A DNA stretch of 64,000 nt from Solobacterium sp. Lineage in GTDB: Bacteria > Bacillota_I > Bacilli_A > Erysipelotrichales > Erysipelotrichaceae. The notes under the pieces are model-generated. The model had not been told where the DNA came from and did no database searches. It saw only the letters and a program-made list of their open reading frames with translations. How positions within the stretch are numbered: position 1 is the first letter of the stretch; every line of letters starts with the position of its first letter. Positions 1 through 64,000 of the stretch are shown here, piece by piece. The position numbers and the translations under genes were made by a program. The stretch is from contig JAFWNG010000007.1 of the NCBI GenBank assembly GCA_017510405.1, positions 1 to 64,000 on the forward strand. The letters are read 5' to 3'.

Positions 1-4
1 GATG

Positions 5-33
5 ATAATAACTCATCATCTTCGCTTTGTCAA
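5..33 (-). promoter_or_regulatory. Sigma-A type promoter firing off the left edge
   Basis: Read on the minus strand there is a perfect -35 TTGACA (28-33), a 17-base spacer and a -10 TATTAT (5-10). It points out of the window, so its gene is not visible. No minus-strand gene lies between it and the DUF402 gene; positions 34-159 otherwise show nothing I can call. Confidence 0.5.
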
Positions 34-159
34 CAGCTTTTTTCATCCCCTCCGGCTTTTTCTTACCGCCTGGGCTATCCTGTTTTTTTCAGCGCTTTGT
101 TAATATACCACCTTACGATCCCACACTCAAGTACTTTTTGTCGAATTTTGAAATTTTCT

Positions 160-702
160 TCAGTCTTCCGTGTGATGGTCCTTCATATGGAGATACATAC
201 GGTAATAATGGTCGATGCACTCCTTGCTGAAAGGCTCTTCTTCCCGATCCATGTCGTCGATCAGGTCCTCCATCTGCTTCTCTACGATGCGGCAGACGAT
301 CTCCGGATAATGCATCTTTGCGGCGTGTTCCCGGTATTCATTTTCATCCAGGATCTGGTAGCCGCCGTCCGGATAGAGTTTTACGTCGAGATCATAATCG
401 ATGTTTTTAATGGCTTCGCCGTCATAGATGCTCGGAGAGGCAAGGTTGCAGTAATAGAAGTGCCCGCTGTGACGGATCATGGAGATCACGTTGTACCACT
501 TATGCGTATAGAAGAAACAGATTGCCGGCTCTCTGGTGATCCATCTGCGGCCGTCGGATTCAATTACCCAGGCACGGTTGGTGACTGCCACGATCCTGTT
601 TTCATCCGCCTCCAGCACAAATGCCCTGCACCAGGTGCGGTGAAGAGAACCATCATGCTTGAAACTCTGTACATATACGGACGTTCCCGGTTCCGGTATC
701 AT
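160..702 (-). CDS. DUF402 family protein, possible nucleoside tri-/diphosphatase (Ntdp-like)
   Basis: A 180-residue cytosolic protein resembling the DUF402 family, which includes the staphylococcal nucleoside tri- and diphosphate phosphatase Ntdp. Visible family traits are the N-terminal beta strands with conserved aromatic and basic residues (KHDGSLHRTW), the stretch IKNIDYDLDVKLYPDG in the barrel, and an acidic C-terminal helix (EKQMEDLIDDMD). An upstream methionine would add eight residues, but the AAGGAGGTGGCT ribosome site directly before 702 decides for this start. It is a single gene with no coupled neighbour. The family call is good; the substrate is inference. Confidence 0.75.
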   Translation of the reverse strand: MIPEPGTSVYVQSFKHDGSLHRTWCRAFVLEADENRIVAVTNRAWVIESDGRRWITREPAICFFYTHKWYNVISMIRHSGHFYYCNLASPSIYDGEAIKNIDYDLDVKLYPDGGYQILDENEYREHAAKMHYPEIVCRIVEKQMEDLIDDMDREEEPFSKECIDHYYRMYLHMKDHHTED

Positions 703-761
703 AGCCACCTCCTTCTTTTGCTGCACTATCTATTTTACTCATGACACCCTTAACCGCAATG

Positions 762-792
762 AAAAACTGCAGGCCGTTTCCGGTTCCTGCAG
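762..792 (-). terminator. Intrinsic terminator of the AAC(3)-like gene
   Basis: On the minus strand a CTGCAGG/CCTGCAG stem with a 12-base loop is followed by TTTTT. It lies directly after the stop codon at 796 and closes the psuK-psuG-acetyltransferase operon. Confidence 0.8.
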
Positions 793-795
793 TGA

Positions 796-1614
796 TCAGC
801 GATAGAGTTCGTATACAGACTGTTCAAACATTTTCTCTGCTTCATCCACTGCGTTTACAGCGGAGAAGAACTGGATCCGGCAGCCTCCCAGGGTAGTCTC
901 GCGGATCATGTTCTTCGCAGCCATGCGCTGCCTTACTTTTGAGAATGCCGAACTGTCCACATCCAGATCGAGATATTTGATCCAGCGGTCGCCGTCCGCC
1001 GTCTTAACGCGTGAACCGCGGATCTTGATCGGCCGGCAGTCTGTGCGGTACTCCGCCAGGTGCATACATGTGCATGTTTCAAAATCCGTTCCGATCAGAA
1101 GAACAAATCCCTTCAGTTCATAGAGACGTGCTGCCGGCGATTCCTCGGCCAGCGGGAAATGCGTGGACTGACGGTTGCACAGCAGGCGCGCATAGCGTCC
1201 GTACGCCGCATAGGATACCTGCGGATGATTTGAGATCTCCACGCCTTCACGGTGACGGAAATTCTCAACGACAGCTCCCATATTCGGAATATCGCTGTGC
1301 TTCGGATCAAACGCCGGGATTGCTTCCCGGACTTTGCGGTACATCGACGCGGCTACCGGCGGAGCGACCCATTCACTCGGTTCGCTGTTGTCTGCCACCT
1401 GGGACGGCATGACGATCGTGCCGCCTTCCCCTGCCGCTTCGATCAGGGCATCCACGACTGTCCGGGCGCCGCCGATCACGTAATGAAAAGCAGAAAGGCT
1501 GGAATGTACTTCCAGGATCATGCTGTTCGTCACGCCGAGGCGATGCAGCGCGTTTACGATGTCTTCTTTTGTGACCGGATCGATGACGGCCGTCTGTTTC
1601 TTATCTTCCTTCAT
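796..1614 (-). CDS. AAC(3) family N-acetyltransferase
   Basis: A 272-residue protein of the aminoglycoside 3-N-acetyltransferase (YokD/AAC(3)) fold, normal length for the family. Visible family features are LEVHSSLSAFHYVIGGA near residue 35, GGTIVMPSQ near 65, the HPQVSYAAYG stretch near 130 and a possible catalytic-site HLAEY near 185. Its start overlaps the end of psuG by 14 bases, so it is the last gene of the psuK-psuG operon. That context suggests acetyl transfer to some metabolite rather than antibiotic resistance, but chromosomal family members are mostly uncharacterised. Aminoglycoside activity should not be assumed. Confidence 0.8.
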   Translation of the reverse strand: MKEDKKQTAVIDPVTKEDIVNALHRLGVTNSMILEVHSSLSAFHYVIGGARTVVDALIEAAGEGGTIVMPSQVADNSEPSEWVAPPVAASMYRKVREAIPAFDPKHSDIPNMGAVVENFRHREGVEISNHPQVSYAAYGRYARLLCNRQSTHFPLAEESPAARLYELKGFVLLIGTDFETCTCMHLAEYRTDCRPIKIRGSRVKTADGDRWIKYLDLDVDSSAFSKVRQRMAAKNMIRETTLGGCRIQFFSAVNAVDEAEKMFEQSVYELYR

Positions 1615-2518
1615 GATATCTGCACAGTTCCGCGGCGATCTGAGCGCCGACTTTTGCGTTGTTGAATACGAGGCGGATATTTGCGTCCAGTGACTTTCCG
1701 CCGGTCAGTTCGACGATCTTTGCGAGCAGATACGGGGTGCAGTCCTTGCCTTTGATGCCCAGGCTGTCCATCTCCGCTATCGCCTTGTCGATCGCTCCGT
1801 TGATCACGTCTTCGTCCATGGCATACTCTTCCGGGATCGGATTGGTGATCAGTACGCCGCCGTCCAGTTTCAGTTCGCGCTTTGCCGCGATGACGGCTGC
1901 GGCTTCCGCCGCGTTCTGTACTGCGCTGTCTACTTTCAGTCCGGATCTGCGGCAGTAGAATGCCGGCAGTTCATCGGTCTGCCAGCCGAGTACCGGTACG
2001 CCCTTGGTCTCGAGCACTTCCAGTGTCAGGGGCAGATCCAGGATCGCTTTGGCACCGGCACAGATGACGGTAACGTTCGTACGGGCCAGTTCTTCCAGAT
2101 CGGCCGAAATATCAAACGTCTGCTGTGCGCCGCGGTGAACGCCGCCGATGCCGCCGGTGACGAATACTTCGATGCCGGCAAGAGCAGCGAGGATCATCGT
2201 CGTCGCTACTGTCGTGGCGCCCCACTCTTTCCGCGCCATGATGATCGGAAGGTCTCTGCGCGATACTTTGGCAATGCCTTTGCGTTTTCCGAATTCTTCG
2301 ATCTCTTCCGGGCTCATGCCGACCACGCCGACACCGTCAATAATGCCGATCGTACACGGAACAGCACCGTTCTCCCGGATGATGGCTTCCACCTCCAGCG
2401 CTGTTTTAACATTCTGCGGATAAGGCATGCCGTGCGAGATGATCGTTGACTCCAGAGCCACGACCGGACGGTTCTCCCTTAATGCCGCCAGTGCTTCTTC
2501 TTTTACTCGTATGTTCAT
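1601..2518 (-). CDS. psuG: Pseudouridine-5'-phosphate glycosidase PsuG
   Basis: A 305-residue enzyme that reversibly cleaves the C-C glycosidic bond of pseudouridine 5'-phosphate to uracil and ribose 5-phosphate in the cytosol. Family hallmarks are VALESTIISHGMPYP near residue 20, TVATTMILAALAGIEVF near 105, TGGIGGVHRGAQ near 122 and LITNPIPEE near 225. Length matches the family. It overlaps psuK by an ATGA junction, the usual kinase-glycosidase pair for pseudouridine salvage. No transporter for pseudouridine is visible beside it. Confidence 0.95.
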   Translation of the reverse strand: MNIRVKEEALAALRENRPVVALESTIISHGMPYPQNVKTALEVEAIIRENGAVPCTIGIIDGVGVVGMSPEEIEEFGKRKGIAKVSRRDLPIIMARKEWGATTVATTMILAALAGIEVFVTGGIGGVHRGAQQTFDISADLEELARTNVTVICAGAKAILDLPLTLEVLETKGVPVLGWQTDELPAFYCRRSGLKVDSAVQNAAEAAAVIAAKRELKLDGGVLITNPIPEEYAMDEDVINGAIDKAIAEMDSLGIKGKDCTPYLLAKIVELTGGKSLDANIRLVFNNAKVGAQIAAELCRYHEGR

Positions 2519-3450
2519 AGAACTGTCTCCCTGACCTCCATGTTCAGTATTTCGTTTTCTATCATTTTCTTACTCAGTATACGCCTTCGTACGGCATCTT
2601 TTTCAATTGCCGCTGCGGCAGCCCCGATACCGGCATATGCTGCGTCGCGTACGCAGAGTCCCATTGCCCGCGAGGATACGTACGCACCGAGGAATGCATC
2701 TCCCCCGCCCGTAGCGTTGCTGACGCGGATCTTCCGGTGCTGCAGCCACAGGCATTCTTCCGCCGTGCCCACAAGTACGCCGTCTTCCGCCATCGAAATG
2801 ATCACTTCCTTTACACCGTGATCAAGAAACCACTGCAGGGAATCCCGGGCATTCATGGGATTGTGTATCGCGATCCCGTTCATGGACTGTGCCTCAAAAC
2901 GGTTCGGCTTGAAGATCGTCAGTTTATCCAGGACCGGCAGGAATTTCCCTGCTTTCTGCATGCTTACCGGATCGGCCGCCGCCGGGCACGGTGCGTTTTC
3001 AAGCGCCGCCCGGATACAGGACTCTTCCAGATTCGCATCCAGAATGATCATATCTTCCGCGTTCAGCTGACGGACCGCGCGGATCACCGTTTCCGGTTTC
3101 AGATGCGACAGCAGGCGCATGTCGTTCATTGCCAGTTTCATATCGTGATCGCTGTCCAGGATCGCCAGATACATGGAACTCGGCACGCCCGGAACGGAAA
3201 CCGAACCGGAACAGTCCAGTCCCAGTGCTTCGCAGTCACTTAGCAGCAGTCGGCCGTAACCGTCTTCGGAAAAGCACGTCACAAAGTCGATGCCGTCATG
3301 CAGGAGCGAACAGATCTCGGCAATATTGCGGCCGACGCCGCCGAAACTCACCGTGATCTCACCGGCATTCGAATCCCGTTCCTGAAGCGGAGCATATGCT
3401 TTTCCGCAGATATCAATATTCGTTCCGCCGATCACGCAGATCCTGCTCAT
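2515..3450 (-). CDS. psuK: PfkB-family pseudouridine kinase
   Basis: A 311-residue ribokinase-like sugar kinase that would phosphorylate pseudouridine at the 5' position to supply PsuG. It starts with the PfkB opening VIGGTNIDICGKA, has the GGVGRNIAE substrate segment near residue 37 and the C-terminal PfkB signature NATGGGDAFLGAYV with the catalytic Asp near 250. The start has a CGGAGGAACT ribosome site. It is first in a three-gene operon, divergent from the DtxR-type regulator at 3533. The exact substrate is inferred from the coupled psuG. Confidence 0.9.
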   Translation of the reverse strand: MSRICVIGGTNIDICGKAYAPLQERDSNAGEITVSFGGVGRNIAEICSLLHDGIDFVTCFSEDGYGRLLLSDCEALGLDCSGSVSVPGVPSSMYLAILDSDHDMKLAMNDMRLLSHLKPETVIRAVRQLNAEDMIILDANLEESCIRAALENAPCPAAADPVSMQKAGKFLPVLDKLTIFKPNRFEAQSMNGIAIHNPMNARDSLQWFLDHGVKEVIISMAEDGVLVGTAEECLWLQHRKIRVSNATGGGDAFLGAYVSSRAMGLCVRDAAYAGIGAAAAAIEKDAVRRRILSKKMIENEILNMEVRETVL

Positions 3451-3532
3451 AGTTCCTCCGGGCCGTATGTACGGGCTTTTGTCTTTCCAAAAAACCTGAC
3501 TGAGATTATTATATTGGCAGAGGTTAAGATTT

Positions 3533-3907
3533 ATGGCAATGCAAATATATGAATCTGCTGAAGATTATCTGGAAGCTATATTAATGATACAGGAAAAAAA
3601 GGGTGTCGTACATTCTGTAGATATCGCCGAAGAACTCAGTTTCACCAAGGCGAGTGTCAGCGTAGCCATGAAAAAGCTGCGTGAAAACGGTTATATCCGG
3701 ATGGAAAAAGACGGCCGTCTGGTCCTGCTTGAACCCGGACTTGAGATTGCAAGACGCATCTATGAGCGCCACCAGGTGCTGACCCGCTTCTTCCTGCAGA
3801 TCGGCGTGGACGAAGAAACAGCCGCAAAAGACGCATGCAAGGTCGAGCACGACCTGAGCGAGGCTACCTTCGAACGCATTAAGGCGATCACTTCTGTTTC
3901 CAAATAG
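3533..3907 (+). CDS. DtxR/MntR-family metal-dependent repressor
   Basis: A 124-residue manganese or iron-sensing repressor. The winged helix covers about residues 5-70 (SAEDYLEAILMIQ, then the recognition helix FTKASVSVAMKKLRENGYI). The short dimerisation and metal-binding part holds the candidate ligands ERH near 82 and VEHDLSE near 107, matching the metal sites of Bacillus MntR. It lacks the SH3-like third domain of DtxR, so it is MntR-type. Its 3' end overlaps the convergent gene at 3888 by 20 bases. Its targets are not evident here. Confidence 0.85.
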   Translation: MAMQIYESAEDYLEAILMIQEKKGVVHSVDIAEELSFTKASVSVAMKKLRENGYIRMEKDGRLVLLEPGLEIARRIYERHQVLTRFFLQIGVDEETAAKDACKVEHDLSEATFERIKAITSVSK

Positions 3908-4496
3908 ACAGATCGAACAGATCTGTTTTTTTGTCGGAAGGAACCGGTACGAATCCGATCTCATCGCCGCATTTCCACTCTGACGAAGAGCCGGTGATAT
4001 CCGTCACCTTCCCGAAATAAAGCAGACCATCAGTCTGTTCCGGCATAATGATGAGCTCACACGTTTCGGATACCGGTACTGCCAGGCGGTCGGGATACTG
4101 TCTGAGCCGCCATGGGTCCAGCCGCCAGTCCTCGCGTACCGTCTTTCGTACTTCCGGGATCTGTGCCGGCTCCACGCCGCTTACAAACGGCTCATACTCC
4201 GCATCAAGCTCCTGCAGCTCTTTTCTTTTCAGCCGTACCGGTCTGACTTCATTCATCCGTACGGTACTTTCCCGCAGTTTCAGATCCGGACGGCTTCCCT
4301 GATGCAGGCGGCGGTACGGTTCAAATACCGCCGTATCCATGATCATAAAACAGAGACCGTCCTGCGGATGGATGTACGCGCCGGCAAGAAAGGCGTCGGC
4401 TTCTTCCGGTCCACCTGCTGTCCGCGCGATCGTGCGGTTCTGTATGACAACATAGTTGGAACAGAGATACCGGAAACTCAGTTCTTTTACGATCAT
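3888..4496 (-). CDS. Hypothetical protein (202 aa)
   Basis: I do not recognise this protein. It is soluble, mixed alpha/beta in appearance, with a basic middle (RPVRLKRKELQELDAEY) and no signal peptide, membrane segment or metal motif. The start at 4496 is chosen because ATGA couples it to the GNAT gene upstream and a GGGAG ribosome site precedes it; a longer start six codons upstream is less likely. It is the last gene of the LysR-GNAT operon and its 3' end overlaps the convergent MntR-like gene. Confidence 0.65.
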   Translation of the reverse strand: MIVKELSFRYLCSNYVVIQNRTIARTAGGPEEADAFLAGAYIHPQDGLCFMIMDTAVFEPYRRLHQGSRPDLKLRESTVRMNEVRPVRLKRKELQELDAEYEPFVSGVEPAQIPEVRKTVREDWRLDPWRLRQYPDRLAVPVSETCELIIMPEQTDGLLYFGKVTDITGSSSEWKCGDEIGFVPVPSDKKTDLFDLSIWKQK

Positions 4497-5029
4497 AACT
4501 CCCGGTCCTGCCATGTGATCATGCGCACATATTCGATTCCTTCAAACTGTCTGAGATAATAGGACGATCCGTTCGGTACGATGACGTCTGCCGTAAAGGA
4601 GCGGCGGGACTGAAACCCGGCAGACACAAGCACTGCCTGCATTGCCAGGTTTTCACGCACCGTGTACGCGCAGATGCCGCGGCACCACTGCTTCCGCGCC
4701 GCCAGTCCGATCATTGCGCTTACTGCCTGTTTCCCATACCCCTTTCCGCACATTTCCTTTTTCAGGATGACGTCCAGCTCTGCAAAGCGGTCTTCCTGTA
4801 CGGTCAGCTCGATCTTTCCGATCAGTTCGTCTTCTTTCATGACCGCAAAGCAGTGGAACGGATTCCCGTCCATCTGTCCGGTGCGGACTCCTTCAAGATA
4901 TGCATCGGTCTGCGGCTTCTGCAGCGGCACCGGCAGCTGCACAAGGCAGAAGGACTGGTCAACTGCTGCGTAGAGGTCCTGCAGTTCCTGCCGCATTTCC
5001 GGATGCCATGACACCAGCTGTATGCTCAT
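4493..5029 (-). CDS. GNAT family N-acetyltransferase
   Basis: A 178-residue GCN5-related acetyltransferase. The acetyl-CoA loop is KEMCGKGYGKQAVSAMIGLA near residues 90-110, preceded by the GKIELTV beta strand and followed by NLAMQAVLVSAGFQ, the usual motif B for RimJ/RimL-like enzymes. It is ATGA-coupled on both sides, to the LysR gene upstream and the 202-aa protein downstream. The acceptor cannot be deduced. Confidence 0.85.
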   Translation of the reverse strand: MSIQLVSWHPEMRQELQDLYAAVDQSFCLVQLPVPLQKPQTDAYLEGVRTGQMDGNPFHCFAVMKEDELIGKIELTVQEDRFAELDVILKKEMCGKGYGKQAVSAMIGLAARKQWCRGICAYTVRENLAMQAVLVSAGFQSRRSFTADVIVPNGSSYYLRQFEGIEYVRMITWQDREL

Positions 5030-5958
5030 TCCGCTTCCTCCCCGATATTCAGATACTGCTTGAGATGCAGGATGTACTGCTCGCCGACGGTACTCAGGAT
5101 GTTGTTGCGGCGGGTGATATAGCCGATCTCCATCGTATTGTCGGTGGTCATGCCGTCATCGAGAAACGGCACGGCAATGTAATCGTCGCCGTTCAGTTCC
5201 TCGCAGATGATGCCGGAGCACAGCGTATAGCCGTTGAGTCCGATCATGAGATTCAGCATCGTTGCCCGGTCATTGGCACGGATAGTGCGGGCATATTCCC
5301 GGGTGCTCAGGATCTCTTCCGCGAAATAGAAGGAACTGTTGTCGCCCTGATCGAACTGCAGACACGGGTAATCCTGCAGGTCCGCAAAGCAGATCGATTT
5401 CTGTCCGGCAAGCGGATGTCCCTTCCAGAGGTAAACGTATGCCTGGCAGTTGATCAGCGGATGGAACTCCAGTTCGTTCATCCGCAGCAGTTTTGTGACT
5501 GCCTGCCGGTTGAAATCGGAAAGATAGAGGATGCCGATCTCACTGCGGGCGGTGCTGACATCGGCGATGACTTCCCGCGTGCGTTCCTCCATGATGGAGA
5601 ATTCGTACTGACGCGTATCAAACTGCTTTGCCATTTCCACAAACGCTTTTACAGCAAAAGAATAATGCTGGGTCGAAATGCTGAACTTCTTTTTGACGGT
5701 TTCCGAACGCGCGTACCGCTGCTGCAGCTGTTCATACTGGCTGTAGAGCTGACGGGCATACATGAGGAATTCCCGTCCGTCATTCGTGAGCGTGACGCCT
5801 CTTCCGGTACGGTTGAAGATCGTAATACCGACGGATTTCTCCAGTTCCTTTACAGCACTAGTGAGGGAAGGCTGCGAGATGTAGAGCTGCTCCGCCGCCT
5901 TGTTCAGAGATCCCATTTCCGAGATCACGATCGCATAATAGATTTGCTGAATGGTCAT
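5026..5958 (-). CDS. LysR-family transcriptional regulator
   Basis: A 310-residue LysR-type regulator: an N-terminal winged helix (residues 1-60, GSLNKAAEQLYISQPSLTSAVKELE) and a two-lobed co-inducer domain (about 90-300). It is divergent from metF, and the 160 bases between the two genes hold a 16-base palindrome. By location it is a candidate regulator of the metF-metH genes, like MetR in enterobacteria, but the sequence does not prove this. It heads an operon with the GNAT and the 202-aa protein. Confidence 0.9.
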   Translation of the reverse strand: MTIQQIYYAIVISEMGSLNKAAEQLYISQPSLTSAVKELEKSVGITIFNRTGRGVTLTNDGREFLMYARQLYSQYEQLQQRYARSETVKKKFSISTQHYSFAVKAFVEMAKQFDTRQYEFSIMEERTREVIADVSTARSEIGILYLSDFNRQAVTKLLRMNELEFHPLINCQAYVYLWKGHPLAGQKSICFADLQDYPCLQFDQGDNSSFYFAEEILSTREYARTIRANDRATMLNLMIGLNGYTLCSGIICEELNGDDYIAVPFLDDGMTTDNTMEIGYITRRNNILSTVGEQYILHLKQYLNIGEEAE

Positions 5959-5997
5959 ATGTTCTGTCCTCCGTCTCAGCTATTATATCAGGATAAA

Positions 5998-6037
5998 AGA
6001 AACATTTGTTTCTAGCACCTTCAGTTATAGTTATAAT
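5998..6037 (+). promoter_or_regulatory. metF promoter with a palindromic LysR-type operator candidate
   Basis: AGAAACA-TT-TGTTTCT (5998-6013) is a perfect dyad of 7-base arms. A -10 TATAAT lies at 6032-6037, so the palindrome covers the expected -35 area of the metF promoter and the upstream region of the divergent LysR gene. Binding by the neighbouring LysR protein is inference. Confidence 0.5.
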
Positions 6038-6118
6038 TTATAGTCAAGGATCGTGAAAATGTATATATCGATTCCTGTCAGTGATTGTAAACTTAATATA
6101 ATACGGAGAGTTTTGTCT

Positions 6119-6985
6119 ATGGAAAAGATTAGAGATATCCTGAATACCGGATCCGTAACGGTTTCCTTTGAAGTATTCCCGCCGAAGAAAGCGGACGCCT
6201 ATGAAAGCGTGCGCGACGCCGTGCTGCAGATCGCCGATCTGAAGCCTTCGTTTATGAGCGTTACCTATGGTGCCGGCGGCACGACAGCCGGCATGACTGT
6301 GGAACTGGCGGATGAGATCAGTACGCGGCGCGGTGTGCCGGTGCTTCCCCATCTGACCTGTGTTGCCAGCAGCCGGGCGCACGTGGATGAAATGCTTGCG
6401 CGTTATAAAGAACTCGGCATACAGAACGTCATGGCACTGCGCGGAGACCTGCCGCAGGACGGCAGGAAGTCCGAGGATTTTGCCCATGCGTCGGATCTGA
6501 TCCGCTACATACGGGAACGGTCCGATCTCTGCATCGGCGCCGCGTGCTATCCCGAGGGACATGTGGAAAGCCGCAACAAATCCCGTGATATTGATTTTCT
6601 GAAGATGAAGGTGGATGCGGGATGTGATTTCCTGACCACCCAGATGTTCTTCGACAATACGATCTTCTACAACTTCCTGTACCGAATTCTGCAGGCAGGA
6701 ATTCATGTGCCGGTCATCCCCGGCATCATGCCGATCACCAACGCCCGCCAGCTGTCGCGTTCCGTGGCGCTGAGCGGAACGAATGTACCGGAGAGTTTCC
6801 GGGCGATCGTCGACCGTTTCCAGGATCATCCCGATGCCATGAAGCAGGCCGGCATCCTCTACGCTTCGCACCAGATCGTTGACCTGATCGCCAACGATAT
6901 AAAACATATTCATGTCTATTCCATGAACAAGCCAGAAGTCGCAGCAGGTATTCTGAAGAACCTGTCGGAGATCCTGTGTCTGTAA
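6119..6985 (+). CDS. metF: Methylenetetrahydrofolate reductase MetF
   Basis: A 288-residue flavin enzyme that reduces 5,10-methylene-THF to 5-methyl-THF, the methyl donor for MetH. The TIM barrel shows FEVFPPKK at residue 18, SVTYGAGG near 47, the folate-binding area NVMALRGD near 105, the conserved FLTTQMFFDN near 175 and PGIMPI near 198. An upstream in-frame ATG at 6053 is rejected because CGGAGAG sits correctly before 6119 and homology starts there. The next gene begins ten bases before its stop, so the methionine genes are coupled. Confidence 0.95.
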   Translation: MEKIRDILNTGSVTVSFEVFPPKKADAYESVRDAVLQIADLKPSFMSVTYGAGGTTAGMTVELADEISTRRGVPVLPHLTCVASSRAHVDEMLARYKELGIQNVMALRGDLPQDGRKSEDFAHASDLIRYIRERSDLCIGAACYPEGHVESRNKSRDIDFLKMKVDAGCDFLTTQMFFDNTIFYNFLYRILQAGIHVPVIPGIMPITNARQLSRSVALSGTNVPESFRAIVDRFQDHPDAMKQAGILYASHQIVDLIANDIKHIHVYSMNKPEVAAGILKNLSEILCL

Positions 6986-7629
6986 CCTGTGAGATCCGTG
7001 AGGTACGCCGGTATCTCGGCATGCAGAGGGCCGGTGCGGATGACGTGATCGACGAAGAGATCCGCAGGACACTGGCAGATCTGCAGGAATGGATCCGGCC
7101 GGCGTCGGTATACAGCATCTTTCCGCTGACATGGCAGGACGGGATGCCCGTGATCGCCGGATACCTGTTTGAAAGCAGGGATCTTGCCCGCAATCTGAAA
7201 GGCTGTTCCAAAGCCGCGCTGCTTGCCGCAACGATCGGTATGGAGACCGACCGGCATATCCGGCGGGCACAGATCCGATCGATGAAAGACGCGGCGCTCC
7301 TGCAGGCTGCTTCGGCTGCGATGGTCGAAAAATACACCGATATCATCAACGAAGAGATCATCTGTGAAGGAAAGAATATGGGACTGTATCCCCGTCCCCG
7401 CTACTCGCCGGGATACGGCGATCTTTCGCTGGAAACACAGAAGATCGTATTCACCCTTCTGAATCCGGAGAAGCATGCCGGCATCACCCTGACGGACAGT
7501 CTTCTGATGGTGCCGTCAAAATCCATCACGGCAGTGATCGGTCTTGCGGAAACCGAAAGCAGCTGTATCCGATATGACTGCGAAGAATGTACGATGCGTG
7601 ACACCTGCGCATTCCGCAGCGGAGAATAA
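6976..7629 (+). CDS. Detached methionine synthase reactivation protein
   Basis: A 217-residue protein corresponding to the C-terminal AdoMet-binding activation domain that other MetH proteins carry internally. It reductively remethylates inactive cob(II)alamin. The characteristic segment is PRYSPGYGDLSLETQ near residues 138-152, the equivalent of the GYPACPD-type AdoMet loop. A C-terminal cluster of cysteines (CIRYDCEECTMRDTC) is typical of the Firmicute stand-alone version. It starts with GTG behind CGGAG, overlapping metF by ten bases, and lies just before metH. Confidence 0.88.
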   Translation: MSVTCEIREVRRYLGMQRAGADDVIDEEIRRTLADLQEWIRPASVYSIFPLTWQDGMPVIAGYLFESRDLARNLKGCSKAALLAATIGMETDRHIRRAQIRSMKDAALLQAASAAMVEKYTDIINEEIICEGKNMGLYPRPRYSPGYGDLSLETQKIVFTLLNPEKHAGITLTDSLLMVPSKSITAVIGLAETESSCIRYDCEECTMRDTCAFRSGE

Positions 7630-7633
7630 CACC

Positions 7634-10033
7634 ATGAAAACATTACGTGAACGATTAAACAGTGAATGGCTGTTCTGTGACGGCGGCAGCGGTACGATCC
7701 TGCAGAGACAGGGGCTTCGTCCCGGTGAATTCCCCGATACATGGAATCTGACGCATCCGGAAGCCATTCTGGACCTGTATTCCGGTTATCTGAATGCCGG
7801 ATGCGATATTTTCAATACCAATACATTCGGTACGAACCGCTTCCATTTTCCCGAAGGCACCGATGAGATCGTACGGGCGGCGGTAAGTCTTGCGAAAGAA
7901 GCACGCATCCGCACCGGCCGCGAAGATGCGTTCATCGCGCTGGACATCGGGCCGACCGGCAAACTGCTGGAGCCGTACGGCGACCTGCCGTTTGAGGAAG
8001 CCGTGGACGCGTTCGGTGAAGTCATCCGGACCGGTGCCGCCTGCGGTGCGGATCTGGTACTGATCGAAACGATGAATGACTCGTATGAGGCAAAGGCAGC
8101 GCTGCTTGCCGCAAAGGAAAACTGCAGTCTGCCCGTCTTTATCACAACGACTTATGACAGCGAGGGACGCCTGCTGAACGGAGCGTCGCCGGAATCGCTG
8201 ATCCCGATGCTGGAAGGCCTCGGAGCCGATGCCCTCGGCATCAACTGTTCCCTTGGACCGGATGAAATGGTCAGTATTATCGACCGCATCCGCGCGGTTA
8301 CTTCCCTGCCGCTGATCGTCAACCCCAATGCCGGACTTCCGAAGACTGTGGAAGGCAGAACGGTATACCTGGTGTCTCCGGAAAGTTTCACACGATCCAT
8401 GACGGCGATCGCCGCAGCCGGCGCGCAGGTCATGGGCGGCTGCTGCGGAACAACACCCGAGCATATCCGTTCAATGCGTGAAGCAGTCCGTAAGCTGCCC
8501 TTCGTACCGGCAAAGGCGAAAAAGCGCACGATCGTTACGTCGGCGCAGAACGCGTGTGAAATCGGCACCCGCGGCATCGTGATCGGCGAACGCATCAATC
8601 CCACCGGAAAGAAACGCTTCCGCCAGGCTCTTCTGGAAAATGATCTCGATTATGTGATCAGCCAGGGACTGGATCAGGAAGATGCCGGTGCGGATATCCT
8701 CGACGTCAATGTCGGCGTACCGGGAATCGATGAGGCCGCAGTCATGAAGAACGTCATGCAGAAACTGCAGGCAGTCACTTCCCTGCCGCTGCAGATCGAC
8801 TCCTCCGACCCTCGCGTCCTGGAATGCGCCGTTCGTCTCTACAACGGCAAGCCGATGATCAACTCGGTCAGCGGAAAGAAGGAATCACTGGAGACCGTGC
8901 TTCCGATCGCCGCGAAATACGGCGCTGTCGTCGTCGGCCTGTGCCTGGATGAAAACGGCATTCCCGAGACTGCGGACGGACGGATCGCCATCGGCAGACG
9001 GATCATCGAAGAAGCTGAACGCCTCGGCATACCGAAACACGATATCGTTCTGGACGGACTGACTCTGACGATCTCCTCCGAAGCAAACGCTGCGCGCGTT
9101 ACGCTGGAGACGGTACGGCGGATCCGGGAAGAACTCGGTGTTCACGCCATACTCGGCGTTTCCAACGTTTCCTTCGGACTGCCGGAAAGAAAAGTGCTCA
9201 ATGCGGCATTCCTTACCATGGCCATGCAGAACGGACTGTCCTCTGCCATTATCAATCCCAATGACGCGCTGATGATGAGCGCCCTGCGCGCTTCCGACGC
9301 GCTGCTCGGCCAGGATGAAAACTGTCTGCGCTATATCGATACATTCCGTGAATCCGCTTCGGTGTCCATGACACTGTCCGGCAAGAAAACAACTGCCGCT
9401 GCCGAAGCCGCGGATCTGTTCGGCTGTATCGTACACGGACAGACCTCTCAGGCCGCCGCCTTTACGAAGAAACTGCTGGAAAGCGGTACGCCTGCCATGG
9501 AACTGATCGATTCACAGCTCATCCCTGCTCTTGACGAAGTCGGCAAAGGCTTTGAGAAAAAGACCGTATTCCTGCCGCAGCTGCTGATGAGCGCAGATGC
9601 CGCAAAAGCCTCATTTGCCGTGATCAAAGACGCAATGAAAGACAGCGGCAGTGAGCCGAAAGGAACGATCATACTTGCCACGGTCAAAGGCGATATCCAC
9701 GATATCGGCAAGAACATCGTGAAAGTGCTTCTGGAAAACTACGGCTACAATGTTCTTGATCTTGGAAAAGATGTTGCGCCGGAAACGATCGTGCAGGCAG
9801 CCATCGATCACAACGTCTCGCTGGTCGGTCTTTCCGCTTTGATGACGACAACAGTCACGTCGATGAAGGAAACGATCGAACTGTTCCGCAAAGTCCGTCC
9901 CGATACAACCATTATTGTCGGCGGCGCGGTACTGACGCAGGAATATGCCGATCAGATCGGTGCGGACGCCTATGCAAAAGACGCCATGGAGACCGTCCGT
10001 TTCGCCGACCGCTTCTTCGGTTTTGCCGAATAA
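7634..10033 (+). CDS. metH: Cobalamin-dependent methionine synthase MetH (without activation domain)
   Basis: A 799-residue enzyme transferring a methyl group from 5-methyl-THF to homocysteine. Domains in order: homocysteine-binding barrel (1-300) with zinc ligands in GINCSLG near 215 and GGCCGTTPEH near 280; pterin-binding barrel (about 320-580) with GERINPTGKK; four-helix B12 cap (about 600-680); and Rossmann B12 domain with the cobalt-ligating DIHDIGKN near 696. The usual fourth domain is missing and supplied by the preceding gene. GGAGA lies eight bases before ATG 7634. An earlier in-frame ATG inside the upstream gene is rejected. Confidence 0.96.
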   Translation: MKTLRERLNSEWLFCDGGSGTILQRQGLRPGEFPDTWNLTHPEAILDLYSGYLNAGCDIFNTNTFGTNRFHFPEGTDEIVRAAVSLAKEARIRTGREDAFIALDIGPTGKLLEPYGDLPFEEAVDAFGEVIRTGAACGADLVLIETMNDSYEAKAALLAAKENCSLPVFITTTYDSEGRLLNGASPESLIPMLEGLGADALGINCSLGPDEMVSIIDRIRAVTSLPLIVNPNAGLPKTVEGRTVYLVSPESFTRSMTAIAAAGAQVMGGCCGTTPEHIRSMREAVRKLPFVPAKAKKRTIVTSAQNACEIGTRGIVIGERINPTGKKRFRQALLENDLDYVISQGLDQEDAGADILDVNVGVPGIDEAAVMKNVMQKLQAVTSLPLQIDSSDPRVLECAVRLYNGKPMINSVSGKKESLETVLPIAAKYGAVVVGLCLDENGIPETADGRIAIGRRIIEEAERLGIPKHDIVLDGLTLTISSEANAARVTLETVRRIREELGVHAILGVSNVSFGLPERKVLNAAFLTMAMQNGLSSAIINPNDALMMSALRASDALLGQDENCLRYIDTFRESASVSMTLSGKKTTAAAEAADLFGCIVHGQTSQAAAFTKKLLESGTPAMELIDSQLIPALDEVGKGFEKKTVFLPQLLMSADAAKASFAVIKDAMKDSGSEPKGTIILATVKGDIHDIGKNIVKVLLENYGYNVLDLGKDVAPETIVQAAIDHNVSLVGLSALMTTTVTSMKETIELFRKVRPDTTIIVGGAVLTQEYADQIGADAYAKDAMETVRFADRFFGFAE

Positions 10034-10049
10034 TCACTGTATCTTACAG

Positions 10050-10074
10050 GCCGTGCGCATGCCGCGCGGCTTTT
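10050..10074 (+). terminator. metH intrinsic terminator
   Basis: An 8-bp stem GCCGTGCG/CGCGCGGC with one G-T pair and a 5-base loop is followed by TTTT, 17 bases after the metH stop. Confidence 0.75.
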
Positions 10075-10081
10075 CAAATTC

Positions 10082-10102
10082 AAAAAAGGACATTTCTGTC
10101 CT
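10082..10102 (-). terminator. Terminator of the ECF S-component operon
   Basis: On the minus strand AGGACA-GAAA-TGTCCT is followed by a T run. It lies directly after the stop at 10106, back to back with the metH terminator. Confidence 0.85.
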
Positions 10103-10105
10103 CTT

Positions 10106-10603
10106 TCAGTTCAGTTTCTCCAGCGCATGCACCAGCGGGCGGAACAGTACAGCGGCGACGATCCCGTTGGAAACGCAGTGGATCAGATCGTACGGAATGC
10201 CGGCCACCCACCACGCGACCGCAGCTTTCCAGCCCGAGAGCACCAGTGTCGTAAGCGAGCACAGCATGCCGAACAGCAGTCCGTAGGCTGCAGCCAGGAC
10301 AATGTACATGAACGCACTCTCGCTTTTCGGGATCATTGCCGTAACGATCACCAGCAGCGGCCACACATAGAAATAGGTCACTGTCCAGATACTGATGCCC
10401 CACCATATGCTTTCCAGCAGTGCGAACAGCAGCGCCGAGCACATTGCCTTCCGGGTCCCGAAATGCACTGTGTAAACCATCAGAAGCACTGTGACCAGTT
10501 CCACATTCGGCAGCGCGTTCAGAAGAAACTTCGCCGCCTCCAGCACCGCTGTCATCGCTGCGATCTGCACCAGATCCAGGACCGGTCCTGTCTTCTTACT
10601 CAT
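10106..10603 (-). CDS. ECF transporter S component, probable cobalamin or corrinoid uptake
   Basis: A 165-residue membrane protein with about five to six hydrophobic helices, the size and look of an energy-coupling-factor substrate-binding subunit. It opens with VQIAAMTAVLEAAKFLLN, close to the alanine-rich first-helix motif that contacts the T subunit. It is ATGA-coupled to the DUF4430 protein and lies behind a cobalamin riboswitch, so a B12 or precursor substrate is likely. No EcfA or EcfT gene is beside it; a shared group II module elsewhere is expected. The fold call is firm, the substrate inferred. Confidence 0.85.
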   Translation of the reverse strand: MSKKTGPVLDLVQIAAMTAVLEAAKFLLNALPNVELVTVLLMVYTVHFGTRKAMCSALLFALLESIWWGISIWTVTYFYVWPLLVIVTAMIPKSESAFMYIVLAAAYGLLFGMLCSLTTLVLSGWKAAVAWWVAGIPYDLIHCVSNGIVAAVLFRPLVHALEKLN

Positions 10604-11013
10604 TCGTAGATTTCGTATACAAATGAGAAGGTATCTTTGTCAGCGACCGGCTGCTGATCGGCGCCGTACTGACCGTATTCACCGTTGACGTAGATTGCCC
10701 AGTACGCCTGGTCTTTTTCATAGTCTGCGGTCAGTCCGTTGATCGCCGTGATGTACATGCCGTACTCACCGGTACCGCCGTCATATGTGAAATCCGATGT
10801 TTTTCTCAGTTCATCCATTGCCTCTGACAGGTATTCCGCATCGGTCTTCATGTCATACTTCTTTGTCAGTTCCTGATCGTCTTTTACTTCGATGACGATG
10901 CTTTTGGAACCGGTCTGCGTTTTCGGCTTCAGCAGTCCCCAGATGCCGTAGAAGATCAGCGCCACAGCGACAAGCAGCGCGATCGCATAAGTTCTTTTTT
11001 TGTTTTCAGTCAT
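10600..11013 (-). CDS. DUF4430 membrane-anchored protein, putative extracellular corrinoid binder
   Basis: A 137-residue protein with an N-terminal membrane anchor (residues 7-27) and an outward DUF4430 domain. DUF4430 is related to the C-terminal domain of vitamin B12 carriers such as transcobalamin. The signature is WAIYVNGEYGQYG near residue 107, then VADKDTFSFVYE. The true start at 11013 follows AGGAGGGGAG; longer in-frame extension runs through the riboswitch and is not coding. It is first gene under the riboswitch and coupled to the S component. Binding of corrinoid is inference. Confidence 0.82.
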   Translation of the reverse strand: MTENKKRTYAIALLVAVALIFYGIWGLLKPKTQTGSKSIVIEVKDDQELTKKYDMKTDAEYLSEAMDELRKTSDFTYDGGTGEYGMYITAINGLTADYEKDQAYWAIYVNGEYGQYGADQQPVADKDTFSFVYEIYE

Positions 11014-11029
11014 ACTATCTCCCCTCCTG

Positions 11030-11057
11030 AAAAAAAGACCGTGACACGGGTCACGGT
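11030..11057 (-). terminator. Riboswitch expression-platform terminator
   Basis: Minus strand: ACCGTGAC-CCGT-GTCACGGT stem (11038-11057) followed by a T run of about seven, ending just before the AGGAGG of the DUF4430 gene. Its position between the aptamer and the coding start fits transcriptional attenuation by B12. Confidence 0.8.
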
Positions 11058-11109
11058 GCACGACAAAAAGGACGCTTCGTCCGGAATGCCGCATGCAGCC
11101 AATGACTCG

Positions 11110-11300
11110 TGGCCCATGGACCGAAGCAGGCAGGTCTCCTGGCTCAAGCATTACATTCCTGCAGCCTTCTCGGTCTCCCAATGGCTTCCTGCAGGAACAG
11201 GCTTTTACAGTGACGAGTTCGCACAGGTCTTTCACCTGTTTCCCTATTCTGGATGACCAGTGAATTTCTTCACTCATCCCACCTGGTTCGCTCCGCTGTA
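11110..11300 (-). ncRNA. Cobalamin riboswitch
   Basis: Read on the minus strand the conserved elements appear in order: AGGGAAACAGGTGAAAG (11229-11245), a CACTG-type internal element near 11210, GCCATTGGGA near 11180 and the B12 box AGCCAGGAGACCTGCC (about 11128-11144). It lies upstream of the DUF4430 and S-component genes and is followed by an intrinsic terminator, so B12 should switch the uptake genes off. Exact ends are estimated. Confidence 0.93.
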
Positions 11301-11353
11301 CTTCAGCAGGAAAATCGTATCATAAAACCGCCTTCAGCGGTACAATCACCCGG

Positions 11354-11381
11354 AAAAAAGGAGAAACATCATCGTTTCTCC
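11354..11381 (-). terminator. cysK terminator
   Basis: Minus strand: GGAGAAAC-GATGAT-GTTTCTCC followed by TTTTTT, just after the cysK stop. It separates cysK from the riboswitch. Confidence 0.88.
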
Positions 11382-11389
11382 CTGTCATG

Positions 11390-12316
11390 CTAATCAAACA
11401 GTGCGGTCGAGAGATAGCGGTCGCCGGAATCCGGCAGAAGTACCACGATCGTTTTGCCGGCATTTTCTTCCCGTTTCGCCAGCTGGATCCCTGCCCATAC
11501 GGCTGCGCCTGCCGAGATGCCGACCAGTGCGCCTTCCGATTTTGAGAACTCGGCTCCGGTACGGACCGCATCTTCGTCCTTTACCCGGATGATCTCATCG
11601 TATACGGATGTATCCAGCACTTTCGGAACAAAGTTTGCGCCGATCCCCTGGATCCCGTGCGGGCCTGCTTTTCCTTCGGATAAGACCGGTGAGGAATCCG
11701 GTTCCACTGCCGCCACATAAATATCGGGATTCTGTTCTTTCAGATAATGTCCGGTGCCGGTGATCGTTCCGCCGGTGCCGATACCTGCCACAAAGATATC
11801 CACGGTGCCGTCGGTATCTTCCCAGATCTCCGGTCCTGTCGTCCGGTAGTGAGCTTCGGCATTTGCCGGATTGTCAAACTGTGCCGGTATAAAGGAACCC
11901 GGCATCTGTGTGCACAGTTCTTCTGCTTTTTCAATTGCGCCGGCCATGCCCTTTTTTCCGTCGCTCAGCACGACTTCCGCACCGTACTGACGGATCAGCT
12001 TGATGCGTTCCGCGGAAAAGGAATCCGGCATGACAATGATGACTTTATAGCCCCGTGCCGTACCGACAGCGGCCAGTCCGATCCCGGTGTTGCCGGATGT
12101 CGGTTCAATGATCGTTCCGCCCTGTTTCAGCACGCCGCGCTGTTCGGCATCGTCGATCATCGCTTTCGCGACGCGGTCCTTGGCAGATCCGCTCACATTG
12201 AAGTATTCCAGTTTCGCCAGCAGCTTTGCTTTCAGATCGTATTTCTTCTCGAGATGCGTCATCTCCAGAAGCGGTGTATGTCCGATCAGCTGATCCACTG
12301 ATGTATAGATTTTCAT
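11390..12316 (-). CDS. cysK: Cysteine synthase (O-acetylserine sulfhydrylase)
   Basis: A 308-residue PLP enzyme making cysteine from O-acetylserine and sulfide. The PLP lysine is in NVSGSAKDR near residue 45, the substrate loop TSGNTGIGLA near 70, the phosphate-binding GIGTGGTITGTG near 178 and the PLP-N1 serine region GISAGAAVWAG near 268. Length is standard. AGGGGGAA precedes the ATG. It is a single gene with its own terminator. Cystathionine beta-synthase-type relatives are longer, so CysK is the best call. Confidence 0.95.
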   Translation of the reverse strand: MKIYTSVDQLIGHTPLLEMTHLEKKYDLKAKLLAKLEYFNVSGSAKDRVAKAMIDDAEQRGVLKQGGTIIEPTSGNTGIGLAAVGTARGYKVIIVMPDSFSAERIKLIRQYGAEVVLSDGKKGMAGAIEKAEELCTQMPGSFIPAQFDNPANAEAHYRTTGPEIWEDTDGTVDIFVAGIGTGGTITGTGHYLKEQNPDIYVAAVEPDSSPVLSEGKAGPHGIQGIGANFVPKVLDTSVYDEIIRVKDEDAVRTGAEFSKSEGALVGISAGAAVWAGIQLAKREENAGKTIVVLLPDSGDRYLSTALFD

Positions 12317-12376
12317 GCAGTATTCCCCCTGTTTCTGTCTCTCACTCTATGCCGTCCAATCATTTCCGTCAAGCAT

Positions 12377-13891
12377 CTACAGCGTCAGAAGGATGCCGCT
12401 GATAAGAAGCGCCAGCGGTACAAATACCGTATCGCTGCCCTCTTTGCTGACAAGCTCCGTCACCGTTCCTGCGCATGCCATGGCAGCTGTTCTGAGGATC
12501 ATTCCGGCCGTCAGCGGAAGGCCGAAACAGATCTGCGTGATACATCCGGCCGAGAAAGAAAATACAAACATGGCAAGAGATCCTTCCACCGATTTTTTCC
12601 CGTCCGTCAGGGACCATGTGATGCGGTGCCTGCCGTACGGTATGCCGACAAGCGCCGCCATTGCGTCGCCGATGCCCCACATCAGGATCACCATGATGCA
12701 GAAGTCCTGCCGTCCGAGCATTCCCCACGCCCCGGCCGCAACCGCCGCAATGGTGAAGAACAGCAGAAGCAGGCTTTTCTTGATCTCTCCCGGTTTCTTT
12801 TCCGTGAACAGTTCACTGTACAGGGCAAACCGTTCGGCAAATACCAGGACCGGATAGAGCACGACCGCGATCAGGATCAGCGTAATGACCGCTGCCTGCC
12901 ACGATGTCGCCGCCGTGATCAGCCGGATCACACAGGTAAACGCCACCAGATGCAGCAGTTTCCGGAACACATGCCGCGGCACGATATTGAGGCGGCGGAT
13001 CACCAGCAGAACGGCGATACACGGAAGAATGTACAGAACAAATGCTTTCAGGCACCGAAGGATATCCGGGACATAGGGCACCGACAGGATCCCTTCACGG
13101 TAATGCAGAAAGATCAGGACAGCGCCCATGACCGTCAGGACTGCACCGGTCACATAACCGACGATCCGGTCGCTGACACGGTTGGCAAAATGCGCCGAGG
13201 CAAGCGAACAAAGCGTTGCGACGGCTGCGCACAGCACAAGGATTCCCGCTTTTTCCTGAATGATCGCGGGATGGATCCAGATATGCGCCGCCGCGGCAAT
13301 CAGCGCGGTAAACGTCATGATCAGCGTACTGGTGCCGACTGCCCGTTTCCGGTCCATGCCGAGGAACACCGTGAATACGACAAGCATCATCATCCCGCCG
13401 CCGGTCCCGACAAAGCCGGTTCCGAACCCGATCGTCAGGCCGAAGAACAGTGAGATCAGAACTCCCTTCCAGTCAAGAGCCGTCCCCTTCTCCACGACGC
13501 GGTCTTTGGAGGAATCCGGTTTAACAAGGAACCGGATGCCGATGCAGAACGTCAGAAACAGTGTGAATCCGCCCAGCACAACATTGCCTGCCAGCCACGC
13601 CGCGTAGCTTCCCGCTATGCACATGGAAAGGATGCATGCCATCATGATCCAGCCGCGTTTCAGATCGATATTTTTATAGCGGATATACGTCATTGCCGTT
13701 ACGGCAGACCCGAGGATATCCGAGGCCAGGGCGATCGCTGTCGCCTGATAGGCACCGGTCTCTCCGGCAAACGAAGGACAGAGGACGATCAGGATGGGAA
13801 CCATGACGGTCGCCGCCGACAGTCCCGCCAGTCCGGTGCCGATCCCCGCTCCGGCAGCCGCCAGTATGATCCATAAATATTCAGTTAACAT
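12377..13891 (-). CDS. Fusion of a TauE/SafE-family permease and a polyprenol/phytol kinase-like membrane domain
   Basis: A 504-residue membrane protein with two recognisable halves. Residues 1-260 look like a TSUP (TauE/SafE) anion exporter: GAGIGTGLAGLSAATVM at the start and GFGTGFVGTGGGMMM near 155, the inverted-repeat signatures. Residues 290-504 look like the CTP-dependent dolichol/phytol kinase and CDP-diglyceride synthase superfamily: RKLLHLVAFT near 315, GIGDAMAALVGIPYGRHR near 408 and GKKSVEGSLAMF near 430. Each half usually occurs alone. The reading frame is continuous. Function of the fusion is unknown. Confidence 0.78.
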   Translation of the reverse strand: MLTEYLWIILAAAGAGIGTGLAGLSAATVMVPILIVLCPSFAGETGAYQATAIALASDILGSAVTAMTYIRYKNIDLKRGWIMMACILSMCIAGSYAAWLAGNVVLGGFTLFLTFCIGIRFLVKPDSSKDRVVEKGTALDWKGVLISLFFGLTIGFGTGFVGTGGGMMMLVVFTVFLGMDRKRAVGTSTLIMTFTALIAAAAHIWIHPAIIQEKAGILVLCAAVATLCSLASAHFANRVSDRIVGYVTGAVLTVMGAVLIFLHYREGILSVPYVPDILRCLKAFVLYILPCIAVLLVIRRLNIVPRHVFRKLLHLVAFTCVIRLITAATSWQAAVITLILIAVVLYPVLVFAERFALYSELFTEKKPGEIKKSLLLLFFTIAAVAAGAWGMLGRQDFCIMVILMWGIGDAMAALVGIPYGRHRITWSLTDGKKSVEGSLAMFVFSFSAGCITQICFGLPLTAGMILRTAAMACAGTVTELVSKEGSDTVFVPLALLISGILLTL

Positions 13892-13962
13892 AGTTCAATT
13901 CTACATGAAGATATTGACCGAAAACAGTCTGTCAGTATTATTTTACAATTCGATACCGTAAC

Positions 13963-13989
13963 AAAAAACAGCCCTGTGCATAAGCACAG
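13963..13989 (-). terminator. ald terminator
   Basis: Minus strand: CTGTGC-TTAT-GCACAG stem with flanking pairing, then a T run interrupted only by a G. It is located just after the ald stop. Confidence 0.75.
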
Positions 13990-14001
13990 AACTGCATGCT
14001 C

Positions 14002-15120
14002 TTATCCGATCAGCGTATGAATATTGGTATACTCATACCCTTCGAAACTGTCTGCCACGTTGCGGCAGGTCAGTTTTCCGTCATACGTATTCACCGCCAG
14101 AGCGATGGCTTCACTGTCCCTCGCGGCAGCTTCCAGACCTTTGTCCGCAATGATCAGTCCGTAGCGGACCGTGGCATTGGTCAGCGCGATCGTGGAAGTG
14201 CGCGGAACAGCTCCCGGCATATTGCCGACACAGTAATGTACGATGCCGTCCTCAATGTAGATCGGGTCATCGTGTGTCGTCATATGCGATGTTTCGCCAC
14301 AGCCGCCCTGGTCGACCGCAACGTCCACAAATACCGCTCCCGGCTTCATCTCCTTCAGATATTTTTTCTTGAAGAGTTTCGGCGTAGACTTGCCCGGCAC
14401 AAGTGCGCTTCCGATCACGAGATCTGCCTCTTTCACTGCCCGCTCGATATTCGCGTCCGTGGATACCAGTGTCTGAATGCGTGATCCGAACAGTTCATCC
14501 AGCTGTTCCAGGCGTTTCAGACTGATGTCGATGATCGTGACATCCGCACCCATGCCGACTGCGATCCGGCATGCGTTTGTACCTACTGTTCCGCCGCCGA
14601 GGATGACGACCTTCGCTTTCGGCGTTCCCGGCACACCGGCCAGAAGCACGCCTTCGCCGCCGAACTTCTTTTCCAGATACTTCGCGCCTTCCTGAATGGA
14701 CAGTCTTCCGGCGATCTGCGACATCGGCGCCAGCAGCGGCAGGGAGCGGTCTTTTTCCTGCAGGGTCTCATAGGCAACGCCTTTGACCTTACCCTTCAGC
14801 AGGGCATCCATCTGCGCCTGATCCGCCGCAAGATGGAGGTAGGTATACAGGATAAGTCCGTCATGGAACAGTTCATATTCCTCCTCCAGCGGTTCTTTGA
14901 CCTTGACCATCATGTCCGCTTCCGCCCAGACATCTTTTGCATGCTCATACAGCAGAGCACCTGCTTCGGCATACTCCGCATCACTGAATCCGGAGCCGCC
15001 GCCGGCTCCTTTTTCAATAATGACCGTGTGTCCGTGACGTACATATTCTCTGACGTTGTCCGGTGTCAGTCCGACCCGGAATTCATTATTCTTGATTTCT
15101 CTGACACATCCGATCTTCAT
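14002..15120 (-). CDS. ald: Alanine dehydrogenase
   Basis: A 372-residue NAD-dependent L-alanine dehydrogenase, converting alanine to pyruvate and ammonia. It begins MKIGCVREIKNNEFRVGLTP, typical of the AlaDH/PNT family, with KVKEPLEEEY near residue 72 (substrate lysine), LHLAADQ near 95 (catalytic His) and the Rossmann motif VILGGGTVGTNA near 172. Full length. Monocistronic, with a terminator at both ends of the region. It provides nitrogen or carbon from alanine. Confidence 0.95.
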   Translation of the reverse strand: MKIGCVREIKNNEFRVGLTPDNVREYVRHGHTVIIEKGAGGGSGFSDAEYAEAGALLYEHAKDVWAEADMMVKVKEPLEEEYELFHDGLILYTYLHLAADQAQMDALLKGKVKGVAYETLQEKDRSLPLLAPMSQIAGRLSIQEGAKYLEKKFGGEGVLLAGVPGTPKAKVVILGGGTVGTNACRIAVGMGADVTIIDISLKRLEQLDELFGSRIQTLVSTDANIERAVKEADLVIGSALVPGKSTPKLFKKKYLKEMKPGAVFVDVAVDQGGCGETSHMTTHDDPIYIEDGIVHYCVGNMPGAVPRTSTIALTNATVRYGLIIADKGLEAAARDSEAIALAVNTYDGKLTCRNVADSFEGYEYTNIHTLIG

Positions 15121-15180
15121 AACAATTATCTCCTTCTGTCTATATTCTAGAAGATTTTACGCGGTGATACAAACCGACAT

Positions 15181-15206
15181 AAAAAACCGGATCTTTACCG
15201 ATCCGG
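15181..15206 (-). terminator. glnS terminator
   Basis: Minus strand: CCGGATC-GGTAAA-GATCCGG followed by TTTTTT, ten bases after the glnS stop. Confidence 0.9.
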
Positions 15207-15215
15207 TCTGTCATA

Positions 15216-16946
15216 TTACTTCTTGAAGCCGTCGCGCAGCAGTACACTGCGGTTGAATACGAGGTGGTCTGCGGAACTGTCCTTGTTGTCCAGACAGAAG
15301 AAGCCTACCCGCATGAACTGGAATGTCGGAGCGTTTGTACCCGTACGGTTCTCCCTGCGGTCAAACTCTTCGGCAACTTCCTGCATGGATTTTTCTACCT
15401 TGACGTTGTGCAGGATCGTCAGGCTTTCCGGATTCAGCGCATCCAGGAAATTCTTGTCTGCCGCATCCGGGTTCGGATCTGTGAAGAGGTTGTCATACAG
15501 ACGTACTTCCGCATCGAGGCAGTTATGGCTGTCCACCCAGTGGATCGTTGCGCCTTTGACCTTGCGTCCGTCTGCCGGATCGCCGCCTCTGGACGCCGGA
15601 TCGTACTCACAGAGCACTTCCGTCACGTTTCCGTTTTCATCCTTCACGCAGCCGGTGCAAGTAACGAGGTAAGCTCCCTTGAGACGTACTTCGTTGCCCG
15701 GATACATTCTCTTGTATTTCGGGATCGGCACTTCAAGGAAGTCGTCTTCCTCGATCCAGAGATCACGGCTGAAAGTAATAGTATGTGTTCCCTGGGACGG
15801 ATCTGTCGGGTTGTTCTCGACAACAAATGTCTCACTCTGTCCTTCCGGATAGTTTGTGACTGTCAGTTTTACCGGATGCAGAACAGCCATGGTACGTTCG
15901 GCTGTCGCGTTCAGGTCATCGCGCAGGCAGCGTTCCAGCTCACGGAATTCGATCGTGTTGGAACTCTTGGCAACACCGATCACATCACAGAACGTGCGGA
16001 TCGATTTTGCGGTATAGCCGCGTCTGCGCAGACCGCACAGCGTCGGCATGCGCGGATCATCCCAGCCGGACACATAGCCTTCCTCAACGAGCTTTCTCAG
16101 CTTGCGCTTGCTCATGACGGTATGATCGATGCCGAGACGGGCAAACTCGATCTGACGCGGCTTGTGATACGGAATGGATACATTCTCAACGACCCAGTTG
16201 TACAGCGGACGGTGGTCTTCGTATTCCAGCGAGCACAGGGAATGCGTAATGCCTTCCAGAGCGTCCTGGATCGGATGCGCAAAGTCATACATCGGGAAGA
16301 TGCACCATTTGGTTCCCTGACGGTGGTGGTTGATGAAGCGGATCCGGTAGATGACCGGGTCACGCATGTTGAAGTTTCCGCTGGCAAGATCGATCTTCGC
16401 ACGCAGCGTCATCTTTCCCTCTTCAACTTCGCCGTTCTTCATCATTTCGAACAGACGCAGATTTTCTTCGATCGGACGGTCACGGTACGGGGAACGCGCC
16501 GGTGTGGAAGTGTCGCCGCGGTATTCGCGGAACTGTTCCGGCGTCAGTTCACATACATAGGCAAGACCCTTGCGGATCAGTTCCAGCGCAAACTCATAGT
16601 CCTGCTCGAAATAATCCGATCCGTAAAAGAACCGGTCGCCCCAGTCAAATCCCAGCCAGTGAATATCCTGCTGGATCGCGTCAACGTATTCAGTATCTTC
16701 CTTTGCCGGGTTCGTATCGTCCATACGAAGGTTGCACAGTCCGTTAAAGCGCTCCGCCATACCGAAGTCGATGCACAGAGCCTTGCAGTGACCGATGTGC
16801 AGATAGCCGTTGGGTTCGGGCGGGAAACGGGTATGGACCGTCATGCCTTCGTACTGTCCGCCCGGCGCGATATCTTCCTTGATGAAGTTATAGATGAAAT
16901 TGCGGTTTTCATCTTCATTTTTAACCGTTACAGGTTCATTTGCCAT
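15216..16946 (-). CDS. glnS: Glutaminyl-tRNA synthetase
   Basis: A 576-residue class I synthetase charging tRNA-Gln. HIGH motif is PPEPNGYLHIGHCKA near residue 45; the KMSKS equivalent is VMSKRKLRKL near 270. The catalytic Rossmann core is followed by the two beta-barrel anticodon-binding domains (about 345-560), with a terminal VLLRDGFKK. The start at 16946 is chosen because GGAG precedes it and homology begins there; an upstream in-frame start at 17006 would add 20 unrelated residues. Monocistronic. Confidence 0.96.
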   Translation of the reverse strand: MANEPVTVKNEDENRNFIYNFIKEDIAPGGQYEGMTVHTRFPPEPNGYLHIGHCKALCIDFGMAERFNGLCNLRMDDTNPAKEDTEYVDAIQQDIHWLGFDWGDRFFYGSDYFEQDYEFALELIRKGLAYVCELTPEQFREYRGDTSTPARSPYRDRPIEENLRLFEMMKNGEVEEGKMTLRAKIDLASGNFNMRDPVIYRIRFINHHRQGTKWCIFPMYDFAHPIQDALEGITHSLCSLEYEDHRPLYNWVVENVSIPYHKPRQIEFARLGIDHTVMSKRKLRKLVEEGYVSGWDDPRMPTLCGLRRRGYTAKSIRTFCDVIGVAKSSNTIEFRELERCLRDDLNATAERTMAVLHPVKLTVTNYPEGQSETFVVENNPTDPSQGTHTITFSRDLWIEEDDFLEVPIPKYKRMYPGNEVRLKGAYLVTCTGCVKDENGNVTEVLCEYDPASRGGDPADGRKVKGATIHWVDSHNCLDAEVRLYDNLFTDPNPDAADKNFLDALNPESLTILHNVKVEKSMQEVAEEFDRRENRTGTNAPTFQFMRVGFFCLDNKDSSADHLVFNRSVLLRDGFKK

Positions 16947-16981
16947 ATATGATGATCTCCTTTTTCGCAGGTCGTATTTTT

Positions 16982-17010
16982 CGGAACAGAATGTTCCGCG
17001 TCTCATTATA
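16982..17010 (-). promoter_or_regulatory. glnS promoter -10 with adjacent palindrome
   Basis: On the minus strand a TATAAT -10 (17005-17010) is followed by CGGAACA-TTC-TGTTCCG (16982-16998), a perfect 7-base-arm dyad at the likely transcript start. No good -35 was seen. The dyad could be an operator or a 5' stabilising hairpin. Confidence 0.45.
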
Positions 17011-17069
17011 GCAGATTTTCACGTACTGCCTGTATAAAACAGCGTTCCGCAGGTGCCGGCTGTGCCCCG

Positions 17070-18098
17070 TCATTCTGTGATGTGAGTTCCGCTGCTTCCC
17101 GTTTTCTTTACGGCTGGTGCTTTTTCCCTGACAGGATCTGCACTCAGCGGCTTGAACAGCATAGCACTGTGAAATGTCATACCGACTTCGTCCACATAGA
17201 AATGAAGGATCGCCCGCCAGTTTTTCGCGGCTGTACTGAGCAGGATGTATTCTGCCTCGCTGCGTACGGCATTTTCGGTATATTCAGCGAGTTTATGCCC
17301 GATTCCTCTGCAGCGCTCCTCCGGAACCACGTACAGTTCCTCCGTTACAAAGCAGGCGGATCCTTCCGGAATCACGGATGTCATATTGGTTATGTATTCC
17401 ATATGGCCGAACAGGTAACCGCACAGTTTCCCGTTTCGACGGGCTGTAAAGACCCGGTTCCCGCGGATATCTTCTTCTGTATTGCGGCGGTATCCGAAAC
17501 AGCTGCTTTCCCCTTCCCAGATGACAGACAGATCGATCAGTTCCCGGATCAGTTCTTCCGTCAGTGTTTCTTCTGTGATCACCATCTTTCCGGGATTGGC
17601 AATGCGCACATAAAAGCAGTGATCGTCTTCCCCTGCAATATATCCGCCGTTTTTCTTCATGACCGCAAGCGATGCCGGATTGTCACGCCGTACGCGCAGA
17701 TAGAACTCCTCCTCTTCGACGAGTTTCTCCGCTTCTTTCAGACACAGACGCAGTCCCTCTGTTCCGTATCCCCGGCCGCGCTCTTTTTGTGCTATGGCAT
17801 ATCCGATATGCCCCGCTCCGTTCCGCAGTGCCTTTGTCAGCCGGCAGCGCACCCGGAATTCACCGACAATTCGGTCGTCTTCCCACAGAAAGAAGAAGAC
17901 TTCCGGCACATGTCCTGCCGGCAGATTTTTGCCGTGCTCATACTGTTCCATCCATGGCAGCGCTCGCGTCCGGAAATCCTCATAAGAGACTCCAGCCCAC
18001 GAATTTGTAAATCCGTTCTCATCTTCCGGCGTGCTGCAGACAAACTCCCATTCCTCACGGGCGTCTTCCGGATTTGCTTTTTTCAGCCGAAGCATCAC
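17070..18098 (-). CDS. Tandem GNAT acetyltransferase (two GNAT domains)
   Basis: A 342-residue protein with two acetyltransferase domains. The first (about 1-165) has AIAQKERGRGYGTEGLRLCL as acetyl-CoA loop and NPASLAVMKKNGG after it. The second (about 175-315) has LYVVPEERCRGIGHKLAEYT and ends with HFYVDEVGMTFHSAMLF. The first half resembles YycN/RimJ-like GNATs, the second a different subfamily, so this is a fusion rather than a recent duplication. It overlaps the HAD gene upstream by an ATGA junction. Substrates unknown. Confidence 0.82.
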   Translation of the reverse strand: MMLRLKKANPEDAREEWEFVCSTPEDENGFTNSWAGVSYEDFRTRALPWMEQYEHGKNLPAGHVPEVFFFLWEDDRIVGEFRVRCRLTKALRNGAGHIGYAIAQKERGRGYGTEGLRLCLKEAEKLVEEEEFYLRVRRDNPASLAVMKKNGGYIAGEDDHCFYVRIANPGKMVITEETLTEELIRELIDLSVIWEGESSCFGYRRNTEEDIRGNRVFTARRNGKLCGYLFGHMEYITNMTSVIPEGSACFVTEELYVVPEERCRGIGHKLAEYTENAVRSEAEYILLSTAAKNWRAILHFYVDEVGMTFHSAMLFKPLSADPVREKAPAVKKTGSSGTHITE

Positions 18099-18862
18099 TT
18101 TTCTCCTGCTGCGATCCCGATCGCTTCCGCGCTTGTTTTTACTACATGATCGGCATGTGCCTGCACGCCTTCCGGGGAGCGTTCAAAGGTAAATGCCGTA
18201 TCCACCGCATCCAGCAGCGGGATGTCATTATAGGAATCGCCAATCCCGTACAGCTTCGTCAGTCCGAACAGCTTCCGCGCTTCCGCCACACCGCTTCCTT
18301 TGGAGCAGTCATTCCGGACAATATCGATATAATCGATATTCTGATAGGCTGTCACCCAGGCACCAAACGCTTCGTTGATCTGTTCAGCGGTCTGTGCCGC
18401 TGCAGCTTCACTTTCTGTTCCGATCGACATTCCGAGTATATCCAGTTCCAGGAGTTCATCCGGATCTTTCAGAATGCGGCGGACCTTTTCCGGCAGTGCT
18501 TCGCCGCGCCGCCTGAACGCATACATGCTGTCCGTGGTGTGGATATAAACCTTTCCGCTGTCCGCAAAGCGGCAGTACATATCTCTTATAACTGTGGAAT
18601 CGATTGCTTTTACTGCCAGGAATTCCAGTGTCTTTCTCATTTTTACAATGGCTGCACCGGACGTCAGAATACAGAAATCCGGCTTCAGTTCTTCCGGCAT
18701 CACTGACAGAAGAGACATCAGGGATCTTCCCGAACAGATGCCGAAAAGTCCTCCTTCATTCTGAAACTCTCTCACCGCCGCAAGATCTTCCGCCAGGAAA
18801 TACGGTCCGGTCTTCCCGTAAAGACGCAGAGTCCCGTCAAAGTCACTGATCCATGCTTTCAT
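18095..18862 (-). CDS. HAD-superfamily (Cof-type, IIB) phosphatase
   Basis: A 255-residue cytosolic phosphatase of the Cof/HAD-IIB group. Motif I is SDFDGTL at residue 7 with both catalytic aspartates, motif II the ILTSGAAIV stretch near 65, motif III the KGSGVAEA lysine near 190 and motif IV GIGDSYNDIPLLDAV near 205. The cap lies between about 80 and 185. Such enzymes hydrolyse sugar phosphates or flavin and PLP precursors; the substrate cannot be told. It is coupled to the tandem GNAT downstream. Confidence 0.88.
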   Translation of the reverse strand: MKAWISDFDGTLRLYGKTGPYFLAEDLAAVREFQNEGGLFGICSGRSLMSLLSVMPEELKPDFCILTSGAAIVKMRKTLEFLAVKAIDSTVIRDMYCRFADSGKVYIHTTDSMYAFRRRGEALPEKVRRILKDPDELLELDILGMSIGTESEAAAAQTAEQINEAFGAWVTAYQNIDYIDIVRNDCSKGSGVAEARKLFGLTKLYGIGDSYNDIPLLDAVDTAFTFERSPEGVQAHADHVVKTSAEAIGIAAGEK

Positions 18863-18880
18863 AAACCAACCTTCTCTTTC

Positions 18881-19561
18881 TTACCGCAGCCGCCTCAGCA
18901 CCTGCTTGTGTTCCTCTGTGACCCGGTAGCTTTCCAGCGCTTTCCGGATCGTTTTCGTGTGTACAGATTCCGGAAGACGGTGTTCTTCCAGAAACGGCAG
19001 TACAGCATCATAATGCTTTGCCAGCGCGGTGGCAAAATACCATGCCTGCATCATCTGCACATAATATTCATCACTGTTCAAGGCAGCGATCTTTTCCGCC
19101 TGCCGCAGTTCAAAAGCTTCATCCAGAAAGTGATCCATAAACACCTTGATGCCAAAACGGATCGTATACGTATGCCGGGACTGCATCCATTTCTGCGCAT
19201 ATTCCGATATTTCCTGCCGTTGTTTCCGGAAAACTGTCGGATTCATCTGATCACACGTCGCCCAGTTATTCACATACGGCAGGAACCGTTCCGTTTCTTT
19301 TATGCACTGACCAAAGTCTTTCATCCCGGCAATGATGAAGGCATGAAGCTGATTTTCCTCAAAACAGCGGTGCGGCAGATCATTGAGGAAATCCTGTATA
19401 TCTTCCCGCTCTGCCAGTTCTTTCGCATAACTGCGCAGAAGCGGCGTACGCACACCGATCATAATATCTGTTTCATTTCCTGGTATCAGGCTTCCCTGAA
19501 AGTCTCTGTATTTCTCATCCTGCATCGTATACAGGGCATTCCGGATTTCTTCTGTGATCAT
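18881..19561 (-). CDS. DNA alkylation repair protein (AlkD-like)
   Basis: A 226-residue all-helical HEAT-repeat DNA glycosylase-type protein. Family traits: GNETDIMIGVRTPLLRSYAK near residue 27, NNWATCDQMNPTVFRK near 105 with the conserved Trp and Asp, and FGIKVFMDHFLD near 140. These proteins remove bulky or N3/N7-alkyl purines. The start at 19561 is chosen because GGAG lies six bases before it; two further upstream ATGs are less well placed. It runs divergently from the aminotransferase at 19746. Confidence 0.85.
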   Translation of the reverse strand: MITEEIRNALYTMQDEKYRDFQGSLIPGNETDIMIGVRTPLLRSYAKELAEREDIQDFLNDLPHRCFEENQLHAFIIAGMKDFGQCIKETERFLPYVNNWATCDQMNPTVFRKQRQEISEYAQKWMQSRHTYTIRFGIKVFMDHFLDEAFELRQAEKIAALNSDEYYVQMMQAWYFATALAKHYDAVLPFLEEHRLPESVHTKTIRKALESYRVTEEHKQVLRRLR

Positions 19562-19745
19562 ATATTTCTCCATTACTGATGTGATTATCATACCAGAGCA
19601 GACAGCGCCGCACGCAAATACATCGGCATATTCCCGGATACATATTGAAATATATACAAAATTCTGTTAAAAATTTTCTGATAAATCTTTTCAGAAAACT
19701 GGCAGGTTTTGTTTTCATCCGAGAGGATGACAGGAAAGGAGCCTT

Positions 19746-21041
19746 ATGAAGCCGTATATTGAAATGACGAATGAAGAACTGAATCGCGAACTGGCAGATC
19801 TGAATGCCCGTTTCAAAAAAGAACAGGCCAAGGGAATGCGTCTCGACATGAGCCGCGGAAAACCCGGACAGGAACAGCTGGATCTATCCATGGGCATGAT
19901 GGATGTTCTGGATTCAAAATCGGATCTGACATGTGAAGACGGTACAGACTGCCGCAACTACGGACAGCTGACCGGAATCATCGAAGCGCGTGAACTGCTC
20001 GGTGACATGATGGAAAACAATCCGAAGGATATTATTATCTACGGAAACTCTTCTCTGAATGTCATGTTCGATACAGTCAGTCGCTGCTGGACGCACGGTG
20101 TCATGGGCTACACGCCGTGGTGCCGTCTGCCGGAAGTCAAGTTCCTCTGCCCGGTTCCCGGTTATGACCGTCACTTCAAGATTACCGAGTATTTCGGCAT
20201 TAAGATGGTTCCGGTTCCGATGACACCGGTCGGTCCGGACATGGACATTGTAGAAAAACTTGTTGCGGAAGACGATACGATCAAAGGCATCTGGTGTGTT
20301 CCGAAGTATTCCAACCCGCAGGGCATTTCCTACTCGGATGAAACCGTTCGCCGTTTCGCCCGTCTGAAGCCGGCCGCTCCGGATTTCCGTATTTTCTGGG
20401 ACAACGCTTACGGCATGCATCACCTGTACGACGATCATCAGGATTACCTGATCGAGATCCTGGCAGAGTGCAAACGCGCCGGCAATCCGGATCTTGTCTA
20501 TAAGTTCTCTTCGACTTCGAAGATCACTTTCCCGGGAAGCGGCATTGCAGCTGTCGCGACCAGTCCGAACAACATGGAAGACTTCCTGTCATGCCTGCGC
20601 AACCAGACGATCGGCCACGACAAAGTCAACCAGCTGCGTCATGTACGTTTCTTCAAGGATATCCACGGCATGGTCGAACATATGCGCAAACACGCGAATA
20701 TCATCCGTCCGAAGTTTGAAGCGGTTGAAAACATCCTGGAAGAAGATATCGGAGGACTTGGGATCGGCACATGGACAAAACCTCTCGGCGGTTACTTCAT
20801 TATGTTTGATTCTCTTCCGGGCTGTGCAAAAGACATCGTTGCCCGTGCAAAAACAGCAGGCCTTGTCCTGACGCCTGCCGGTGCAACCTGGCCATACGGA
20901 AAGGATCCCAACGACTCCAATATCCGTATCGCTCCGACGTATCCGACCCTGGATGAACTGGAAAGAGCCATGCGCGTCTTCACACTGTGCGTGCGCATCT
21001 CCAGTCTGAAAAAGATTCTCGCAGACCGCGAAACAGCATAA
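19746..21041 (+). CDS. Class I aminotransferase (aspartate aminotransferase type of PF12897)
   Basis: A 431-residue PLP enzyme of the subgroup formerly annotated as alanine-glyoxylate transaminase-like, several of which act as aspartate aminotransferases. N-terminal LDMSRGKPGQEQLDLS near residue 33, NYGQLTGIIEARELLG near 78, IPKYSNPQGISYSDE-like stretch near 190, FWDNAYGMHH near 218 and the PLP lysine in FSSTSKITFPGSG near 258. GGAAAGGAG lies before the ATG. The upstream 150 bases are AT-rich and probably hold the promoter. It stands alone; the IS element now abuts its terminator. Confidence 0.88.
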   Translation: MKPYIEMTNEELNRELADLNARFKKEQAKGMRLDMSRGKPGQEQLDLSMGMMDVLDSKSDLTCEDGTDCRNYGQLTGIIEARELLGDMMENNPKDIIIYGNSSLNVMFDTVSRCWTHGVMGYTPWCRLPEVKFLCPVPGYDRHFKITEYFGIKMVPVPMTPVGPDMDIVEKLVAEDDTIKGIWCVPKYSNPQGISYSDETVRRFARLKPAAPDFRIFWDNAYGMHHLYDDHQDYLIEILAECKRAGNPDLVYKFSSTSKITFPGSGIAAVATSPNNMEDFLSCLRNQTIGHDKVNQLRHVRFFKDIHGMVEHMRKHANIIRPKFEAVENILEEDIGGLGIGTWTKPLGGYFIMFDSLPGCAKDIVARAKTAGLVLTPAGATWPYGKDPNDSNIRIAPTYPTLDELERAMRVFTLCVRISSLKKILADRETA

Positions 21042-21042
21042 C

Positions 21043-21059
21043 AAAAAGCCCGCAAGGGC
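21043..21059 (+). terminator. Aminotransferase terminator, interrupted by the IS end
   Basis: AAAAA-GCCC-GCAA-GGGC: the left arm belongs to the chromosome and the right arm GGGC is the first four bases of the IS inverted repeat. The T run expected to follow lies beyond the IS, at 24182-24187. The intact ancestor was probably a bidirectional terminator between the aminotransferase and the GNAT gene. Confidence 0.5.
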
Positions 21060-21076
21060 AACGTCATTAAGTTAAG
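21056..21076 (+). repeat. IS left terminal inverted repeat
   Basis: The 21 bases starting GGGCAACGTC are the exact reverse complement of 24153-24173. Confidence 0.92.
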
Positions 21077-21099
21077 CATGTACTGAAGTGACGATGTAG

Positions 21100-21133
21100 A
21101 CACTCATACTTGAAGACAGTATGGGTGTTTTTA
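21100..21133 (+). terminator. Inward hairpin-T run at the IS left end
   Basis: ACACTCATACT pairs with AGTATGGGTGT (10 of 11 bases) around a 7-base loop and is followed by TTTTT. It would stop transcripts entering the element from the aminotransferase, a common protective arrangement in IS elements. Confidence 0.6.
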
Positions 21134-21295
21134 TGCTTTTTTTGCAGAAAGTATTGACAGAAAAATCAAAATCGGGCGCCTCACTTCGTTCGGCGCTGGC
21201 TGTAAGAATCAGGATGTGTTCATCAATGCTCACACTTGATTCTTACTTTCGACTGTTGTGGTGTGCTCAATTTGTTTTTTTGGAGGATGTTGTTT

Positions 21296-21400
21296 ATGGC
21301 TAAACATACATTCTCTGACAAAGTGTTTCTTACTCTGAAACACAAGGTAGCCCGGCTTGACAGGCTGAAGGAGGTCTGTGGACTCAGTAATCCCTTCTGA
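21296..21400 (+). pseudogene. 5' fragment of the IS4-family transposase
   Basis: ATG at 21296 behind TTGGAGGATGTTGTTT opens a 34-residue reading frame starting MAKHTFSDKVFLTLKHKVA, typical of the helical N-terminus of these transposases. After about residue 27 the sequence runs into the foreign insert and stops. The rest resumes near 22,786; roughly 20 residues linking the two parts are missing. Confidence 0.6.
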
Positions 21401-21462
21401 CAATAGTATTCAATTGCTTTTTTCGTCGTTTCTGATAATTCAGCTGCTTCGTGAATATACAT
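21385..21462 (-). pseudogene. Truncated MerR-family regulator
   Basis: Starting at 21462 behind GGAGGTACTGATC, the first 28 residues are a standard MerR helix-turn-helix opening (MYIHEAAELSETTKKAIEYY, then CQKGLLSP). The reading frame then passes into the transposase 5' fragment, so the rest of the regulator was lost at the junction. Its promoter remains intact upstream. Confidence 0.7.
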
Positions 21463-21481
21463 GATCAGTACCTCCACTTAA

Positions 21482-21512
21482 ACCATAAGCTGTCCCCTAA
21501 GGGTGCAGTCAA
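21482..21512 (-). promoter_or_regulatory. MerR-type promoter with 19-bp spacer
   Basis: Minus strand: -35 TTGACT (21507-21512), a 19-base spacer containing a CCCTTAGGGG dyad, and -10 TATGGT (21482-21487). An over-long spacer with a central dyad is the hallmark of MerR-controlled promoters. It drives the truncated merR. Confidence 0.75.
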
Positions 21513-21534
21513 GATGTTCCCTCTGAAAAAAACA

Positions 21535-21579
21535 AAGGATTCCGTTTCCGGGCGTTCCTTTCCCGGTAACGGAATCCTT
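21535..21579 (-). terminator. Terminator of the 142-aa gene
   Basis: A long stem AAGGATTCCGTT with inner CCGGG pairs to its complement; on the minus strand it is followed by TTTGTTTTTTT. It lies downstream of the gene at 21654-22082. Confidence 0.85.
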
Positions 21580-21653
21580 CTGTTTATGACCTTTAACGGT
21601 TCTTCCCAGCCCTGATGCATCAGGGCAGAAACGAATCGTCTAAGTGGATGTGA

Positions 21654-22082
21654 TCACTTCAGATATCCTGCTTCGCCAAGGATCTTCTTCATATACTCTG
21701 TATAGCGCAGGAGTACTTCCTCTGCAGGACCCTTTCTCTCCGCTTCTGACGATTTAAGGCTCTTCATCTGCGCTGCACCGATGAAAATGTTGCCTGTGGG
21801 CAGAGCCTGTCCCAGCCCCTCAAAAGCTCCTGCGGGGGTGTCTGCCGTTGAAAGGATCACCTTGTTGTCTTTGCTGAACATTCCTCCTGCTTTGCGCGGA
21901 TATACGATCGTCATAAACCTCTGTGTCGCAGGCATAAGAATGTATTCCTCAATGGATGCTTTTGTAGGTCTTCCCAGTATGAAGCTGCCGCCTTCGTTAA
22001 CATCCCAGTGGTCCTTCATAAAGTCGTATAGTTCTTCCAGTGTAAAAGCTCTGTTAGTCAGAATAACCTGCCGTCCTATCAT
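21654..22082 (-). CDS. Hypothetical protein (142 aa) in the IS-borne segment
   Basis: I do not recognise this protein. It starts behind a perfect AGGAGGTACAAAA site, is soluble, and has a low-complexity-free mixed sequence with ILGRPTKASIEEYILMPA near residue 37. The reading frame is intact and followed by a strong terminator, so unlike its neighbours it may still be expressed. It probably belonged with the truncated MerR gene downstream, whose operator it faces. Confidence 0.6.
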   Translation of the reverse strand: MIGRQVILTNRAFTLEELYDFMKDHWDVNEGGSFILGRPTKASIEEYILMPATQRFMTIVYPRKAGGMFSKDNKVILSTADTPAGAFEGLGQALPTGNIFIGAAQMKSLKSSEAERKGPAEEVLLRYTEYMKKILGEAGYLK

Positions 22083-22109
22083 TTTTGTACCTCCTGTATA
22101 TACATTTCC

Positions 22110-22337
22110 TCACTGATTATCGTATGAGCATTTCGATTCAGCTGCTTTGCCGCAAGCTGTAAGCACTTTGGTGATATGAAGTTCTTTGGGTTTTACCCGG
22201 TCTGAACCGGCGCCTGTGTACCCTTTTATACATAATAGCAGTTCATACACTGTTTTAATATATACCGCCAATAATATCCCTGTAAACATCAGGAGATTCA
22301 CAGGTCGGATCCGGTACAGATCCCTGAACGCAGGCAA
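22110..22337 (-). CDS. Possible small membrane protein remnant
   Basis: An open frame of 75 residues with one hydrophobic stretch (LLMFTGILLAVYIK) and a polar C-terminus. The start is unclear: the first codon is TTG without a good ribosome site, and an internal ATG would give about 58 residues. No family recognised. It may be debris of a larger gene. Confidence 0.28.
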   Translation of the reverse strand: MPAFRDLYRIRPVNLLMFTGILLAVYIKTVYELLLCIKGYTGAGSDRVKPKELHITKVLTACGKAAESKCSYDNQ

Positions 22338-22364
22338 TGAAACAGATCAGCAGATGTATTCGTA

Positions 22365-22583
22365 TCAGTATCTTCTGCTTCCGGACTGTCTTTCATCCGT
22401 AACATCATAAAGATCCAGTTTATGCTCCAGAGCATACAGTGAACGATAGTGATGGTACATATCCCGGATGCGATAAAGTCTCTTACCTTCCGAATCTCCA
22501 TATTTCTCTGCCAGTTCAGCAAACGTCGGAAAAGCAGAATAGTATTCTTGATCCAACGCTTCGATCTCTTCCAGTACTGACAA
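22365..22583 (-). pseudogene. Fragment or small protein of unknown family
   Basis: The frame reads as real protein (EALDQEYYSAFPTFAELAEK, RIRDMYHHYRSLYALEHKL) and stays open upstream of the TTG at 22583 as far as about 22,690 (DPVRESDRLIIISLRSDN), without an ATG and broken by a stop. It is thus probably a 5'-damaged gene. A second coding-like tail (EEEDLSVLSPETVSLLNRI then stop) ends near 22,682 on the same strand in another frame. No function can be given. Confidence 0.4.
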
Positions 22584-22785
22584 AGCATCCCTCTTTTTGT
22601 AGTTTTCAATATTATCTGATCTTAAGGAAATGATGATCAGTCTGTCAGATTCCCGAACAGGATCAGGACATCTGAGCCATTCAGATTCTGTTCAGTAAGC
22701 TTACTGTTTCAGGAGAAAGCACGGAAAGATCTTCCTCTTCCAGACGAATATGATTCACGGTCTTCCCCTGCCTTCCTCATGAGGA

Positions 22786-24023
22786 ATGAAAAGAAAGACT
22801 TTATCATTTCCGGCTTTTTTCAGGATGCCTGTCAGTTCATCTATATCTGCTATGTTCTCTTTTGTGACCGGAATACAAGAACTGCTTGATTATTTTGATT
22901 TCGATGTTAACACTGCTACGTCCTCTGCTTTTATACAGGCCCGTGCAAAGATTCTTCCCGAAGCCTTTGAACAATTACTGCATTTATTTAACATTGCCTA
23001 TCCCTGTACTGATACACTTAAAGGCTATAGGCTTATCGCAGTTGACGGTTCGGATTTGAATGTTCCTTATGACCAAACAGTTCTGGACACGTACCAATCC
23101 AACGGTCCTGATGTCAAAGGATCAAACCAGTTTCATATCAACGCTGCTTATGACATTCTCAGCAACAGGTATGTGGATCTTGTCATTCAAGGAAGAGCTC
23201 ATTGGCACGAGCAGAAAGCTATGTGGACGATGGCCGAGCGGTTCCTTGAAAACAATGCAATATTCATAGCTGATCGCGGCTATCTTTCATGGAATAACAT
23301 GGAACATATAATCAGAGCCGGGAAGTATTTCCTGATTCGTTCTAAAGATATTCATGCGTCCACCAGTCTTCTTCGCAAATTTAACCTGCCTGATTCTGAT
23401 TTCGATTTGGATATTAAAACAACACTGACTACCAAGCTGTCATTTTCTCTCAAATATCCCGATAAATATCGTTTCTTATCAACTTCCTCAACTTTTGATT
23501 TCCTTGATGCGGACAATCCTTTTTTGTGATGTATCTTATCGTGCAGTACGCTTCAAACTTGATGGATCGGAAGAATATGAAAGCATTGTCACCAATCTGC
23601 CAAGAGAAGCATTCAGCCCGGCTGAAATCAAAGAACTCTACCATTTGCGCTGGTCGGAAGAAATCTCATTTCGCCATCTGAAATATTCTGCGGATCTTTC
23701 GGCAGTACATGCCTGAAAACGTTCTTCCATACTTCAGGAGATCTGGGCAAGAGCTATTCTCTATAACTTCTGCTTCATCATCATTCGTGAACTAGCCAAA
23801 AGAAAATCAAATAAGCGCAAAAGAAAATATGTGTATGTGATCAATAAAACCCGGGCAATTCATATTTATACGTGATCTTTTGATGAAAAGAAAAGGCGGC
23901 TCACCACCACCTGATCTTGAAGCCCTGATCTTAAAAGAGACTTTACCTTTACGGCCTGGCCGCAGCGACCTTTGCAAAGTCCGCACCCAGTCTGTAATTG
24001 GCTTCAACTATCGCTTTTCTTAA
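22786..24023 (+). pseudogene. IS4-family transposase, 3' portion with frameshifts
   Basis: The DDE core is recognisable: LLDYFDFDVNTATSSAFIQA, the first Asp in LIAVDGSDLNV near 23,040, the second in FIADRGYLSW near 23,265, and the Glu region LYHLRWSEEISFRHLK near 23,640 in a different frame. The C-terminal end SVIGFNYRFS stops at 24,023 in yet another frame. At least two frame changes and one internal stop are present, so it is inactive. Confidence 0.88.
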
Positions 24024-24152
24024 GCAATTTCATTATAACTGATAATTCAATACTGCGCTTTACATCATTAGATGTTTTTTCGTCATGCCTGAGTAGTCTT
24101 TGGAAAAGAAAAGTCTACAGACATGACTATTTAGTGCTTCTGCAGACTTCTT

Positions 24153-24173
24153 CTTAACTTAATGACGTTGCCC
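24153..24173 (-). repeat. IS right terminal inverted repeat
   Basis: Exact 21-base reverse complement of the left end at 21056-21076. Its last four bases GCCC pair with GGGC at 24178-24181, giving a GCCC-CTGA-GGGC-TTTTTT terminator across the IS boundary. Confidence 0.92.
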
Positions 24174-24186
24174 CTGAGGGCTTTTT

Positions 24187-24714
24187 TCATATCTCCCTGC
24201 GGTACCTGTACTGGATGACCGGTACTTCATCACGCATATGCATGACTTCTGCCTTCTCATACAATCCGAATCCCATGGATTCCGCCAGTTTCTGCGACGC
24301 GGTATTTCCTTCAAAGTGACAATAGATGAAGATGCCGTGTCCCCACGTTTCGATACACAGGTCGATCAGTGCCTGAAGCACCTGTCTGCCGTATCCTCTG
24401 TGCGTATACGCGGGGCCGAGGGCAATGCCTGTTTCCTCATACATACCGTCTTCCCGGCGTTCAGCACCGGCAAAGCCAATGGCTCTGTCCGTGCTTTTTT
24501 CATATACCAGAAACGTATTATGCGTTTTCTGGAAATTGATCGTCCGGCGCATGCGGTCCTGCGCGTCTTCCTCGCTTTCCGTAACGTTCCACAGCATGTA
24601 CTTTGCGGTTTCCGAATGGGACCAGACATTGTGATAAATATCCTCCCAGTCTTCAAATACGGCTTTGGCTAGAAAGAGATCCTCTGTCCCGATCACAGGA
24701 ATATGCCGGCTCAT
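24187..24714 (-). CDS. GNAT family N-acetyltransferase
   Basis: A 175-residue RimJ/RimL-like acetyltransferase. GIALGPAYTHRGYGRQVLQA near residue 98 is the acetyl-CoA loop, with NTASQKLAESMGF near 140 as motif B. It is ATGA-coupled to the DUF4256 gene upstream. The acceptor is unknown. Its stop abuts the terminator that now borders the IS element. Confidence 0.85.
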   Translation of the reverse strand: MSRHIPVIGTEDLFLAKAVFEDWEDIYHNVWSHSETAKYMLWNVTESEEDAQDRMRRTINFQKTHNTFLVYEKSTDRAIGFAGAERREDGMYEETGIALGPAYTHRGYGRQVLQALIDLCIETWGHGIFIYCHFEGNTASQKLAESMGFGLYEKAEVMHMRDEVPVIQYRYRREI

Positions 24715-25235
24715 ACTATGACCTTCCCCCGGAATCCGCGGTTGGAATAATACGATTCCGCGCCGTTATGATAGATGAATGTACGTCCGTATTTCTTATC
24801 GCCGAAGATCGCACCGCCGGCATTCCGGATCGTTTCCGGTGTCTTCAGCCATGATGTGGACTTCTGATCAAAATCACTGAGATTCTGCAGAACCATATAG
24901 TCCTCTTCATCCAGAAGGATCAGACCGTGCTCTTCCGCTTCTTTTGCTGCGCTGCTGTCCGGACGGTTTGCTTTCCGCTTCAGCCGTGCCGTTTCATCAT
25001 AGCAGAGACTTCTGCGGCCGGACGGACTCTCTTTCGACGCATCACAGAAGATAATTCGGCCGTCAGCGGTTTTACCGATCACATCCGGTTCCCCGCCCGT
25101 TTCTTCCATATACGCCAGCGATGCCAGCGCCGCTTCGTTCAGCCGGGCAGAGACCTCTTCCCATGTCACATCCGGATGCCGTTCCATATTGTCTGAAAAG
25201 CGCTTTTTCAGTATTTCCGTCAATGATGCCGTCAT
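24711..25235 (-). CDS. DUF4256 family protein
   Basis: A 174-residue soluble protein matching DUF4256 along its whole length: RFSDNMERHPDVTWEEV near residue 13, METGGEPDVIG-like ETGGEPDVIGK near 45, CDASKESPSGRRSLCYD near 63, LSDFDQKSTSWLKTP near 118 and FIYHNGAESYYSNRGFRG at the C-terminus. The family has no established function. It is first in a two-gene operon with a GNAT. Confidence 0.85.
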   Translation of the reverse strand: MTASLTEILKKRFSDNMERHPDVTWEEVSARLNEAALASLAYMEETGGEPDVIGKTADGRIIFCDASKESPSGRRSLCYDETARLKRKANRPDSSAAKEAEEHGLILLDEEDYMVLQNLSDFDQKSTSWLKTPETIRNAGGAIFGDKKYGRTFIYHNGAESYYSNRGFRGKVIV

Positions 25236-25384
25236 GTCATACCTCCTGTGCTTTCTGAATACAGCATACCATGAGTGCGGATCCTGTGTCTTCCTGTCCT
25301 GTCAGTACAGACAGGATCACTGCATTCAAAAACACTGTATGCCGGTAAGGTACACAGTGCCGAATACTGCCTCGTTCTGTATCG

Positions 25385-25555
25385 TCACACGGCAAAGCGG
25401 AGGAATACCCACATTGCCAGAGCAGAGACCGCCAGTGTCGCCGCAAGCGTGATAATGACCATCTTTCTGTTTCCCCTGCGCAGTCCCATTACAAGATAAT
25501 TAGCCGAAAAGAGCATCAGAAACATCATGCCGATCGATAGAAACAGTGAAATCAT
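25385..25555 (-). CDS. Small two-helix membrane protein (56 aa)
   Basis: Two hydrophobic helices (about residues 3-22 and 30-52) joined by a basic loop MGLRRGNRKM. The start at 25555 is set by GGAGGC five bases upstream, inside the end of the PBP4B-like gene; the stop of that gene and this start are separated by one base, so translation is coupled. No family recognised. Probably a membrane accessory of the upstream gene. Confidence 0.6.
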   Translation of the reverse strand: MISLFLSIGMMFLMLFSANYLVMGLRRGNRKMVIITLAATLAVSALAMWVFLRFAV

Positions 25556-25556
25556 T

Positions 25557-27498
25557 TTACGCCTCCGTTCTTGGTTTTTCACTCATGCGGTCATCCCACT
25601 TCTGCAGCGCATCCAGAAGAGAAAGATATGCCTGGTATTTCGGATGGGCTTCATCCGTAATGCCGTCTTCCTGAAGCTGTCTCTGAGCGTCCTGCGTCAT
25701 GTCAGACAGGATGCTTCGCAGCACTCTGCTGTCACTGTCCGCGCCTACCGACAGGATCTGCGGCACAAAGCCCAGCACCGAAGTGGTGTAAAAACCGCCT
25801 TTGTATTTACTCAGTGTAACATCATTTTCCAGAAGACGGGTATGAATACTGTTGGTCAGAAGAACGACCACAAGATTTTCTTCCGGATCGATCATGGTCA
25901 GCGTTCCGGTAAATCCCTGATGACCGAATGTGTCCGAAGAAGTGACAGAGCCGAAATAACGGTCGCGCACATGGTCTCCCTCACGCCACCAGCCCAGTCC
26001 GTAATGGAACACATCACTGCTGTTCGGGGCGGTAAACAGATCGACGGCATCCTGTGAGAACCACCGGTTCGGTCCGTACCCGCCGCTCAGCATCACCGAT
26101 GCCAGCCGGGCAAGATCGGACGCACTGGCAAACAGACCGGCATGTCCGGATACACCGCCCATGCAGTAATACGCGTTGGGATCATGTACTTCTCCCCGGA
26201 TCACGTCAGTGCGGATGCCGCTGTAGTGCAGCTGTCCGTCACGGCTGTTTCCCATCAGTTCGGTCGCGGCGCAGTCATCTTCCGTAAACCCGTTCTCCAG
26301 AGGATCATATGTGATGTGCGTCAGTCCCATCGGGTCCCAGAATACTTCTTTCAGATACGCGTCCAGCCGTTTTCCGGTAACTGCTTCAACGCAGAGTCCA
26401 AGGATCATATAGTCCAGATCACTGTACAGGACCGCAGTGCCCGGTTCGTACATGACCGGTGTGGCAAAGATCATCTGCTTAGTCTTTTCCCGTGTTTCCG
26501 CATCTGCGCCGGTGCCGGAATACAGCACATTGCCGGCATCGGAATCATAATCCTGCGTGGCGTGGTCATAGCGGTCATTGTAGTAATGCGGTCCCGGCGG
26601 GAAGCCGCCCCTGTGCGTCAGAAGATGCCGGACCGTCAGTTTCCGCTTCCGTTCCACTGCTGTTTCCCGCGATACCGGTTCATAGCCGGCATAATCGATC
26701 CGGATCGTATCTTCGGCGAACGCATCGCCGAGGATGTCCGTGATCCGCGTCTCCGGATTCAGCTGTCCATTGGAAAACAGATACTGCACCGCGTAGTTCA
26801 CACTGTACATCTTTGTATTGGATGCCAGGTCAAAAAGCGTATCTGTCGTGACCGGAGCGCTTTCGATACGGTTTCCTTCCCGGTCATAGGTCTGCACATT
26901 TCCCCAGGCTTTTTCATATACGAGCTTTCCGTCTTTGACGACCGCCAGCTGGGCAGCCGGGAACCCGTGTTCAACGTTGCACGAAATGACCGTGTCGATC
27001 AGATCCAGCGCATCGCCGGAGATGCCGGTCTCTTCCGGTGTTCCGGGAATGACTTCGGGATACGGAATGCATACATGTACGCTGCCTTCAGTGACATCAC
27101 TCACCTGCAGCGTATTGCGTCCGTTTTTCGTTACCGCGGAAAGATCCGCACGGCACAGTGTTCCATCCTGCGCCGCTTCGACGTTTACTGCCCTGTCATT
27201 CACATACAGCGTAAAGCCTGTACAGCCGTCCTCAGCCTGTACATACAGTTCTCCCTGCCCGCTGAAGCCGTAAAAAAGACAGCCGGTCATTGGATGCATA
27301 GTTGCCGTTCCGCCTGCCCTGCCAGTCCGGAAAACGCACATCGATCTGCCATTTCCAGGAAGGAAGTGCTTCTGCCGCAGCCGCCTCAGCAGTCTTTTCC
27401 GGGACAGCTGACTCCGATACCGGTTTTTCCGATACATCCGCTTTCATACAGCCGGACAGCAGCACTGCCGCAAGGATCACACTAATGGTTTTCTTCAT
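25557..27498 (-). pseudogene. PBP4B (YfeW)-like serine hydrolase lipoprotein, frameshifted
   Basis: The catalytic part (frame ending at 25557) is a beta-lactamase-fold serine hydrolase of the PBP4B/YfeW group: nucleophile motif ASNTKMYS, conserved YSDLDYM and HQGFTGT. The lipoprotein signal peptide (MKKTISVILAAVLLSGCMKA, lipobox LSGC) starts at 27498 in another frame that stays open to about 27,232. The two frames must be joined by a single-base indel near 27,310-27,340, where IDVRFPDWQG gives way to TATMHPMTG. Either the gene is recently broken or the base count is wrong. Family role: cell-wall peptide trimming. Confidence 0.8.
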
Positions 27499-27526
27499 TC
27501 TTCGTTATCTCTTTTCTGTATCCGCT

Positions 27527-28198
27527 TCACCAGATCAGCGGGATCAGCCGCCAGCGGACTTTGTCCATGTATTCCGTATAGCCTTCCAGTTCCGTTTTCA
27601 GTACTTCCTCTTCATTCCGGATCCGCTTTGCGATGATCGGAAGATACACCAGCATGATCACAAAGGAGATCGGCGAATTCAGGATCAGAGGCATGCTGAG
27701 AAACAGGAACACGGTCGCAAGATACATCGGATGGCGCACGATGCCGTATAATCCCGTGCTGACCACTTTCTGTCCTTCCTGCACTTCCACCGTCCGCGAC
27801 AGATATTCATTCTCACGCAGTACTTCGCCGAACAGCGCATATGCCGCAAGAAAGATCACACAGGCGGCAGTCACGCACCACGAAGGCATGCGCAGCCAGC
27901 CGAAGCGGTAATTCAGTCCGGCAGTAATAAAGGCAGTCAGAAACATGATCCCGCTCAGCAGGATCACGGTCTTCTGTTCATCCTGCGTTTCTTTTGCGCT
28001 GAGCCGGCTTCTTAACAGATTCGGTGCTTTGAGATACATGACGATCCCCGCCGCAAGCATCGGAAGAAACAGCACTCCCATCAGAAGCCAGCCTTCCTTC
28101 CAGGCGATCGTACCGGCCGGTACGAAAAGCAGGATTCCCAGCAGAAGGATGCCGGAGACCATCCGGATCACACCGTCTTTCAGCAGTTTCGAATTCAT
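27527..28198 (-). CDS. Isoprenylcysteine carboxyl methyltransferase-like membrane protein
   Basis: A 223-residue protein with about five membrane helices and the ICMT/phospholipid methyltransferase C-terminal signature GLYGIVRHPMYLATVFL near residue 155, with RIRNEEEVLKTELEGYTEYM after it, the AdoMet-binding part. Bacterial members methylate lipids or small isoprenoids; the substrate here is unknown. It overlaps the GNAT upstream by an ATGA junction in a three-gene string with the RibD-like reductase. Confidence 0.85.
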   Translation of the reverse strand: MNSKLLKDGVIRMVSGILLLGILLFVPAGTIAWKEGWLLMGVLFLPMLAAGIVMYLKAPNLLRSRLSAKETQDEQKTVILLSGIMFLTAFITAGLNYRFGWLRMPSWCVTAACVIFLAAYALFGEVLRENEYLSRTVEVQEGQKVVSTGLYGIVRHPMYLATVFLFLSMPLILNSPISFVIMLVYLPIIAKRIRNEEEVLKTELEGYTEYMDKVRWRLIPLIW

Positions 28199-28665
28199 TG
28201 CTGTACCTCCCGTTTCAGAAGCACAAGGTACTCCTCTGTTCCTTCTTCGTATTTCTTTTCCGGCGTGATCCGGAAGCCGTGTTCTCCATAAAAGCGCAGT
28301 GCCGCGCTGTTTTTCTCCAGTGCCCAGAGATGGTCCGCACCATGGCTATTGACCGCATATTCGAGCAGTGCCGCACCGATCCCCTGACTGTGCAGTACCG
28401 GTTCCGTAAACAGTTTTACGATCTCCCTGCCGGCAGTCTGTACAAAACCTTTCACGACGCCGTCATCATATACATAGATGCCATCCAGCTGTTTTCCAAA
28501 GCGTTCCGCGAGCGCCGGCACAGTCATTTCCTGAAAATAGAATTCATCATCCTGAAAGATCGGATAGAAGTACAGCCGGTAGTTGAACACCAGTATCTCG
28601 GCGATTCGGAACAGGTCTTTTTCCTGTGCCGGGCGGATCGGGTACATTTCTTCTTTTGCGGTCAT
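28195..28665 (-). CDS. GNAT family N-acetyltransferase
   Basis: A 156-residue acetyltransferase. Core motif EPVLHSQGIGAALLEYAV near residue 90 and WALEKNSAALRFYGEHGF near 115, the usual motif A and B. ATGA-coupled on both sides, between the RibD-like reductase and the ICMT-like methyltransferase. Confidence 0.85.
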   Translation of the reverse strand: MTAKEEMYPIRPAQEKDLFRIAEILVFNYRLYFYPIFQDDEFYFQEMTVPALAERFGKQLDGIYVYDDGVVKGFVQTAGREIVKLFTEPVLHSQGIGAALLEYAVNSHGADHLWALEKNSAALRFYGEHGFRITPEKKYEEGTEEYLVLLKREVQQ

Positions 28666-29363
28666 TGTGTATCTCCCGGGTCACTGCGCAGAATATCATA
28701 ACGAAGACGTATATATGAATCTTCCAGCACTGTGCAGCTGGTCAGCTTCAGAACACCAAGTTTTCCAAGTTCACCCGTATTCATGAGTGAGCTGCCGTCG
28801 ATCAGAGTCGCCGTATCCTTTCCGCCGATCAGTACCGGCGCCACGACGATGTCCGCGTGATCCAGAAGTTTTTCCCGCAGGAACAGACCGTTAACGGTTC
28901 CGCCGGACTGTACGGTCAGACGTTCACACCCGTACTCTGTTTTCAGAATATGCAGAGCTTCCGCCAGACACAGTGTTTCCTGGTAAATTATGTGCAGGTT
29001 ATCCGCTTTGACGCCGAAGGCCGGATGATCGTGATTCGTCGTGATCAGGACGAATTCCCGCGAACGGGCGCAGAAATACCGCACACCGTTCTCCGTCAGG
29101 TGATGGTTGTCCAGAAGTACAAAAGACACCGGTGTCTTCGCCGGCTCCGGCTTCTCGTTGACGCCCATTTTCTCCTGCACTCTGCCGGTATTGAACGACC
29201 AGAGATCGGTCGTCTGTTCAATCTCATAATACTGGTGAAGTCCTTCCCGCAGACCCGGGATCACGGGAAAATCACGGTCAACATCCAGGGTATCCGAAGC
29301 CCCGGTGCTGATCTTTCCGTCAACGGACATTAACATGAATAATGTAGTTACCGGTCTGTCCAT
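28662..29363 (-). CDS. RibD C-terminal/dihydrofolate reductase-like protein
   Basis: A 233-residue NADPH-binding reductase of the RibD_C family. It opens FMLMSVDGKISTG, has the conserved NTGRVQEKM near residue 57, LTVQSGGTVNGLFL near 147 and VAPVLIGGKDT near 172. It lacks the deaminase half of RibD, so it is not a full riboflavin enzyme; stand-alone forms reduce pyrimidine or pterin-like compounds or mediate unrelated reductions. First of the RibD-GNAT-ICMT string. Confidence 0.83.
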   Translation of the reverse strand: MDRPVTTLFMLMSVDGKISTGASDTLDVDRDFPVIPGLREGLHQYYEIEQTTDLWSFNTGRVQEKMGVNEKPEPAKTPVSFVLLDNHHLTENGVRYFCARSREFVLITTNHDHPAFGVKADNLHIIYQETLCLAEALHILKTEYGCERLTVQSGGTVNGLFLREKLLDHADIVVAPVLIGGKDTATLIDGSSLMNTGELGKLGVLKLTSCTVLEDSYIRLRYDILRSDPGDTQ

Positions 29364-29379
29364 AACTGTCCTCCGTCCT

Positions 29380-30132
29380 TTACTGACGCTGCGCCGTCAC
29401 GATCCTTTCGACTTCCGCCGCAAACTGTTCCGCGTGATTGATCGAGAACTCACCGTGATACAGCCCCGGCAGGATGATCTTTTCACTTCCCGGTATGCAG
29501 GCATGGATCTGATCCGCCGAGCGCAGGATCCCGGAAGTCTCTTTTTCGCCGGCATAGATATGCACATCGGCGCACGTTTCCCGGAGCGCATCCTTCAGAC
29601 CATACGATGTATTCGCCTTCATGAACGCGATCATATCTTCTTTCGTGATCCGGCACGTATCCCGGTAATAGTCCTCAAACAGTTCTTCTTTCATATGCAG
29701 AGAACGGAACTGAAGCTTCGCAAATGTTCTGCTCTGGACCAGTCCCCAGGAACTGCCGAACGCTGGTCCGATCATTGCGCTGGTCAGCTTCGACGGAATG
29801 ACCGAAGCACTCTCGATCAGAGCGTGCGCAGCGATATCCTTTTTCTGAGCAAGGACTTCCAGCACGGTCTGCGCGCCGAGAGACAGGCCGCCGATCAGCA
29901 GAAGCCTGCCGCCGCAGTGTTCCTCTGCAAACGCGATGATCTCTGCCGCATTGTCTTCGATCGTCGTGAAATGCCGGTCGCTTTCCGCGTGCCCGTCCAG
30001 TACCGGCAGGATCACATGATACTTCTTCTGAAGGATCTCCGCCGCTTCCCGGTAATTCCACCAGGAAAGGCCGCCGCCGTGCAGAAACAGCATTGTTTCC
30101 GCATGTTCTTTTCCGTATTCTCTGTACTGCAT
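29380..30132 (-). CDS. Alpha/beta hydrolase
   Basis: A 250-residue soluble hydrolase. Oxyanion segment LFLHGGGLSWWNY near residue 16, nucleophile elbow IGGLSLGAQ near 88, and the catalytic histidine in LPGLYHGEFS near 228. The start at 30132 follows AGAGGTTTTATT; the longer frame upstream overlaps xpt and is rejected. Single gene between the RibD-like gene and xpt. Substrate unknown. Confidence 0.85.
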   Translation of the reverse strand: MQYREYGKEHAETMLFLHGGGLSWWNYREAAEILQKKYHVILPVLDGHAESDRHFTTIEDNAAEIIAFAEEHCGGRLLLIGGLSLGAQTVLEVLAQKKDIAAHALIESASVIPSKLTSAMIGPAFGSSWGLVQSRTFAKLQFRSLHMKEELFEDYYRDTCRITKEDMIAFMKANTSYGLKDALRETCADVHIYAGEKETSGILRSADQIHACIPGSEKIILPGLYHGEFSINHAEQFAAEVERIVTAQRQ

Positions 30133-30170
30133 AATAAAACCTCTTTGATGCTTATTATATAGCAGCCGGA

Positions 30171-30752
30171 TCACTCCGGATCGCTGCAGAATGTGATCAC
30201 GCCGTGGTCGATCGACGCTATGGCCGCAAGACTTTCCACGTGGCAGCCCTTTTCCCGCAGCCATTTTCCGCCCGGCTGAAATGCTTTCTCGACACAGACC
30301 CCGATGCCGGCAACTTCTGCCCCGGCCTGTTCACACAGCGCCGTAAGTCCCCGCATGGCTTCGCCTTCCGCCAGGAAATCATCGATCAGAAGCACTCTGT
30401 CCTCCGCGTTCAGATAGGCCTTACTGAGAGCGATGTCACAGTCGGTATCGTGCGTGAAAGAATGTACGCGCGCCGTGTAGTACTCCTTTCCGATAGTAGC
30501 GGAAACGGACTTCTTGGCATACACTGCCGGCACGTTCATACGCAGCGCCGTCAGAACAGCGACAGCGATCCCGCTCGCTTCGATCGTCAGGACTTTTGTG
30601 GCGCCGGCATCCTGAAACCGTTCTGCAAACTCAGCTGCCAGCTGATCCAGCAGCACCGGATCCATCTGATGATTCAGAAAGCTGTCCACTTTCACGATTC
30701 CCGTACCGATCACTGTTCCGTCTTTACGGATCCTGTCTTCCAGTAATTTCAT
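30171..30752 (-). CDS. xpt: Xanthine phosphoribosyltransferase
   Basis: A 193-residue purine salvage enzyme converting xanthine and PRPP to XMP, the same length as Bacillus Xpt. It begins MKLLEDRIRKDG, contains VDSFLNHQMDP near residue 22, KKSVSATIG near 80 and the PRPP motif VLLIDDFLAEGEA near 122. The start at 30752 is set by AGGGGG; the frame upstream is non-coding leader. No purine riboswitch or partner permease is present, unlike Bacillus xpt-pbuX. Confidence 0.93.
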   Translation of the reverse strand: MKLLEDRIRKDGTVIGTGIVKVDSFLNHQMDPVLLDQLAAEFAERFQDAGATKVLTIEASGIAVAVLTALRMNVPAVYAKKSVSATIGKEYYTARVHSFTHDTDCDIALSKAYLNAEDRVLLIDDFLAEGEAMRGLTALCEQAGAEVAGIGVCVEKAFQPGGKWLREKGCHVESLAAIASIDHGVITFCSDPE

Positions 30753-30768
30753 AGGTCCCCCTGTCTGA

Positions 30769-30804
30769 CTGCATATCATGCAGATGATCTTTATGGTCAT
30801 TATA
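30769..30804 (-). promoter_or_regulatory. xpt -10 region and palindrome
   Basis: Minus strand: -10 TATAAT (30799-30804) with no clear -35, followed by CTGCAT-GAT-ATGCAG (30769-30783), a perfect short dyad near the expected transcript start. Possible operator; no regulator gene is adjacent. Confidence 0.35.
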
Positions 30805-30856
30805 CTATGCAGGGCATTTCTCTTTCTTACGTTTTTCATCCGCCGGAACATCGTTC

Positions 30857-30885
30857 CAAAAGAAAACCCCTGCATGACACAGGGG
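30857..30885 (-). terminator. Terminator of the cysteine desulfidase-like gene
   Basis: Minus strand: CCCCTG-TGTCATG-CAGGGG followed by TTTTCTTTT, eleven bases after the stop at 30896. Confidence 0.85.
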
Positions 30886-30895
30886 CAGTGGATCT

Positions 30896-32176
30896 TCAGT
30901 TCTGTTCTGTCATCATGAGAATGATCTCATGGTCTGTCTCGCGCATGCCGATGCTTGCGAGACGTGCGAAGTTCTTAATGGAATTCTCTACGCCTTTTAC
31001 AACCAGGCCGTCGCCGCCGTAGAACTGCTGTCCGTTCTGGTACATCTCAAAGCCGAAGATGCCGGTCTCTACCGCCGTAGCGATCTTTGCGGCGCACGAC
31101 GACTTGGCGCCGTCGCAGACGATGCCGGACGTAACTGCCAGCGCATTGACGATGGTATGACAGACTGCGCTCTCCGTTCCGCCGTGCAGGAACGCGATGC
31201 CTGCGCCTGCGCCGGCACCGGCACTGACAGCACCGCAGTACGCGGATAATCTGCCGATCCCCGCCTTCAGATGGAGGGTGATCAGGTTTGATATGAGCAG
31301 CGCCCGGTACAGCTGCTCTTTCGACGCGTTCAATCCGCGGGCATACACAATGACCGGAAGCGACGCGGTAAGTCCCTGGTTTCCGCTTCCCGAGCAGATC
31401 ACCACGGGCAGTTCGCAGCCGTTCATGCGGGCATCCGAACCGGCCGCCGCGTACGCTTTCGCGCGTGTCTTGAGATCGGTTCCCGTCTTCAGCAGGACCT
31501 TGCCGATATTGGCGCCATAGTCCCGCCGCAGTCCCTCGTCCGCGATCGCTGTGTTCCGTTCGATCTGCCGGTCCAGGATTTCCTTCACATCGTCCAGATC
31601 ACATGTCTCCGCAAACTCGCAGATCTTTTCCACGCTCAGAAGCGAAGTGTCCGGGACGTCTTCTTCCTCGATGCCGGAATCGGCGTCTTTCTCCAGCAGG
31701 ATCTGTCCGTCTTTTTCGATCAGGACGATGTTGGTATGTTCGTTGGCGATGCGTACTTTTGCATAGGAATCACCGGCATACACCGTAACGATCATATCCA
31801 GCAGCTGATCGGAGATCAGCGGCTTCACTTCGATCTCCGTTTCCGCCATATATGTGCCGAGGCGCTCCTTGTCCTCTTCCGTGACCTTCGAGATCACTTC
31901 CAGACCGGCATTCTCATCTCCCGCAAGCACGCCGATGCAGGCCGCCGCAGGAATTCCCTTGCGCAGTCCGGTATTCGGCACAACGACACTTTTTACGTTT
32001 TTAATAATATTTCCGCTCGCTTCCACAGTGATCCTGTCCGGGATCCTGCCCAGCGCCGCCCTTGCCGAAGCCGCGCAGTACGCCACGGCAATCGGTTCTG
32101 TACATCCCATCGCGCTGATGAGCTCATGGCGCAGAATCTCAACATACGTTCTGTACAATCTGTCATTTCTGTCCAT
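30896..32176 (-). CDS. L-cysteine desulfidase-like protein (CyuA/YhaM, UPF0597)
   Basis: A 426-residue iron-sulfur lyase-like protein of the serine dehydratase alpha superfamily. It shows HELISAMGCTEPIAVAY near residue 17, NTGLRKGIPAAACIGV near 68, GSGNQGLTASLPVIVYA near 258 and CDGAKSSCAAKIATAV near 355; the cysteines at 24, about 259, 355 and 362 are candidate cluster ligands. CyuA degrades cysteine to pyruvate, ammonia and sulfide. With cysK in the same window the cell may both make and degrade cysteine. No CyuP transporter is adjacent. Confidence 0.85.
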   Translation of the reverse strand: MDRNDRLYRTYVEILRHELISAMGCTEPIAVAYCAASARAALGRIPDRITVEASGNIIKNVKSVVVPNTGLRKGIPAAACIGVLAGDENAGLEVISKVTEEDKERLGTYMAETEIEVKPLISDQLLDMIVTVYAGDSYAKVRIANEHTNIVLIEKDGQILLEKDADSGIEEEDVPDTSLLSVEKICEFAETCDLDDVKEILDRQIERNTAIADEGLRRDYGANIGKVLLKTGTDLKTRAKAYAAAGSDARMNGCELPVVICSGSGNQGLTASLPVIVYARGLNASKEQLYRALLISNLITLHLKAGIGRLSAYCGAVSAGAGAGAGIAFLHGGTESAVCHTIVNALAVTSGIVCDGAKSSCAAKIATAVETGIFGFEMYQNGQQFYGGDGLVVKGVENSIKNFARLASIGMRETDHEIILMMTEQN

Positions 32177-32298
32177 ATTCAGTTCTCCTGTGATCTCTCT
32201 GTTTTCTGCCTCAATGACAGATGAGAGTATTTTCTATACTATAGCAAAATCCTGTCCGGAACAGACAGGATTCTTTTCTTCTTTCTGCAGACAGCAGC

Positions 32299-33825
32299 CT
32301 ATTCGGCAGCCTCTCCCTGCGGCACATCCGGTTTGAGCCGGATCCGCCTGCCGCCGCCGGATATAGCGTTCTGCGGACATACAAGGACGCACAGATGGCA
32401 GCCGACGCATTTCTTCGGATCGAGCAGAGGCCTTCGGATCTCTGACATCCGGAGCGCCTGATGACCTCCGTCCCGGCACGAGATCACGCACCTGCCGCAG
32501 CCGATGCATTTTTCCCGGATGAACTTCGGGAAAATGACCGTGTCTCTTTCCAGTACATCTGTCGTTTCACTGACCGATGCCAGTGCCAGTCCCCGTACGT
32601 CACGGACGCTGTGGAATCCCTTCTCTGCCAGGTACATATTCAGACCTGCCTTCAGATCATCGATGATGCGGTAACCGTACTGCATGACAGCCGTCGTCAC
32701 CTGAACACTGTCGGCACCCAGCATGATGAACTCCAGGGCATCCGTCCAGCTTTCAATGCCTCCCATACCGCTGATATGCATATCTGCCAGATTCTCATTT
32801 TTACCGAGTTCATCGATAAAACGCAGAGCGATCGGCTTGACGGCATTCCCGCTGTATCCGCCCACTGCGGACATGCCGTGGACTGCCGGCGAAGATACAT
32901 ACGTATGCGGATTGACGCCGACGATGCTTTTGATCGTATTGATCGCTGCGATGCCGTCTGCGCCGCCGCGTTTCGCAGCTTCCGCCGCCGCACTCATCCT
33001 GCCGACATTCGGCGTCAGTTTTGCAAGGATCGGGATATCCGTTCCCCGTCTTGCGGCTGCCGTAAAACGCTCCACAAGTTCCGGTACCTCGCCGATATCG
33101 GAACCGAGCCCGCCCTCTGCCATATTCGGACAGGAGAAATTCAGTTCAATGGCATCCGCACCGTTTTCCGCACAGAGGTGCGCCAGCTCCTCCCATTCCG
33201 CATCATTCTGACCCATGATCGACGCAAGAATGATCTTGGTCGGATATTTCTCCTTGAGCTGCCGGAAGACCGCCATATTCTCAGCGACCGAATGATCGGA
33301 AAGCTGTTCAATATTCTTGAAACCGATCATTGTTCCGTTATCGCCGCTGATCGCGGAAAAACGCGGTGACGCCTCATGGATCTCAAACGAACAGATCGTT
33401 TTAAAAGCAGCGCCTGCCCAGCCGGCTTCGAATGCCCTGGCACACATATCATACGTACTTGCCACGACGGAAGAGGACAGCAGGAACGGGTTTTCCAGCG
33501 GGATCCCGCATAGATCGGTGTGAAGCCGTTCTTCGTCTTCCGGAAGAAGAATCTCCAGGACCGGCTTTACTTCCTCATGAAGCCGCATCATCAGCTGACG
33601 GATGGATACGCCGCCATGCCGCACGCACGCGTCTTCACACGGCGCAGAACACGTACTGCACGGATCGATCTTAGGAAAACGGGAAGCTGCCGCTTTTTCA
33701 TTATCAAACCAGATGCTTCTGAGCATTGACGCACAGTCGATCCGGCCGCAGGCTTCGCTGCACGGGGCATGACTGCACAGAACGCAGCTGAGCATATCCG
33801 AGCGTTTTATATGCTTCTCAAACAT
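32299..33825 (-). CDS. PreA-like FMN/iron-sulfur oxidoreductase with N-terminal cysteine domain
   Basis: A 508-residue protein. Residues 1-75 hold two cysteine sets (SCVLCSHAPCSEACGRIDC and DPCSTCSAPCEDAC) like the N-terminal iron-sulfur adaptor of PreT and dihydropyrimidine dehydrogenase. Residues 100-420 are a dihydroorotate dehydrogenase-like FMN barrel (LNFSCPNMAEGGLGSD, ILAKLTPNV). The C-terminus has two [4Fe-4S] motifs, CIGCGRCVISC and CVGCHLCVLVC. The catalytic Cys of dihydropyrimidine dehydrogenase appears replaced by Ile in the GLGSDIG loop, so the substrate may differ. AAGGAG decides for the start at 33825 over one seven codons upstream. Confidence 0.82.
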   Translation of the reverse strand: MFEKHIKRSDMLSCVLCSHAPCSEACGRIDCASMLRSIWFDNEKAAASRFPKIDPCSTCSAPCEDACVRHGGVSIRQLMMRLHEEVKPVLEILLPEDEERLHTDLCGIPLENPFLLSSSVVASTYDMCARAFEAGWAGAAFKTICSFEIHEASPRFSAISGDNGTMIGFKNIEQLSDHSVAENMAVFRQLKEKYPTKIILASIMGQNDAEWEELAHLCAENGADAIELNFSCPNMAEGGLGSDIGEVPELVERFTAAARRGTDIPILAKLTPNVGRMSAAAEAAKRGGADGIAAINTIKSIVGVNPHTYVSSPAVHGMSAVGGYSGNAVKPIALRFIDELGKNENLADMHISGMGGIESWTDALEFIMLGADSVQVTTAVMQYGYRIIDDLKAGLNMYLAEKGFHSVRDVRGLALASVSETTDVLERDTVIFPKFIREKCIGCGRCVISCRDGGHQALRMSEIRRPLLDPKKCVGCHLCVLVCPQNAISGGGRRIRLKPDVPQGEAAE

Positions 33826-33853
33826 ACGGAACTCCTTAAAACACAAATAAAAT

Positions 33854-33889
33854 GGTCAGTCTCAAATGATGATTACTGACCACATTATA
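33854..33889 (-). promoter_or_regulatory. Promoter and palindrome before the PreA-like gene
   Basis: Minus strand: -10 TATAAT (33884-33889), then GGTCAGT and ACTGACC arms 14 bases apart (33854-33881), inside the 5' leader. It may be an operator or leader hairpin. Confidence 0.45.
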
Positions 33890-33965
33890 CCTTTTTGAAA
33901 AGCTGTGAAAAACCCCTGCCGGCCTTACGGATATAGTCTATCTTCGGGTATGGTTCTTTCCTCTT

Positions 33966-34520
33966 TTATCCGTTTGTATCCTGCGCTGCCGGGGCTGTTC
34001 CGTCTGCCCGGTTCTGATACCGGCGGATCGTTTCGACCATCTTCTTATTGCGGAACAGCGCTTCGATCTCATCCATATCCACAGTACGGCCGGAAAGAAT
34101 TCCCTGGATCAGCACTTCCGCATACAGAACTTCCCGTGTCATTGGATCCCTGAGGTATGTCAGAAGATCGATATTCATCTTCTCATTGATCCCTTCGACC
34201 ATGCCGGTAAAGAATGTGCTTTTTTCACCCAGATACCGGCCGACGTTCTCGATGCATTCAAAGCCGCTGATGACATCCTCTGTCCGCATCAGCTTCCGGT
34301 CACCGGCTGCGAACGTTCCGCCGTTGAGCAGTTTGTCCGCTGTTGTATCAAGTATATCGCACAGTTCCAGCAGAATGCCTGTATCCGGCAGCGCGTCGCC
34401 GTTTTCCCATTTGGAAACTGCCTGAAAGGATATATTCAGTTTTTCCGCAAGTTCCTTCTGTGTCATGCCGGCGGATTTCCGCTGGCGCTGGATGTATTTC
34501 CCGATCTTCAGTGTATCCAT
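33966..34520 (-). CDS. XRE-family transcriptional regulator
   Basis: A 184-residue regulator: N-terminal Cro/CI helix-turn-helix (residues 4-64, GMTQKELAEKLNISFQAVSK then WENGDALPD) followed by a C-terminal region of about 110 residues without a recognised fold, rich in charged helix (EALFRNKKMVETIRRYQNR). Typical of Firmicute regulators that pair a DNA-binding domain with a sensor of unknown ligand. Stand-alone; divergent partners not evident. Confidence 0.85.
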   Translation of the reverse strand: MDTLKIGKYIQRQRKSAGMTQKELAEKLNISFQAVSKWENGDALPDTGILLELCDILDTTADKLLNGGTFAAGDRKLMRTEDVISGFECIENVGRYLGEKSTFFTGMVEGINEKMNIDLLTYLRDPMTREVLYAEVLIQGILSGRTVDMDEIEALFRNKKMVETIRRYQNRADGTAPAAQDTNG

Positions 34521-34620
34521 GTTTTCCTCCTGTTTTCTGTACTGTCATCATAATTCAGGAATCCACTGCCGTGAATAACGCGAAAATCGAATATATTCCA
34601 CTCTGAGTTGAGTAACAGAC

Positions 34621-34650
34621 ATATAAAAACCCGGCATGATCACAGCCGGG
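34621..34650 (-). terminator. Terminator overlapping the XRE-AbrB stop codon
   Basis: Minus strand: CCCGGC-TGTGATCAT-GCCGGG followed by TTTTTAT. The left arm includes the TGA stop of the XRE-AbrB gene. It ends the hydrolase-regulator pair. Confidence 0.82.
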
Positions 34651-35074
34651 CGGAAGCGTATTCCATCATTTTCTTCATTTTTTCTTCAAACATTTCGGCG
34701 GGAACCAGAGCAATGCCTTCGCGGTCATCGCTGAGGATGATCAGCCGCTGTCCGCCGGAAAGATTGAACCGGTCGCGCACTGCCTTGGGAATGACCAGCT
34801 GTCCGCGTTCATTGATTACCGCGGATCCCCAGATATTCTTTCCTTCCGGTGCCGGCGGCAGGACCTGTCCGCCGTCCATCTTCTGTGTTTTGATCAGACT
34901 GTCGATCGTGATCCCGTAGATGTCCGCCAGCCGGCTGCATTTTTCGATATCCGGAACCGTGGCGCCGCTTTCCCATTTTGCGTATGCCTGCCGGGATATG
35001 CCGATCTTCCCGGCGATCTCCTCCTGGGAGTATCCGTTGACGTTTCTCAGTACGATCAGGTTGTCTTTCAGCAT
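34640..35074 (-). CDS. XRE helix-turn-helix fused to an AbrB/SpoVT DNA-binding domain
   Basis: A 144-residue protein with two DNA-binding domains: Cro/CI HTH at 5-60 (GYSQEEIAGKIGISRQAYAK) and an AbrB/MazE swapped-hairpin at 85-130 (GSAVINERGQLVIPKAVRDR). The start at 35074 lies behind AGAGGTGG, one base after the stop of the upstream hydrolase, so translation is coupled. A GTG three codons upstream is possible but overlaps the ribosome site. Likely an autoregulator of this small operon. Confidence 0.85.
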   Translation of the reverse strand: MLKDNLIVLRNVNGYSQEEIAGKIGISRQAYAKWESGATVPDIEKCSRLADIYGITIDSLIKTQKMDGGQVLPPAPEGKNIWGSAVINERGQLVIPKAVRDRFNLSGGQRLIILSDDREGIALVPAEMFEEKMKKMMEYASARL

Positions 35075-35075
35075 T

Positions 35076-36134
35076 TTATCCACCTCTTTCCTGCAGAGAA
35101 TTCACTGCGCTGATATATACATCACTGTGTACGGTATGGATCACATGATCACTGGTATCGGTCTCAACAAAGCGGCAGTTTTCTCCGATATATCCGACTG
35201 CCCGCTCGGCCTGGCTGCGGGACGCCGCGCCAAGTACCGTTCCGTTTTCATCGATGCTTTCCCGGGCATGTATATAGACGCAGGGAATGTGAATATCCGA
35301 TAAGATTTTCTCATGTGTCAGGCCGTGATTCCAGCTCAGATCATAAAACCTTTCTCCGTAAGCCATATCATATTCCTGCGCAAACTGGAAGATATACCAG
35401 ATGGATGACGGCAGAAAGCCGATCCGAACGGGCTCGCCGGGATGTCTGTCATGGTACTTCTGCGCATAGTCCGCGATCTTCGGCATAGCGTCTTTCATGA
35501 ACGTCTGTCCCCAGTAACAGTGACGCAGATAATACGCCTCCCAGCATTCCTTCCGGTCCGTAAGACGGTAGTCATGCAGAGGCTTATAGGTGTCTTTATA
35601 GGCAAAACTGTCTTCCCATCCTTCGCCGGCAGTGGAGAATATCGGCGGATCTTCGAGAACCGCACCGATGACGTTCCTGCCGCCGTATGCCGCAGTATAC
35701 GCAGCTGTTACAGCGCCGTTTGAATGGCCGCATACGACGGTCGGTTCCTGGATCACGTTGTCGATAAACCAGATGATATCGTCGCCGTTCACATCCAGAT
35801 AATACAGTTCTTCCGCATGCGACGATCTGCCGTGCCCGTATACATCGATGGCGTAGATATGCCACTTCCGGCTGAGTTCCGGCAGAACAAGAGCATAGTC
35901 CTGCCAGATCCCCATCTGTCCGTGGATCAGCAGAAGTGCCGGCCTGTCGTTTTTCACTTCGCCGTAGTTTATGACGCGTCCGCCCGGGAGCTGCGCCTGT
36001 TTTTCCTCTGCTCCGGCTTTCTGGAGCGCTTTTTCGTATTTCCGGTACCACCGGATATTCTTCTGCCAGTAAATGACAAAGGCAGCCGCTGCCGCAGCTA
36101 TGATAAAAAGCAGGATCATTCCAATCGTTTTCAT
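35076..36134 (-). CDS. Membrane-anchored alpha/beta hydrolase
   Basis: A 352-residue protein with one N-terminal helix (residues 5-24) and an alpha/beta hydrolase domain, probably outside or at the membrane face. LLLIHGQMGIWQDY near residue 68, nucleophile elbow VVCGHSNGAVTA near 134 and a C-terminal DTSDHVIHT with the catalytic His. It is clearly a paralogue of the gene at 50330 (shared LEDPP segment and topology). AGGAG lies about 14 bases before the ATG, longer than ideal; the group II intron ends just upstream. Confidence 0.83.
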   Translation of the reverse strand: MKTIGMILLFIIAAAAAAFVIYWQKNIRWYRKYEKALQKAGAEEKQAQLPGGRVINYGEVKNDRPALLLIHGQMGIWQDYALVLPELSRKWHIYAIDVYGHGRSSHAEELYYLDVNGDDIIWFIDNVIQEPTVVCGHSNGAVTAAYTAAYGGRNVIGAVLEDPPIFSTAGEGWEDSFAYKDTYKPLHDYRLTDRKECWEAYYLRHCYWGQTFMKDAMPKIADYAQKYHDRHPGEPVRIGFLPSSIWYIFQFAQEYDMAYGERFYDLSWNHGLTHEKILSDIHIPCVYIHARESIDENGTVLGAASRSQAERAVGYIGENCRFVETDTSDHVIHTVHSDVYISAVNSLQERGG

Positions 36135-36182
36135 AAGTAAATTTATTTCTCCTTTCAGAATAACAATCGAAATAAACTCCTC

Positions 36183-36220
<38 letters not shown>

Positions 36221-36241
36221 CACTTTCACTTTCGAATGTTG

Positions 36242-37525
36242 TCAGTTATACACGACTCCCCCTGCATTCCATATGTTTACATGGATGTACGGGCGCCGGA
36301 TCAATGCATTCCACACGATCGAGAATTTATCGATGTTGAAGCTCTTTCTCTGACTCCTTCTGTTCATCCATTTGTAAACCACCCAGAATGCATGGTTATA
36401 CAGTCCTTTGACTTCCGATATTGATCCGCTGACACTGTAGTAGTTGTTCGTCCCGATCAGCTTCCGATTCAGCTTTGACATGAATGTCATGAATTCCATG
36501 TTCCTGTTCTCTTTCACCCATTTCTTCAGGTTTGCTATAAACTGCTTCTTCTTTTTCTTGCTGACCTTATGTCCTACTGTGTATTTGCCTTTTCTCGTTT
36601 TGGAATTCACATGTGTGAATCCAAGGAAGTCAAATGTATCTTTTGTTGTACTGTTTCTGCCAAAGGGTATGATCTTCGTCTTATCATCCGCAGTTTCCAG
36701 CCCGAATTGCGCAAGTCTTTCTTTCAATGCTTCAAATATTGCATGTGCCTCATTTTCATACTGACACATGATGATGAAGTCATCCGCATATCTAACAAGA
36801 TACGCTTCCCCTTTCAGCTGCGGTTTGATGCATTTCTCAAACCACAGATCCAGTACATAGTGGAGATACACATTTGCCAGCACGGGTGAAATCAATCCTC
36901 CCTGCGGTGTGCCGACACTTGAGTCTTCATAGCGGTTGCCCACCATGATGCCAGCCTTCAGGAATCTCACTATGTATCTCAGGAAGTTCTTGTCTGCTAT
37001 ATCATTTTCAAGAAACTTCATGAGCCATTCATGGTCTACATTGTCAAAGAATCCTTTGATGTCGCAGTCCAGTATATAGTTCACTTTCCTGAACATGATC
37101 AGATCATTCACTGCCTTGATCGCATCGTGTGCTTTCCTTCCGGGTCTGAATCCGTACGAACAGTCAAGGAATCTCGGTTCATATACATCGTTCAGTATAT
37201 CTGCCATGACCCCCTGTACCAGCTTGTCTTCATAGCTCGGTATTCCAAGCGGTCTTGTCTTGCCGTTTGCCTTGGGTATTTCCACCCTCCGCACAGGCTG
37301 AGGCCTGTATGAGAAACTTTTCATTCTCTTAACGAGATCCTTCAGGTTCTCTTCAAGATTCTTCTCATACTCTTCCTTGGTTACCCTGTCCACTCCGACT
37401 GCCTTGTGTCTGTCCTGTCTTCTGTGTTCCGCATACAGCGTCTCATAGTTGACATGGTTGATTAACGTTTCCAGTCTGGCATGTTTCTCTGACAATGTCC
37501 TTATATCCTGCTGTTTCGTTGCCAT
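36242..37525 (-). CDS. ltrA: Group II intron reverse transcriptase/maturase
   Basis: A 427-residue intron-encoded protein. Reverse transcriptase blocks cover residues 40-310: RPLGIPSYEDKLVQGVMADI, CSYGFRPGRKAHDAI, the template-switch block GTPQGGLISPVLANVYLHY and the catalytic LVRYADDFIIMC. The maturase X domain follows (about 330-427). No HNH endonuclease domain is present, so mobility would use endonuclease-independent retrohoming. The frame is intact. Confidence 0.95.
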   Translation of the reverse strand: MATKQQDIRTLSEKHARLETLINHVNYETLYAEHRRQDRHKAVGVDRVTKEEYEKNLEENLKDLVKRMKSFSYRPQPVRRVEIPKANGKTRPLGIPSYEDKLVQGVMADILNDVYEPRFLDCSYGFRPGRKAHDAIKAVNDLIMFRKVNYILDCDIKGFFDNVDHEWLMKFLENDIADKNFLRYIVRFLKAGIMVGNRYEDSSVGTPQGGLISPVLANVYLHYVLDLWFEKCIKPQLKGEAYLVRYADDFIIMCQYENEAHAIFEALKERLAQFGLETADDKTKIIPFGRNSTTKDTFDFLGFTHVNSKTRKGKYTVGHKVSKKKKKQFIANLKKWVKENRNMEFMTFMSKLNRKLIGTNNYYSVSGSISEVKGLYNHAFWVVYKWMNRRSQRKSFNIDKFSIVWNALIRRPYIHVNIWNAGGVVYN

Positions 37526-38140
37526 GCTTTATTTAACCTCCAGTGTTAAACATGTCTCCCATCAGGAAACGTGATTGTGTTTCGGCCCTTCGCTCCATAT
37601 ACTTTCATTTACTTCATCACTACTACGGCCTCATCGGACTCCTTACAGTTCTTTTCGCTTCCTTGTGTTGCTGGCACTTGTCTGCGATACCTTTGTTATC
37701 AGGAAACTGCAAGGCCTCCCAGGTATACAATCAATACCTTGACTCCTCTCCCTTCTTTCAAACGCCGGCGGTGCCTCCCCATTCTCGCGCTATCGAATGG
37801 CTTGTGTTGGCTGCGACATATATGAGTGTATCGCCCACCGCTTTGCTGGTACTAACGACGCTAAATTGATTCAGGCTCTCGCTTTAGGGCTCTGAGTCTT
37901 TCCTGCCTACGCTTAAACCTAACCTCACGGCTTCGGCTCCAAGGCTGGATACCGGCTCCTCGCTACGGATTACCGGGTCGGGAGTTTCACCCGACTATAT
38001 TGAATGCACCGAACTGGCGCACCATAAGCTTTCCTCATAGGTACTGTACGGCGTGGCTGCCGGTTCTTCCACCAATCAAAGATGTCAAAAATAGCGAATT
38101 CCTGTTATGTCCGGTTGCGCAGAGCATACTTCTGCCGCTC

Positions 38141-38902
38141 TCATCCCTCCGGAAAGAAGAATTCCATGGTGTATTTGTTCGCCAGGCTCATATGCGCAGG
38201 ATTCTGAAAGCGGTGATCCGCGTCCGCGACCGGAATAAACTCGATCACATTATTCTCAGCAAACTGTCTGCCTGCCTCGAACGGAACGACTTCGTCCTTC
38301 GTTCCGTGAAGGATCAGCAGATCGTCCGCGTATTCCAGATAGTCCCGCTGACGGATATCATTCGTCTTCAGATCTTCCAGGAAAGAGCGTGTCACAAGTA
38401 TTTTCCGGTCAAAGCCGACCTGCACGTCTTTTCCCTTCCGGATCCTGTCAAACTCATCTTTTTTCATGATCGCTTCTGTCAGGACATCGTACATATCGAC
38501 GGCAGGACACCGCAGCGAGATCTTACGGAACGGATTTCCGTTTTCGGAAATGTATTTCAGGACCAGGTATCCGCCGAAGCTGGTCGCATAGGCATACAGA
38601 TCCTGTATGCCGAGTTTTGTCCGGACTTCCTCTATGACGAGACGCAGGTACGTGCTGCAGTCTTCCAGTACGATCTTCTTCCGGACATCGTCGCCGTGGG
38701 ACGGCCAGTTGAACACGATCACGGCTGCGTCTTTGTGCTTTGACAGCAGTTTCTCGGAAAACCGGCCGGCCGCGTTGTTGTCCTTGTGACCGGCAAAACC
38801 GGTGCCGTATATGACCGCTTTGCGGGCTTTGCAGTTATCGATAAAGTACATTTTGCATCGTATATTGATGCCGTTTGCGTTTATTTCAAAATATCTGTTC
38901 AT
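38141..38902 (-). CDS. Alpha/beta hydrolase (serine aminopeptidase S33-like)
   Basis: A 253-residue soluble hydrolase. AVIYGTGFAGHKDN near residue 29 is the oxyanion region, YAYATSFGGYLVLKY near 105 the nucleophile elbow (A-T-S-F-G), LILHGTKDEVVPFE near 197 the acid and ADADHRFQNP near 228 the histidine. It is upstream of the intron and may once have been co-transcribed with the hydrolase at 35076. Positions 38,023-38,140 hold no gene. The 230 bases upstream (38,903-39,133) contain only the next gene's terminator. Confidence 0.85.
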   Translation of the reverse strand: MNRYFEINANGINIRCKMYFIDNCKARKAVIYGTGFAGHKDNNAAGRFSEKLLSKHKDAAVIVFNWPSHGDDVRKKIVLEDCSTYLRLVIEEVRTKLGIQDLYAYATSFGGYLVLKYISENGNPFRKISLRCPAVDMYDVLTEAIMKKDEFDRIRKGKDVQVGFDRKILVTRSFLEDLKTNDIRQRDYLEYADDLLILHGTKDEVVPFEAGRQFAENNVIEFIPVADADHRFQNPAHMSLANKYTMEFFFPEG

Positions 38903-39100
38903 TTCTGTTTTCTCCTTTGCTGTTTACCGCAGTCACTGCGGCAGACGCTGATGTATGTTCATTCATGGCGCGCCGTGAAAAGATCCTCTCTGGATCGAAG
39001 TGCTGAACCCCAGGGAAAGTATAAACCGAAAAGGTCAATGACGACGTCCCGGGGTGCGGTTTCTTCCTGCTGTATTCCCCTATGCCGGGCATGGCAGGAA

Positions 39101-39127
39101 AAAGAAAAGGAGCGGTTCACTCCTTTT
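39101..39127 (-). terminator. Terminator of the GNAT gene at 39134
   Basis: Minus strand: AAAAGGAG-TGAACCG-CTCCTTTT followed by CTTTTT, directly after the GNAT stop. Confidence 0.8.
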
Positions 39128-39133
39128 ACATAA

Positions 39134-39610
39134 TCAGAGATGTTTCCGGCTGCGCCGTTTCATCAGATGATATCCGGAATCGTCATCTGTGAATCCGACG
39201 GACCGGTACAGAGGATACCCTGCGTCGGTAGCCTTTAATTCCACCACGGACAGATCCAGTTCTTCCGCATCCTCAATGAGCTGTTTCATGACCGCACCGG
39301 CGTATCCCCGGCGGCGGTATGCCGGTCTGGTATAGACATTGAGTACCGTTCCCGTCCTTCCGTTGATAAAGGCAGGACTCATCGGTTTTTCAACGACAAG
39401 AAGAAATGCGCAGGAAACGATATCGCTTCCCTCCCGTACGACAAAGCAGAACAGATCTCTGTTCAGATGCGCTCTGAAATACTCCGGCAGACTGTCCAGG
39501 ATCCGATTCCTGTCCTCATCACGGAGAGATCCATGATCTTCCACCAGGTATTCCATTCGCAGTTCTGTCAGTGTATTGATATCGGACTCCTGTACTTTTT
39601 CGACTTTCAT
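39134..39610 (-). CDS. GNAT family N-acetyltransferase
   Basis: A 158-residue acetyltransferase. NVYTRPAYRRRGYAGAVMKQ near residue 92 is a textbook acetyl-CoA loop, followed by LKATDAGYPLYRSVGFTDDD near 125. The N-terminus (ITLTELRMEYLVED-like segment) matches the family common in Firmicutes that also contains putative antibiotic or polyamine acetylases. Acceptor unknown. It follows the ABC transporter pair by 30 bases and may be co-transcribed. Confidence 0.85.
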   Translation of the reverse strand: MKVEKVQESDINTLTELRMEYLVEDHGSLRDEDRNRILDSLPEYFRAHLNRDLFCFVVREGSDIVSCAFLLVVEKPMSPAFINGRTGTVLNVYTRPAYRRRGYAGAVMKQLIEDAEELDLSVVELKATDAGYPLYRSVGFTDDDSGYHLMKRRSRKHL

Positions 39611-39640
39611 GCGCTCTCCTTTATCCGGTTCTTCTCTGTT

Positions 39641-40294
39641 TTACAGATCCACCCTTTCAAAATCATAACATGCTTTCCAGCAGGAGATCAGTGTGAGAAG
39701 GCTAAATACGGCAAGTCCTGCGCAGAGCATGATCAGCTGCAGTCCGAAATGCTCTGTTCCAAACGCATTCAGGTTTTCCAGTCCCCGGATATGATGCATC
39801 GCTTCCGCCGCAGATAATGTCAGAAAAGCAATGACGATATATGCGATGAACGGCCGCCCTATTTTGCGGGCAGTTCGGAAGAAGCCGCCGACAAAGATCA
39901 GATTGAACAGACCGAAGATGACAAGCGCCGCACCAAGCGCAAACAGATTGGCATTCATCAGCGCATTTGCCCTGTATACCGGAGCGTCCGCCAGCACGGT
40001 CATTCTGATCACGGAAGCCGCGCCCATGACCGCGAAAGCGCACGCTTCTATGAAGCATACGAACAGATATCTGCCTTTTACCACATCGCTTTTCGCAATC
40101 GGCAGTAGGGCTGAGAATGTGACGTCGTTGGCTTCTCTTGCGTACTGAAAACTTTGAAACAGTCCCAGTGTCACAAAGAATGCCGAACACAGGATCGGAT
40201 ATCCCGGGATCAGAAACATCAGTCCGAAAGGGATGAACGCAAACGCCAGCGGCGACGCGCTGAGCCGGATCTCTTTCCGCAGAATGTCACGCAT
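39641..40294 (-). CDS. ABC-2 type transporter permease
   Basis: A 217-residue membrane protein with six predicted helices, matching the small ABC-2 permeases (PF13346 type) that pair with a GntR regulator and ATPase in Firmicutes. SFQYAREANDVTFSALLPI near residue 50 is a typical early-loop motif of that family. ATG 40294 is preceded by AGAGGTG; it overlaps the ATPase gene by eight bases. The cargo is unknown; such pairs often concern peptide or antibiotic resistance. Confidence 0.8.
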   Translation of the reverse strand: MRDILRKEIRLSASPLAFAFIPFGLMFLIPGYPILCSAFFVTLGLFQSFQYAREANDVTFSALLPIAKSDVVKGRYLFVCFIEACAFAVMGAASVIRMTVLADAPVYRANALMNANLFALGAALVIFGLFNLIFVGGFFRTARKIGRPFIAYIVIAFLTLSAAEAMHHIRGLENLNAFGTEHFGLQLIMLCAGLAVFSLLTLISCWKACYDFERVDL

Positions 40295-41009
40295 GATGGT
40301 CACCTCTTTCCATTCTCAGCATGGTCTCCTCCAGGCTTTCTCCTGCCAGCGAGAACCTGCCGATAAACTCTTCCCTGGGCAGCGCCGCAGCGATCCTTCC
40401 TTTCGAGATATATACGATATCATCCGCGCATTTCTCAATGTCGGAAATGATATGGGTTGAGAAAAACACCGCCGTTCCTTCGTCTTTCAGCGCTGTGAAT
40501 ACGTCCAGCAGCTCATTCCGGGAAAACGGATCCAGACCGCTCGTCGGCTCATCCAGGATCAGCATTTCCGCTTTATGGGAAAGCGCCAGAAGAAGATTGA
40601 ACTTCACCTTCATGCCCTCTGACAGCTGGGACGGCGTCTTGTTTTCGTCCAGTTCAAAATAATCCAGATACTTTCTGTACGCTTCGCTGTCCCATGTATC
40701 GTAAAACCTGTGCACCGTATCGACGATGTCGCGGATCTTCTTTCCGGGAAACCAGCTGACTGTTCCGGTGGAATAGCCGATCCGCTTCTTGATCTGTTTT
40801 TCGTTCGCGCTGAGCGGTTCGCCGAAATACCGGATCTCCCCGCTGTCGGGATGTACCAGATTCAGCATGGATTTGATCGTTGTGGTTTTTCCGGCTCCGT
40901 TTCTTCCTATGAACCCGGTGATCCTGCCGGCTTTGATATCGAATGATACATCCTGCAGTTCAAAAGACGGGTATTTCTTGCCAAGATGACGCACTTCCGC
41001 AATACTCAT
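40287..41009 (-). CDS. ABC transporter ATP-binding protein
   Basis: A 240-residue ATPase. Walker A GRNGAGKTTTIKSM near residue 34, signature LSEGMKVKFNLLLAL near 130, Walker B MLILDEPTSGLDP near 148 and switch His in FFSTHIISDIE near 185. The start at 41009 follows GGAGGAGGAACGT; a TTG start five codons upstream is rejected. Partner permease overlaps. No GntR gene is beside it, although a palindrome lies in the promoter area. Confidence 0.92.
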   Translation of the reverse strand: MSIAEVRHLGKKYPSFELQDVSFDIKAGRITGFIGRNGAGKTTTIKSMLNLVHPDSGEIRYFGEPLSANEKQIKKRIGYSTGTVSWFPGKKIRDIVDTVHRFYDTWDSEAYRKYLDYFELDENKTPSQLSEGMKVKFNLLLALSHKAEMLILDEPTSGLDPFSRNELLDVFTALKDEGTAVFFSTHIISDIEKCADDIVYISKGRIAAALPREEFIGRFSLAGESLEETMLRMERGDHHA

Positions 41010-41051
41010 ACGTTCCTCCTCCAAAGATGATTTCTATGAATATCGTAATGC

Positions 41052-41077
41052 GCGGTTGCAATTAATCTACCAACCGC
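41052..41077. promoter_or_regulatory. Palindromic operator candidate before the ABC pair
   Basis: GCGGTTG and CAACCGC form a perfect 7-base dyad 12 bases apart, about 43 bases upstream of the ATPase start. A regulator is not encoded nearby. Confidence 0.4.
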
Positions 41078-41118
41078 ACTTGGCAGAAATATTCGATCTC
41101 TGTTGTGTTCCGTTGCGT

Positions 41119-41149
41119 AAAAAAGATGCCCGCTGAATACCGGACATCT
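41119..41149 (-). terminator. Terminator of the redox operon
   Basis: Minus strand: AGATGTCCG paired with CGGGCATCT (one mismatch) around an 8-base loop, followed by TTTTTT. It is downstream of the lipoprotein at 41210 and marks the end of the TetR-headed gene series. Confidence 0.8.
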
Positions 41150-41209
41150 GATCTTCCTGTGTATCAATGATTTCTATAGTGACAGGTCTGCCGCAGCAGC
41201 AGGCAGATG

Positions 41210-41629
41210 TCACTCGTTTTTGAAAAAGTATTCAAACTTGCCTTCTGCCCAGTCGAGAATGCTCTGGGAGGAAACCCCTTCTTCCGGCAGATAGTATTCC
41301 GTATCGATCTGTACATACTCACGGTGGAAGGATACCTGGATCTCATCCGTGCCTGTCACTTTTTCAGCAGGATCAAAAATGATGCGGTACAGCCAGTCGC
41401 CTTCCTGATCTGCAGGTTCAACGGGCGACGCTTTCAGCCGCAGATCCGCAAAAGAACGCAGCAGGCTGATCTCACCGTCCACATACATTTCCGAACCGTC
41501 CGGCCGGATCAGTTTCGCGGCGGCACTCTCCCGGATCCGCTCAGACACATCTTTCTCTTTCGTACCGGTACAGCCGGTCAGAGCCGCTGCCAGCATGCAG
41601 ACCAGCACTGCTATTGTAATTCTTTTCAT
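41210..41629 (-). CDS. Small lipoprotein of unknown function
   Basis: A 139-residue lipoprotein: signal peptide at 1-17 with lipobox ALTGC, then a soluble domain of about 115 residues (LLRSFADLRLKASPVEPADQ; VSFHREYVQIDTEYYLP) that I do not recognise. The start at 41629 is chosen by CGGAGAC and by the lysine-led signal peptide; the longer frame upstream is rejected. Last gene of the flavodoxin/DUF362 series, 73 bases after the permease. Confidence 0.7.
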   Translation of the reverse strand: MKRITIAVLVCMLAAALTGCTGTKEKDVSERIRESAAAKLIRPDGSEMYVDGEISLLRSFADLRLKASPVEPADQEGDWLYRIIFDPAEKVTGTDEIQVSFHREYVQIDTEYYLPEEGVSSQSILDWAEGKFEYFFKNE

Positions 41630-41702
41630 TTTTGTCTCCGCATTCATCCTTATATGCTGTATGGATCCGTTTCCCGCACTCTGATGCAGGTATTCATTCA
41701 TC

Positions 41703-42614
41703 TCAGAAGAAACTGCTGATCAGAAGACCGGCGATGAGCGAATACAGCATGATATAGACAATATAGCACGCGAATCGCTTCCACCCCATGCAGATCTTCA
41801 GCGCACCGAGATTAGTGATCTTGGTCGCCGGTCCGGTGATCATAAAGGCCGCCGCGCTGCCGAGGCTCATCCCTTCCGCAAGCCAGCTCTGCAGAAGCGG
41901 GATCGTACCGCCGCCGCAGGCATACAGCGGAACGCCGATCGTCGCCGCCATCAGGATTCCCCACGCTTCATTCCCGCCGAAGATATTTACCATCACATCC
42001 TGCGGAACATATCTCTGAAATAACGCCGACAGCAGGATGCCGAACAGAAAATACAGTCCGGTCGCTTTCACATTTCTCCATACATTCAGCAGATACCGTA
42101 CCAGCAGATCCGGATGCGTATCCCGGCTTTCCCGTTCCCGGAACCCGGTGAAATCGAAGAATTCCCGCTCCCGGCAGAACAGAAAGACGAGCAAACCGGC
42201 GCCGATGCCACAAAAGAAACATGTCACGATGCGTACCGAAAGAGCTGCTGTACCAAGCGCAGCGCTGTAAATGATCAGCTGCGGATTCAGCAGGATAGAC
42301 GCGGTCATAAAGGCTGCGATCCAGTCTTCCCGCATTCCCTGCTTTCGGAAAGATGCCGCGATCGGCACCGTACCGTACATGCAGAGCGGCGAAGCAATGC
42401 CAAGCAGGCATGCCGGGATAATACCCAGCACACCCCATTTTTCCTTCTGCAGTCCCGCAAACAGTCCGTGGATCCGGTCTTTGGCAAATACAGATACCAG
42501 CGATCCTATGAGCATGCCCAGGATCCAGTACCAGAAGATCTGACGGAACTGCACTTCGAAGTAATACCAGATGTAGATCAGTTCCCGGGAAAGAACTGTC
42601 CAGAGATCACTCAT
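41703..42614 (-). CDS. PF03773-family permease (ArsP/DUF318-like)
   Basis: A 303-residue membrane protein with about eight to ten helices. Two repeat signatures of the family are visible: SPLCMYGTVPIAASF near residue 75 and PLYACGGGTIPLLQSWLAEG near 230, plus ITGPATKITNLGAL near 260. Family members export organoarsenicals or other small solutes; bacterial homologues often accompany redox-active proteins. The gene overlaps the DUF362 lipoprotein gene by eight bases. Substrate unknown. Confidence 0.85.
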   Translation of the reverse strand: MSDLWTVLSRELIYIWYYFEVQFRQIFWYWILGMLIGSLVSVFAKDRIHGLFAGLQKEKWGVLGIIPACLLGIASPLCMYGTVPIAASFRKQGMREDWIAAFMTASILLNPQLIIYSAALGTAALSVRIVTCFFCGIGAGLLVFLFCREREFFDFTGFRERESRDTHPDLLVRYLLNVWRNVKATGLYFLFGILLSALFQRYVPQDVMVNIFGGNEAWGILMAATIGVPLYACGGGTIPLLQSWLAEGMSLGSAAAFMITGPATKITNLGALKICMGWKRFACYIVYIMLYSLIAGLLISSFF

Positions 42615-43641
42615 CGATGTTTACCAGTGTGTATTTCCGGCTGCCCAGGCCGATCTTTTCGGCATGTTCCAGAGTATGAAGACCGTTCTGCCGTTCAATT
42701 CTACGGATCAGAGATCCGCTGTCCGGCGCCTGATATACGAGGTCGATGCATGCCTGATCCACCGCTACAGGATCCGTGCCGGCAAGAATGCCGATGTCAT
42801 GCATATCCGGCTCGGCGGGGTTTCCGTCACAGTCGCAGTCCACCGACAGACGGTTCATCACATTGATGTAGATGATATGCTCTGCGCCGACATGATCACG
42901 CACACCCGTCACCATTTCCCCCAGCGCTTCCAGCCAGGCATCCTGGTCACTGTACCAGATACTGCCGCTGGTTTTCGTTCCTGCGGTATGAACATAGACT
43001 TTTCCGCTCGGCGAAGACATACCGATGGCGACGTTCTTGATCGCACCGCCGAAGCCAGCCATGGCATGTCCCTTGAAATGGGACAGGATCACCCAGTTGG
43101 TATAGTTCTCCGCATGACTTCCGACGATCGCGCGGTCCAGTCTGCTTCCGCCTGTTACCGGCCATTCGACTTCGCCGTCCTCATCCAGCAGATCGAAATC
43201 CGCAATGGCTGTGAAGCCGTGGTCTTCGGCGACCTGCTTATGCATGGCCGCGCTCGAACGCGAGCCGCCGTAGGCAGTATTGCATTCCACGATCGTACCG
43301 TTCACCTTCTGTACCAGATCTTTGATCAGTTCCGGACGAAGATAATTGCTTGCGGGCGGTTCACCCGTAGAGATCTTCACAGCGGTCTTACCGGACGGTT
43401 CCCAGGCAAGCGCTTCATACACTCTGACCAGTCCTTCCGGTGAGATATCAGACGTAAAGAATACGACGGGAAGTTCTCCGGACGTTTCCCGGGGATCTGT
43501 GCTTTGTTCATTCGTGCCGGCAGGTTCCTGCGTCTGTTCATCATTCGCGGAAGATGCGGCAGATGAAGCGGATGTCTTTGATCCGCAGGCAGTCAGAAAC
43601 AGCGCTGCGGACAGTGCTGCTGTCAGTAAAAATTTCTTCAT
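42607..43641 (-). CDS. DUF362 domain lipoprotein
   Basis: A 344-residue lipoprotein: signal peptide at 1-18 (lipobox LTACG), a Ser/Ala/Glu linker to about 60, then a DUF362 domain with YGGSRSSAAMHKQVAEDHGF, LSHFKGHAMAGFGGAIKNVA and GTDPVAVDQACIDLVY. DUF362 proteins are often linked to ferredoxin-type redox chemistry, but no [4Fe-4S] motif is present in this one; DCDCDGNPAEP near 270 could bind a metal. Start at 43641 follows AGGTGACC. Outside the membrane by its lipobox. Role inferred from the redox neighbours. Confidence 0.82.
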   Translation of the reverse strand: MKKFLLTAALSAALFLTACGSKTSASSAASSANDEQTQEPAGTNEQSTDPRETSGELPVVFFTSDISPEGLVRVYEALAWEPSGKTAVKISTGEPPASNYLRPELIKDLVQKVNGTIVECNTAYGGSRSSAAMHKQVAEDHGFTAIADFDLLDEDGEVEWPVTGGSRLDRAIVGSHAENYTNWVILSHFKGHAMAGFGGAIKNVAIGMSSPSGKVYVHTAGTKTSGSIWYSDQDAWLEALGEMVTGVRDHVGAEHIIYINVMNRLSVDCDCDGNPAEPDMHDIGILAGTDPVAVDQACIDLVYQAPDSGSLIRRIERQNGLHTLEHAEKIGLGSRKYTLVNIDE

Positions 43642-43651
43642 ATCGGTCACC

Positions 43652-44185
43652 TCACAGGCTTCTGCCAAGCTGGTACGCTTCCTGCGGAACTCGGCTGTGT
43701 TTCGTCATCGCCGGTGTTCCGCATCCGTATCCAAGCACCATTCCCATATCTTCCAGTCCTATATAACGGACAAGCGTTTTATAGTGCGTTTCCAGAGCGT
43801 CAAACGTCCAGTCCTCCGCGTTCCATGCGACGGTAAGTAGCGCGGACTTCAGATGTCTGCTGTTCAGACTGCTGTTATACGCGCAGAAGCGGTCGATGAC
43901 GGTCTTCAGCTGCGCGCTCATGCCGTAGTAATACAGCGGTGTCGCAAAAACGACCATATCGGAAGCCAGCAGTTTATTCCGGATCATTTCCACGTCGTCC
44001 TTCTGTACGCACGGTCCTTCATACCCGCATCGTACACATCCGATGCACGGATGGATATCCGCATGGCACACGTCGATCACGTCGCACGTATGCCCTGCCT
44101 CTTCCGCTCCCCGGACAAACTCTTTTACAAGAATGCCTGTCGAACCGTTTCTGTTCGGGCTTCCCATCAGTACTGTAATTTTCAT
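43652..44185 (-). CDS. Iron-sulfur flavoprotein (Isf)-like flavodoxin
   Basis: A 177-residue FMN-dependent reductase-fold protein: VLMGSPNRNGSTGILVKEF binds FMN at the N-terminus and FATPLYYYGMSAQLKTVIDR near residue 80 is the NADPH-FMN reductase signature. Between them HPCIGCVRCGYEGPC carries CX2CX2CX5C, the compact cluster motif of Isf proteins, so a [4Fe-4S] beside FMN is likely. Cytosolic. It sits between the DUF362 lipoprotein (ten bases) and the triple-fusion gene (twelve bases). Confidence 0.85.
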   Translation of the reverse strand: MKITVLMGSPNRNGSTGILVKEFVRGAEEAGHTCDVIDVCHADIHPCIGCVRCGYEGPCVQKDDVEMIRNKLLASDMVVFATPLYYYGMSAQLKTVIDRFCAYNSSLNSRHLKSALLTVAWNAEDWTFDALETHYKTLVRYIGLEDMGMVLGYGCGTPAMTKHSRVPQEAYQLGRSL

Positions 44186-44197
44186 TTCCGCCTCCTG

Positions 44198-46324
44198 TTA
44201 ATGCTCGATTCCGTTTGCGTCAAGCCACGCGGACACATCGTCCGGAAGAGCTGCGCCGCCGGAATAATGGATCGATAAGCCTTCCCCCATCACTGCGTCC
44301 GGGGCAAGCTTTGCAATTGCGGTAAGACTCTGTCCGAACCTTCCGCCGCCGTGCGAACAGAACGGAAGGATCGTTTTCCCGGAAAAGTCATATTCCTCCA
44401 GGAACGACGCGACCGGCATCGGAATGGATGCCCACCAGTTCGGATATCCCAGCAGGACGATCTCATAGTCTTCCATGTTTTCCACATGATCGGACAGTTC
44501 CGGTCTTGCCTGTCTGTGCTGGTCTTCCTGCGCTTCCATCAATACCGTGCTGTAGTCGGTCGAATACGGCACAGCCGGAACGATCTCAAAGATGTCTGCG
44601 CCGGTCTGACGGCGGATCTCCTCTGCGGCGCCGCGGGTATTTCCTCCCCATGAGAAATACGCGATCAGGATCTTCCCGCTTTTCTCACTCTCCGGAACGG
44701 TTTCGTATGCTTTTACGATCCCGTTACGGGGAGCTGCGTTTCGAACCAGACGGATGCCGAGATTATAGCTTCGCATATCTTCCTGCCCGGCGGCGCGGTA
44801 GGCACTGCGCATGTTCTTGGCAAAGTCATTCCATCCGCCCCCGCGGTATATATGCCGGGTGCCGGAGGCAGGTCCGGTCGGGTCTGTGACTGCGGCGGTG
44901 TCATAGGCGCCGTAATGATCCCAGCACCATTCATTGACATTCCCGTGCATGTCGTAAAGTCCCCATACATTGGGTTCAAAGCTTCCCGTCTTTACAGTCG
45001 TCTGGCGGTATTCGCCGGGCTTTGCCTCGAGCACGGAATTATCGAAATAATTCTCTTCGATCTCATACGGATAATGACCGTAGAAGTTGGCTTCTGTGGC
45101 ATCCATGGACTTTTCCGTATTGAACGGTGTAAGTGTACCGGCACGGCAGGCATATTCCCACTCCGCTTCTGTCGGCAGCCGGTACCCGTCCGCGCTGAGG
45201 TCCCAGCTTACGCCTTCTTCTGTTACCGTATATACCGGCGTCAGGCCTTCGTCAGTGCTCTTCGCATTGGCAAACCGTACAGCTTCCAGCCACGAGATAT
45301 TCTCTGCCGGCAGGTCGTCCCCGCTGAAAGCAAAAGGTGTCTCGCCGGTCAGCCGTGTATATTCCATCTGTGTTGTTTCGTACGGATCCATGTAAAACGC
45401 CGATACAGTCACGTCATGCGGTGTTTCATCTTCGATCCGCCAGTTTTCGGTTTCCGGACTTCCCATCCGGAACGTGCCTCCCGAAATCAGTATGAATCCG
45501 TCGTCGACCGATTTCTGTTCTGTATCTGCCGGCGCAGCTGTTTCCTGCGGCTTTGGACTGCCGGTATCTGCCGGTGCCGTAGAACTGCTTCTGTTGATGA
45601 TCATGTCTGCCGCAAGACCGGTGAGGACCGCCGCAGTCACCAGAAGAACTGGATGCACGGTCCGCTGATCATCTTTCTGTCTGTTCCGGAACAGTACTGC
45701 TGTCTCGGTACCGATGAAAGCCCAGAACAGCAGGATCAGGATGTTTTCCAGAAATACCAGCAGCCAGGACTTTTCATAGTCCAGGAACGCAAACGGCACC
45801 CGGAACAGCATATAATCCGGAATGCTGTTTTTCAGGAAAAAGAAGAAACCGGCTGCGGCGATGCCGCAGAAGACAAGAGACAGGACATTCCTTCTGCCCG
45901 CTTTCTTCGTAAATGCCGCGGTCATTGCCGGGATATGCAGTCCCAGGTGCACGCCCATCAGTACAAACGACCAGTGCGACATGGAAAGATGCATACTTCT
46001 GGCAAAAGACACGGATGCCATACCGTACAGGAACGGTACGGCATATCCGCTCATCGACATTCCGCAGAACGCTGTAACGGCAAAGGACAGCAGCAGTGCG
46101 ATCGTGATTCCTGTCGATACCATCCGGTACGCATTGTATTTTCCTTTGAGCAGAGCACCGTACCATCGTCTGTTCAGGATCTGATGGATCACGACAAGAA
46201 CGGTCATCCCGATGCCGATCCACTCGTGCGCCATTTCTCCGGTCACCTGATATGCCATCAGGCACAGCAGAGCGATCGTCATACAGATATCTGTCAGATG
46301 CCTTGCCATTTTACGATCATGCAT
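44198..46324 (-). CDS. DUF4405 membrane domain - SUMF1/FGE-like domain - flavodoxin fusion
   Basis: A 708-residue three-part protein. Residues 1-260: DUF4405-type membrane domain of several helices with His pairs (HEWIGIGMTVLVVIHQIL; MHLSMSHW; GVHLGLHIP), as in haem-b membrane proteins. Residues about 285-545: a SUMF1/formylglycine-generating-enzyme fold (ISGGTFRMGS, RLPTEAEWEYACRAG, NVWGLYDMHGNVNEWCWDH, YRGGGWNDF). Its end lacks the paired catalytic cysteines of true FGE. Residues 560-708: flavodoxin (KILIAYFSWGGNTRGAAEEI, GYPNWWASIPMPV). Start at 46324 follows AGGAGAACGGC. The topology and role are inferred: it could move electrons across the membrane. Confidence 0.82.
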   Translation of the reverse strand: MHDRKMARHLTDICMTIALLCLMAYQVTGEMAHEWIGIGMTVLVVIHQILNRRWYGALLKGKYNAYRMVSTGITIALLLSFAVTAFCGMSMSGYAVPFLYGMASVSFARSMHLSMSHWSFVLMGVHLGLHIPAMTAAFTKKAGRRNVLSLVFCGIAAAGFFFFLKNSIPDYMLFRVPFAFLDYEKSWLLVFLENILILLFWAFIGTETAVLFRNRQKDDQRTVHPVLLVTAAVLTGLAADMIINRSSSTAPADTGSPKPQETAAPADTEQKSVDDGFILISGGTFRMGSPETENWRIEDETPHDVTVSAFYMDPYETTQMEYTRLTGETPFAFSGDDLPAENISWLEAVRFANAKSTDEGLTPVYTVTEEGVSWDLSADGYRLPTEAEWEYACRAGTLTPFNTEKSMDATEANFYGHYPYEIEENYFDNSVLEAKPGEYRQTTVKTGSFEPNVWGLYDMHGNVNEWCWDHYGAYDTAAVTDPTGPASGTRHIYRGGGWNDFAKNMRSAYRAAGQEDMRSYNLGIRLVRNAAPRNGIVKAYETVPESEKSGKILIAYFSWGGNTRGAAEEIRRQTGADIFEIVPAVPYSTDYSTVLMEAQEDQHRQARPELSDHVENMEDYEIVLLGYPNWWASIPMPVASFLEEYDFSGKTILPFCSHGGGRFGQSLTAIAKLAPDAVMGEGLSIHYSGGAALPDDVSAWLDANGIEH

Positions 46325-46344
46325 TTGCCGTTCTCCTGTTCTCT

Positions 46345-46974
46345 TTACTGTATGCTTTCGATCCATGCGCGGATGTCATCTTCCGCTGTGCCGGCGCTGA
46401 ACCGTTTTCCTTCCAGCCAGCTGCCGCTGCCTGCGCGCTCTTCAAGATTCTTTCCGCTTCTTCCAAGTCCGCTGCTGGAAGATGTGCAGAACGGAATCAT
46501 CGTGATCCCGCTGAAATCATATGCCTCGGCAAACGTATCCATGATGCGCGGCTCTTCGCCCCACCAGATGGGATAGCCGATATAGATCCTGGTATATCCT
46601 TCCAGGGATACGGCTTCACTGCCGATCTCCGGCCGTACAGAGGCATCGTTCTGTTCCAGTGTCGTGCGGCTGCTGCTGTCATGCCAGTTCAGGTCCGCTT
46701 CGGAATATTCCTGCGCAGCTTTGATCTCATACAGATCTGCCGCTTCGATCTTAGCGATCTTCTCCGCAATGTCTTTCGTCGTTCCGGTCGCGGAGAAATA
46801 GACCACCAGGACCTTCTCCTGCGGTTCTTCTTCTGCCGGTTTCTCTTCCGGTTCTTTTTCTTCCTCTTTCGCGGAGGAACGCTCCTCAGCTGATCGTGCT
46901 TCGGAGCCTGCTGTACATGCCGTAAGACCGGTCACCAGCAGAAACATCATGAATATCTGTAATACTCGTTTCAT
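46345..46974 (-). CDS. Flavodoxin lipoprotein
   Basis: A 209-residue lipoprotein: signal peptide at 1-17 with lipobox LTACT, a charged linker of Glu/Lys/Pro (about 25-50), then a flavodoxin domain. VVYFSATGTTKDIAEKIAK binds the FMN phosphate; IYIGYPIWWGEEPRIMDTF and MIPFCTSSSSGLG are the second and third loops. Surface-exposed flavodoxin is unusual because most flavodoxins are cytosolic. It is 18 bases from the cytosolic flavodoxin gene and 20 from the triple-fusion gene. Confidence 0.85.
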   Translation of the reverse strand: MKRVLQIFMMFLLVTGLTACTAGSEARSAEERSSAKEEEKEPEEKPAEEEPQEKVLVVYFSATGTTKDIAEKIAKIEAADLYEIKAAQEYSEADLNWHDSSSRTTLEQNDASVRPEIGSEAVSLEGYTRIYIGYPIWWGEEPRIMDTFAEAYDFSGITMIPFCTSSSSGLGRSGKNLEERAGSGSWLEGKRFSAGTAEDDIRAWIESIQ

Positions 46975-46992
46975 ATTTTCCTCTTTTCTCTG

Positions 46993-47472
46993 TTACAGGA
47001 CTGTTTCCAGCCATTTCCGGATCTCCGCCTCATTCGGACGGTTGATCTGTACGCCTTTTACCCAGCGCACGTCACCGCTGACGTTCTTATGCAGCGCAGT
47101 ATCGCTTCTGCCGACGCCGCTGCCGCCGGACGTACAGAACGGTACGATCGTTTTCCCGGAGAAGTCATAGCTTTCCAGGAATGTTTCAATAATACGCGGT
47201 GCGATGCCCCACCAGATCGGGAAGCCGATGATCACCGTATCATACGCGTCCATATCTGCGACCCGGTTTCTGACTGCGGGTCTTGCGGATGCGTCGTTCA
47301 TCTCCACGCTGCTGCGGCTGTTTCTGTCCATCCAGTCCAGATCCGCTGCTGTATACCGTTCTTCCGGTTCGATTTCAAAGAAATCACCGCCGCTGATCCG
47401 GGCGATCTCCTGACCGATCCGTCTTGTTACTCCGCTTGCGGAGAATACTGTCACCAATACTTTTTCTGCCAT
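46993..47472 (-). CDS. Flavodoxin-family protein
   Basis: A 159-residue cytosolic flavodoxin. LVTVFSASGVTRRIGQEIAR near residue 5 is the phosphate loop, IIGFPIWWGIAPRIIETFL near 82 and VPFCTSGGSGVG near 111 complete the FMN site, the same architecture as the lipoprotein version next door, suggesting duplication. Start at 47472 follows GAAGGAG; the longer frame upstream overlaps tetR and is rejected. First structural gene after tetR. Confidence 0.88.
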   Translation of the reverse strand: MAEKVLVTVFSASGVTRRIGQEIARISGGDFFEIEPEERYTAADLDWMDRNSRSSVEMNDASARPAVRNRVADMDAYDTVIIGFPIWWGIAPRIIETFLESYDFSGKTIVPFCTSGGSGVGRSDTALHKNVSGDVRWVKGVQINRPNEAEIRKWLETVL

Positions 47473-47521
47473 AATCGTCTGTTCTCCTTCCTGTTCTGTT
47501 TTCAATTCCTTCCGCTGTCCG

Positions 47522-48145
47522 TCACGCTCCGAGAAGCCGGACGATACAGCGGAATGTGAGTTCATAAATGGTCTGATATGCAAACGCAATGCCTGCATCT
47601 TCCATCGCTGTTTTCTGTTTTTCCGTTACCGCAGTATACGGATAGATGCCGAACATGAACGGAAAGAACTCATAGATGAACTCTTTCCTTTCTTCGCTGC
47701 TTACCTGCGGACAGAATTTCTCAAGAATGCGATCGATGTTTGCAATCGATTTTCCATAGGCAGTCTTGAAGTCTGTGAGAAGTTCCTGTCTGCTGTTGGC
47801 TTCCATATCATACGTATTCATCGCCAGGAGTTTCAGAAGCTGTTCCCTCTTCTCCAGAGAATGTGCAATTTCCTCCGCTATCTGCCTCTTTGTCAATTTT
47901 CTGTTTTCTTCAATGATTTTTGCGAGATCCTCGTTCCAGCGTTTGTACTCCAGTTCAAACAAGGCAAGAAATATCTCTTCCTTTGTCTGAAAATAGTTGT
48001 AGATCGTCGGCCGTGAGAAAGACGTCACGTTTCCGATCTCTTTCAGCGTGATCTCCCGGAAACTCATTGTCTGATATAGTTTCTCGCAGGCATGTATAAT
48101 TTCCTCTTTGCGGGCTGCTGTCCGTTCAAGCGATCCTTTTGGCAT
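47522..48145 (-). CDS. TetR-family repressor
   Basis: A 207-residue regulator: N-terminal HTH at about 10-55 (REITLKEIGNVTSFSRPTIY then NYFQTKEEIF) and a helical ligand-binding domain. Start at 48145 is set by AAAGGAACAGAT; the frame can extend 14 codons upstream without a ribosome site. Two matching palindromes lie in its own promoter, so it probably represses itself and the flavodoxin series downstream. Ligand unknown. Confidence 0.9.
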   Translation of the reverse strand: MPKGSLERTAARKEEIIHACEKLYQTMSFREITLKEIGNVTSFSRPTIYNYFQTKEEIFLALFELEYKRWNEDLAKIIEENRKLTKRQIAEEIAHSLEKREQLLKLLAMNTYDMEANSRQELLTDFKTAYGKSIANIDRILEKFCPQVSSEERKEFIYEFFPFMFGIYPYTAVTEKQKTAMEDAGIAFAYQTIYELTFRCIVRLLGA

Positions 48146-48178
48146 ATCTGTTCCTTTCCTGCATCTCTGCAGTTTGCA

Positions 48179-48227
48179 TTCTGACATCGTGTCAGAAGTA
48201 GTATAGCGTATTCTGACACCGTGTCAA
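48179..48227 (-). promoter_or_regulatory. tetR/redox operon promoter with twin operators
   Basis: Minus strand: -35 TTGACA (48222-48227), 16-base spacer, -10 TATACT (48200-48205). Operator 1 TGACACGGTGTCA (48214-48226) overlaps the -35; operator 2 TTCTGACACGATGTCAGAA (48179-48197) follows the -10. Both share TGACA-N3-TGTCA. Confidence 0.85.
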
Positions 48228-48263
48228 TAATTTAACACACATTCTTCAGATATTTCACGGATA

Positions 48264-48316
48264 TAAAAAAACCGCAGCGGAAACGGTATTTTTACCTGTT
48301 CTGTCCGCTCTGCGGG
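48264..48316 (-). terminator. Terminator of the prephenate dehydratase operon
   Basis: Minus strand: CCGCAGAGCGGA pairs with TCCGCTGCGG (one bulged base) around a long loop, followed by seven T. It lies after the NQO-like gene and before the tetR promoter. Confidence 0.8.
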
Positions 48317-48343
48317 TCATCTGTCTGAAGTGGTCATCTTTTC

Positions 48344-48958
48344 TCAGATGCTCTTTCCGCTCACTGTAGTCTGCGCAAAGAGATTCTTTCCCCTGTCATA
48401 TGCTTTCTGAAGATTCCTGTTCCAGTTTCTCTCACGAAGTTCATTTTCTCTTGAAGTATTCCCGAAAACAACAAACTCCATTTCTTTTGCGCGTCCGTAC
48501 AGTCTGTCGCCCAGCATCACTCTTTTCATGCTGTCCAGAAGTCCGAACTGTTCGAGATGCTCTAAAGAATTCCCTGCCGAACAGAGTATGATCGCTTTAT
48601 CCAGCATCTTCATGGTCTTTTCGCCGTATGCAAATCCATACGTCCAGACCCGGTCAAACCATCCCGCCAGTTTCGCCGGCGCTTCCGTCCAGAACACCGG
48701 ATAGATGAACGCGATTGCATCGGCCGAATTGATCTTTTCCTGTTCCGCACGTACATCCTCAGCAGGTTCCAGTGTATTTCTGTAGTAAGCATCCCTGAGA
48801 TATTCCTGTTCCGTCATAGACGGATCAAAATTCATTTTGTAGAGATCTGAGATCATGTATTCATTGCCGGAATCCGTGATGCCCCGGATAAACGCATCAC
48901 ACATCTTCTTTGTGAAAGAATCCTCTGACGGATGACAATACACAATAAACACTTTCAT
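48344..48958 (-). CDS. NAD(P)H dehydrogenase (quinone)-type flavoprotein (NQO/YwrO-like)
   Basis: A 204-residue flavodoxin-fold oxidoreductase. VYCHPSEDSFTKKMCDAFIR near residue 6 is the family start, ADAIAFIYPVFWTEAPAKLA near 80 and FDRVWTYGFAYG near 102 are the FAD/FMN and quinone-site segments. Family members reduce quinones or nitro compounds by two electrons. Last gene of the four-gene operon with the lipoprotein prephenate dehydratase; three bases from the preceding gene. Confidence 0.87.
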   Translation of the reverse strand: MKVFIVYCHPSEDSFTKKMCDAFIRGITDSGNEYMISDLYKMNFDPSMTEQEYLRDAYYRNTLEPAEDVRAEQEKINSADAIAFIYPVFWTEAPAKLAGWFDRVWTYGFAYGEKTMKMLDKAIILCSAGNSLEHLEQFGLLDSMKRVMLGDRLYGRAKEMEFVVFGNTSRENELRERNWNRNLQKAYDRGKNLFAQTTVSGKSI

Positions 48959-48961
48959 GCA

Positions 48962-49360
48962 TTAATCCTCTGGTATGTTCTTTTTTTCACGTTTCCTGCG
49001 TCTCTGTTGCCGGTTGTTCTTTTCGGATTCAAACAGTTCAACGGCAGCGTCTGTCAGTTCATCCGGCCATTGCCTGCCGCTCTTCATCACTTTCGCCCAG
49101 GGGCAGAGTGTTTCATACTCATCATCAAATACAACGGTATACGGCGGTCCGCAGCGGTCATCCACAGCCATATATAAATGCCTGCCGTTATACATAATAC
49201 TGCCGGCGTCTCCTTCGCTCATCTGTTCGTCCAGCTGATCGTAGATCTCTTTTGTCAGTTCAAACAGGTGATATGACTGTATACCGCCGTATTCACCGAA
49301 ATACCGGCCGGTCTCCTCATTCCGGCAGGCTTTCCAGCCGTCCCCTTTTTTAAACTGCAT
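48962..49360 (-). CDS. Hypothetical protein (132 aa)
   Basis: I do not recognise this family. A soluble protein with an acidic-aromatic body (RYFGEYGGIQSYHLFELTKE; CGPPYTVVFDDEYETLCPWA) and a strongly basic tail (NNRQQRRRKREKK). Start follows AGGAGGCAATACGC. It lies 19 bases after the prephenate dehydratase gene and is surely co-transcribed with it. Confidence 0.65.
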   Translation of the reverse strand: MQFKKGDGWKACRNEETGRYFGEYGGIQSYHLFELTKEIYDQLDEQMSEGDAGSIMYNGRHLYMAVDDRCGPPYTVVFDDEYETLCPWAKVMKSGRQWPDELTDAAVELFESEKNNRQQRRRKREKKNIPED

Positions 49361-49379
49361 GCGTATTGCCTCCTGCCAT

Positions 49380-50333
49380 TCAATACTGTTTTTCCACCGT
49401 GAAAAAACTGCCCAGATAACGGACTTCAGAAATCTTTCGGATCGTATCGATCTGTTTTTCTGTGATTCCGCCGGGATTCTCTGCTTCGATCACGTAATGA
49501 TACGATCCTAAGTAACTTCCTTCCGGCCGGTCGTGGATCGCTACAAGTTCCAGTCCGGTACCGGATATCGCAGCAATGATGTCATCGATCCTGTTCGCTT
49601 CGCAGCTTGCCACAAAGACGGCTCTCGGCAGCAGTTTTCCTTCCGGCTGAGATGAGGAAAGTACGTAGAACCGGGTCTTATTCGCGTCTGTGATCTGTAC
49701 ATTCTCTGCCAGCACCTCCAGTCCATACAGTCTGGCAGCGCCGGGTGCGGCAATCGCTGCAATCGTTCTGTCACCGGTTTCTGCGACGTAGCTCGCCGCA
49801 GCCGCAGTGCTCGGCATTTCTTTTGTCACCGCGTCCGGCATGTGTTCTTTTCTCCATACAGCACTCTGGGCGATTCCCTGGGCATGGGAACAGACCGTCC
49901 GGATATCTTCGATCGAGGCACCGGGAATTCCCATCAGTGTCTGGCTGATGGGAATGATCACTTCACCGATCACATAAATATTCTCCTGAGCGATCAGAGC
50001 ATCCAGATAATTCGTGACCGCTCCGCCCAGTGTATTTTCCTGCGGGATCACCGCATAGTCTGTATTACCGTTTACAACATCCGCGATTGCTTGATCGACA
50101 GTCGCTTCGGGAAAGAATACTGCTTCATTCTGAAAGAAGAACTGCGCTGCCTCTTCCGTATAAGTTCCCTGCGGTCCCAGATAACTGACTGCGGCACCGG
50201 ACGGGATCTCCGGTATGACTACGGAAGTTTCCGGATCCGGTTTTATATCAGAGGCAGCTGTACCGCAGCCGGAAACCATGATGCATACTGTCAGAAAGAC
50301 AGAAATCATAAGTGCTGTTTTTATCGTTTTCAT
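49380..50333 (-). CDS. Lipoprotein prephenate dehydratase with ACT-like domain
   Basis: A 317-residue protein with a clear lipoprotein signal (residues 1-23, lipobox VSGC) in front of a complete PheA-type dehydratase: VSYLGPQGTYTEEAAQFFF near residue 48, YAVIPQENTLGGAVTNYLDA near 90 and the catalytic TRF motif DANKTRFYVLSS near 218. The C-terminal ACT-like part has HDRPEGSYLG near 275, in place of the ESRP phenylalanine-sensing motif. Prephenate dehydratase makes phenylpyruvate in the cytosol; an exported form is unexpected. ATGA-coupled to a membrane-anchored hydrolase. Confidence 0.82.
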   Translation of the reverse strand: MKTIKTALMISVFLTVCIMVSGCGTAASDIKPDPETSVVIPEIPSGAAVSYLGPQGTYTEEAAQFFFQNEAVFFPEATVDQAIADVVNGNTDYAVIPQENTLGGAVTNYLDALIAQENIYVIGEVIIPISQTLMGIPGASIEDIRTVCSHAQGIAQSAVWRKEHMPDAVTKEMPSTAAAASYVAETGDRTIAAIAAPGAARLYGLEVLAENVQITDANKTRFYVLSSSQPEGKLLPRAVFVASCEANRIDDIIAAISGTGLELVAIHDRPEGSYLGSYHYVIEAENPGGITEKQIDTIRKISEVRYLGSFFTVEKQY

Positions 50334-51403
50334 CTGTTTTCCTCCGGCGTCCGGGCTGTTCCTGCGCCTGCAAATTTCCTGACCCGGTTCATATATTCTT
50401 CCGGCACTTCCAGATGCACGACATGTCTTGCATGGATCCTGACGAAGGTGACATCCTGAAGCCGGCTGCACGCAAACTGCGCGTTTTCTTCTGACATGGC
50501 GCCGTTCAGTGTGCCGTCCGGAAGGACGGACGTATCCGCCTGGATCAGCAGGACCGGACACCGGATGCGGCGCAGCGCTTCCGCATGATCAAAACCTGCA
50601 TTCCATGTACCGTCATAAAATGCTTTTCCAAAGCGCGGATCGTACTGGTCCATACCGCGGATCATTTCCCTGACGAGCGGCGGCACAAACGGGATCTCAA
50701 GCGTATTCTGCCAGTGCAGCATTCTTGCCAGGCTGATCAGGATACCGATCATTACACGCGCACCGGGAAATGTATTGTTTCGGAAAAACTCCGAAGAGTT
50801 ACTCATCCAGAACCGGACATAATCGCCTTCGTTATCCTCACGCACAGCTTTTTCGCTGACTGCAAACGTGCGGTATGCGATCGTATTCCTTACCGCAGGA
50901 TATTCCGAGGAAAACAGCGGCGGATCTTCCAGTACGGCAGCTTTGATCCATTCCGGTCTGTTTGCGGCCAGCCACACTGCCAGAAGACCGCCCGAGGAAT
51001 TTCCGCTGACATATACCGGTTCGCCGATCACTTCTTCGATGAACTGTGCCAGAGAAGAACCGATCTGTTCTGCGTTCATCTCATAATCATCCGGGCATCT
51101 GGTCTTTCCGTGTCCGGGATAATCAACAGAATAGACATGATAGTATTCCGACAGCGGCACCATGACCCGGTGATAGGAAAACCAGTCCAGCATCTGTGCA
51201 TGCAGAAGGAGAAGCACGGGTTTTCCGTCCCCTTCGGATTCGGCATAATGAAAACGAACATCACCGACAATAACGTCTTTTTCCGTGATGCCTGCTTTCT
51301 TCAGTCTCAGATGCCACGGGTTCCGGTACAGCGCAATATACAGGATCACCAGCGGCATCAGCCTGAGAATGATCAGAAACAGATTTAACAGAAGACGGAT
51401 CAC
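50330..51403 (-). CDS. Membrane-anchored alpha/beta hydrolase
   Basis: A 357-residue protein: one N-terminal helix (residues 3-25), then an alpha/beta hydrolase. LLLLHAQMLDWFSYHRV near residue 70, VSGNSSGGLLAVWLA near 133 (nucleophile Ser), and ARHVVHLEVP near 328 (His). Paralogue of the hydrolase at 35076: both share a single helix, a basic stretch and the LEDPP segment. First gene of the operon with the lipoprotein prephenate dehydratase. Substrate unknown. Confidence 0.83.
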   Translation of the reverse strand: MIRLLLNLFLIILRLMPLVILYIALYRNPWHLRLKKAGITEKDVIVGDVRFHYAESEGDGKPVLLLLHAQMLDWFSYHRVMVPLSEYYHVYSVDYPGHGKTRCPDDYEMNAEQIGSSLAQFIEEVIGEPVYVSGNSSGGLLAVWLAANRPEWIKAAVLEDPPLFSSEYPAVRNTIAYRTFAVSEKAVREDNEGDYVRFWMSNSSEFFRNNTFPGARVMIGILISLARMLHWQNTLEIPFVPPLVREMIRGMDQYDPRFGKAFYDGTWNAGFDHAEALRRIRCPVLLIQADTSVLPDGTLNGAMSEENAQFACSRLQDVTFVRIHARHVVHLEVPEEYMNRVRKFAGAGTARTPEENR

Positions 51404-51510
51404 TTTTCCTCCTGTTCCAGAATACAGATGACCTTACAGATCCGGTATCTTTCAAAAAAAGAATATCATATGCGCATATGATATTCCGCTAAATATACTC
51501 TTCTGCAGGA

Positions 51511-52137
51511 TCAATACCCCAGCCTGCGGTCAACCGTATGTACCGGCGGCTTTCCTTCCAGCACAAGCAGCAGATTCTGTATAACGACATCAATGACCAG
51601 GCTGTAATTGACACCGCTGCGATAGCCGCCCGAAATATGCGGTGTGATATATACGCGTTCAGCCGACCAGAGCGGATGGCCTTCAGGCAGCGGCTCTGGA
51701 TCCATCACATCCAGACAGGCAGCTTTAAGATGACCGTTTGCCATTACCGAAAGAAGATCCTCTGTCACAATGGAATTGCCTCTGCCGACATTAAGCAGAA
51801 TAGCAGTGGATTTCATCTTTTCCAGTCTCTTCCTGTCAAACATTCCTTTTGTCTCCGGTGTACCGGGGAGACTCAGAGCAACCACATCCATCTCCGGGAG
51901 GATCGCGTCCATTTCATTCGGTATCACAAGCTGTTCAACATAGTCCGGCTGATCATGCACAGTTCTTCTCACGCCATAGCATACAGCACCTAGGGCATTC
52001 GCTTTTCTGAGAAACGAACTTCCGATCATTCCCATACCGACAGACAGTGTCCTGGCACCTTCAAATCTTGTGATCTGATCCAGCAGTTCCCATCTCTGTT
52101 CTTTCTGTATGGAAAGATACTCAGGCATCCGTTTCAT
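51511..52137 (-). pseudogene. 2-hydroxyacid dehydrogenase, N-terminal third missing
   Basis: 208 residues covering the NAD-binding domain and C-terminus of a D-isomer-specific 2-hydroxyacid dehydrogenase: dinucleotide motif VGMGMIGSSFL near residue 33, NVGRGNSIVTEDLL near 117 and TPHISGG near 168. The full family is about 310 residues; the segment before PEYLSIQKEQRW is absent, so the substrate domain is incomplete. The reading frame starts at an ATG that overlaps the preceding gene remnant. Probably a deletion derivative. Confidence 0.75.
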
Positions 52138-52254
52138 CGCGTTCCGGGCGTATTCTGCTCATCACCTTTTCTGTCCTTCGCCGGCAGTGTTTTGATCACG
52201 ATTCCCGCCAGGAGCGCAAGTCCCAGCAGCACAATTAAGAGTCTTTTTTTTCAT
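52134..52254 (-). pseudogene. Small membrane protein with frame-shifting A tract
   Basis: ATG at 52254 follows AAGAAGG and is followed by eight A (52244-52251). With one A fewer the frame would give MKKRLLIVLLGLALLAGIVI, a single membrane helix, then a polar tail of about 20 residues ending at the dehydrogenase start (ATGA overlap). As written the frame is lost after a few codons. It may be a polymorphic homopolymer or a sequencing artefact. Confidence 0.5.
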
Positions 52255-52494
52255 ATGAACCTTCTTATCCCATTCATCAGACAAGCCTCCCGGTCATGCG
52301 TCCGGGATGCATACGAATGGATCTTCTCTCTGAAAAAATAATACCAGAATAAATGGATTTATTTGAGGTATATGCCGGGCAAACCGGAAGAAACAGAGAA
52401 GCAGACCGTACCGTCTGTTACGCCGCCGCAAGAAAAGCAGCCTCCCGCCGGATACGGAAAGCTGCTGTGCAATGAATCTGTTTTTCTTCTGACG

Positions 52495-54246
52495 TCAGAT
52501 ACTCCATCCGGCACTTGCGCTCTGAAGCTGCGTCATACGTCTGAAAATGCCGTTTTCCTTTTTCAGCAGTTCTTCGGGACTGCCTTCCTCCGCGACCCTG
52601 CCGTCAGAAAGGACTACGATCTTATCTGCGGCCTCCACGGTACGCATGCGGTGTGCGATAACAAGGACTGTCTTTCCTGCCAGAAGCCGCGACAGTGCTT
52701 CCTGAACCTTTGTTTCATTCTCCACGTCAAGAGAAGCAGTTGCCTCATCCAGAAGGACGATCGGCGCATTTTTCAGCAGTGCCCGGGCAATCGAGATACG
52801 CTGCCGCTCGCCGCCGGAAAGCTTCGTCCCGTTCTCACCAATCGGCGTCGCATAGCCCTGGGGCAGCTTTTCTGCGAATTCGTCACAGTTGGCCGCCGCA
52901 GCCGCTGCCAGCACTTCTTCGTCAGTCGCACCGTGCCTGCCGAGACGGATATTCTCCATGACAGTATCGTCAAAGAGAACCACATCCTGGAAGACCATGG
53001 AATAGTCTGTAAGCAGTGTCTCGGGATCGACTGTGCTGATATCGATTCCGCCGACACGAATGCTGCCTTCGGTAATATCCCAAAGACGGGCAGCCAGCCT
53101 GGCGCAGGTGCTTTTGCCGGAGCCGGACGGACCGACTAAAGCCGTGACTTCGCCTTCCTTTGCAGTGAAACTGACGCCGCGCAGCACCTGCTCATTGTCA
53201 TAGGCAAAACCGACATTTTCAAAGACGATGTCATGCCCGGCCGGAGCAAAAGTGTCCGCGCCTTCCGCCGTCTTCGCGTCATAGATCTCCATCAGCCTGC
53301 CGGCAGAGATCTGGGACATGAACATTTCCGCGATCAGCGCCAGTGCCTGGTCGAACGGCGCATAGATGCGTGTGATCGCCAGCAGGAACATGAACAGGGT
53401 CATAAAGTCGATCTGACCGGAAAGGATCAGACTCGTTCCGGTAAGGATGGTCGTTGCCACACCCAGCCGCATGATCACGCTCGCCGCATTGACAAAGATG
53501 CCGGTATGCAGTTCGCCCCGCAGCATAGTCTTTTCGTGATAGTCGATCTTGTCGTTCAGGACTTTGAGGAATCTGTCTTCCTGATTCGTCGCACGGATCT
53601 CCCGGATGTTTTCCAGTGTTTCCTGGATGCCGTCCGACACCTGAACACCTGCAGCCTTGGTGATCTCGGAATTGCGTCTGGTGAGCTTTCTGCTGCCGAA
53701 CAGCAGTATAAAAGCAACCGGGACGCCCCACAGGCAGGCAATAGCCAGCCGCCAGTTATAGAACAGCATACAGACTGCTATGATGGCCGTAGAGATATAG
53801 GACCCGTACAGATATCCCAGACAGTGTGACCAGACATGCTCCAGACGGTTCACATCGCCCATGATCGTTTCTGTAAGATCCGCCAGATCCCGTTTGCCGA
53901 AATAACCAAGAGGCAGTTTCCGCAGACGCTCAGCCAGGCTGAGACGGACAGCTTTGACTTCACCGTAGACCAGACCGTACGTGACCTGGTACTGCTGAAG
54001 ATGTGTAATGATCGACAGCACCAGGAAAGCAAGCACCAGAAGGATGAAGGTGACAGCTTTCGGCAGTTCTTTACCATCGGTCAGGACTGCCATGTATTCT
54101 GACATCATCAGGTACAGGATCCCCATGCCGCCCATCACAACAAGATTGACGATGACCGTCCAGAACGTGCCCTGTTTTGTATTACGGATGCCCTGATCGG
54201 TAAGCGCGTATTTTCTCTGAAATTCTTTTCCGAACATGACTTTCAC
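52495..54246 (-). CDS. ABC exporter half-transporter (heterodimer partner)
   Basis: A 583-residue fused membrane-ATPase protein: six helices (about 20-310), then an ATPase. Walker A LVGPSGSGKSTCARL near residue 370, signature LSGGERQRISIARAL near 470 and Walker B IVLLDEATASLDVENE. Four bases separate it from the second half-transporter. The pair resembles IrtAB/YbtPQ-like transporters of siderophores or hydrophobic compounds. No gene follows within 240 bases, except a small remnant and a broken dehydrogenase. Confidence 0.9.
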   Translation of the reverse strand: MKVMFGKEFQRKYALTDQGIRNTKQGTFWTVIVNLVVMGGMGILYLMMSEYMAVLTDGKELPKAVTFILLVLAFLVLSIITHLQQYQVTYGLVYGEVKAVRLSLAERLRKLPLGYFGKRDLADLTETIMGDVNRLEHVWSHCLGYLYGSYISTAIIAVCMLFYNWRLAIACLWGVPVAFILLFGSRKLTRRNSEITKAAGVQVSDGIQETLENIREIRATNQEDRFLKVLNDKIDYHEKTMLRGELHTGIFVNAASVIMRLGVATTILTGTSLILSGQIDFMTLFMFLLAITRIYAPFDQALALIAEMFMSQISAGRLMEIYDAKTAEGADTFAPAGHDIVFENVGFAYDNEQVLRGVSFTAKEGEVTALVGPSGSGKSTCARLAARLWDITEGSIRVGGIDISTVDPETLLTDYSMVFQDVVLFDDTVMENIRLGRHGATDEEVLAAAAAANCDEFAEKLPQGYATPIGENGTKLSGGERQRISIARALLKNAPIVLLDEATASLDVENETKVQEALSRLLAGKTVLVIAHRMRTVEAADKIVVLSDGRVAEEGSPEELLKKENGIFRRMTQLQSASAGWSI

Positions 54247-54249
54247 CTC

Positions 54250-56031
54250 CTATATGCGCCATTTCACAGCCTGGTTGTAATCGGCCCACATTTTTGCGTA
54301 CAGGCCGCCGGCTGCCGCAAGCTGTGCATGAGTCCCCTCTTCCGCAACGCGGCCGGAATCCAGCACGATGATCTTATCCGCGCCGACGACGGTCGACAGA
54401 CGGTGCGCGATCATGATGACAGTGCGGCCTTTTGTCAGTACGGCAAAAGCCTTCTGGATCAGAGCTTCGTTCTCCGGGTCTGCAAACGCCGTAGCCTCAT
54501 CCAGAACGACGATCGGAGCATTTTTGAGGATCGCCCTTGCCAGAGCCACGCGCTGCTGCTCACCGCCGGACAGGTAAGTCCCTTCGGTTCCGATAATCGT
54601 ATCCATCCCATCCGGAAGTTTTTCCAGGATGTCATCGCACTGGGCAGCGGAAAGAGCTGCCTGCACTTCTTCCCGCGACGCTTGCGGCCTGGCTGCCCTG
54701 ACATTTTCCAGAATGCTTGCCTTGAACAGACGGTCATTCTGGAAGACAAAGGCAACCTGATCCATCAGCACATGCGGATCCGTATCACGGACATCCACCC
54801 CGCCGACTTCCACAGAGCCGGAACTGACATCCCAGAACCGCGGGATCAGACTGGCTGCCGTGGTCTTTCCGCCGCCCGATGGTCCAACCAATGCCGCCGT
54901 CTGCCCCGGTTCAACACGGAACGATACATGATCCAGCGCCGGGATATTTGATCCGTCATAAGTGAAGGTGACGTCCCTGAATACAACGCTGTTGTCTTTT
55001 GGAGTCTGCGGATGATCGGTGATCTTCAGCACCGGAGCACTCATCACCTGATCGATGCGGGAGAGCGCTGTGCCTGCCTGCATCATGCCGCTTGCCGCAA
55101 ACATGACCCTTGCCAGAGCCGTGGATACGATTGCGGAGAACACTGCGTAGAACGCAAAATCCGTAACAAAACCGGCAAAGTTTCCTGCTTTGAGAGCACC
55201 CGGGGCAAGGATCAGAGCCACAGGCACAAGGAAGACAAATGCGCCTTCCGTAAAGGTCAGATTGACCGCCTGCGGAACACGGCAGACTTCTCCCTGGTAA
55301 TATTCCGCCTTTGCGCTGTAATCCTCAATGGCCTGTTTGAATGCCCGGAACGAATATACTGTCTGCTGAAACACTTTGACTACCGGGATTCCGCGAACGT
55401 ATTCTGTTCCGGCCTTGCTCATTACATCCTGTGCCGCCTGGTATTCTGCCATCAGGGCGGCATTCTTTCCGCCCATCATGGTAAACATTGCAGCAATGGA
55501 GATGACCGCTGCCAGAAGACAGGCAGCACCCATCCGCCAGTCGAAGACGAACATCAGGATGATCATGGATATCAGCATGGCGGCACTTCCGACAATATCC
55601 GCCAGGTTGTGAGCGAGCAGCGTCTCCGTATCGGAGGCAGCTCCATCCAGACGGTTGCGGATCAGACCGGACGCATTGGAATCAAAGAAGCCAAGCGGCG
55701 TCTTCATCAGGTGCTCCATGCCCTGTTTGCGGATATTGGAGGCTGTCCGGAACGCAGCCAGATGCGTGCACATCAGAGCGGCGAAATAGACCGCTATACC
55801 GGCTACGGCAAACCCGAACGCCATCCACCCGTAACGGGCAATGCCGGCGGCAGCCGTCCAGTCCGGCGCCGCAGAAATCAGATCGCGCGCTGCCAGCCAG
55901 ATACAGATATAGGGAGCCATTCCCAGAATCATAGCCGCAGCGGAAAATCCAAGACCCAGGAAAGTCAGTTTTTTATAACTGCCTGCATAGTTCAGCAGAA
56001 CAGCCACATCACTTTGCTTCTTTTCCTTCAT
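54250..56031 (-). CDS. ABC exporter half-transporter (heterodimer partner)
   Basis: A 593-residue fused half-transporter. Membrane part about 20-310, Walker A LVGPSGGGKTTAASL near residue 378, signature LSGGEQQRVALARAI near 480. The Walker B region IVVLDEATAFADPENE contains the AFADPENE variant typical of IrtB/YbtPQ-type transporters. First full gene of the pair, overlapping the 13-codon leader by ATGA. A GTTAG-N6-CTAAC box lies 66 bases upstream. Confidence 0.92.
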   Translation of the reverse strand: MKEKKQSDVAVLLNYAGSYKKLTFLGLGFSAAAMILGMAPYICIWLAARDLISAAPDWTAAAGIARYGWMAFGFAVAGIAVYFAALMCTHLAAFRTASNIRKQGMEHLMKTPLGFFDSNASGLIRNRLDGAASDTETLLAHNLADIVGSAAMLISMIILMFVFDWRMGAACLLAAVISIAAMFTMMGGKNAALMAEYQAAQDVMSKAGTEYVRGIPVVKVFQQTVYSFRAFKQAIEDYSAKAEYYQGEVCRVPQAVNLTFTEGAFVFLVPVALILAPGALKAGNFAGFVTDFAFYAVFSAIVSTALARVMFAASGMMQAGTALSRIDQVMSAPVLKITDHPQTPKDNSVVFRDVTFTYDGSNIPALDHVSFRVEPGQTAALVGPSGGGKTTAASLIPRFWDVSSGSVEVGGVDVRDTDPHVLMDQVAFVFQNDRLFKASILENVRAARPQASREEVQAALSAAQCDDILEKLPDGMDTIIGTEGTYLSGGEQQRVALARAILKNAPIVVLDEATAFADPENEALIQKAFAVLTKGRTVIMIAHRLSTVVGADKIIVLDSGRVAEEGTHAQLAAAGGLYAKMWADYNQAVKWRI

Positions 56032-56069
56032 AAGTCCGTCTCCTTGCTCAAATTCAAATAACTGATCAT
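56028..56069 (-). CDS. 13-residue leader peptide coupled to the ABC exporter
   Basis: ATG at 56069 follows CTGGAGGATTCATT, a strong ribosome site, and encodes MISYLNLSKETDL. Its TGA overlaps the exporter ATG (ATGA), and the exporter's own AGGAGAC site lies inside this short frame. This could couple exporter translation to leader translation. Too short for family comparison. Confidence 0.5.
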   Translation of the reverse strand: MISYLNLSKETDL

Positions 56070-56096
56070 AATGAATCCTCCAGAATCAGCATTTCA

Positions 56097-56112
56097 GTTA
56101 GCAACCACTAAC
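56097..56112. promoter_or_regulatory. GTTAG-N6-CTAAC operator box 1
   Basis: GTTAG-CAACCA-CTAAC, 28 bases upstream of the leader peptide. The same spaced dyad occurs twice in front of the MBL/methyltransferase genes (59276, 59368). Confidence 0.6.
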
Positions 56113-56130
56113 CTGTATTTACGATATCTC

Positions 56131-56154
56131 CCGGTAAACCAGACAGTTTACCGG
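56131..56154. repeat. Perfect 24-base dyad
   Basis: CCGGTAAAC-CAGACA-GTTTACCGG between the ATC-hydrolase-like gene (ends 56189) and the exporter promoter. No T run follows on the minus strand, so a terminator is unlikely; it may be a second operator. Confidence 0.5.
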
Positions 56155-56188
56155 AAGGAAATTACGAAGAACGTTACAGAAAACCGCC

Positions 56189-56797
56189 TTACAGCTTCCT
56201 GAGGCAGAAATCGCAGCGTTCAGCTCCTTTGCCAAGCGTTCCGGTCCTCTCAAATTTCAGACCCGTCAGACTGCCGTAGATCCGGTCATCGTTTTCGCAG
56301 AAGACCTTCGTGAGCTCCGGACATCCCAGTTCCATGAAATACCGGCAGTACGGACATGCCGTCACATCCATCCGGAATTCACCTTTTTTCTTTGGATAGA
56401 ATACATTCCTGAAACCGTTTCCCGATCCGAACAATTTCTTTGTCAGCGGATCCCACGCCTTGAGAAACAGACTCTGCATTCCCGGCAGCTTCATGAGTTT
56501 CTGAAGCTTCTTTTCAATCGGCTTACAGGTCTGAACGGCACCATTCTCGATGATCCGGTATGCCGTCTCCTGTCCGACTGCATCTTTTACAGTAAGATAG
56601 ACCGCCGCTGACGGAAGGATCCTGCTGTCTGTATGCATATGAACGCCTTTGGGAAGGCTGTTGTACCGCCTCAATAATTCATCAAGCTTTACAGTCGCTT
56701 CCCGCCACAGAGCGTCACTTTCGGCTTTTGGCAGGACTTTGTCCATTTCCGTCTTTATCACGGCTTTCTTTTTCATAATTGTTTCTGCAGTTTTCAT
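56189..56797 (-). CDS. L-2-amino-thiazoline-4-carboxylate hydrolase-like protein
   Basis: A 202-residue protein matching the ATC_hydrolase family (PF14196): the C-terminal half has DVTACPYCRYFMELGCPELT near residue 145, FCENDDRIYGSL near 168 and a final CDFCLRK, with conserved Cys, Glu and Asp. The founding member opens a thiazoline ring to give cysteine derivatives; many relatives sit beside transporters and TetR or MarR genes with no known substrate. Start at 56797 follows GGAGGGGG; the frame can extend 20 codons upstream without support. Confidence 0.75.
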   Translation of the reverse strand: MKTAETIMKKKAVIKTEMDKVLPKAESDALWREATVKLDELLRRYNSLPKGVHMHTDSRILPSAAVYLTVKDAVGQETAYRIIENGAVQTCKPIEKKLQKLMKLPGMQSLFLKAWDPLTKKLFGSGNGFRNVFYPKKKGEFRMDVTACPYCRYFMELGCPELTKVFCENDDRIYGSLTGLKFERTGTLGKGAERCDFCLRKL

Positions 56798-56933
56798 ATT
56801 CCCCCTCCGATCGGCAGACGTTCCCCGCCATCCGTACTGCAGCGAAAGAAAATACAATGCCTCTTAACAGCTGCTTCCTGAATGAATATGCACAATGCAG
56901 GACAGAAGCAGCAGTGTCCGCAGTTGATACGCC

Positions 56934-57557
56934 TTACTTTTCTGCCAGCACTGTGATCCACGGCTTATCCGGGTAATGTCTCGTTCTGATCTGTGAAAAG
57001 CCCGCTGTCCTGAGAGCATCCGTGAGCTGTTCCGGTGTGTAGTAGTTCATTCCGTCAATAATCGCAGTATATTTGAGCGTCGCCGCATCCGTCCCGTCGG
57101 ATTCATTGCATATCAGGAAAGAACCTCCCGGTTTCACCACGCGGGCAATTTCTTTGAAGCACTTTTCCAGCCTAGGCCAGAAATACACCGTCTCAAAAGC
57201 CGTAACCAGATCAAAGGTCCCGTCGTCAAAAGGAAGCGAAGAAACATCCCCCTGGATCACGCGGCACCTGCCCGCCTCCACAGCTTTCTTATTTGTTTTC
57301 TTCGTTTTCTCAACAGATACTTCGGAATAATCCAATGCTGTAAGCACAGCCTGAGGATAGCGCTTCATAAGCTCACGGGCGTTCCTGCCGCCTCCGCATC
57401 CGAGTTCCGCGATACAGTCGGCAGAAACGCCGTCCAGAGCCGACATGCCCCAGTCCGCCAGCTTTGCGTGGCCGCTGTTCATGCCGTTCACCATCAGTTT
57501 TCCGAGGAAGCCTTCCGGTTTCCGCGTCTGGCTGACAAAATTTTTGAACAATCCCAC
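56934..57557 (-). CDS. SAM-dependent methyltransferase
   Basis: A 207-residue class I methyltransferase. AELGCGGGRNARELM near residue 50 is the AdoMet loop, VIQGDVSSLPFDDGTFDLVT near 100 and RVVKPGGSFLICNE near 138 complete the fold. It starts with GTG. Located between the ATC-hydrolase-like gene and a second methyltransferase; nine bases separate it from the latter. Substrate unknown. It is similar in build to the next gene. Confidence 0.88.
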   Translation of the reverse strand: MGLFKNFVSQTRKPEGFLGKLMVNGMNSGHAKLADWGMSALDGVSADCIAELGCGGGRNARELMKRYPQAVLTALDYSEVSVEKTKKTNKKAVEAGRCRVIQGDVSSLPFDDGTFDLVTAFETVYFWPRLEKCFKEIARVVKPGGSFLICNESDGTDAATLKYTAIIDGMNYYTPEQLTDALRTAGFSQIRTRHYPDKPWITVLAEK

Positions 57558-57566
57558 TTTCCTGCC

Positions 57567-58349
57567 TCACTTTCTGCCGACAAGCAAAGCCGAACCGGAC
57601 AGAGCCATCCAGGCCGATTCCTTCCCTGTCATAAACATTCCGTCGGTCGTATCGATCAGCTCGACGCTTTCGTATCCCATATCCTTTAGTTTCTTCACAA
57701 AAGCCTGCATATCACCGTATTTGGTCTTTGAGAAGATGTCATGGATCGCGAATGTCCCGCCTTTTTTCAGGACACGCAGCGTTTCCAGGAGGTACGCCTG
57801 CCGGTCTCCGGGAATATTGTGATAGACATAGTTGCTCATCACCGCGTCAAAGCTCCCGTCAGGGAATTCCAGGCGCACAGCGTCACCCCTGCAGAAGGTC
57901 ACATTTCTGACGCCTTCGGCTCCGGCATTGTTCTCACATAACGGCTTGTTAAAAGAAGCGTACTCTTTGCCCCAGCGGTCGATTCCTATGACGGAAGCAT
58001 GCGGATTCCGTTTGGCGCATGCAATGGTCAGAGCGCCGCTTCCGCAGCCCACATCCAGTCCTTTACCGCCGTCCGGCATTCTGACGTATTCTGCGATTCC
58101 TTCAATGATCTGCCTGGACATCTGCCGGCTGCCGTTGTATGAAAATGCACGGTACATGCAAACCATCCAGACCGAAACACACAGTCCGACGACTGACGCG
58201 ATCAGGCAAACAATGAACAGCACTGTCTTCATTCCGCCTGCCGCGTCTGTAAGACCAAATACAGCAGACAGGATCAGAAACAGAGCGGTTATTCCTGCAG
58301 CGGAAAGAACCATGCCTTTCGGCATCCAGTTTTTATAATCCGGTTTCAT
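57567..58349 (-). CDS. Membrane-associated SAM-dependent methyltransferase
   Basis: A 260-residue methyltransferase with two N-terminal helices (about residues 12-34 and 40-65) before the AdoMet core: GLDVGCGSGALTIACAKR near 98, CRGDAVRLEFPDGSFDAVMS near 152 and LRVLKKGGTFAIHDIFSK near 188. ATGA overlap with the MBL hydrolase gene upstream. The membrane helices suggest a lipophilic or membrane substrate. Such methyltransferases accompany several Firmicute efflux operons. Confidence 0.88.
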   Translation of the reverse strand: MKPDYKNWMPKGMVLSAAGITALFLILSAVFGLTDAAGGMKTVLFIVCLIASVVGLCVSVWMVCMYRAFSYNGSRQMSRQIIEGIAEYVRMPDGGKGLDVGCGSGALTIACAKRNPHASVIGIDRWGKEYASFNKPLCENNAGAEGVRNVTFCRGDAVRLEFPDGSFDAVMSNYVYHNIPGDRQAYLLETLRVLKKGGTFAIHDIFSKTKYGDMQAFVKKLKDMGYESVELIDTTDGMFMTGKESAWMALSGSALLVGRK

Positions 58350-59212
58350 CTCGTCCCAGCCTTTCCCAGAGACACATTCCGTGCGTTTTCTTCTGTATCG
58401 TCATCCTCCTCATAGCCGTCGTACGGCGCGGAGGGATCCGTGTACTTTCTGGTGAACGGCCTGCATATCTCTGTTCTGTGCCGGAAGGCAAAGTCCAGAT
58501 CATCCGTCCAGCCGGTATGTCCGGTGATGATCTTCACAGGATGGTTTCTCGCCCGCAGATTCCTTTCCAGCGCTTCCAGCGACCGGACTGCCAGTCTGTT
58601 GTCTTCCGCAAGGGTGCTGAGGAAGCTGTATCCTCCGTCCGCGCCGAACCAGATCGTATCGCCCGTGAAGAGATATTCATCATCGATGAGATAGACCATA
58701 TGTCCCCATGTATGTCCGGGACAGAGGATGCATTCTATCCTGATATCTCCGACCGTCACGATCATGCCGTCCTTCAGCAGGACTTTCCTGTTGTCTGTTT
58801 TTACCAGCGGCAGTCTGTACGCTCCATGGAAAACTTTCCTGCGGATCTCTCCGGTGAGGTACCGGTTCTCTATTTCCCCGATATATACAGCCGCGTCTTT
58901 GAACAGCAGTTCGCTGTCCCGCTCCAGTGCACCCATATGATCGGTATCCTGGTGCGTAATAAAGATCTGATGAATGGATGCCGGATCGATATCCAGCCAG
59001 GCCATTTTTTCTTTCAGGCGCTCATAGTTATATCCCGCATCGATCATGATCGTGACGCCGTTTCTGGTATAAAAGAAAATGTTTGCGATCCATTCCCGTA
59101 CACATGCGACATGACCGTCGATCCAGCCTGTGTTCAGCGGCTTGAAGATCGCTCTGCCGCGGAACAGCCGGCTCATTGTTTTCTTCTGGTGTTCCGAATC
59201 CTTCTTTGCCAT
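58346..59212 (-). CDS. MBL-fold metallo-hydrolase
   Basis: A 288-residue metallo-beta-lactamase-fold hydrolase. The metal motif reads FITHQDTDHMGALE near residue 83, with Asp at the usual second-His position (HxDxDH), as in the YflN-like subgroup. CPGHTWGHMVYLID near 165 and FTGDTIWFGAD near 185 are the further ligands. Start at 59212 follows AGGAGGCTGTG. First gene of the MBL-methyltransferase-methyltransferase-ATC string. Substrate unknown. Confidence 0.87.
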   Translation of the reverse strand: MAKKDSEHQKKTMSRLFRGRAIFKPLNTGWIDGHVACVREWIANIFFYTRNGVTIMIDAGYNYERLKEKMAWLDIDPASIHQIFITHQDTDHMGALERDSELLFKDAAVYIGEIENRYLTGEIRRKVFHGAYRLPLVKTDNRKVLLKDGMIVTVGDIRIECILCPGHTWGHMVYLIDDEYLFTGDTIWFGADGGYSFLSTLAEDNRLAVRSLEALERNLRARNHPVKIITGHTGWTDDLDFAFRHRTEICRPFTRKYTDPSAPYDGYEEDDDTEENARNVSLGKAGTR

Positions 59213-59275
59213 GATCACAGCCTCCTGTGTTTCTTCCGGATAATGATCCGGTTTCTTCTGAATCTGCGGGATACA

Positions 59276-59291
59276 GTTAGATATAACTAAT
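59276..59291. promoter_or_regulatory. GTTAG-N6-CTAAT operator box 2
   Basis: GTTAG-ATATAA-CTAAT, 64 bases upstream of the MBL hydrolase start; one mismatch in the right arm against the other two boxes. Confidence 0.5.
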
Positions 59292-59367
59292 CATCAGCTA
59301 AAAAAAGAGTATTCCTTAAGATCCCGCCTGCTTCCTCCGCCGCAGCGGATTCATTTCAAAAGCAAAA

Positions 59368-59383
59368 GTTAGCGTGAACTAAC
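59368..59383. promoter_or_regulatory. GTTAG-N6-CTAAC operator box 3
   Basis: GTTAG-CGTGAA-CTAAC, 92 bases upstream of box 2. The interval 59,300-59,574 otherwise holds no gene; it is AT-rich and probably contains the promoters. Confidence 0.6.
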
Positions 59384-59574
59384 CAAATGTGATTTTAACT
59401 GCTTAACAGAAAAAAATCAAGAGTACTCCATCAAGAATACGGTCTGTTTCCTGTATCTCAGTTCTGTATAAAAACCGGGCATCCCGATGTGGTCAGCGCA
59501 CGGTTTCTGACAGACGGTTTTTACGCTGTGTCCTGTGTGTCCGGCAGATACAGAACGATTTATTCTGAACCGGT

Positions 59575-60009
59575 TTACCAGTACCGGTTTCTTCTTTCCT
59601 CCAGTTCAGCGAGCGCACTGAATAATTGTTCTCTCAGTTCATTTTTAGAAAGACCGTTTACATACTTACGAAGATCCGCAAAATGCTGCTTCCGTCTTTC
59701 TTCTTCCTCATTTTCCCATTCATCCGCTTGTTTTAAAAAAATTTCTGCGGCTTCAGGCTCAGCAGTAAAATACAGTGCAATCATATGCTTGCAGACGACG
59801 CGGCGTCCATCGGCGAACCGGCAATTACAGACAGATCTCCGGGGATGTGCTTTATCAATATGCACTGTATAGTTTTGTCCTTCACTTCCCAATACGACCC
59901 CTTCATATGTATTTTTTCCTGATTTGTTCCAGGATACCACTTTATGATTCCGGTAATACTCCATTCCTCTCCAGACGGAATTACCACTCGCAGTTTCGAT
60001 CAGACCCAT
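59575..60009 (-). CDS. SWIM zinc-finger protein
   Basis: A 144-residue protein with a SWIM zinc finger (CNCRFADGRRVVCKHMIAL near residues 61-79, CxCx8CxH) in the middle and a highly charged C-terminal helix (EWENEEEERRKQHFADLRK). SWIM domains bind DNA or proteins; small stand-alone forms occur in Firmicutes without known role. Start at 60009 follows GGGAGGAAAAGG; a longer frame to 60096 is rejected. Confidence 0.8.
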   Translation of the reverse strand: MGLIETASGNSVWRGMEYYRNHKVVSWNKSGKNTYEGVVLGSEGQNYTVHIDKAHPRRSVCNCRFADGRRVVCKHMIALYFTAEPEAAEIFLKQADEWENEEEERRKQHFADLRKYVNGLSKNELREQLFSALAELEERRNRYW

Positions 60010-60100
60010 ATCCTTTTCCTCCCTGGCTGTCTGCTGTATTGTCTTATTTATGCGCTGATTGAAATACACTGTTGAACAGAAACATGTTGAAAGCAATAAC

Positions 60101-60628
60101 TTACGATTTGCTTGTATAACTCCTGATGATTTTGATGATCTGCAGTCCGTCCGTTTCCATTCCTTTCAGTTCCCCGTAAAAATAGTGCGCGGGGATCAGA
60201 GACTGAATCAGAATGAATAAATTGATGAAAAGAGCAGCACGGATAAAGAACTCTATAGCATCGGCGGTAATTATTTCTGAATGCAGGGACATACCTCCCA
60301 GTCTGACCGCCAGCAGTGCAGCAGTTAATATCAGAGATACAGCCGGACCTCCTGAAAGCATTGCAATACGCTTAGCTGCGGTATCTGTCATATTCTTCTC
60401 TGAAGGCATAAAACAGCCGTCAAAAGGGAGCAGTTTCACTGTCAGTTTCCTGGTATTCAGAAGTTTCTTTCCCGATCCGACCCTTATATGCCAGTCCCTG
60501 TCCTCTGTCACGATCCTGTATCCGAGAGCGTGGCCGGCTTCATGCAGAAAAACGGAGAGGAAAACCAGCATCCACAAGATGCTGACGAATATAATCAACT
60601 CAAATATAAGGGAAATTATCTCAGACAT
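60101..60628 (-). CDS. Membrane metalloprotease-like protein (M50 or site-2 type)
   Basis: A 175-residue membrane protein with the zinc motif LHEAGHALGYRI near residue 28 inside the first helices, MLSGGPAVSLILTAALLA near 88, and further helices to residue 150. M50-like proteases cut membrane-embedded regulators, but small members of this type are uncharacterised, and the LDG second motif is only loosely present. No anti-sigma factor gene is adjacent. Confidence 0.72.
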   Translation of the reverse strand: MSEIISLIFELIIFVSILWMLVFLSVFLHEAGHALGYRIVTEDRDWHIRVGSGKKLLNTRKLTVKLLPFDGCFMPSEKNMTDTAAKRIAMLSGGPAVSLILTAALLAVRLGGMSLHSEIITADAIEFFIRAALFINLFILIQSLIPAHYFYGELKGMETDGLQIIKIIRSYTSKS

Positions 60629-60766
60629 GTGATCACTCCAGTAAACACCGATTCGAATTCCTGTGAAGTCGTTAAAAATATAGTTTTTTCTGTTGTCTGC
60701 TCACTTAATCTTTTTTATCTTACGTCGTCTCCAAAATATCAGTACCGTTCGTAAGGACGGTATTGA

Positions 60767-61327
60767 TCAAAGCCCGTATGCGGCAATTCCCGCCAGTGCA
60801 GACAGGCAGACCAGCAGGATCGGCGATATCCCGCCCTTCCTGATCTTTCTGGTGCCAAAGTATATAGCGCCAAGCACCATGGTTAGGATCACAGGCCGCA
60901 GCTGCAGTGAATTATCCTGAATGATAATGCCATTCCGGATGATCATCCAGACACCGGATGCGAGGACGATTCCGATCATGCACGGCTTCAGTCCGCGAAG
61001 GACCGCCTGTACACAGGGATCCTTCAGCGCTGTCTTCAGGAGCACTGTTGCCAGGAGAATAATGATAAAGGACGGAAGTACAACGGCAAGCGTTGCTGTC
61101 AGTGATCCGAGGAACCCTGCCTGTGAGCTGCCGACATAGGTAGCAAGGTTTACCATGATCGGTCCCGGCGTGCTTTCACTGACAGCGATCATATATGTCA
61201 GCAATTCATCGTTTATCCAGCCGTAGGAAAGAACAACATCGCGGATCAGCGGTATCGCACCGTACGCGCCGCCAAAAGCGAAACACCCGACCTTGAGGAA
61301 GCCTGCAAATAATTCCAGCAGGATCAT
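60767..61327 (-). CDS. Chromate transporter family protein (ChrA-type, second half)
   Basis: A 186-residue membrane protein of the CHR family: KVGCFAFGGAYGAIPLIRDV near residue 11 and SESTPGPIMVNLATYVGSSQ near 49 are the motifs of a single-domain chromate transporter half. Short CHR proteins occur as pairs; this one overlaps its partner (ATGA junction) at 61324. It exports chromate or an unknown anion; 120-odd bases downstream hold no gene. Confidence 0.88.
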   Translation of the reverse strand: MILLELFAGFLKVGCFAFGGAYGAIPLIRDVVLSYGWINDELLTYMIAVSESTPGPIMVNLATYVGSSQAGFLGSLTATLAVVLPSFIIILLATVLLKTALKDPCVQAVLRGLKPCMIGIVLASGVWMIIRNGIIIQDNSLQLRPVILTMVLGAIYFGTRKIRKGGISPILLVCLSALAGIAAYGL

Positions 61328-61899
61328 TTCCCGGCACCTCCTGCAGCGGCAGGCTTTCTGACCATGAACAGGATCAGGCTGATCAGTCCTGCGGCAAGCA
61401 TCAGGGTTATGGAGGAGATCCTGACTGAGAAGATATTGATCATCAGCACAGCCGCAAACGCACAGAGTACAAACGCCTTCGGCATCGGTTTCTTCTGCAT
61501 CTTCTTCAGCATCCTGATCCCCGCATCCACGATCAGAATTCCTGCTGCGATCTTAATCCCCTGAAAAGCATGCGCGATCCAGGTAATTTCAAGAAAATGA
61601 TCCAGATACTTCGATATCGCAAAGATGATGCAGAATGAGGGAAGGATCATACCGATCGTCGCGGCCAGCGCTCCGGCAAAGCCTTTCTGTTTGTATCCGA
61701 CATAGGTTGCGCAGTTGATGGCGATAGGACCGGGAGTGGACTCTGCCACGACAGTGATATCCATCATCTCATCGTGGGTGATCCACTGCTTCTTTTCCAC
61801 ACAGGTGTTTTCGATCAGCGCGATCATGGCATATCCGCCGCCGAAGGTGAACAGTCCGATCTTCGCAAATGTCAGAAACAGATCAAGGAGAAGATTCAT
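61324..61899 (-). CDS. Chromate transporter family protein (ChrA-type, first half)
   Basis: A 191-residue CHR membrane protein: KIGLFTFGGGYAMIALIENT near residue 13 and AESTPGPIAINCATYVGYKQ near 52, then four to five further helices. Together with the next gene it forms a short-chain CHR pair with antiparallel halves. ATGA overlap with the ArsR-type regulator upstream. Substrate is presumed from the family name; chromate resistance is not proved by sequence. Confidence 0.88.
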   Translation of the reverse strand: MNLLLDLFLTFAKIGLFTFGGGYAMIALIENTCVEKKQWITHDEMMDITVVAESTPGPIAINCATYVGYKQKGFAGALAATIGMILPSFCIIFAISKYLDHFLEITWIAHAFQGIKIAAGILIVDAGIRMLKKMQKKPMPKAFVLCAFAAVLMINIFSVRISSITLMLAAGLISLILFMVRKPAAAGGAGK

Positions 61900-62222
61900 T
61901 TTTTTGCCTCCTCCCTGAATTCACACTGACAGATCTGGGGATCCCGGCAGAGGTCGAGGGAATGCTGTCTCATTTCAGAAAAGGCTTCGCACAATCCATC
62001 CAGCGCTTCCTGTTTCGGAAGATAGTGAATGTGGTACCCGAACCGTTCCCCATAAACAAGCCCTGCTTCCTTCAGTACTTTCATATGCTGCGAAACTGCT
62101 GACTCTGTAATTCCCAGTTTCTTCGAAAGAGAACGGACGCAGTGTTTCCGGATCAGGAGCTGTTGAAAAATAGAAAGTCTTGTTGGTTCTCCCAAGGCTT
62201 TCAGCATCATAGATATGTCCAT
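61896..62222 (-). CDS. ArsR-family winged-helix repressor
   Basis: A 108-residue regulator: EPTRLSIFQQLLIRKHCVRS near residue 13, recognition helix ITESAVSQHMKVLKEAGLVY near 37 and a C-terminal CRDPQICQCEF whose cysteines could sense metals or redox state. Start at 62222 follows GGGGGGTGC. It heads the chromate transporter operon and has two matching boxes in its promoter, so it probably represses the operon. Confidence 0.88.
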   Translation of the reverse strand: MDISMMLKALGEPTRLSIFQQLLIRKHCVRSLSKKLGITESAVSQHMKVLKEAGLVYGERFGYHIHYLPKQEALDGLCEAFSEMRQHSLDLCRDPQICQCEFREEAKK

Positions 62223-62238
62223 AAGCACCCCCCTTTAA

Positions 62239-62289
62239 TTTAGTAATGACTTAATTATAATCTTTATATTTGATTTAGTCAGCACTTAA
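62239..62289 (-). promoter_or_regulatory. ArsR/chromate operon promoter with two repeat boxes
   Basis: Minus strand: -35 CTGACT (62277-62282), 17-base spacer and -10 TATAAT (62254-62259). Two copies of TTTAGT-N4-ACTTAA lie at 62239-62254 and 62274-62289, one just beyond the -10 and one over the -35. Probable ArsR operators. Confidence 0.75.
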
Positions 62290-62338
62290 CAGGTTGCATT
62301 GCAGGAATACCATTTTTTGATTTTTGCGTCATTCACAA

Positions 62339-62584
62339 TCACGCTCTGCGCCTGATCCTCCTGAATCCTGCTGCACGCTTTTTCCGGCATTCCGGACAGT
62401 ATTTCGGCCAGTTTCCGGCATTTGACGGGAAAGTAAAGGTCTTCCCGCATTTCCGGCACTTTCTGGTAAGGGTATCCACCGGCTGGTACTTCGCCCTGCA
62501 CTCCTGACAGCAATCCGGCCAGTGCTGAACATTTTCCGGCAGTGTGAATGTCTTCCCACATATCCTGCATGTTCTTGTAATCAT
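62339..62584 (-). CDS. Small protein with duplicated zinc ribbon
   Basis: An 81-residue protein made of two near-identical zinc-binding units: CRICGKTFTLPENVQHWPDC with CQEC, then CRKCGKTFTFPSNAGNWPKY with CPEC, each with two CxxC pairs, followed by a basic tail RRIRRRA. Start is supported by CGGAGCCGGGA. The duplication and basic tail suggest a nucleic-acid-binding function. Isolated gene. Confidence 0.75.
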   Translation of the reverse strand: MITRTCRICGKTFTLPENVQHWPDCCQECRAKYQPVDTLTRKCRKCGKTFTFPSNAGNWPKYCPECRKKRAAGFRRIRRRA

Positions 62585-63002
62585 TCCCGGCTCCGATGTC
62601 TTTGATTTCCGGTCTCTCCCGGCAGTCAGTTTTTTTTACCAATCAAACATAACCTACCCTTTCCATCTTTTAGCTGTGCACTGGTATTTTCATCTGTTAA
62701 CCTTAGAGTTCCGACAGATCGGCATTTCCCGGCGAAAGGTCTGTCTTCGCATGTATTGTCTTAAGTGTTCTGTTTCTTTTACTATAGCCGTTGACCGCCC
62801 GAAAAGCATCAGCCTTTCGTACATGCTTCCTTTCAGCGTTTCTTTTTCCGATATCTGTTCGGCATAGTTTTTTCTCACCTGAACAAATCCTGCCGCGCCA
62901 GGGAAAAATACCAGCTTATTTCATGAACATAACGGAAAAACAACGGAAAATAATATTGTCATCCGCCCATGAGGCTGCGCTGACGGCAGAGAAGGAATCT
63001 GA

Positions 63003-63170
63003 ATGAAGGAAACACAGAAAGAAAACAATATCGGTTCAGCAAACAGACTGGCCGGGTCAATGCGCATATTCGGAACCAACGGTATTTTCAGGCGGTTCAT
63101 TTCCTTATCAAGCACATTGCCTGCCGTCATCAGGGGAATTATCTATGGTCCGAAGGAGAACGGTATATGA
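63003..63170 (+). CDS. Small basic protein (55 aa) coupled to the phosphatase-like gene
   Basis: ATG at 63003 behind GAAGGAATCTGA opens 55 codons (ANRLAGSMRIFGTNGIFRRF near the middle), ending in a TGA that overlaps the next ATG (63167). A 27-codon frame (62923-63006, NITEKQRKIILSSAH) precedes it with the same ATGA overlap. No family recognised. The coupled starts support a real small gene, perhaps a chaperone or membrane-associated peptide. Confidence 0.5.
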   Translation: MKETQKENNIGSANRLAGSMRIFGTNGIFRRFISLSSTLPAVIRGIIYGPKENGI

Positions 63171-64000
63171 AACACAGGCTGATCAAAACAATTCTCATAC
63201 TGTTCTGTGTGATCCTGAACAGTATCTGCTGCGGCTGTGCCGCCGATCGTCCCCTTAAGCTGGAGAACACCTCCATCGAGCATGAAACGGAACTGGGCGG
63301 TGCCTATCTCCATATCACGATTCCGGATTTCCTCGGTCTTGGCTTTCAGTTTGGCGACAGTGTTCATGCAGAGTTTTCAAACGGTTATATCCTGGAAGAC
63401 ATTCCTTTTCTTCAACGAGTATTACGTACCGGCAGGTGAGCCTCTGCTGGTCGGCTATCCCGGCTATCCATACATCAAAGTTGTCTTTAACAGTGATGAT
63501 GATCTCTGGGAAACAGCCGGTCTTGATGAAAGTGTCACCGCTTCCGTCACTCTGAATGAAAAAGGAAAATACATGGCAGTCATGGAGGAAAGAAGTCTTG
63601 AACAGCTGACTGACCGTGACGCGTTTGACAGTGATGAGATCTTTGCCAATTTCCGCAGCCTGAAAGGCGGCAGACTGAAAGAGGATTTCATTTACCGCGG
63701 TTCCTCACCGATCGACAACACCTATGAAAGAGCTGCCTACGCAGAAAAGCTGATAGAAAAAGCCGGCATACAGCTGATCCTGAATCTTTCCGATTCTGAA
63801 GAATCCCTTAAAGAACGCATTGCGTCTGCGGAATCTTCTGTGGATTATTATGTCCGCTTATATGAAGACGGCAGAGTTCTTCTTCCGCAGCTGACCATTT
63901 CTTATTCATCACCTGAAATGAAGAAAAAGACTGCGGATCTGCTGAGAACCATGACCACATTCAAAGGCCCTTATTTCATGCACTGCGCGCTGGGCAAGGA
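63167..64000 (+). pseudogene. Secreted tyrosine-phosphatase-like protein, frameshifted and cut by the window
   Basis: Starts behind AAGGAGAACGGTAT with an N-terminal signal peptide of about 26 residues (ICCGCAA at its end, possibly a lipoprotein). The first frame runs 90 codons and ends at 63439. From about 63,408 the coding sense continues in another frame (FNEYYVPAGEPLLVGYPGYP and onward) to the end of the window. A one-base change in the CCTTTTCTTCAAC area restores the reading. The final visible motif FMHCALGKD matches the HCxxGKDR start of dual-specificity/tyrosine phosphatases. The gene continues beyond 64000. Confidence 0.7.

Follow-up and report, generated by a model that had tools for sequence, protein, structure and literature searches.

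Gene clusters that combine a DUF4405 membrane protein, an extracytosolic flavinylated Flavodoxin_4 protein and apbE have been described by Huang, Meheust, Barquera and Light (2024, PMC11334425). In the parts of that paper that bear on DUF4405, the domain has six helices and four histidines and is arranged like MsrQ, and one DUF4405 protein was shown to bind haem b. The same parts suggest that flavinylation mainly stops the loss of flavin outside the membrane. The locus studied here lies in a window of 64,000 nucleotides, by which we mean the whole stretch of DNA that was analyzed. It resembles the clusters, as they appear in those parts of PMC11334425, in having a histidine-conserved DUF4405 membrane part beside an extracytosolic Flavodoxin_4 protein. 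It differs from them in the lack of apbE and of the strict flavinylation motif, in the fusion of the probable cytochrome to SUMF1-like and flavodoxin domains, in the putative twin operator of a TetR regulator, and in a DUF362-permease pair. The original prediction knew of no described system with this gene set. The pairing of DUF4405 with an extracytosolic Flavodoxin_4 protein has in fact been published in PMC11334425, and what sets the locus apart from those accounts is a set free of apbE and of the motif.

Gene order and the tetR promoter

All eight predicted open reading frames were found in close order on the minus strand between positions 41210 and 48145, separated from tetR to the last lipoprotein by 49, 18, 20, 12, 10, -8 and 73 bp. 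The domain assignments proposed earlier were reproduced by Pfam (TetR_N and TetR_C_34, three Flavodoxin_4, DUF4405, FGE-sulfatase, FMN_red, DUF362 and ArsP_1). The unit is bounded by two terminator-like stems. One lies 3' of the upstream gene (48271-48287, minus strand); the other is the expected operon-end terminator (41119-41149, minus strand), with a stem at 41149-41124 followed by a T tail. The single strong promoter match lies 5' of tetR (48200-48227, minus strand), with TTGACA at -35 (48227-48222), a 16 bp spacer and TATACT at -10 (48205-48200). It agrees with the sigma-70 consensus at 11 of 12 positions and ranks first of the 10 matches in the region scanned. Inside the operon, weaker minus-strand matches (9/12) start at 47836, 45066, 44201 and 42725, and stems resembling terminators lie within genes; both speak against a single unit. 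The total of 10 promoter matches was close to the 8.0 expected by chance, so the operon may still contain internal promoters. On balance, the layout from 41210 to 48145 supports one regulated operon.

The tetR gene (47522-48145, minus strand) encodes a 207-residue protein with TetR_N and TetR_C_34 domains, the former scoring 31.2 bits against a Pfam cut-off of 24. Its promoter carries paired palindromes (TGACANNNTGTCA) 32 bp apart, with the -10 box between them. The putative operator O1 (TGACACGGTGTCA, 48214-48226) overlaps the -35 box, and the putative operator O2 (TGACACGATGTCA, 48182-48194) is situated just 3' of the -10 box within a larger palindrome, TTCTGACACGATGTCAGAA. The pattern TGACACNNTGTCA has only two sites in the 3.27 Mb genome, both at the tetR promoter, and the reversed-pattern control gave none. 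Among 315 genomes of the order, the twin pattern was found at 32 sites in 27 genomes, with none for the reversed pattern among the matches listed. For the 31 other sites we asked how many types of module gene, tetR left out, share one strand within 8 kb; at least one type was present at 26 sites and at least two at 24. The commonest neighbor was tetR itself (21 sites), followed by the lipoprotein flavodoxin (20). An exact twin site is also present in 47 of 80 named loci. All 48 twin sites of the named loci carry TTGACA as their -35 element; 15-19 bp further on comes a hexamer that resembles a -10 box (at least 4 of 6 positions), and at 43 of the sites this distance is 17 bp. The recurrence across the order of the twin operator together with module genes indicates, at the level of sequence, that the window operon is one member of a TetR-type regulon.

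Within 8 kb in the 80 named loci, every type of companion gene found shares its strand with the SUMF1 gene except in one Isf case, so the grouping of these genes exceeds chance. Modules of the set thus placed recur widely in relatives, and the full eight-gene set was not found in the loci examined; gene counts are minimum values, since the contigs are drafts. Absence from relatives, which the original prediction named as its refutation, thus applies to the full set in these loci and not to its modules. Many related gut bacteria appear to have these parts and this DNA switch as well. Record titles for 29 of the 80 named loci mention goat, sheep, deer or 'Lapin' (rabbit), which we take as a hint only because sampling is uneven.

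The fusion protein and its flavoprotein partners

The largest product of the operon is a 708-residue DUF4405-SUMF1-Flavodoxin_4 fusion (44198-46324, minus strand; Pfam). Its membrane part (45560-46324, minus strand) has a marginal DUF4405 match (29.8 bits, cut-off 26.7), and its structure model has seven helices (pLDDT 92.5). Five histidines, His33, His47, His112, His126 and His130, are kept in 76 of 76 relatives, while a separate alignment of 66 rows has four invariant and His130 only near-invariant. The haem membrane domain suspected earlier is thus graded probable, on the conserved histidines and by analogy with the haem b-binding DUF4405 relative in the cited parts of PMC11334425. Four observations weigh against it as part of an electron path: the seven helices and five histidines differ from the six and four of the published domain as described there; the Pfam score only just clears its cut-off; Foldseek returned no match for the membrane model at E ≤ 0.001; and in a second structural comparison b-type cytochromes and two kinds of channel, TRP and PKD2, came out together with equal Z. 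The charge pattern, with segments drawn by hand, favors an N-terminus inside and the SUMF1-flavodoxin part outside. Where SUMF1 is a separate open reading frame in relatives (n = 16), six have a lipobox, four a Sec signal and two a membrane helix. The outside location of the SUMF1-flavodoxin part is well supported by these split relatives and by prediction.

Two further Flavodoxin_4 proteins (Pfam) are encoded between tetR and the fusion gene. The first, of 159 residues (46993-47472, minus strand), has no visible signal peptide, and 30 of 31 relatives were flagged as free of a lipobox. The second, of 209 residues (46345-46974, minus strand), is a lipoprotein with the lipobox LTAC, which was flagged in 58 of 65 relatives. 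Together with the flavodoxin domain of the fusion (residues 551-702; 44219-44674, minus strand), they would place flavodoxin-type proteins inside and outside, in agreement with the proposal of FMN carriers on both sides of the membrane. The strict flavinylation motif, which we take to be of the exact form D-x(0-3)-[ST]GA[ST], was found in 0 of 78 flavodoxin domains and 0 of 63 lipoprotein flavodoxins. The looser patterns [ST]GA[ST] and [ST][AGS]A[ST] were also lacking in the 78 domains, but they occur in 6 and 27, respectively, of the 63 lipoprotein flavodoxins, which counts against the electron path proposed below. The lipoprotein flavodoxin aligns free of gaps to the non-covalent flavoprotein 3KLB. 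No ApbE was found among the eight operon proteins with Pfam and NCBIfam; the sole ApbE match of the genome is on another contig, and apbE is present in only 2 of the 80 named loci. Because the motif is missing, we infer that the outside FMN is non-covalent. Such a flavin conflicts with the suggestion on flavin loss in the cited parts of PMC11334425, and this counts against the electron-path reading.

The fourth flavoprotein, of 177 residues (43652-44185, minus strand; Pfam FMN_red), is presumably a member of the Isf (iron-sulfur flavoprotein) family. It shares with Isf the FMN_red domain and a compact four-cysteine motif, and differs in that its gene sits in a TetR-headed operon. The predicted CX2CX2CX5C motif (C47, C50, C53 and C59; 44009-44047, minus strand) is kept in 33 of 33 relatives above the score cut-off.

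A proposed electron path and its alternatives

We propose that the TetR-repressed, inducible operon builds a transmembrane electron path to non-covalent FMN outside, which would reduce a small external compound, perhaps aromatic or carbonyl; the chances that this is right seem to us about even. At rest, TetR would very probably occupy both operators, at the -35 box and just past the -10 box, and block its own promoter; to judge by its family, a small inducer would free it. The free cytosolic flavodoxin and the Isf-type protein would carry electrons to the membrane, where the DUF4405 part, by analogy, would move them across on haem b with the five conserved histidines. They would pass to non-covalent FMN in two outside flavodoxins, one tethered to the cytochrome by SUMF1 and one anchored by lipid, and these may reduce a small substrate presented by the SUMF1-like domain. 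The DUF362 lipoprotein and the permease might form an add-on pair for the same or a related compound. The use of an external acceptor is thus a reading of the predicted layout. The membrane part occurs within 8 kb of only 11 of the 31 other twin sites, therefore transmembrane transfer is not what the regulon is built around. If the proposal is true, many gut bacteria have an inducible flavin-haem route outward that is independent of ApbE flavinylation. The twin operator provides a short DNA signature for finding the regulon in any genome and a direct assay for the inducer.

The enzymes encoded nearby in related loci point to a substrate of aromatic or carbonyl type, and they also lend themselves to a different reading. 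Within 8 kb in the 80 named loci, AKR occurs in 51, CMD in 33, flavin reductase in 25, amidohydrolase in 12 and ABM in 5, and AKR is near 15 of the 31 other twin sites. The regulon could thus serve cytosolic and envelope detoxification. TetR would sense an electrophile or plant phenolic, which aldo/keto reductases, flavin reductase, CMD/cupin proteins and flavodoxins would reduce; the outside flavodoxins and membrane haem would be accessory, and the window operon would be a version without the cytosolic enzymes. Redox sensing would fit Cys20 of TetR, conserved in 40 of 40 relatives (Cys200 in 37 of 40). However, the window operon has no AKR. Nor is its envelope side a minor one, since the lipoprotein flavodoxin accompanies 20 of the 31 twin sites and is predicted to lie outside. 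We regard detoxification as possible but rather improbable.

Organometalloid or metal resistance, with the permease as exporter and the flavoproteins altering redox state, is clearly less probable. The 303-residue permease (41703-42614, minus strand), whose gene has 8 bp in common with that of DUF362, shares the family PF03773 with the SO_0444, ArsP and SaoE permeases. Its ArsP_1 match reaches 132.7 bits (cut-off 32.3), and all 12 relatives above the cut-off retain both Cys78 and Cys233. The matches to the NCBIfam models for SO_0444 (Cu/Zn) and SaoE are weak, 113.2 and 64 bits, far under the cut-offs of 300 and 325, and Pfam and NCBIfam showed no arsenic-type gene among the other seven. A PF03773 permease occurs in only 15 of the 80 named loci, each time with DUF362 (15/15), a pairing that also sets it apart from SO_0444 and SaoE; the permease therefore cannot account for the other parts.

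An MsrPQ-like repair of oxidized envelope proteins, in which DUF4405 would be the haem protein feeding an outside repair enzyme, is very unlikely: beyond the MsrQ-like arrangement of DUF4405 in the cited parts of PMC11334425 nothing speaks for it, and none of the eight proteins matched MsrP or any further Msr domain in Pfam and NCBIfam. Of the original interpretation, the regulated operon, the predicted flavodoxins on both sides, the probable haem part and the possible electron route are retained and envelope repair is dropped. That interpretation had overlooked the paired operators and their regulon, the LarA-like fold of DUF362 and the carbonyl- and aromatic-type enzymes of many related operons.

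The SUMF1-like domain (residues 276-528; 44741-45499, minus strand) is related in sequence to formylglycine-generating enzyme (FGE; Pfam FGE-sulfatase, 149.4 bits). Its best solved relative is Treponema denticola variable protein 1 (2y3c, E 2.4e-23), ahead of FGE (E 6.8e-17). Aligned to human FGE, the stretch that matches the catalytic cysteine pair has no cysteine, whereas each residue of the C-terminal patch WNDFAKNMRSAYR is kept in 77-78 of 79 relatives. That the domain is a working formylglycine-generating or sulfoxide-synthase-type enzyme served by the electron path, as its FGE-sulfatase match would allow, is scarcely credible given these other residues and the higher rank of the Treponema protein, and we infer a conserved, non-enzymatic ligand-binding module.

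The DUF362 lipoprotein and its neighbors

Of more than 1,000 surveyed genomes, about 15% have larB, larE and larC without larA, and proteins other than LarA are the probable users of the cofactor in such genomes, according to the relevant parts of PMC11796402. The DUF362 lipoprotein of the operon (344 residues; 42607-43641, minus strand) matches PF04015, and its structure model has a LarA fold. Compared with malate racemase 7s91 the model gave a VIA Z of 15.0 over 206 residues at 3.3 Å; eleven matches had Z of 13.2-15.0, followed by values of 4.3 or less, and the best Foldseek match to the fold had an E of 8.6e-05. In LarA a lysine tethers the cofactor, histidine serves nickel and one histidine is catalytic. 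The motif H192-x9-K202-x15-H218 (42988-43068, minus strand) stands in register with LarA His174, Lys184 and His200, though the hhalign probability for this register with LarA relatives is only 4% (E 0.011). H192 and K202 are kept in every locus compared, 20 from the genus (own counted) and 29 from the phylum; H218 is kept in all 20 of the former and in 28 of the 29 latter. The likeness to the LarA superfamily (nickel-pincer nucleotide racemases, DUF2088) thus lies in fold and motif; the window protein differs in being a lipoprotein with the PF04015 profile and an added conserved DCDC motif. The LarA profile PF09861 did not match it; in other genomes, three PF09861 matches that stayed under the cut-off lie across or beside DUF362 matches.

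DUF362 may form a second nickel-pincer nucleotide family that uses the cofactor where larB, larC and larE occur but larA does not. Here it would be externalized as a lipoprotein, adjoin a permease for cofactor or substrate, and be coupled to the extracytosolic flavin redox chain. Some cytosolic DUF362 relatives lie in operons with larC, larB and larE, and larC is present in the own genome; against this, larC was not found in 66 of 79 DUF362 genomes sampled phylum-wide. This nickel-pincer reading is our boldest lead and, on the whole, an unlikely one, yet DUF362 is a concrete, testable candidate for cofactor use in larA-less genomes.

The operon ends with a small lipoprotein of 139 residues (41210-41629, minus strand), which had no Pfam family above the cut-off and was matched by nothing in the 80 named loci. 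It is present in 8 of 70 genus genomes (own counted), and one of its relatives lies near another twin operator.

The operon and the gene company of its relatives

The original prediction described an eight-gene, one-strand cluster, which is present in the window as described: tetR, a free flavodoxin, a lipoprotein flavodoxin, a 708-residue fusion protein (DUF4405 membrane part, SUMF1-like domain and Flavodoxin_4 domain), an Isf-like protein, a DUF362 lipoprotein, a PF03773 permease and a small lipoprotein (41210-48145, minus strand). The upstream boundary is a terminator-like stem at 48287-48271, and the downstream boundary is a terminator at 41149-41124. The best promoter match of the region, TTGACA-16-TATACT (48227-48200), sits between the upstream stem and tetR. 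Weaker promoter-like matches (9/12) lie inside the cluster, their number being at chance level over the region, and internal promoters are possible. The gene directly upstream (48344-48958), on the same strand as the operon, encodes a Flavodoxin_2, NAD(P)H oxidoreductase-like flavoprotein and is followed by its own terminator-like stem.

Relatives of the fusion protein were collected by a scan of named genomes, from which the best 80 of 207 loci were kept; labels beyond Pfam come from phmmer similarity to proteins of the window or of the loci. Companions were counted within 8 kb of the SUMF1 gene, and the counts are lower bounds because many contigs end early. On this count the membrane part was found in 77/80 loci and the lipoprotein flavodoxin in 64/80, followed by aldo/keto reductase (51), tetR (41), Isf (38), CMD (33), free flavodoxin (31), cupin (30), flavin reductase (25), DUF362 (17), permease (15), amidohydrolase (12) and ABM (5). 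Companions share the strand of the SUMF1 gene in all 80 loci, except for one Isf match at one locus. The permease always occurs with DUF362 (15/15 loci), and DUF362 stands without the permease at two loci, L074 and L093. The membrane part and SUMF1 form one ORF in 65 of the 80 loci, and a full-length fusion with 63-70% identity was found in seven others among 70 genomes of the genus. The small lipoprotein had no match in the 80 named loci and is present in 8/70 genus genomes, the window's own counted. No description of this gene set was found in open-licence PubMed Central papers.

The reading with the best support is that TetR controls an electron path which crosses the membrane to FMN bound non-covalently outside, and which includes a conserved module for ligand binding. 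Since aldo/keto reductase, CMD, cupin, ABM and amidohydrolase genes lie near the relatives, the predicted substrate is suggested to be an aromatic or carbonyl compound.

Four loci from bins labelled Chloroflexota (L044, L046, L092 and L093) fall inside Bacillota in the SUMF1 tree, in two pairs apart from each other, suggesting transfer or misbinning. At L045 (1596-3656) and L048 (6899-8962), the main fusion gene has beside it a second SUMF1-flavodoxin protein, which carries a Sec signal and an additional flavodoxin-type stretch.

A twin operator and its regulon

Two 13-bp palindromes frame the -10 box: TGACACGGTGTCA (48226-48214), which overlaps the -35 box, and TGACACGATGTCA (48194-48182). 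The pattern TGACACNNTGTCA occurs at two places only in the 3.27 Mb genome, both being the window operators, and its reversed pattern occurs nowhere in that genome. The twin pattern TGACANNNTGTCA-N19-24-TGACANNNTGTCA was sought throughout the order: 315 genomes gave 32 sites, in 27 of them, and the reversed control gave 0 among the matches listed. The 31 other twin sites were studied in 30 fetched regions. A tetR relative lies within 8 kb on one strand at 21 of them, and at least one kind of module gene, tetR uncounted, at 26. At least two kinds are found within 8 kb at 24 sites (25 with tetR counted), an aldo/keto reductase is the sole module gene at one, and five have no module gene within this distance. 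A chance gene cluster is rejected on the single strand and the common operator.

Among the 80 named loci, 47 carry an exact twin site, with 48 sites in total. Each of the 48 has TTGACA in the -35 position, followed after 15-19 bp by a hexamer of the -10 type. TATAAT is matched at five or more of six positions at 39/48, and the spacing is 17 bp at 43/48. With one mismatch allowed, 114 operator sites were found in 55/80 loci. An operator with at most 2 mismatches lies no farther than 300 bp from 28 of 40 tetR genes; the remaining 12 comprise ten with a pair farther upstream, L069 with one site and L039 with none. As a non-tetR control, 30 of 1069 other ORFs have a site within 300 bp, 22 of them at least two sites. 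These 30 ORFs come from 28 loci, and many resemble first genes of the same operons; because this control is thus not clean, we relied on the reversed-pattern controls. At the sequence level these results are direct evidence for a single regulon with a single promoter-operator design, and we infer that the window's TetR probably binds the twin operator.

Four genomes (L172, L173, L168 and L180) have two or three twin-operator sites each, and therefore the regulon can span several operons. In L172 one twin site precedes a lone aldo/keto reductase, and in some of these genomes a twin site stands before a gene that we read as metallo-beta-lactamase-like. A relative of the small lipoprotein lies downstream of another twin operator, in L168.

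The fusion protein and the probable flavin outside

Conservation was assessed in a set defined by score and coverage cut-offs, which retained from the 80 loci 76 membrane parts, 79 SUMF1 domains, 77 flavodoxin domains, 62 lipoprotein flavodoxins, 40 TetR, 33 Isf, 16 DUF362 and 12 permease proteins. The membrane part is modelled with seven long helices (pLDDT 92.5, pTM 0.89). His33, 47, 112, 126 and 130 are present in 76/76 relatives. A second, structure-based alignment has 66 rows and used 65 of 67 membrane-part segments (L056, from Ruminococcus flavefaciens 007c, and L062 left out); in it four His are invariant and His130 is conserved at 90% or more. PMC11334425 describes DUF4405 as six helices with four central histidines, one DUF4405 protein binding haem b, and DUF4405 genes accompanying apbE and flavinylated Flavodoxin_4. 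Foldseek with the membrane-part model gave nothing at E <= 0.001 among solved structures. A second structure look placed formate dehydrogenase cytochrome b first among the matches listed (Z 9.2, 132 residues, 3.0 Å), tied with PKD2/TRP channels. With segment borders set by hand on the model, K+R counts are 3, 4, 2 and 2 for the inner segments and 0, 0 and 2 for the outer loops. These charges favour a predicted topology with the N-terminus in and the C-terminus out.

N-terminal types were also read for the SUMF1 genes that form an ORF of their own, of which the 80 loci have 16. Six (L103-L108) have a lipobox as read by eye, four have a Sec signal (L092, L093 and the second copies of L045 and L048), two have an N-terminal membrane helix (L100 and L109), and four are without a clear type (L075, L091, L098 and L101). 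Automatic flagging gave five lipoproteins, including L101, whose call we do not accept. The best match of the SUMF1-like domain is Treponema denticola variable protein 1 (2y3c, E 2.4e-23), presumably a member of a diversity-generating system, followed by the formylglycine-generating enzyme (FGE, E 6.8e-17). The window's domain has no cysteine in the stretch aligned around the catalytic cysteines of FGE, and an FGE enzyme identity is rejected without them. Each residue of the patch WNDFAKNMRSAYR is conserved in 77-78 of the 79 relatives. From the sequence we infer a probable role in binding a fixed ligand.

A covalent-flavin system was considered and is rejected, as the strict motif and apbE are both missing. 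The strict motif D-x(0-3)-[ST]GA[ST] was found in 0/78 flavodoxin domains and 0/63 lipoprotein flavodoxins, the window counted in each; the looser [ST]GA[ST] and [ST][AGS]A[ST] occur in 6/63 and 27/63 lipoprotein flavodoxins, respectively, and in none of the 78 domains. apbE is present in 2/80 named loci and has one match in the window's own genome, on another contig than the operon. The strict motif and apbE are two defining traits of the published flavinylated clusters, and the operon thus has neither. 3KLB, which PMC11334425 uses as its non-covalent reference, gives a gapless alignment with the lipoprotein flavodoxin of the window. MsrPQ repair is rejected, the operon being without an Msr gene. 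The single ApbE match (contig C7, L220:5080-6171), away from the operon, has a lipoprotein-like N-terminus.

The DUF362 lipoprotein and LarA

The DUF362 lipoprotein model has a pLDDT of 76.2, with residues 1-54 below 50. LarA-type structures fill eleven rows against it at Z 13.2-15.0 (4nar among them is unannotated), the next rows being at 4.3, and PMC11770544 places DUF362 and LarA in a common Pfam clan. Residues 192-218, HAMAGFGGAIKNVAIGMSSPSGKVYVH, are in register with HFFAGFSGGRKSILPGVASRVCVHYNH of same-genus LarA relatives, so that H192, K202 and H218 correspond to LarA His174, Lys184 and His200. According to PMC9283937 and PMC12611868, Lys184 is the cofactor tether and His200 a nickel ligand. 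All three DUF362 residues are present in 20/20 genus loci (own counted), and in the phylum in 29/29, 29/29 and 28/29 loci, respectively. hhalign of DUF362 against LarA gave a probability of 4% and E 0.011, in register, and LarA was not among the PDB matches found by sequence with P0006 or with its profile.

Gene neighbourhoods give a lead on users of the nickel-pincer cofactor, namely one-strand runs of a cytosolic DUF362 with lar genes. L254 (3829-7393) has a complete DUF362-larC-larB-larE on one strand, all three lar genes being named by NCBIfam. L256 (2776-5822) keeps this gene order, its DUF362 being a fragment, and in L255 (4035-7573) NCBIfam names larC and larE, with larB recognised by similarity only. 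Reading the three 10 kb stretches by eye showed no larA. In L257 and L258 DUF362 ends 2.7 kb before larE-larB-larC, identified by similarity and for larC also by a PF01969 search; DUF362 is interrupted in L258. Among 41 good genus genomes, 34 have both LarC and DUF362, one LarC only, none DUF362 only and six neither, and among the 14 of these without LarA, eight have both and six neither (Fisher p 1.6e-6 and 3.3e-4, kinship not removed). The association may reflect kinship.

Phylum-wide, DUF362 occurs in 13 of 17 LarC genomes, and LarC occurs in 13 of 79 DUF362 genomes; the 66 others, without larC, speak against DUF362 having a nickel-pincer role throughout. Two relatives whose N-terminus is of membrane or lipoprotein type, in G383 (62% identity) and G057 (58%), lie in genomes without larC, and a Sec-exported protein with a cytosolic cofactor is hard to picture. 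For these reasons, DUF362 as a second family of nickel-pincer nucleotide enzymes, here as an outside lipoprotein, is unlikely. DUF362 as a cofactor user in some genomes, present in most without larC, is a candidate reading. A second DUF362 gene of the window's own genome (L218, C20:93949-94902), 36% identical to that of the operon, lies near genes whose translations have, in our reading, a nitrogenase-like look.

Follow-up and report, generated by a model that had tools for sequence, protein, structure and literature searches.

The window analysed here is a stretch of 64,000 nucleotides from a Solobacterium sp. contig, and at positions 49380 to 50333 on its minus strand lies a gene for a putative exported form of prephenate dehydratase (PDT), which is normally a cytosolic enzyme of phenylalanine synthesis. 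The assignment rests on the frame and start, a PF00800 match (1.5e-53), and membership in a clade of exported PDTs. The frame is complete, with 317 codons (a product of 317 residues), an ATG at 50333, and a GGAGG ribosome-binding site just upstream (50331 to 50345 with the start codon, minus strand, GGAGGAAAACAGATG), bearing in mind that GGAGG matches also arise by chance in the window. The N-terminus of the product is MKTIKTALMISVFLTVCIMVSGC. A first-pass annotation had given the gene these coordinates and this reading, both correctly, and had named a start 3' of the signal as one finding that would overturn it. There is no in-frame ATG, GTG, or TTG between codons 19 and 95, and codon 95 is already inside the catalytic domain. 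Translation begun beyond the signal would thus leave only a damaged enzyme in the cytosol, and a mis-called start is unlikely.

The export signal occupies residues 1 to 22 and is followed by the putatively lipidated Cys23 (50265 to 50333, minus strand). It is a typical lipoprotein signal, MKTIKTALMISVFLTVCIMVSG and then the cysteine, with MVSG preceding C in the lipobox, and both inspection of the sequence and a rule-based scan find the charged n-region, hydrophobic h-region, and lipobox cysteine of bacterial lipoproteins. The protein is accordingly classed as a predicted lipid-anchored, extracytoplasmic one. Residues 24 to 48 (50190 to 50264, minus strand) form an unconserved linker of low pLDDT whose length varies among relatives. 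The PDT catalytic domain comes next (residues 49 to 228; 49650 to 50189, minus strand) and covers positions 1 to 179 of the 181 in PF00800, with a score of 181.7 bits (1.5e-53; cut-off, 25.2). An ACT-fold domain at residues about 236 to 315 (49389 to 49628, minus strand) is matched by no Pfam model and was placed from an AlphaFold2 model (mean pLDDT, 80.8) and its alignment with PDT crystal structures. Residues 47 to 314 of the predicted structure align with the Phe-bound PDT 3mwb with a Z score of 26.2 at 2.7 Å. These results, with the TRF motif at residues 220 to 222, uphold the initial description of a full PheA-type catalytic domain followed by an ACT-like domain. Against the NCBIfam equivalog model for prephenate dehydratase, NF008865, the protein scores 196.7 bits, below the curated cut-off of 219.

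All of the residues expected of a working dehydratase are in place. The catalytic motif E99 N100 T101 (50031 to 50039; E159 N160 T161 in Escherichia coli) and the motif S149-H150...Q156 (49866 to 49889; S208-H209...Q215) are invariant in 48 exported PDTs, and the TRF motif (49668 to 49676; T278-F280) is invariant both in these and in 76 other PDTs, all positions being on the minus strand. More fully, the equivalents of E. coli E159, N160, S208, H209, Q215, N276, T278, R279, and F280 do not vary among the 48 exported proteins. Near the catalytic motifs, three positions are fixed otherwise than in other PDTs: Q98 (usually I, L, V, or F), G103 (usually T or A), and S175 (usually N or D).

The two motifs that govern feedback by phenylalanine, GAL(V) and ESRP, are a different matter; they define Phe-regulated PDTs and not the enzyme activity itself. 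By sequence comparison, both are consistently replaced in the exported PDTs, GALV of E. coli by N/S/D-R-I-D (NRIDD at residues 247 to 251 of the window protein; 49581 to 49595, minus strand) and ESRP by HDRP (residues 267 to 270; 49524 to 49535, minus strand). The Ser position of ESRP is Ser in 76 of 76 other PDTs and Asp or Glu in 48 of 48 exported ones, and the position five residues N-terminal of the motif is Asn in 74 of the 76 other PDTs and Glu in all 45 rows of the main exported clade. Changes in ESRP desensitise the E. coli PDT, and a secreted fungal PDT with NSRP, EqPdt, escapes inhibition by aromatic amino acids (PMC11980547), from which loss of Phe feedback is predicted for the exported PDTs. 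They are probably feedback-free, judging from these residues, and the new ACT residues may form another ligand site.

With the window PDT as the query, a scan of one genome for each of 84,980 species, which picks up close relatives only, found 44 relatives at 57 to 72% identity in Lachnospiraceae, Erysipelotrichaceae, and other Clostridia. A ruminant host appears in 18 of the record titles, and 16 more carry RUG or RUI names, which we take to be those of the rumen genome series; the scanned collection is rich in rumen-type genomes and the scan reaches close relatives only, so these counts are not a measure of enrichment. The main clade comprises 45 proteins, including rows from whole-genome searches, and together with the three lipoproteins that form its sister group (L005, L006, and L169; 41 to 46% identity) makes up an exported clade of 48 sequences. 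Isolate records with the gene include Lachnospiraceae bacterium JC7 and Oribacterium sp. C9 (L044 and L052). A maximum-likelihood tree, built by a quick search with SH-aLRT support only, sets the 48 apart from the 76 other PDTs with support of 100, and the main clade has support of 98.

An N-terminal export signal was recognised in all 48 clade members, compared to none of the 76 other PDTs, by one simple rule rather than a trained predictor, a rule that missed the Cys in a few of the members scored as lacking a lipobox. By this count 35 of the 48 have a lipobox, and the remainder have signal-peptidase-I-like signals or an anchor. Export thus appears to be an old, maintained property of the clade, which rules out a signal gained by one gene only and strengthens the earlier proposal, made from the lipobox, that the protein sits outside the membrane. 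The exported PDT is patchily distributed: it was found in 1 of 392 genomes sampled from the phylum of the window and in 5 of 299 from the family to which isolate JC7 belongs, with a clear gap between the scores of exported (>300 bits) and ordinary (<173 bits) PDTs. Exported PDTs are 69 to 72% identical between Erysipelotrichaceae and Lachnospiraceae, whereas the cytosolic PDTs of such genomes are only 35 to 40% identical, which argues for horizontal transfer between bacterial classes. Carriage as phage or plasmid cargo was considered and set aside: no viral contig was confirmed, and there was no plasmid match at 60% identity or above. Three close Solobacterium copies show low dN in a dN/dS comparison, with too few changes in total to carry much weight.

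At the window locus, four genes on the minus strand are tightly packed. An N-terminally anchored alpha/beta hydrolase (50330 to 51403; PF12697) overlaps the PDT start by 4 bases, and the PDT is followed, after gaps of 19 and 3 bases, by a 132-residue protein of unknown family (48962 to 49360), which has no Pfam or NCBIfam match, and a flavodoxin-fold NAD(P)H oxidoreductase-like protein (48344 to 48958; PF02525, 6.2e-32). The membrane-anchored hydrolase and the quinone reductase-like protein of the first-pass annotation are therefore present, but the operon is a weak clue to function. Neither of the two downstream genes was found in other loci, a relative of the hydrolase occurs in the vicinity (about 4 kb) of a single PDT gene among those of the relatives, no neighbour is widely shared across the relatives' loci, and the Pfam families of 114 neighbours have no theme, so a function read from the local operon was set aside. 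Several other genes of the window, all on the minus strand, were also noted. Three Flavodoxin_4 domains lie in consecutive genes (44198 to 47598). One of these genes (46345 to 46974) encodes a Flavodoxin_4 protein with its own lipoprotein signal, MKRVLQIFMMFLLVTGLTAC, a flavodoxin predicted to lie outside the membrane, and another (44198 to 46366) encodes a 722-residue membrane protein in which DUF4405, an FGE-sulfatase domain, and a Flavodoxin_4 domain are combined. At 51511 to 52137 there is the NAD-binding part alone of a D-2-hydroxyacid dehydrogenase (208 residues; profile positions 106 to 278 of 305); inspection of the upstream frames by eye revealed no N-terminal half, and the gene is probably truncated.

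Across the relatives, the recurrent partner of the exported PDT is an exported HAD phosphatase (PF12710), found at 4 of 44 loci. It is fused behind the PDT in L065 and ahead of it in L069, and it adjoins the PDT in L073. In L062, a HAD phosphatase and a histidine phosphatase (PF00328) are combined in one lipoprotein, whose gene lies directly upstream of the exported PDT (3627 to 6011, plus strand). Genomes carry about 1.3 such HADs each, and the four cases compare to about 0.1 expected in 44 loci (Poisson, 7e-6, for a post hoc count). The linked phosphatase is absent from the window genome, so the link is not required everywhere. A different fusion is seen in L071, where a 585-residue frame holding positions 6001 to 6810 places the exported PDT behind an exported domain of ~300 residues with only weak phytase-like and SMP-30 matches.

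Another PDT stands beside the exported one in 36 of the 44 relatives' genomes, usually, where tested, in the same frame as a chorismate mutase domain, i.e., as a cytosolic chorismate mutase-PDT, and all 36 have dehydroquinate synthase. The genome of L125 (G170) holds a third PDT-like protein, a degenerate PDT domain (TEF for TRF, QN for EN) fused with prephenate dehydrogenase, in the frame holding 1383 to 1922 (minus strand) of G170:C25:1-7000. The exported PDT is the sole PDT detected in eight genomes: G000, which is the window genome, G146, G148, G149, G156, G162, G183, and G186. G188, with fragmentary PDTs, is counted apart. Dehydroquinate synthase was not detected in five of the eight (G000, G156, G162, G183, and G186; Fisher p = 5e-5 against the 36 two-PDT genomes), nor DAHP synthase in G000, G156, and G162, joint absences that may come from gaps in draft genomes; of the eight, only G000 comes with a completeness figure (96.6%). 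This genome has chorismate synthase, a small chorismate mutase, and, judged from their sequences, EPSP-synthase-like and shikimate-kinase-like genes; its only match to prephenate dehydrogenase, at 21.8 bits, is below the cut-off. In G096 and G119 (82 to 85% complete), which carry the sister-group lipoprotein, chorismate synthase, chorismate mutase, dehydroquinate synthase, and DAHP synthase all went undetected. The exported PDT thus tends to persist where both the cytosolic PDT and the pathway have apparently disappeared, and carriers that have apparently lost the pathway cannot use it for ordinary de novo synthesis. G146, G148, and G149 do not fit so simple a pattern, for they retain the upper pathway and prephenate dehydrogenase while no other PDT was detected in them.

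Since it is kept in carriers that appear to be without its normal pathway, the exported PDT probably processes molecules met outside the cell. We lean, by a little over even, toward an extracytoplasmic and probably feedback-free PDT whose substrate, prephenate or a close analogue, reaches it from elsewhere than the cell's own pathway. The computed basis for this reading is the predicted export, the PDT fold, the invariant catalytic positions, the changed Phe motifs, the transfer between lineages, and the persistence of the gene without a detected upper pathway. Such an enzyme would work outside the membrane without inhibition by Phe and would convert prephenate or its analogue, set free by other cells or escaping from the cell itself, to phenylpyruvate, CO2, and water. 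The phenylpyruvate might next be imported for transamination to Phe, or it might be reduced. The link to a HAD phosphatase would fit salvage, in which membrane-impermeant metabolites are processed outside before uptake. No documented source of extracellular prephenate was found in the literature searched.

The substrate could instead, as the first-pass annotation had allowed, be a different acid, with the same chemistry acting through a changed pocket on a plant- or microbe-derived cyclohexadienyl acid of the herbivore gut, such as arogenate or another prephenate relative. The fixed residues Q98, G103, and S175, the mostly ruminant origin of the carriers, and the persistence of the exported PDT where no pathway was detected would all suit such a substrate, but every position known to matter for the dehydration of prephenate is kept, and we give this alternative about one chance in four. 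A loop outside the cell in the service of its own Phe synthesis, in which prephenate from the cytosol escapes by leakage or export, the lipoprotein dehydrates it, and phenylpyruvate comes back, is less probable still. The idea resembles the overflow proposed for PheC of Pseudomonas (PMC10520331), and three genomes give it substance. In G146, G148, and G149, chorismate synthase, dehydroquinate synthase, and a good match to prephenate dehydrogenase are present but no other PDT was detected; chorismate mutase was detected in G148, and in these three the exported PDT might serve Phe synthesis. Against a general role of this kind, 36 genomes hold another PDT as well, and G000, G156, G162, G096, and G119 lack both upper-pathway markers as far as could be detected.

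It is very improbable that the protein only binds or senses, with the PDT domain holding one ligand and the altered ACT domain another and no turnover, a reading close to the suggestion of a binding protein in the first-pass annotation. The residues of the ACT site are new yet fixed, and the PDT fold resembles that of solute-binding proteins, but the catalytic positions are invariant across all 48 proteins, which leaves the suggestion unsupported, and no transporter or sensor gene is a consistent neighbour. We give least credence of all to an extracellular acylase that quenches quorum sensing by cleaving acyl-homoserine lactones in the manner of GqqA of Komagataeibacter europaeus, which is reported to be both an acylase and a PDT (PMC8192741) and is among the best structural matches (7am0; Z, 26.0), since at 23% identity the match reflects the common PDT-ACT fold and does not single out acylase activity.

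Taking the exported PDT to be an enzyme for prephenate or a close analogue, we would tentatively go further and suggest, though with rather more doubt than belief, that a horizontally spread family of surface-tethered PDTs lets cells of the herbivore gut, including shikimate auxotrophs, harvest prephenate or a related acid, partly with an exported phosphatase. If the proposed role is true, prephenate or a relative would be a shared or scavenged gut metabolite; if harvest is also true, it would constitute an extracellular salvage step for aromatic biosynthesis, one that we have not found described. The phrases exported, secreted, and periplasmic prephenate dehydratase returned no paper in the open-access literature, the scope of the search, and in what was searched we found no description of an exported bacterial PDT of the PDT-ACT fold, which we regard as an exported variant of a known enzyme family. 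Why shikimate-branch enzymes such as secreted chorismate mutases and PheC should occur outside the cytoplasm has been called controversial (PMC10520331). The exported PDT represents an independently evolved exported enzyme for one step of this branch, in gut commensals of which some are apparently without the pathway, and since pathway-less carriers cannot use it for de novo synthesis, the reason for export becomes directly testable.

Compared to the cytosolic PDT, or PheA P-protein (PF00800 plus ACT), the exported PDT has the same fold, catalytic motifs, and domain order, but it has an export signal, replaced Phe-feedback motifs, and fixed differences in the putative pocket, and it occurs beside the cytosolic enzyme. 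EqPdt of powdery mildew is, by its description, similar in being a PDT-ACT protein that acts outside its own cell, has an altered ESRP motif, and is free of Phe feedback (a prediction in the case of the exported PDT), but it is fungal, is secreted unconventionally without a signal peptide, and acts inside plant cells (PMC11980547). Exported PheC and the CM-CDT fusions (PMC10520331) likewise lie outside the cytoplasm, beside a cytosolic PDT and free of Phe feedback, and the same reaction is expected of them and of the exported PDT. A PheC relative is nevertheless the wrong fold for the window protein, which gives a full PDT-ACT match over residues 47 to 314, while PheC has no ACT domain and is believed to have evolved from solute-binding proteins (PMC10520331), a difference of fold that the first-pass annotation had rightly drawn. 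The exported PDT also differs from PheC in belonging to Gram-positive gut bacteria and in having no exported chorismate mutase fused to it. PheC and the CM-CDT fusions (PMC10520331), together with EqPdt (PMC11980547), are precedents for enzymes of this branch that function outside the cytoplasm.
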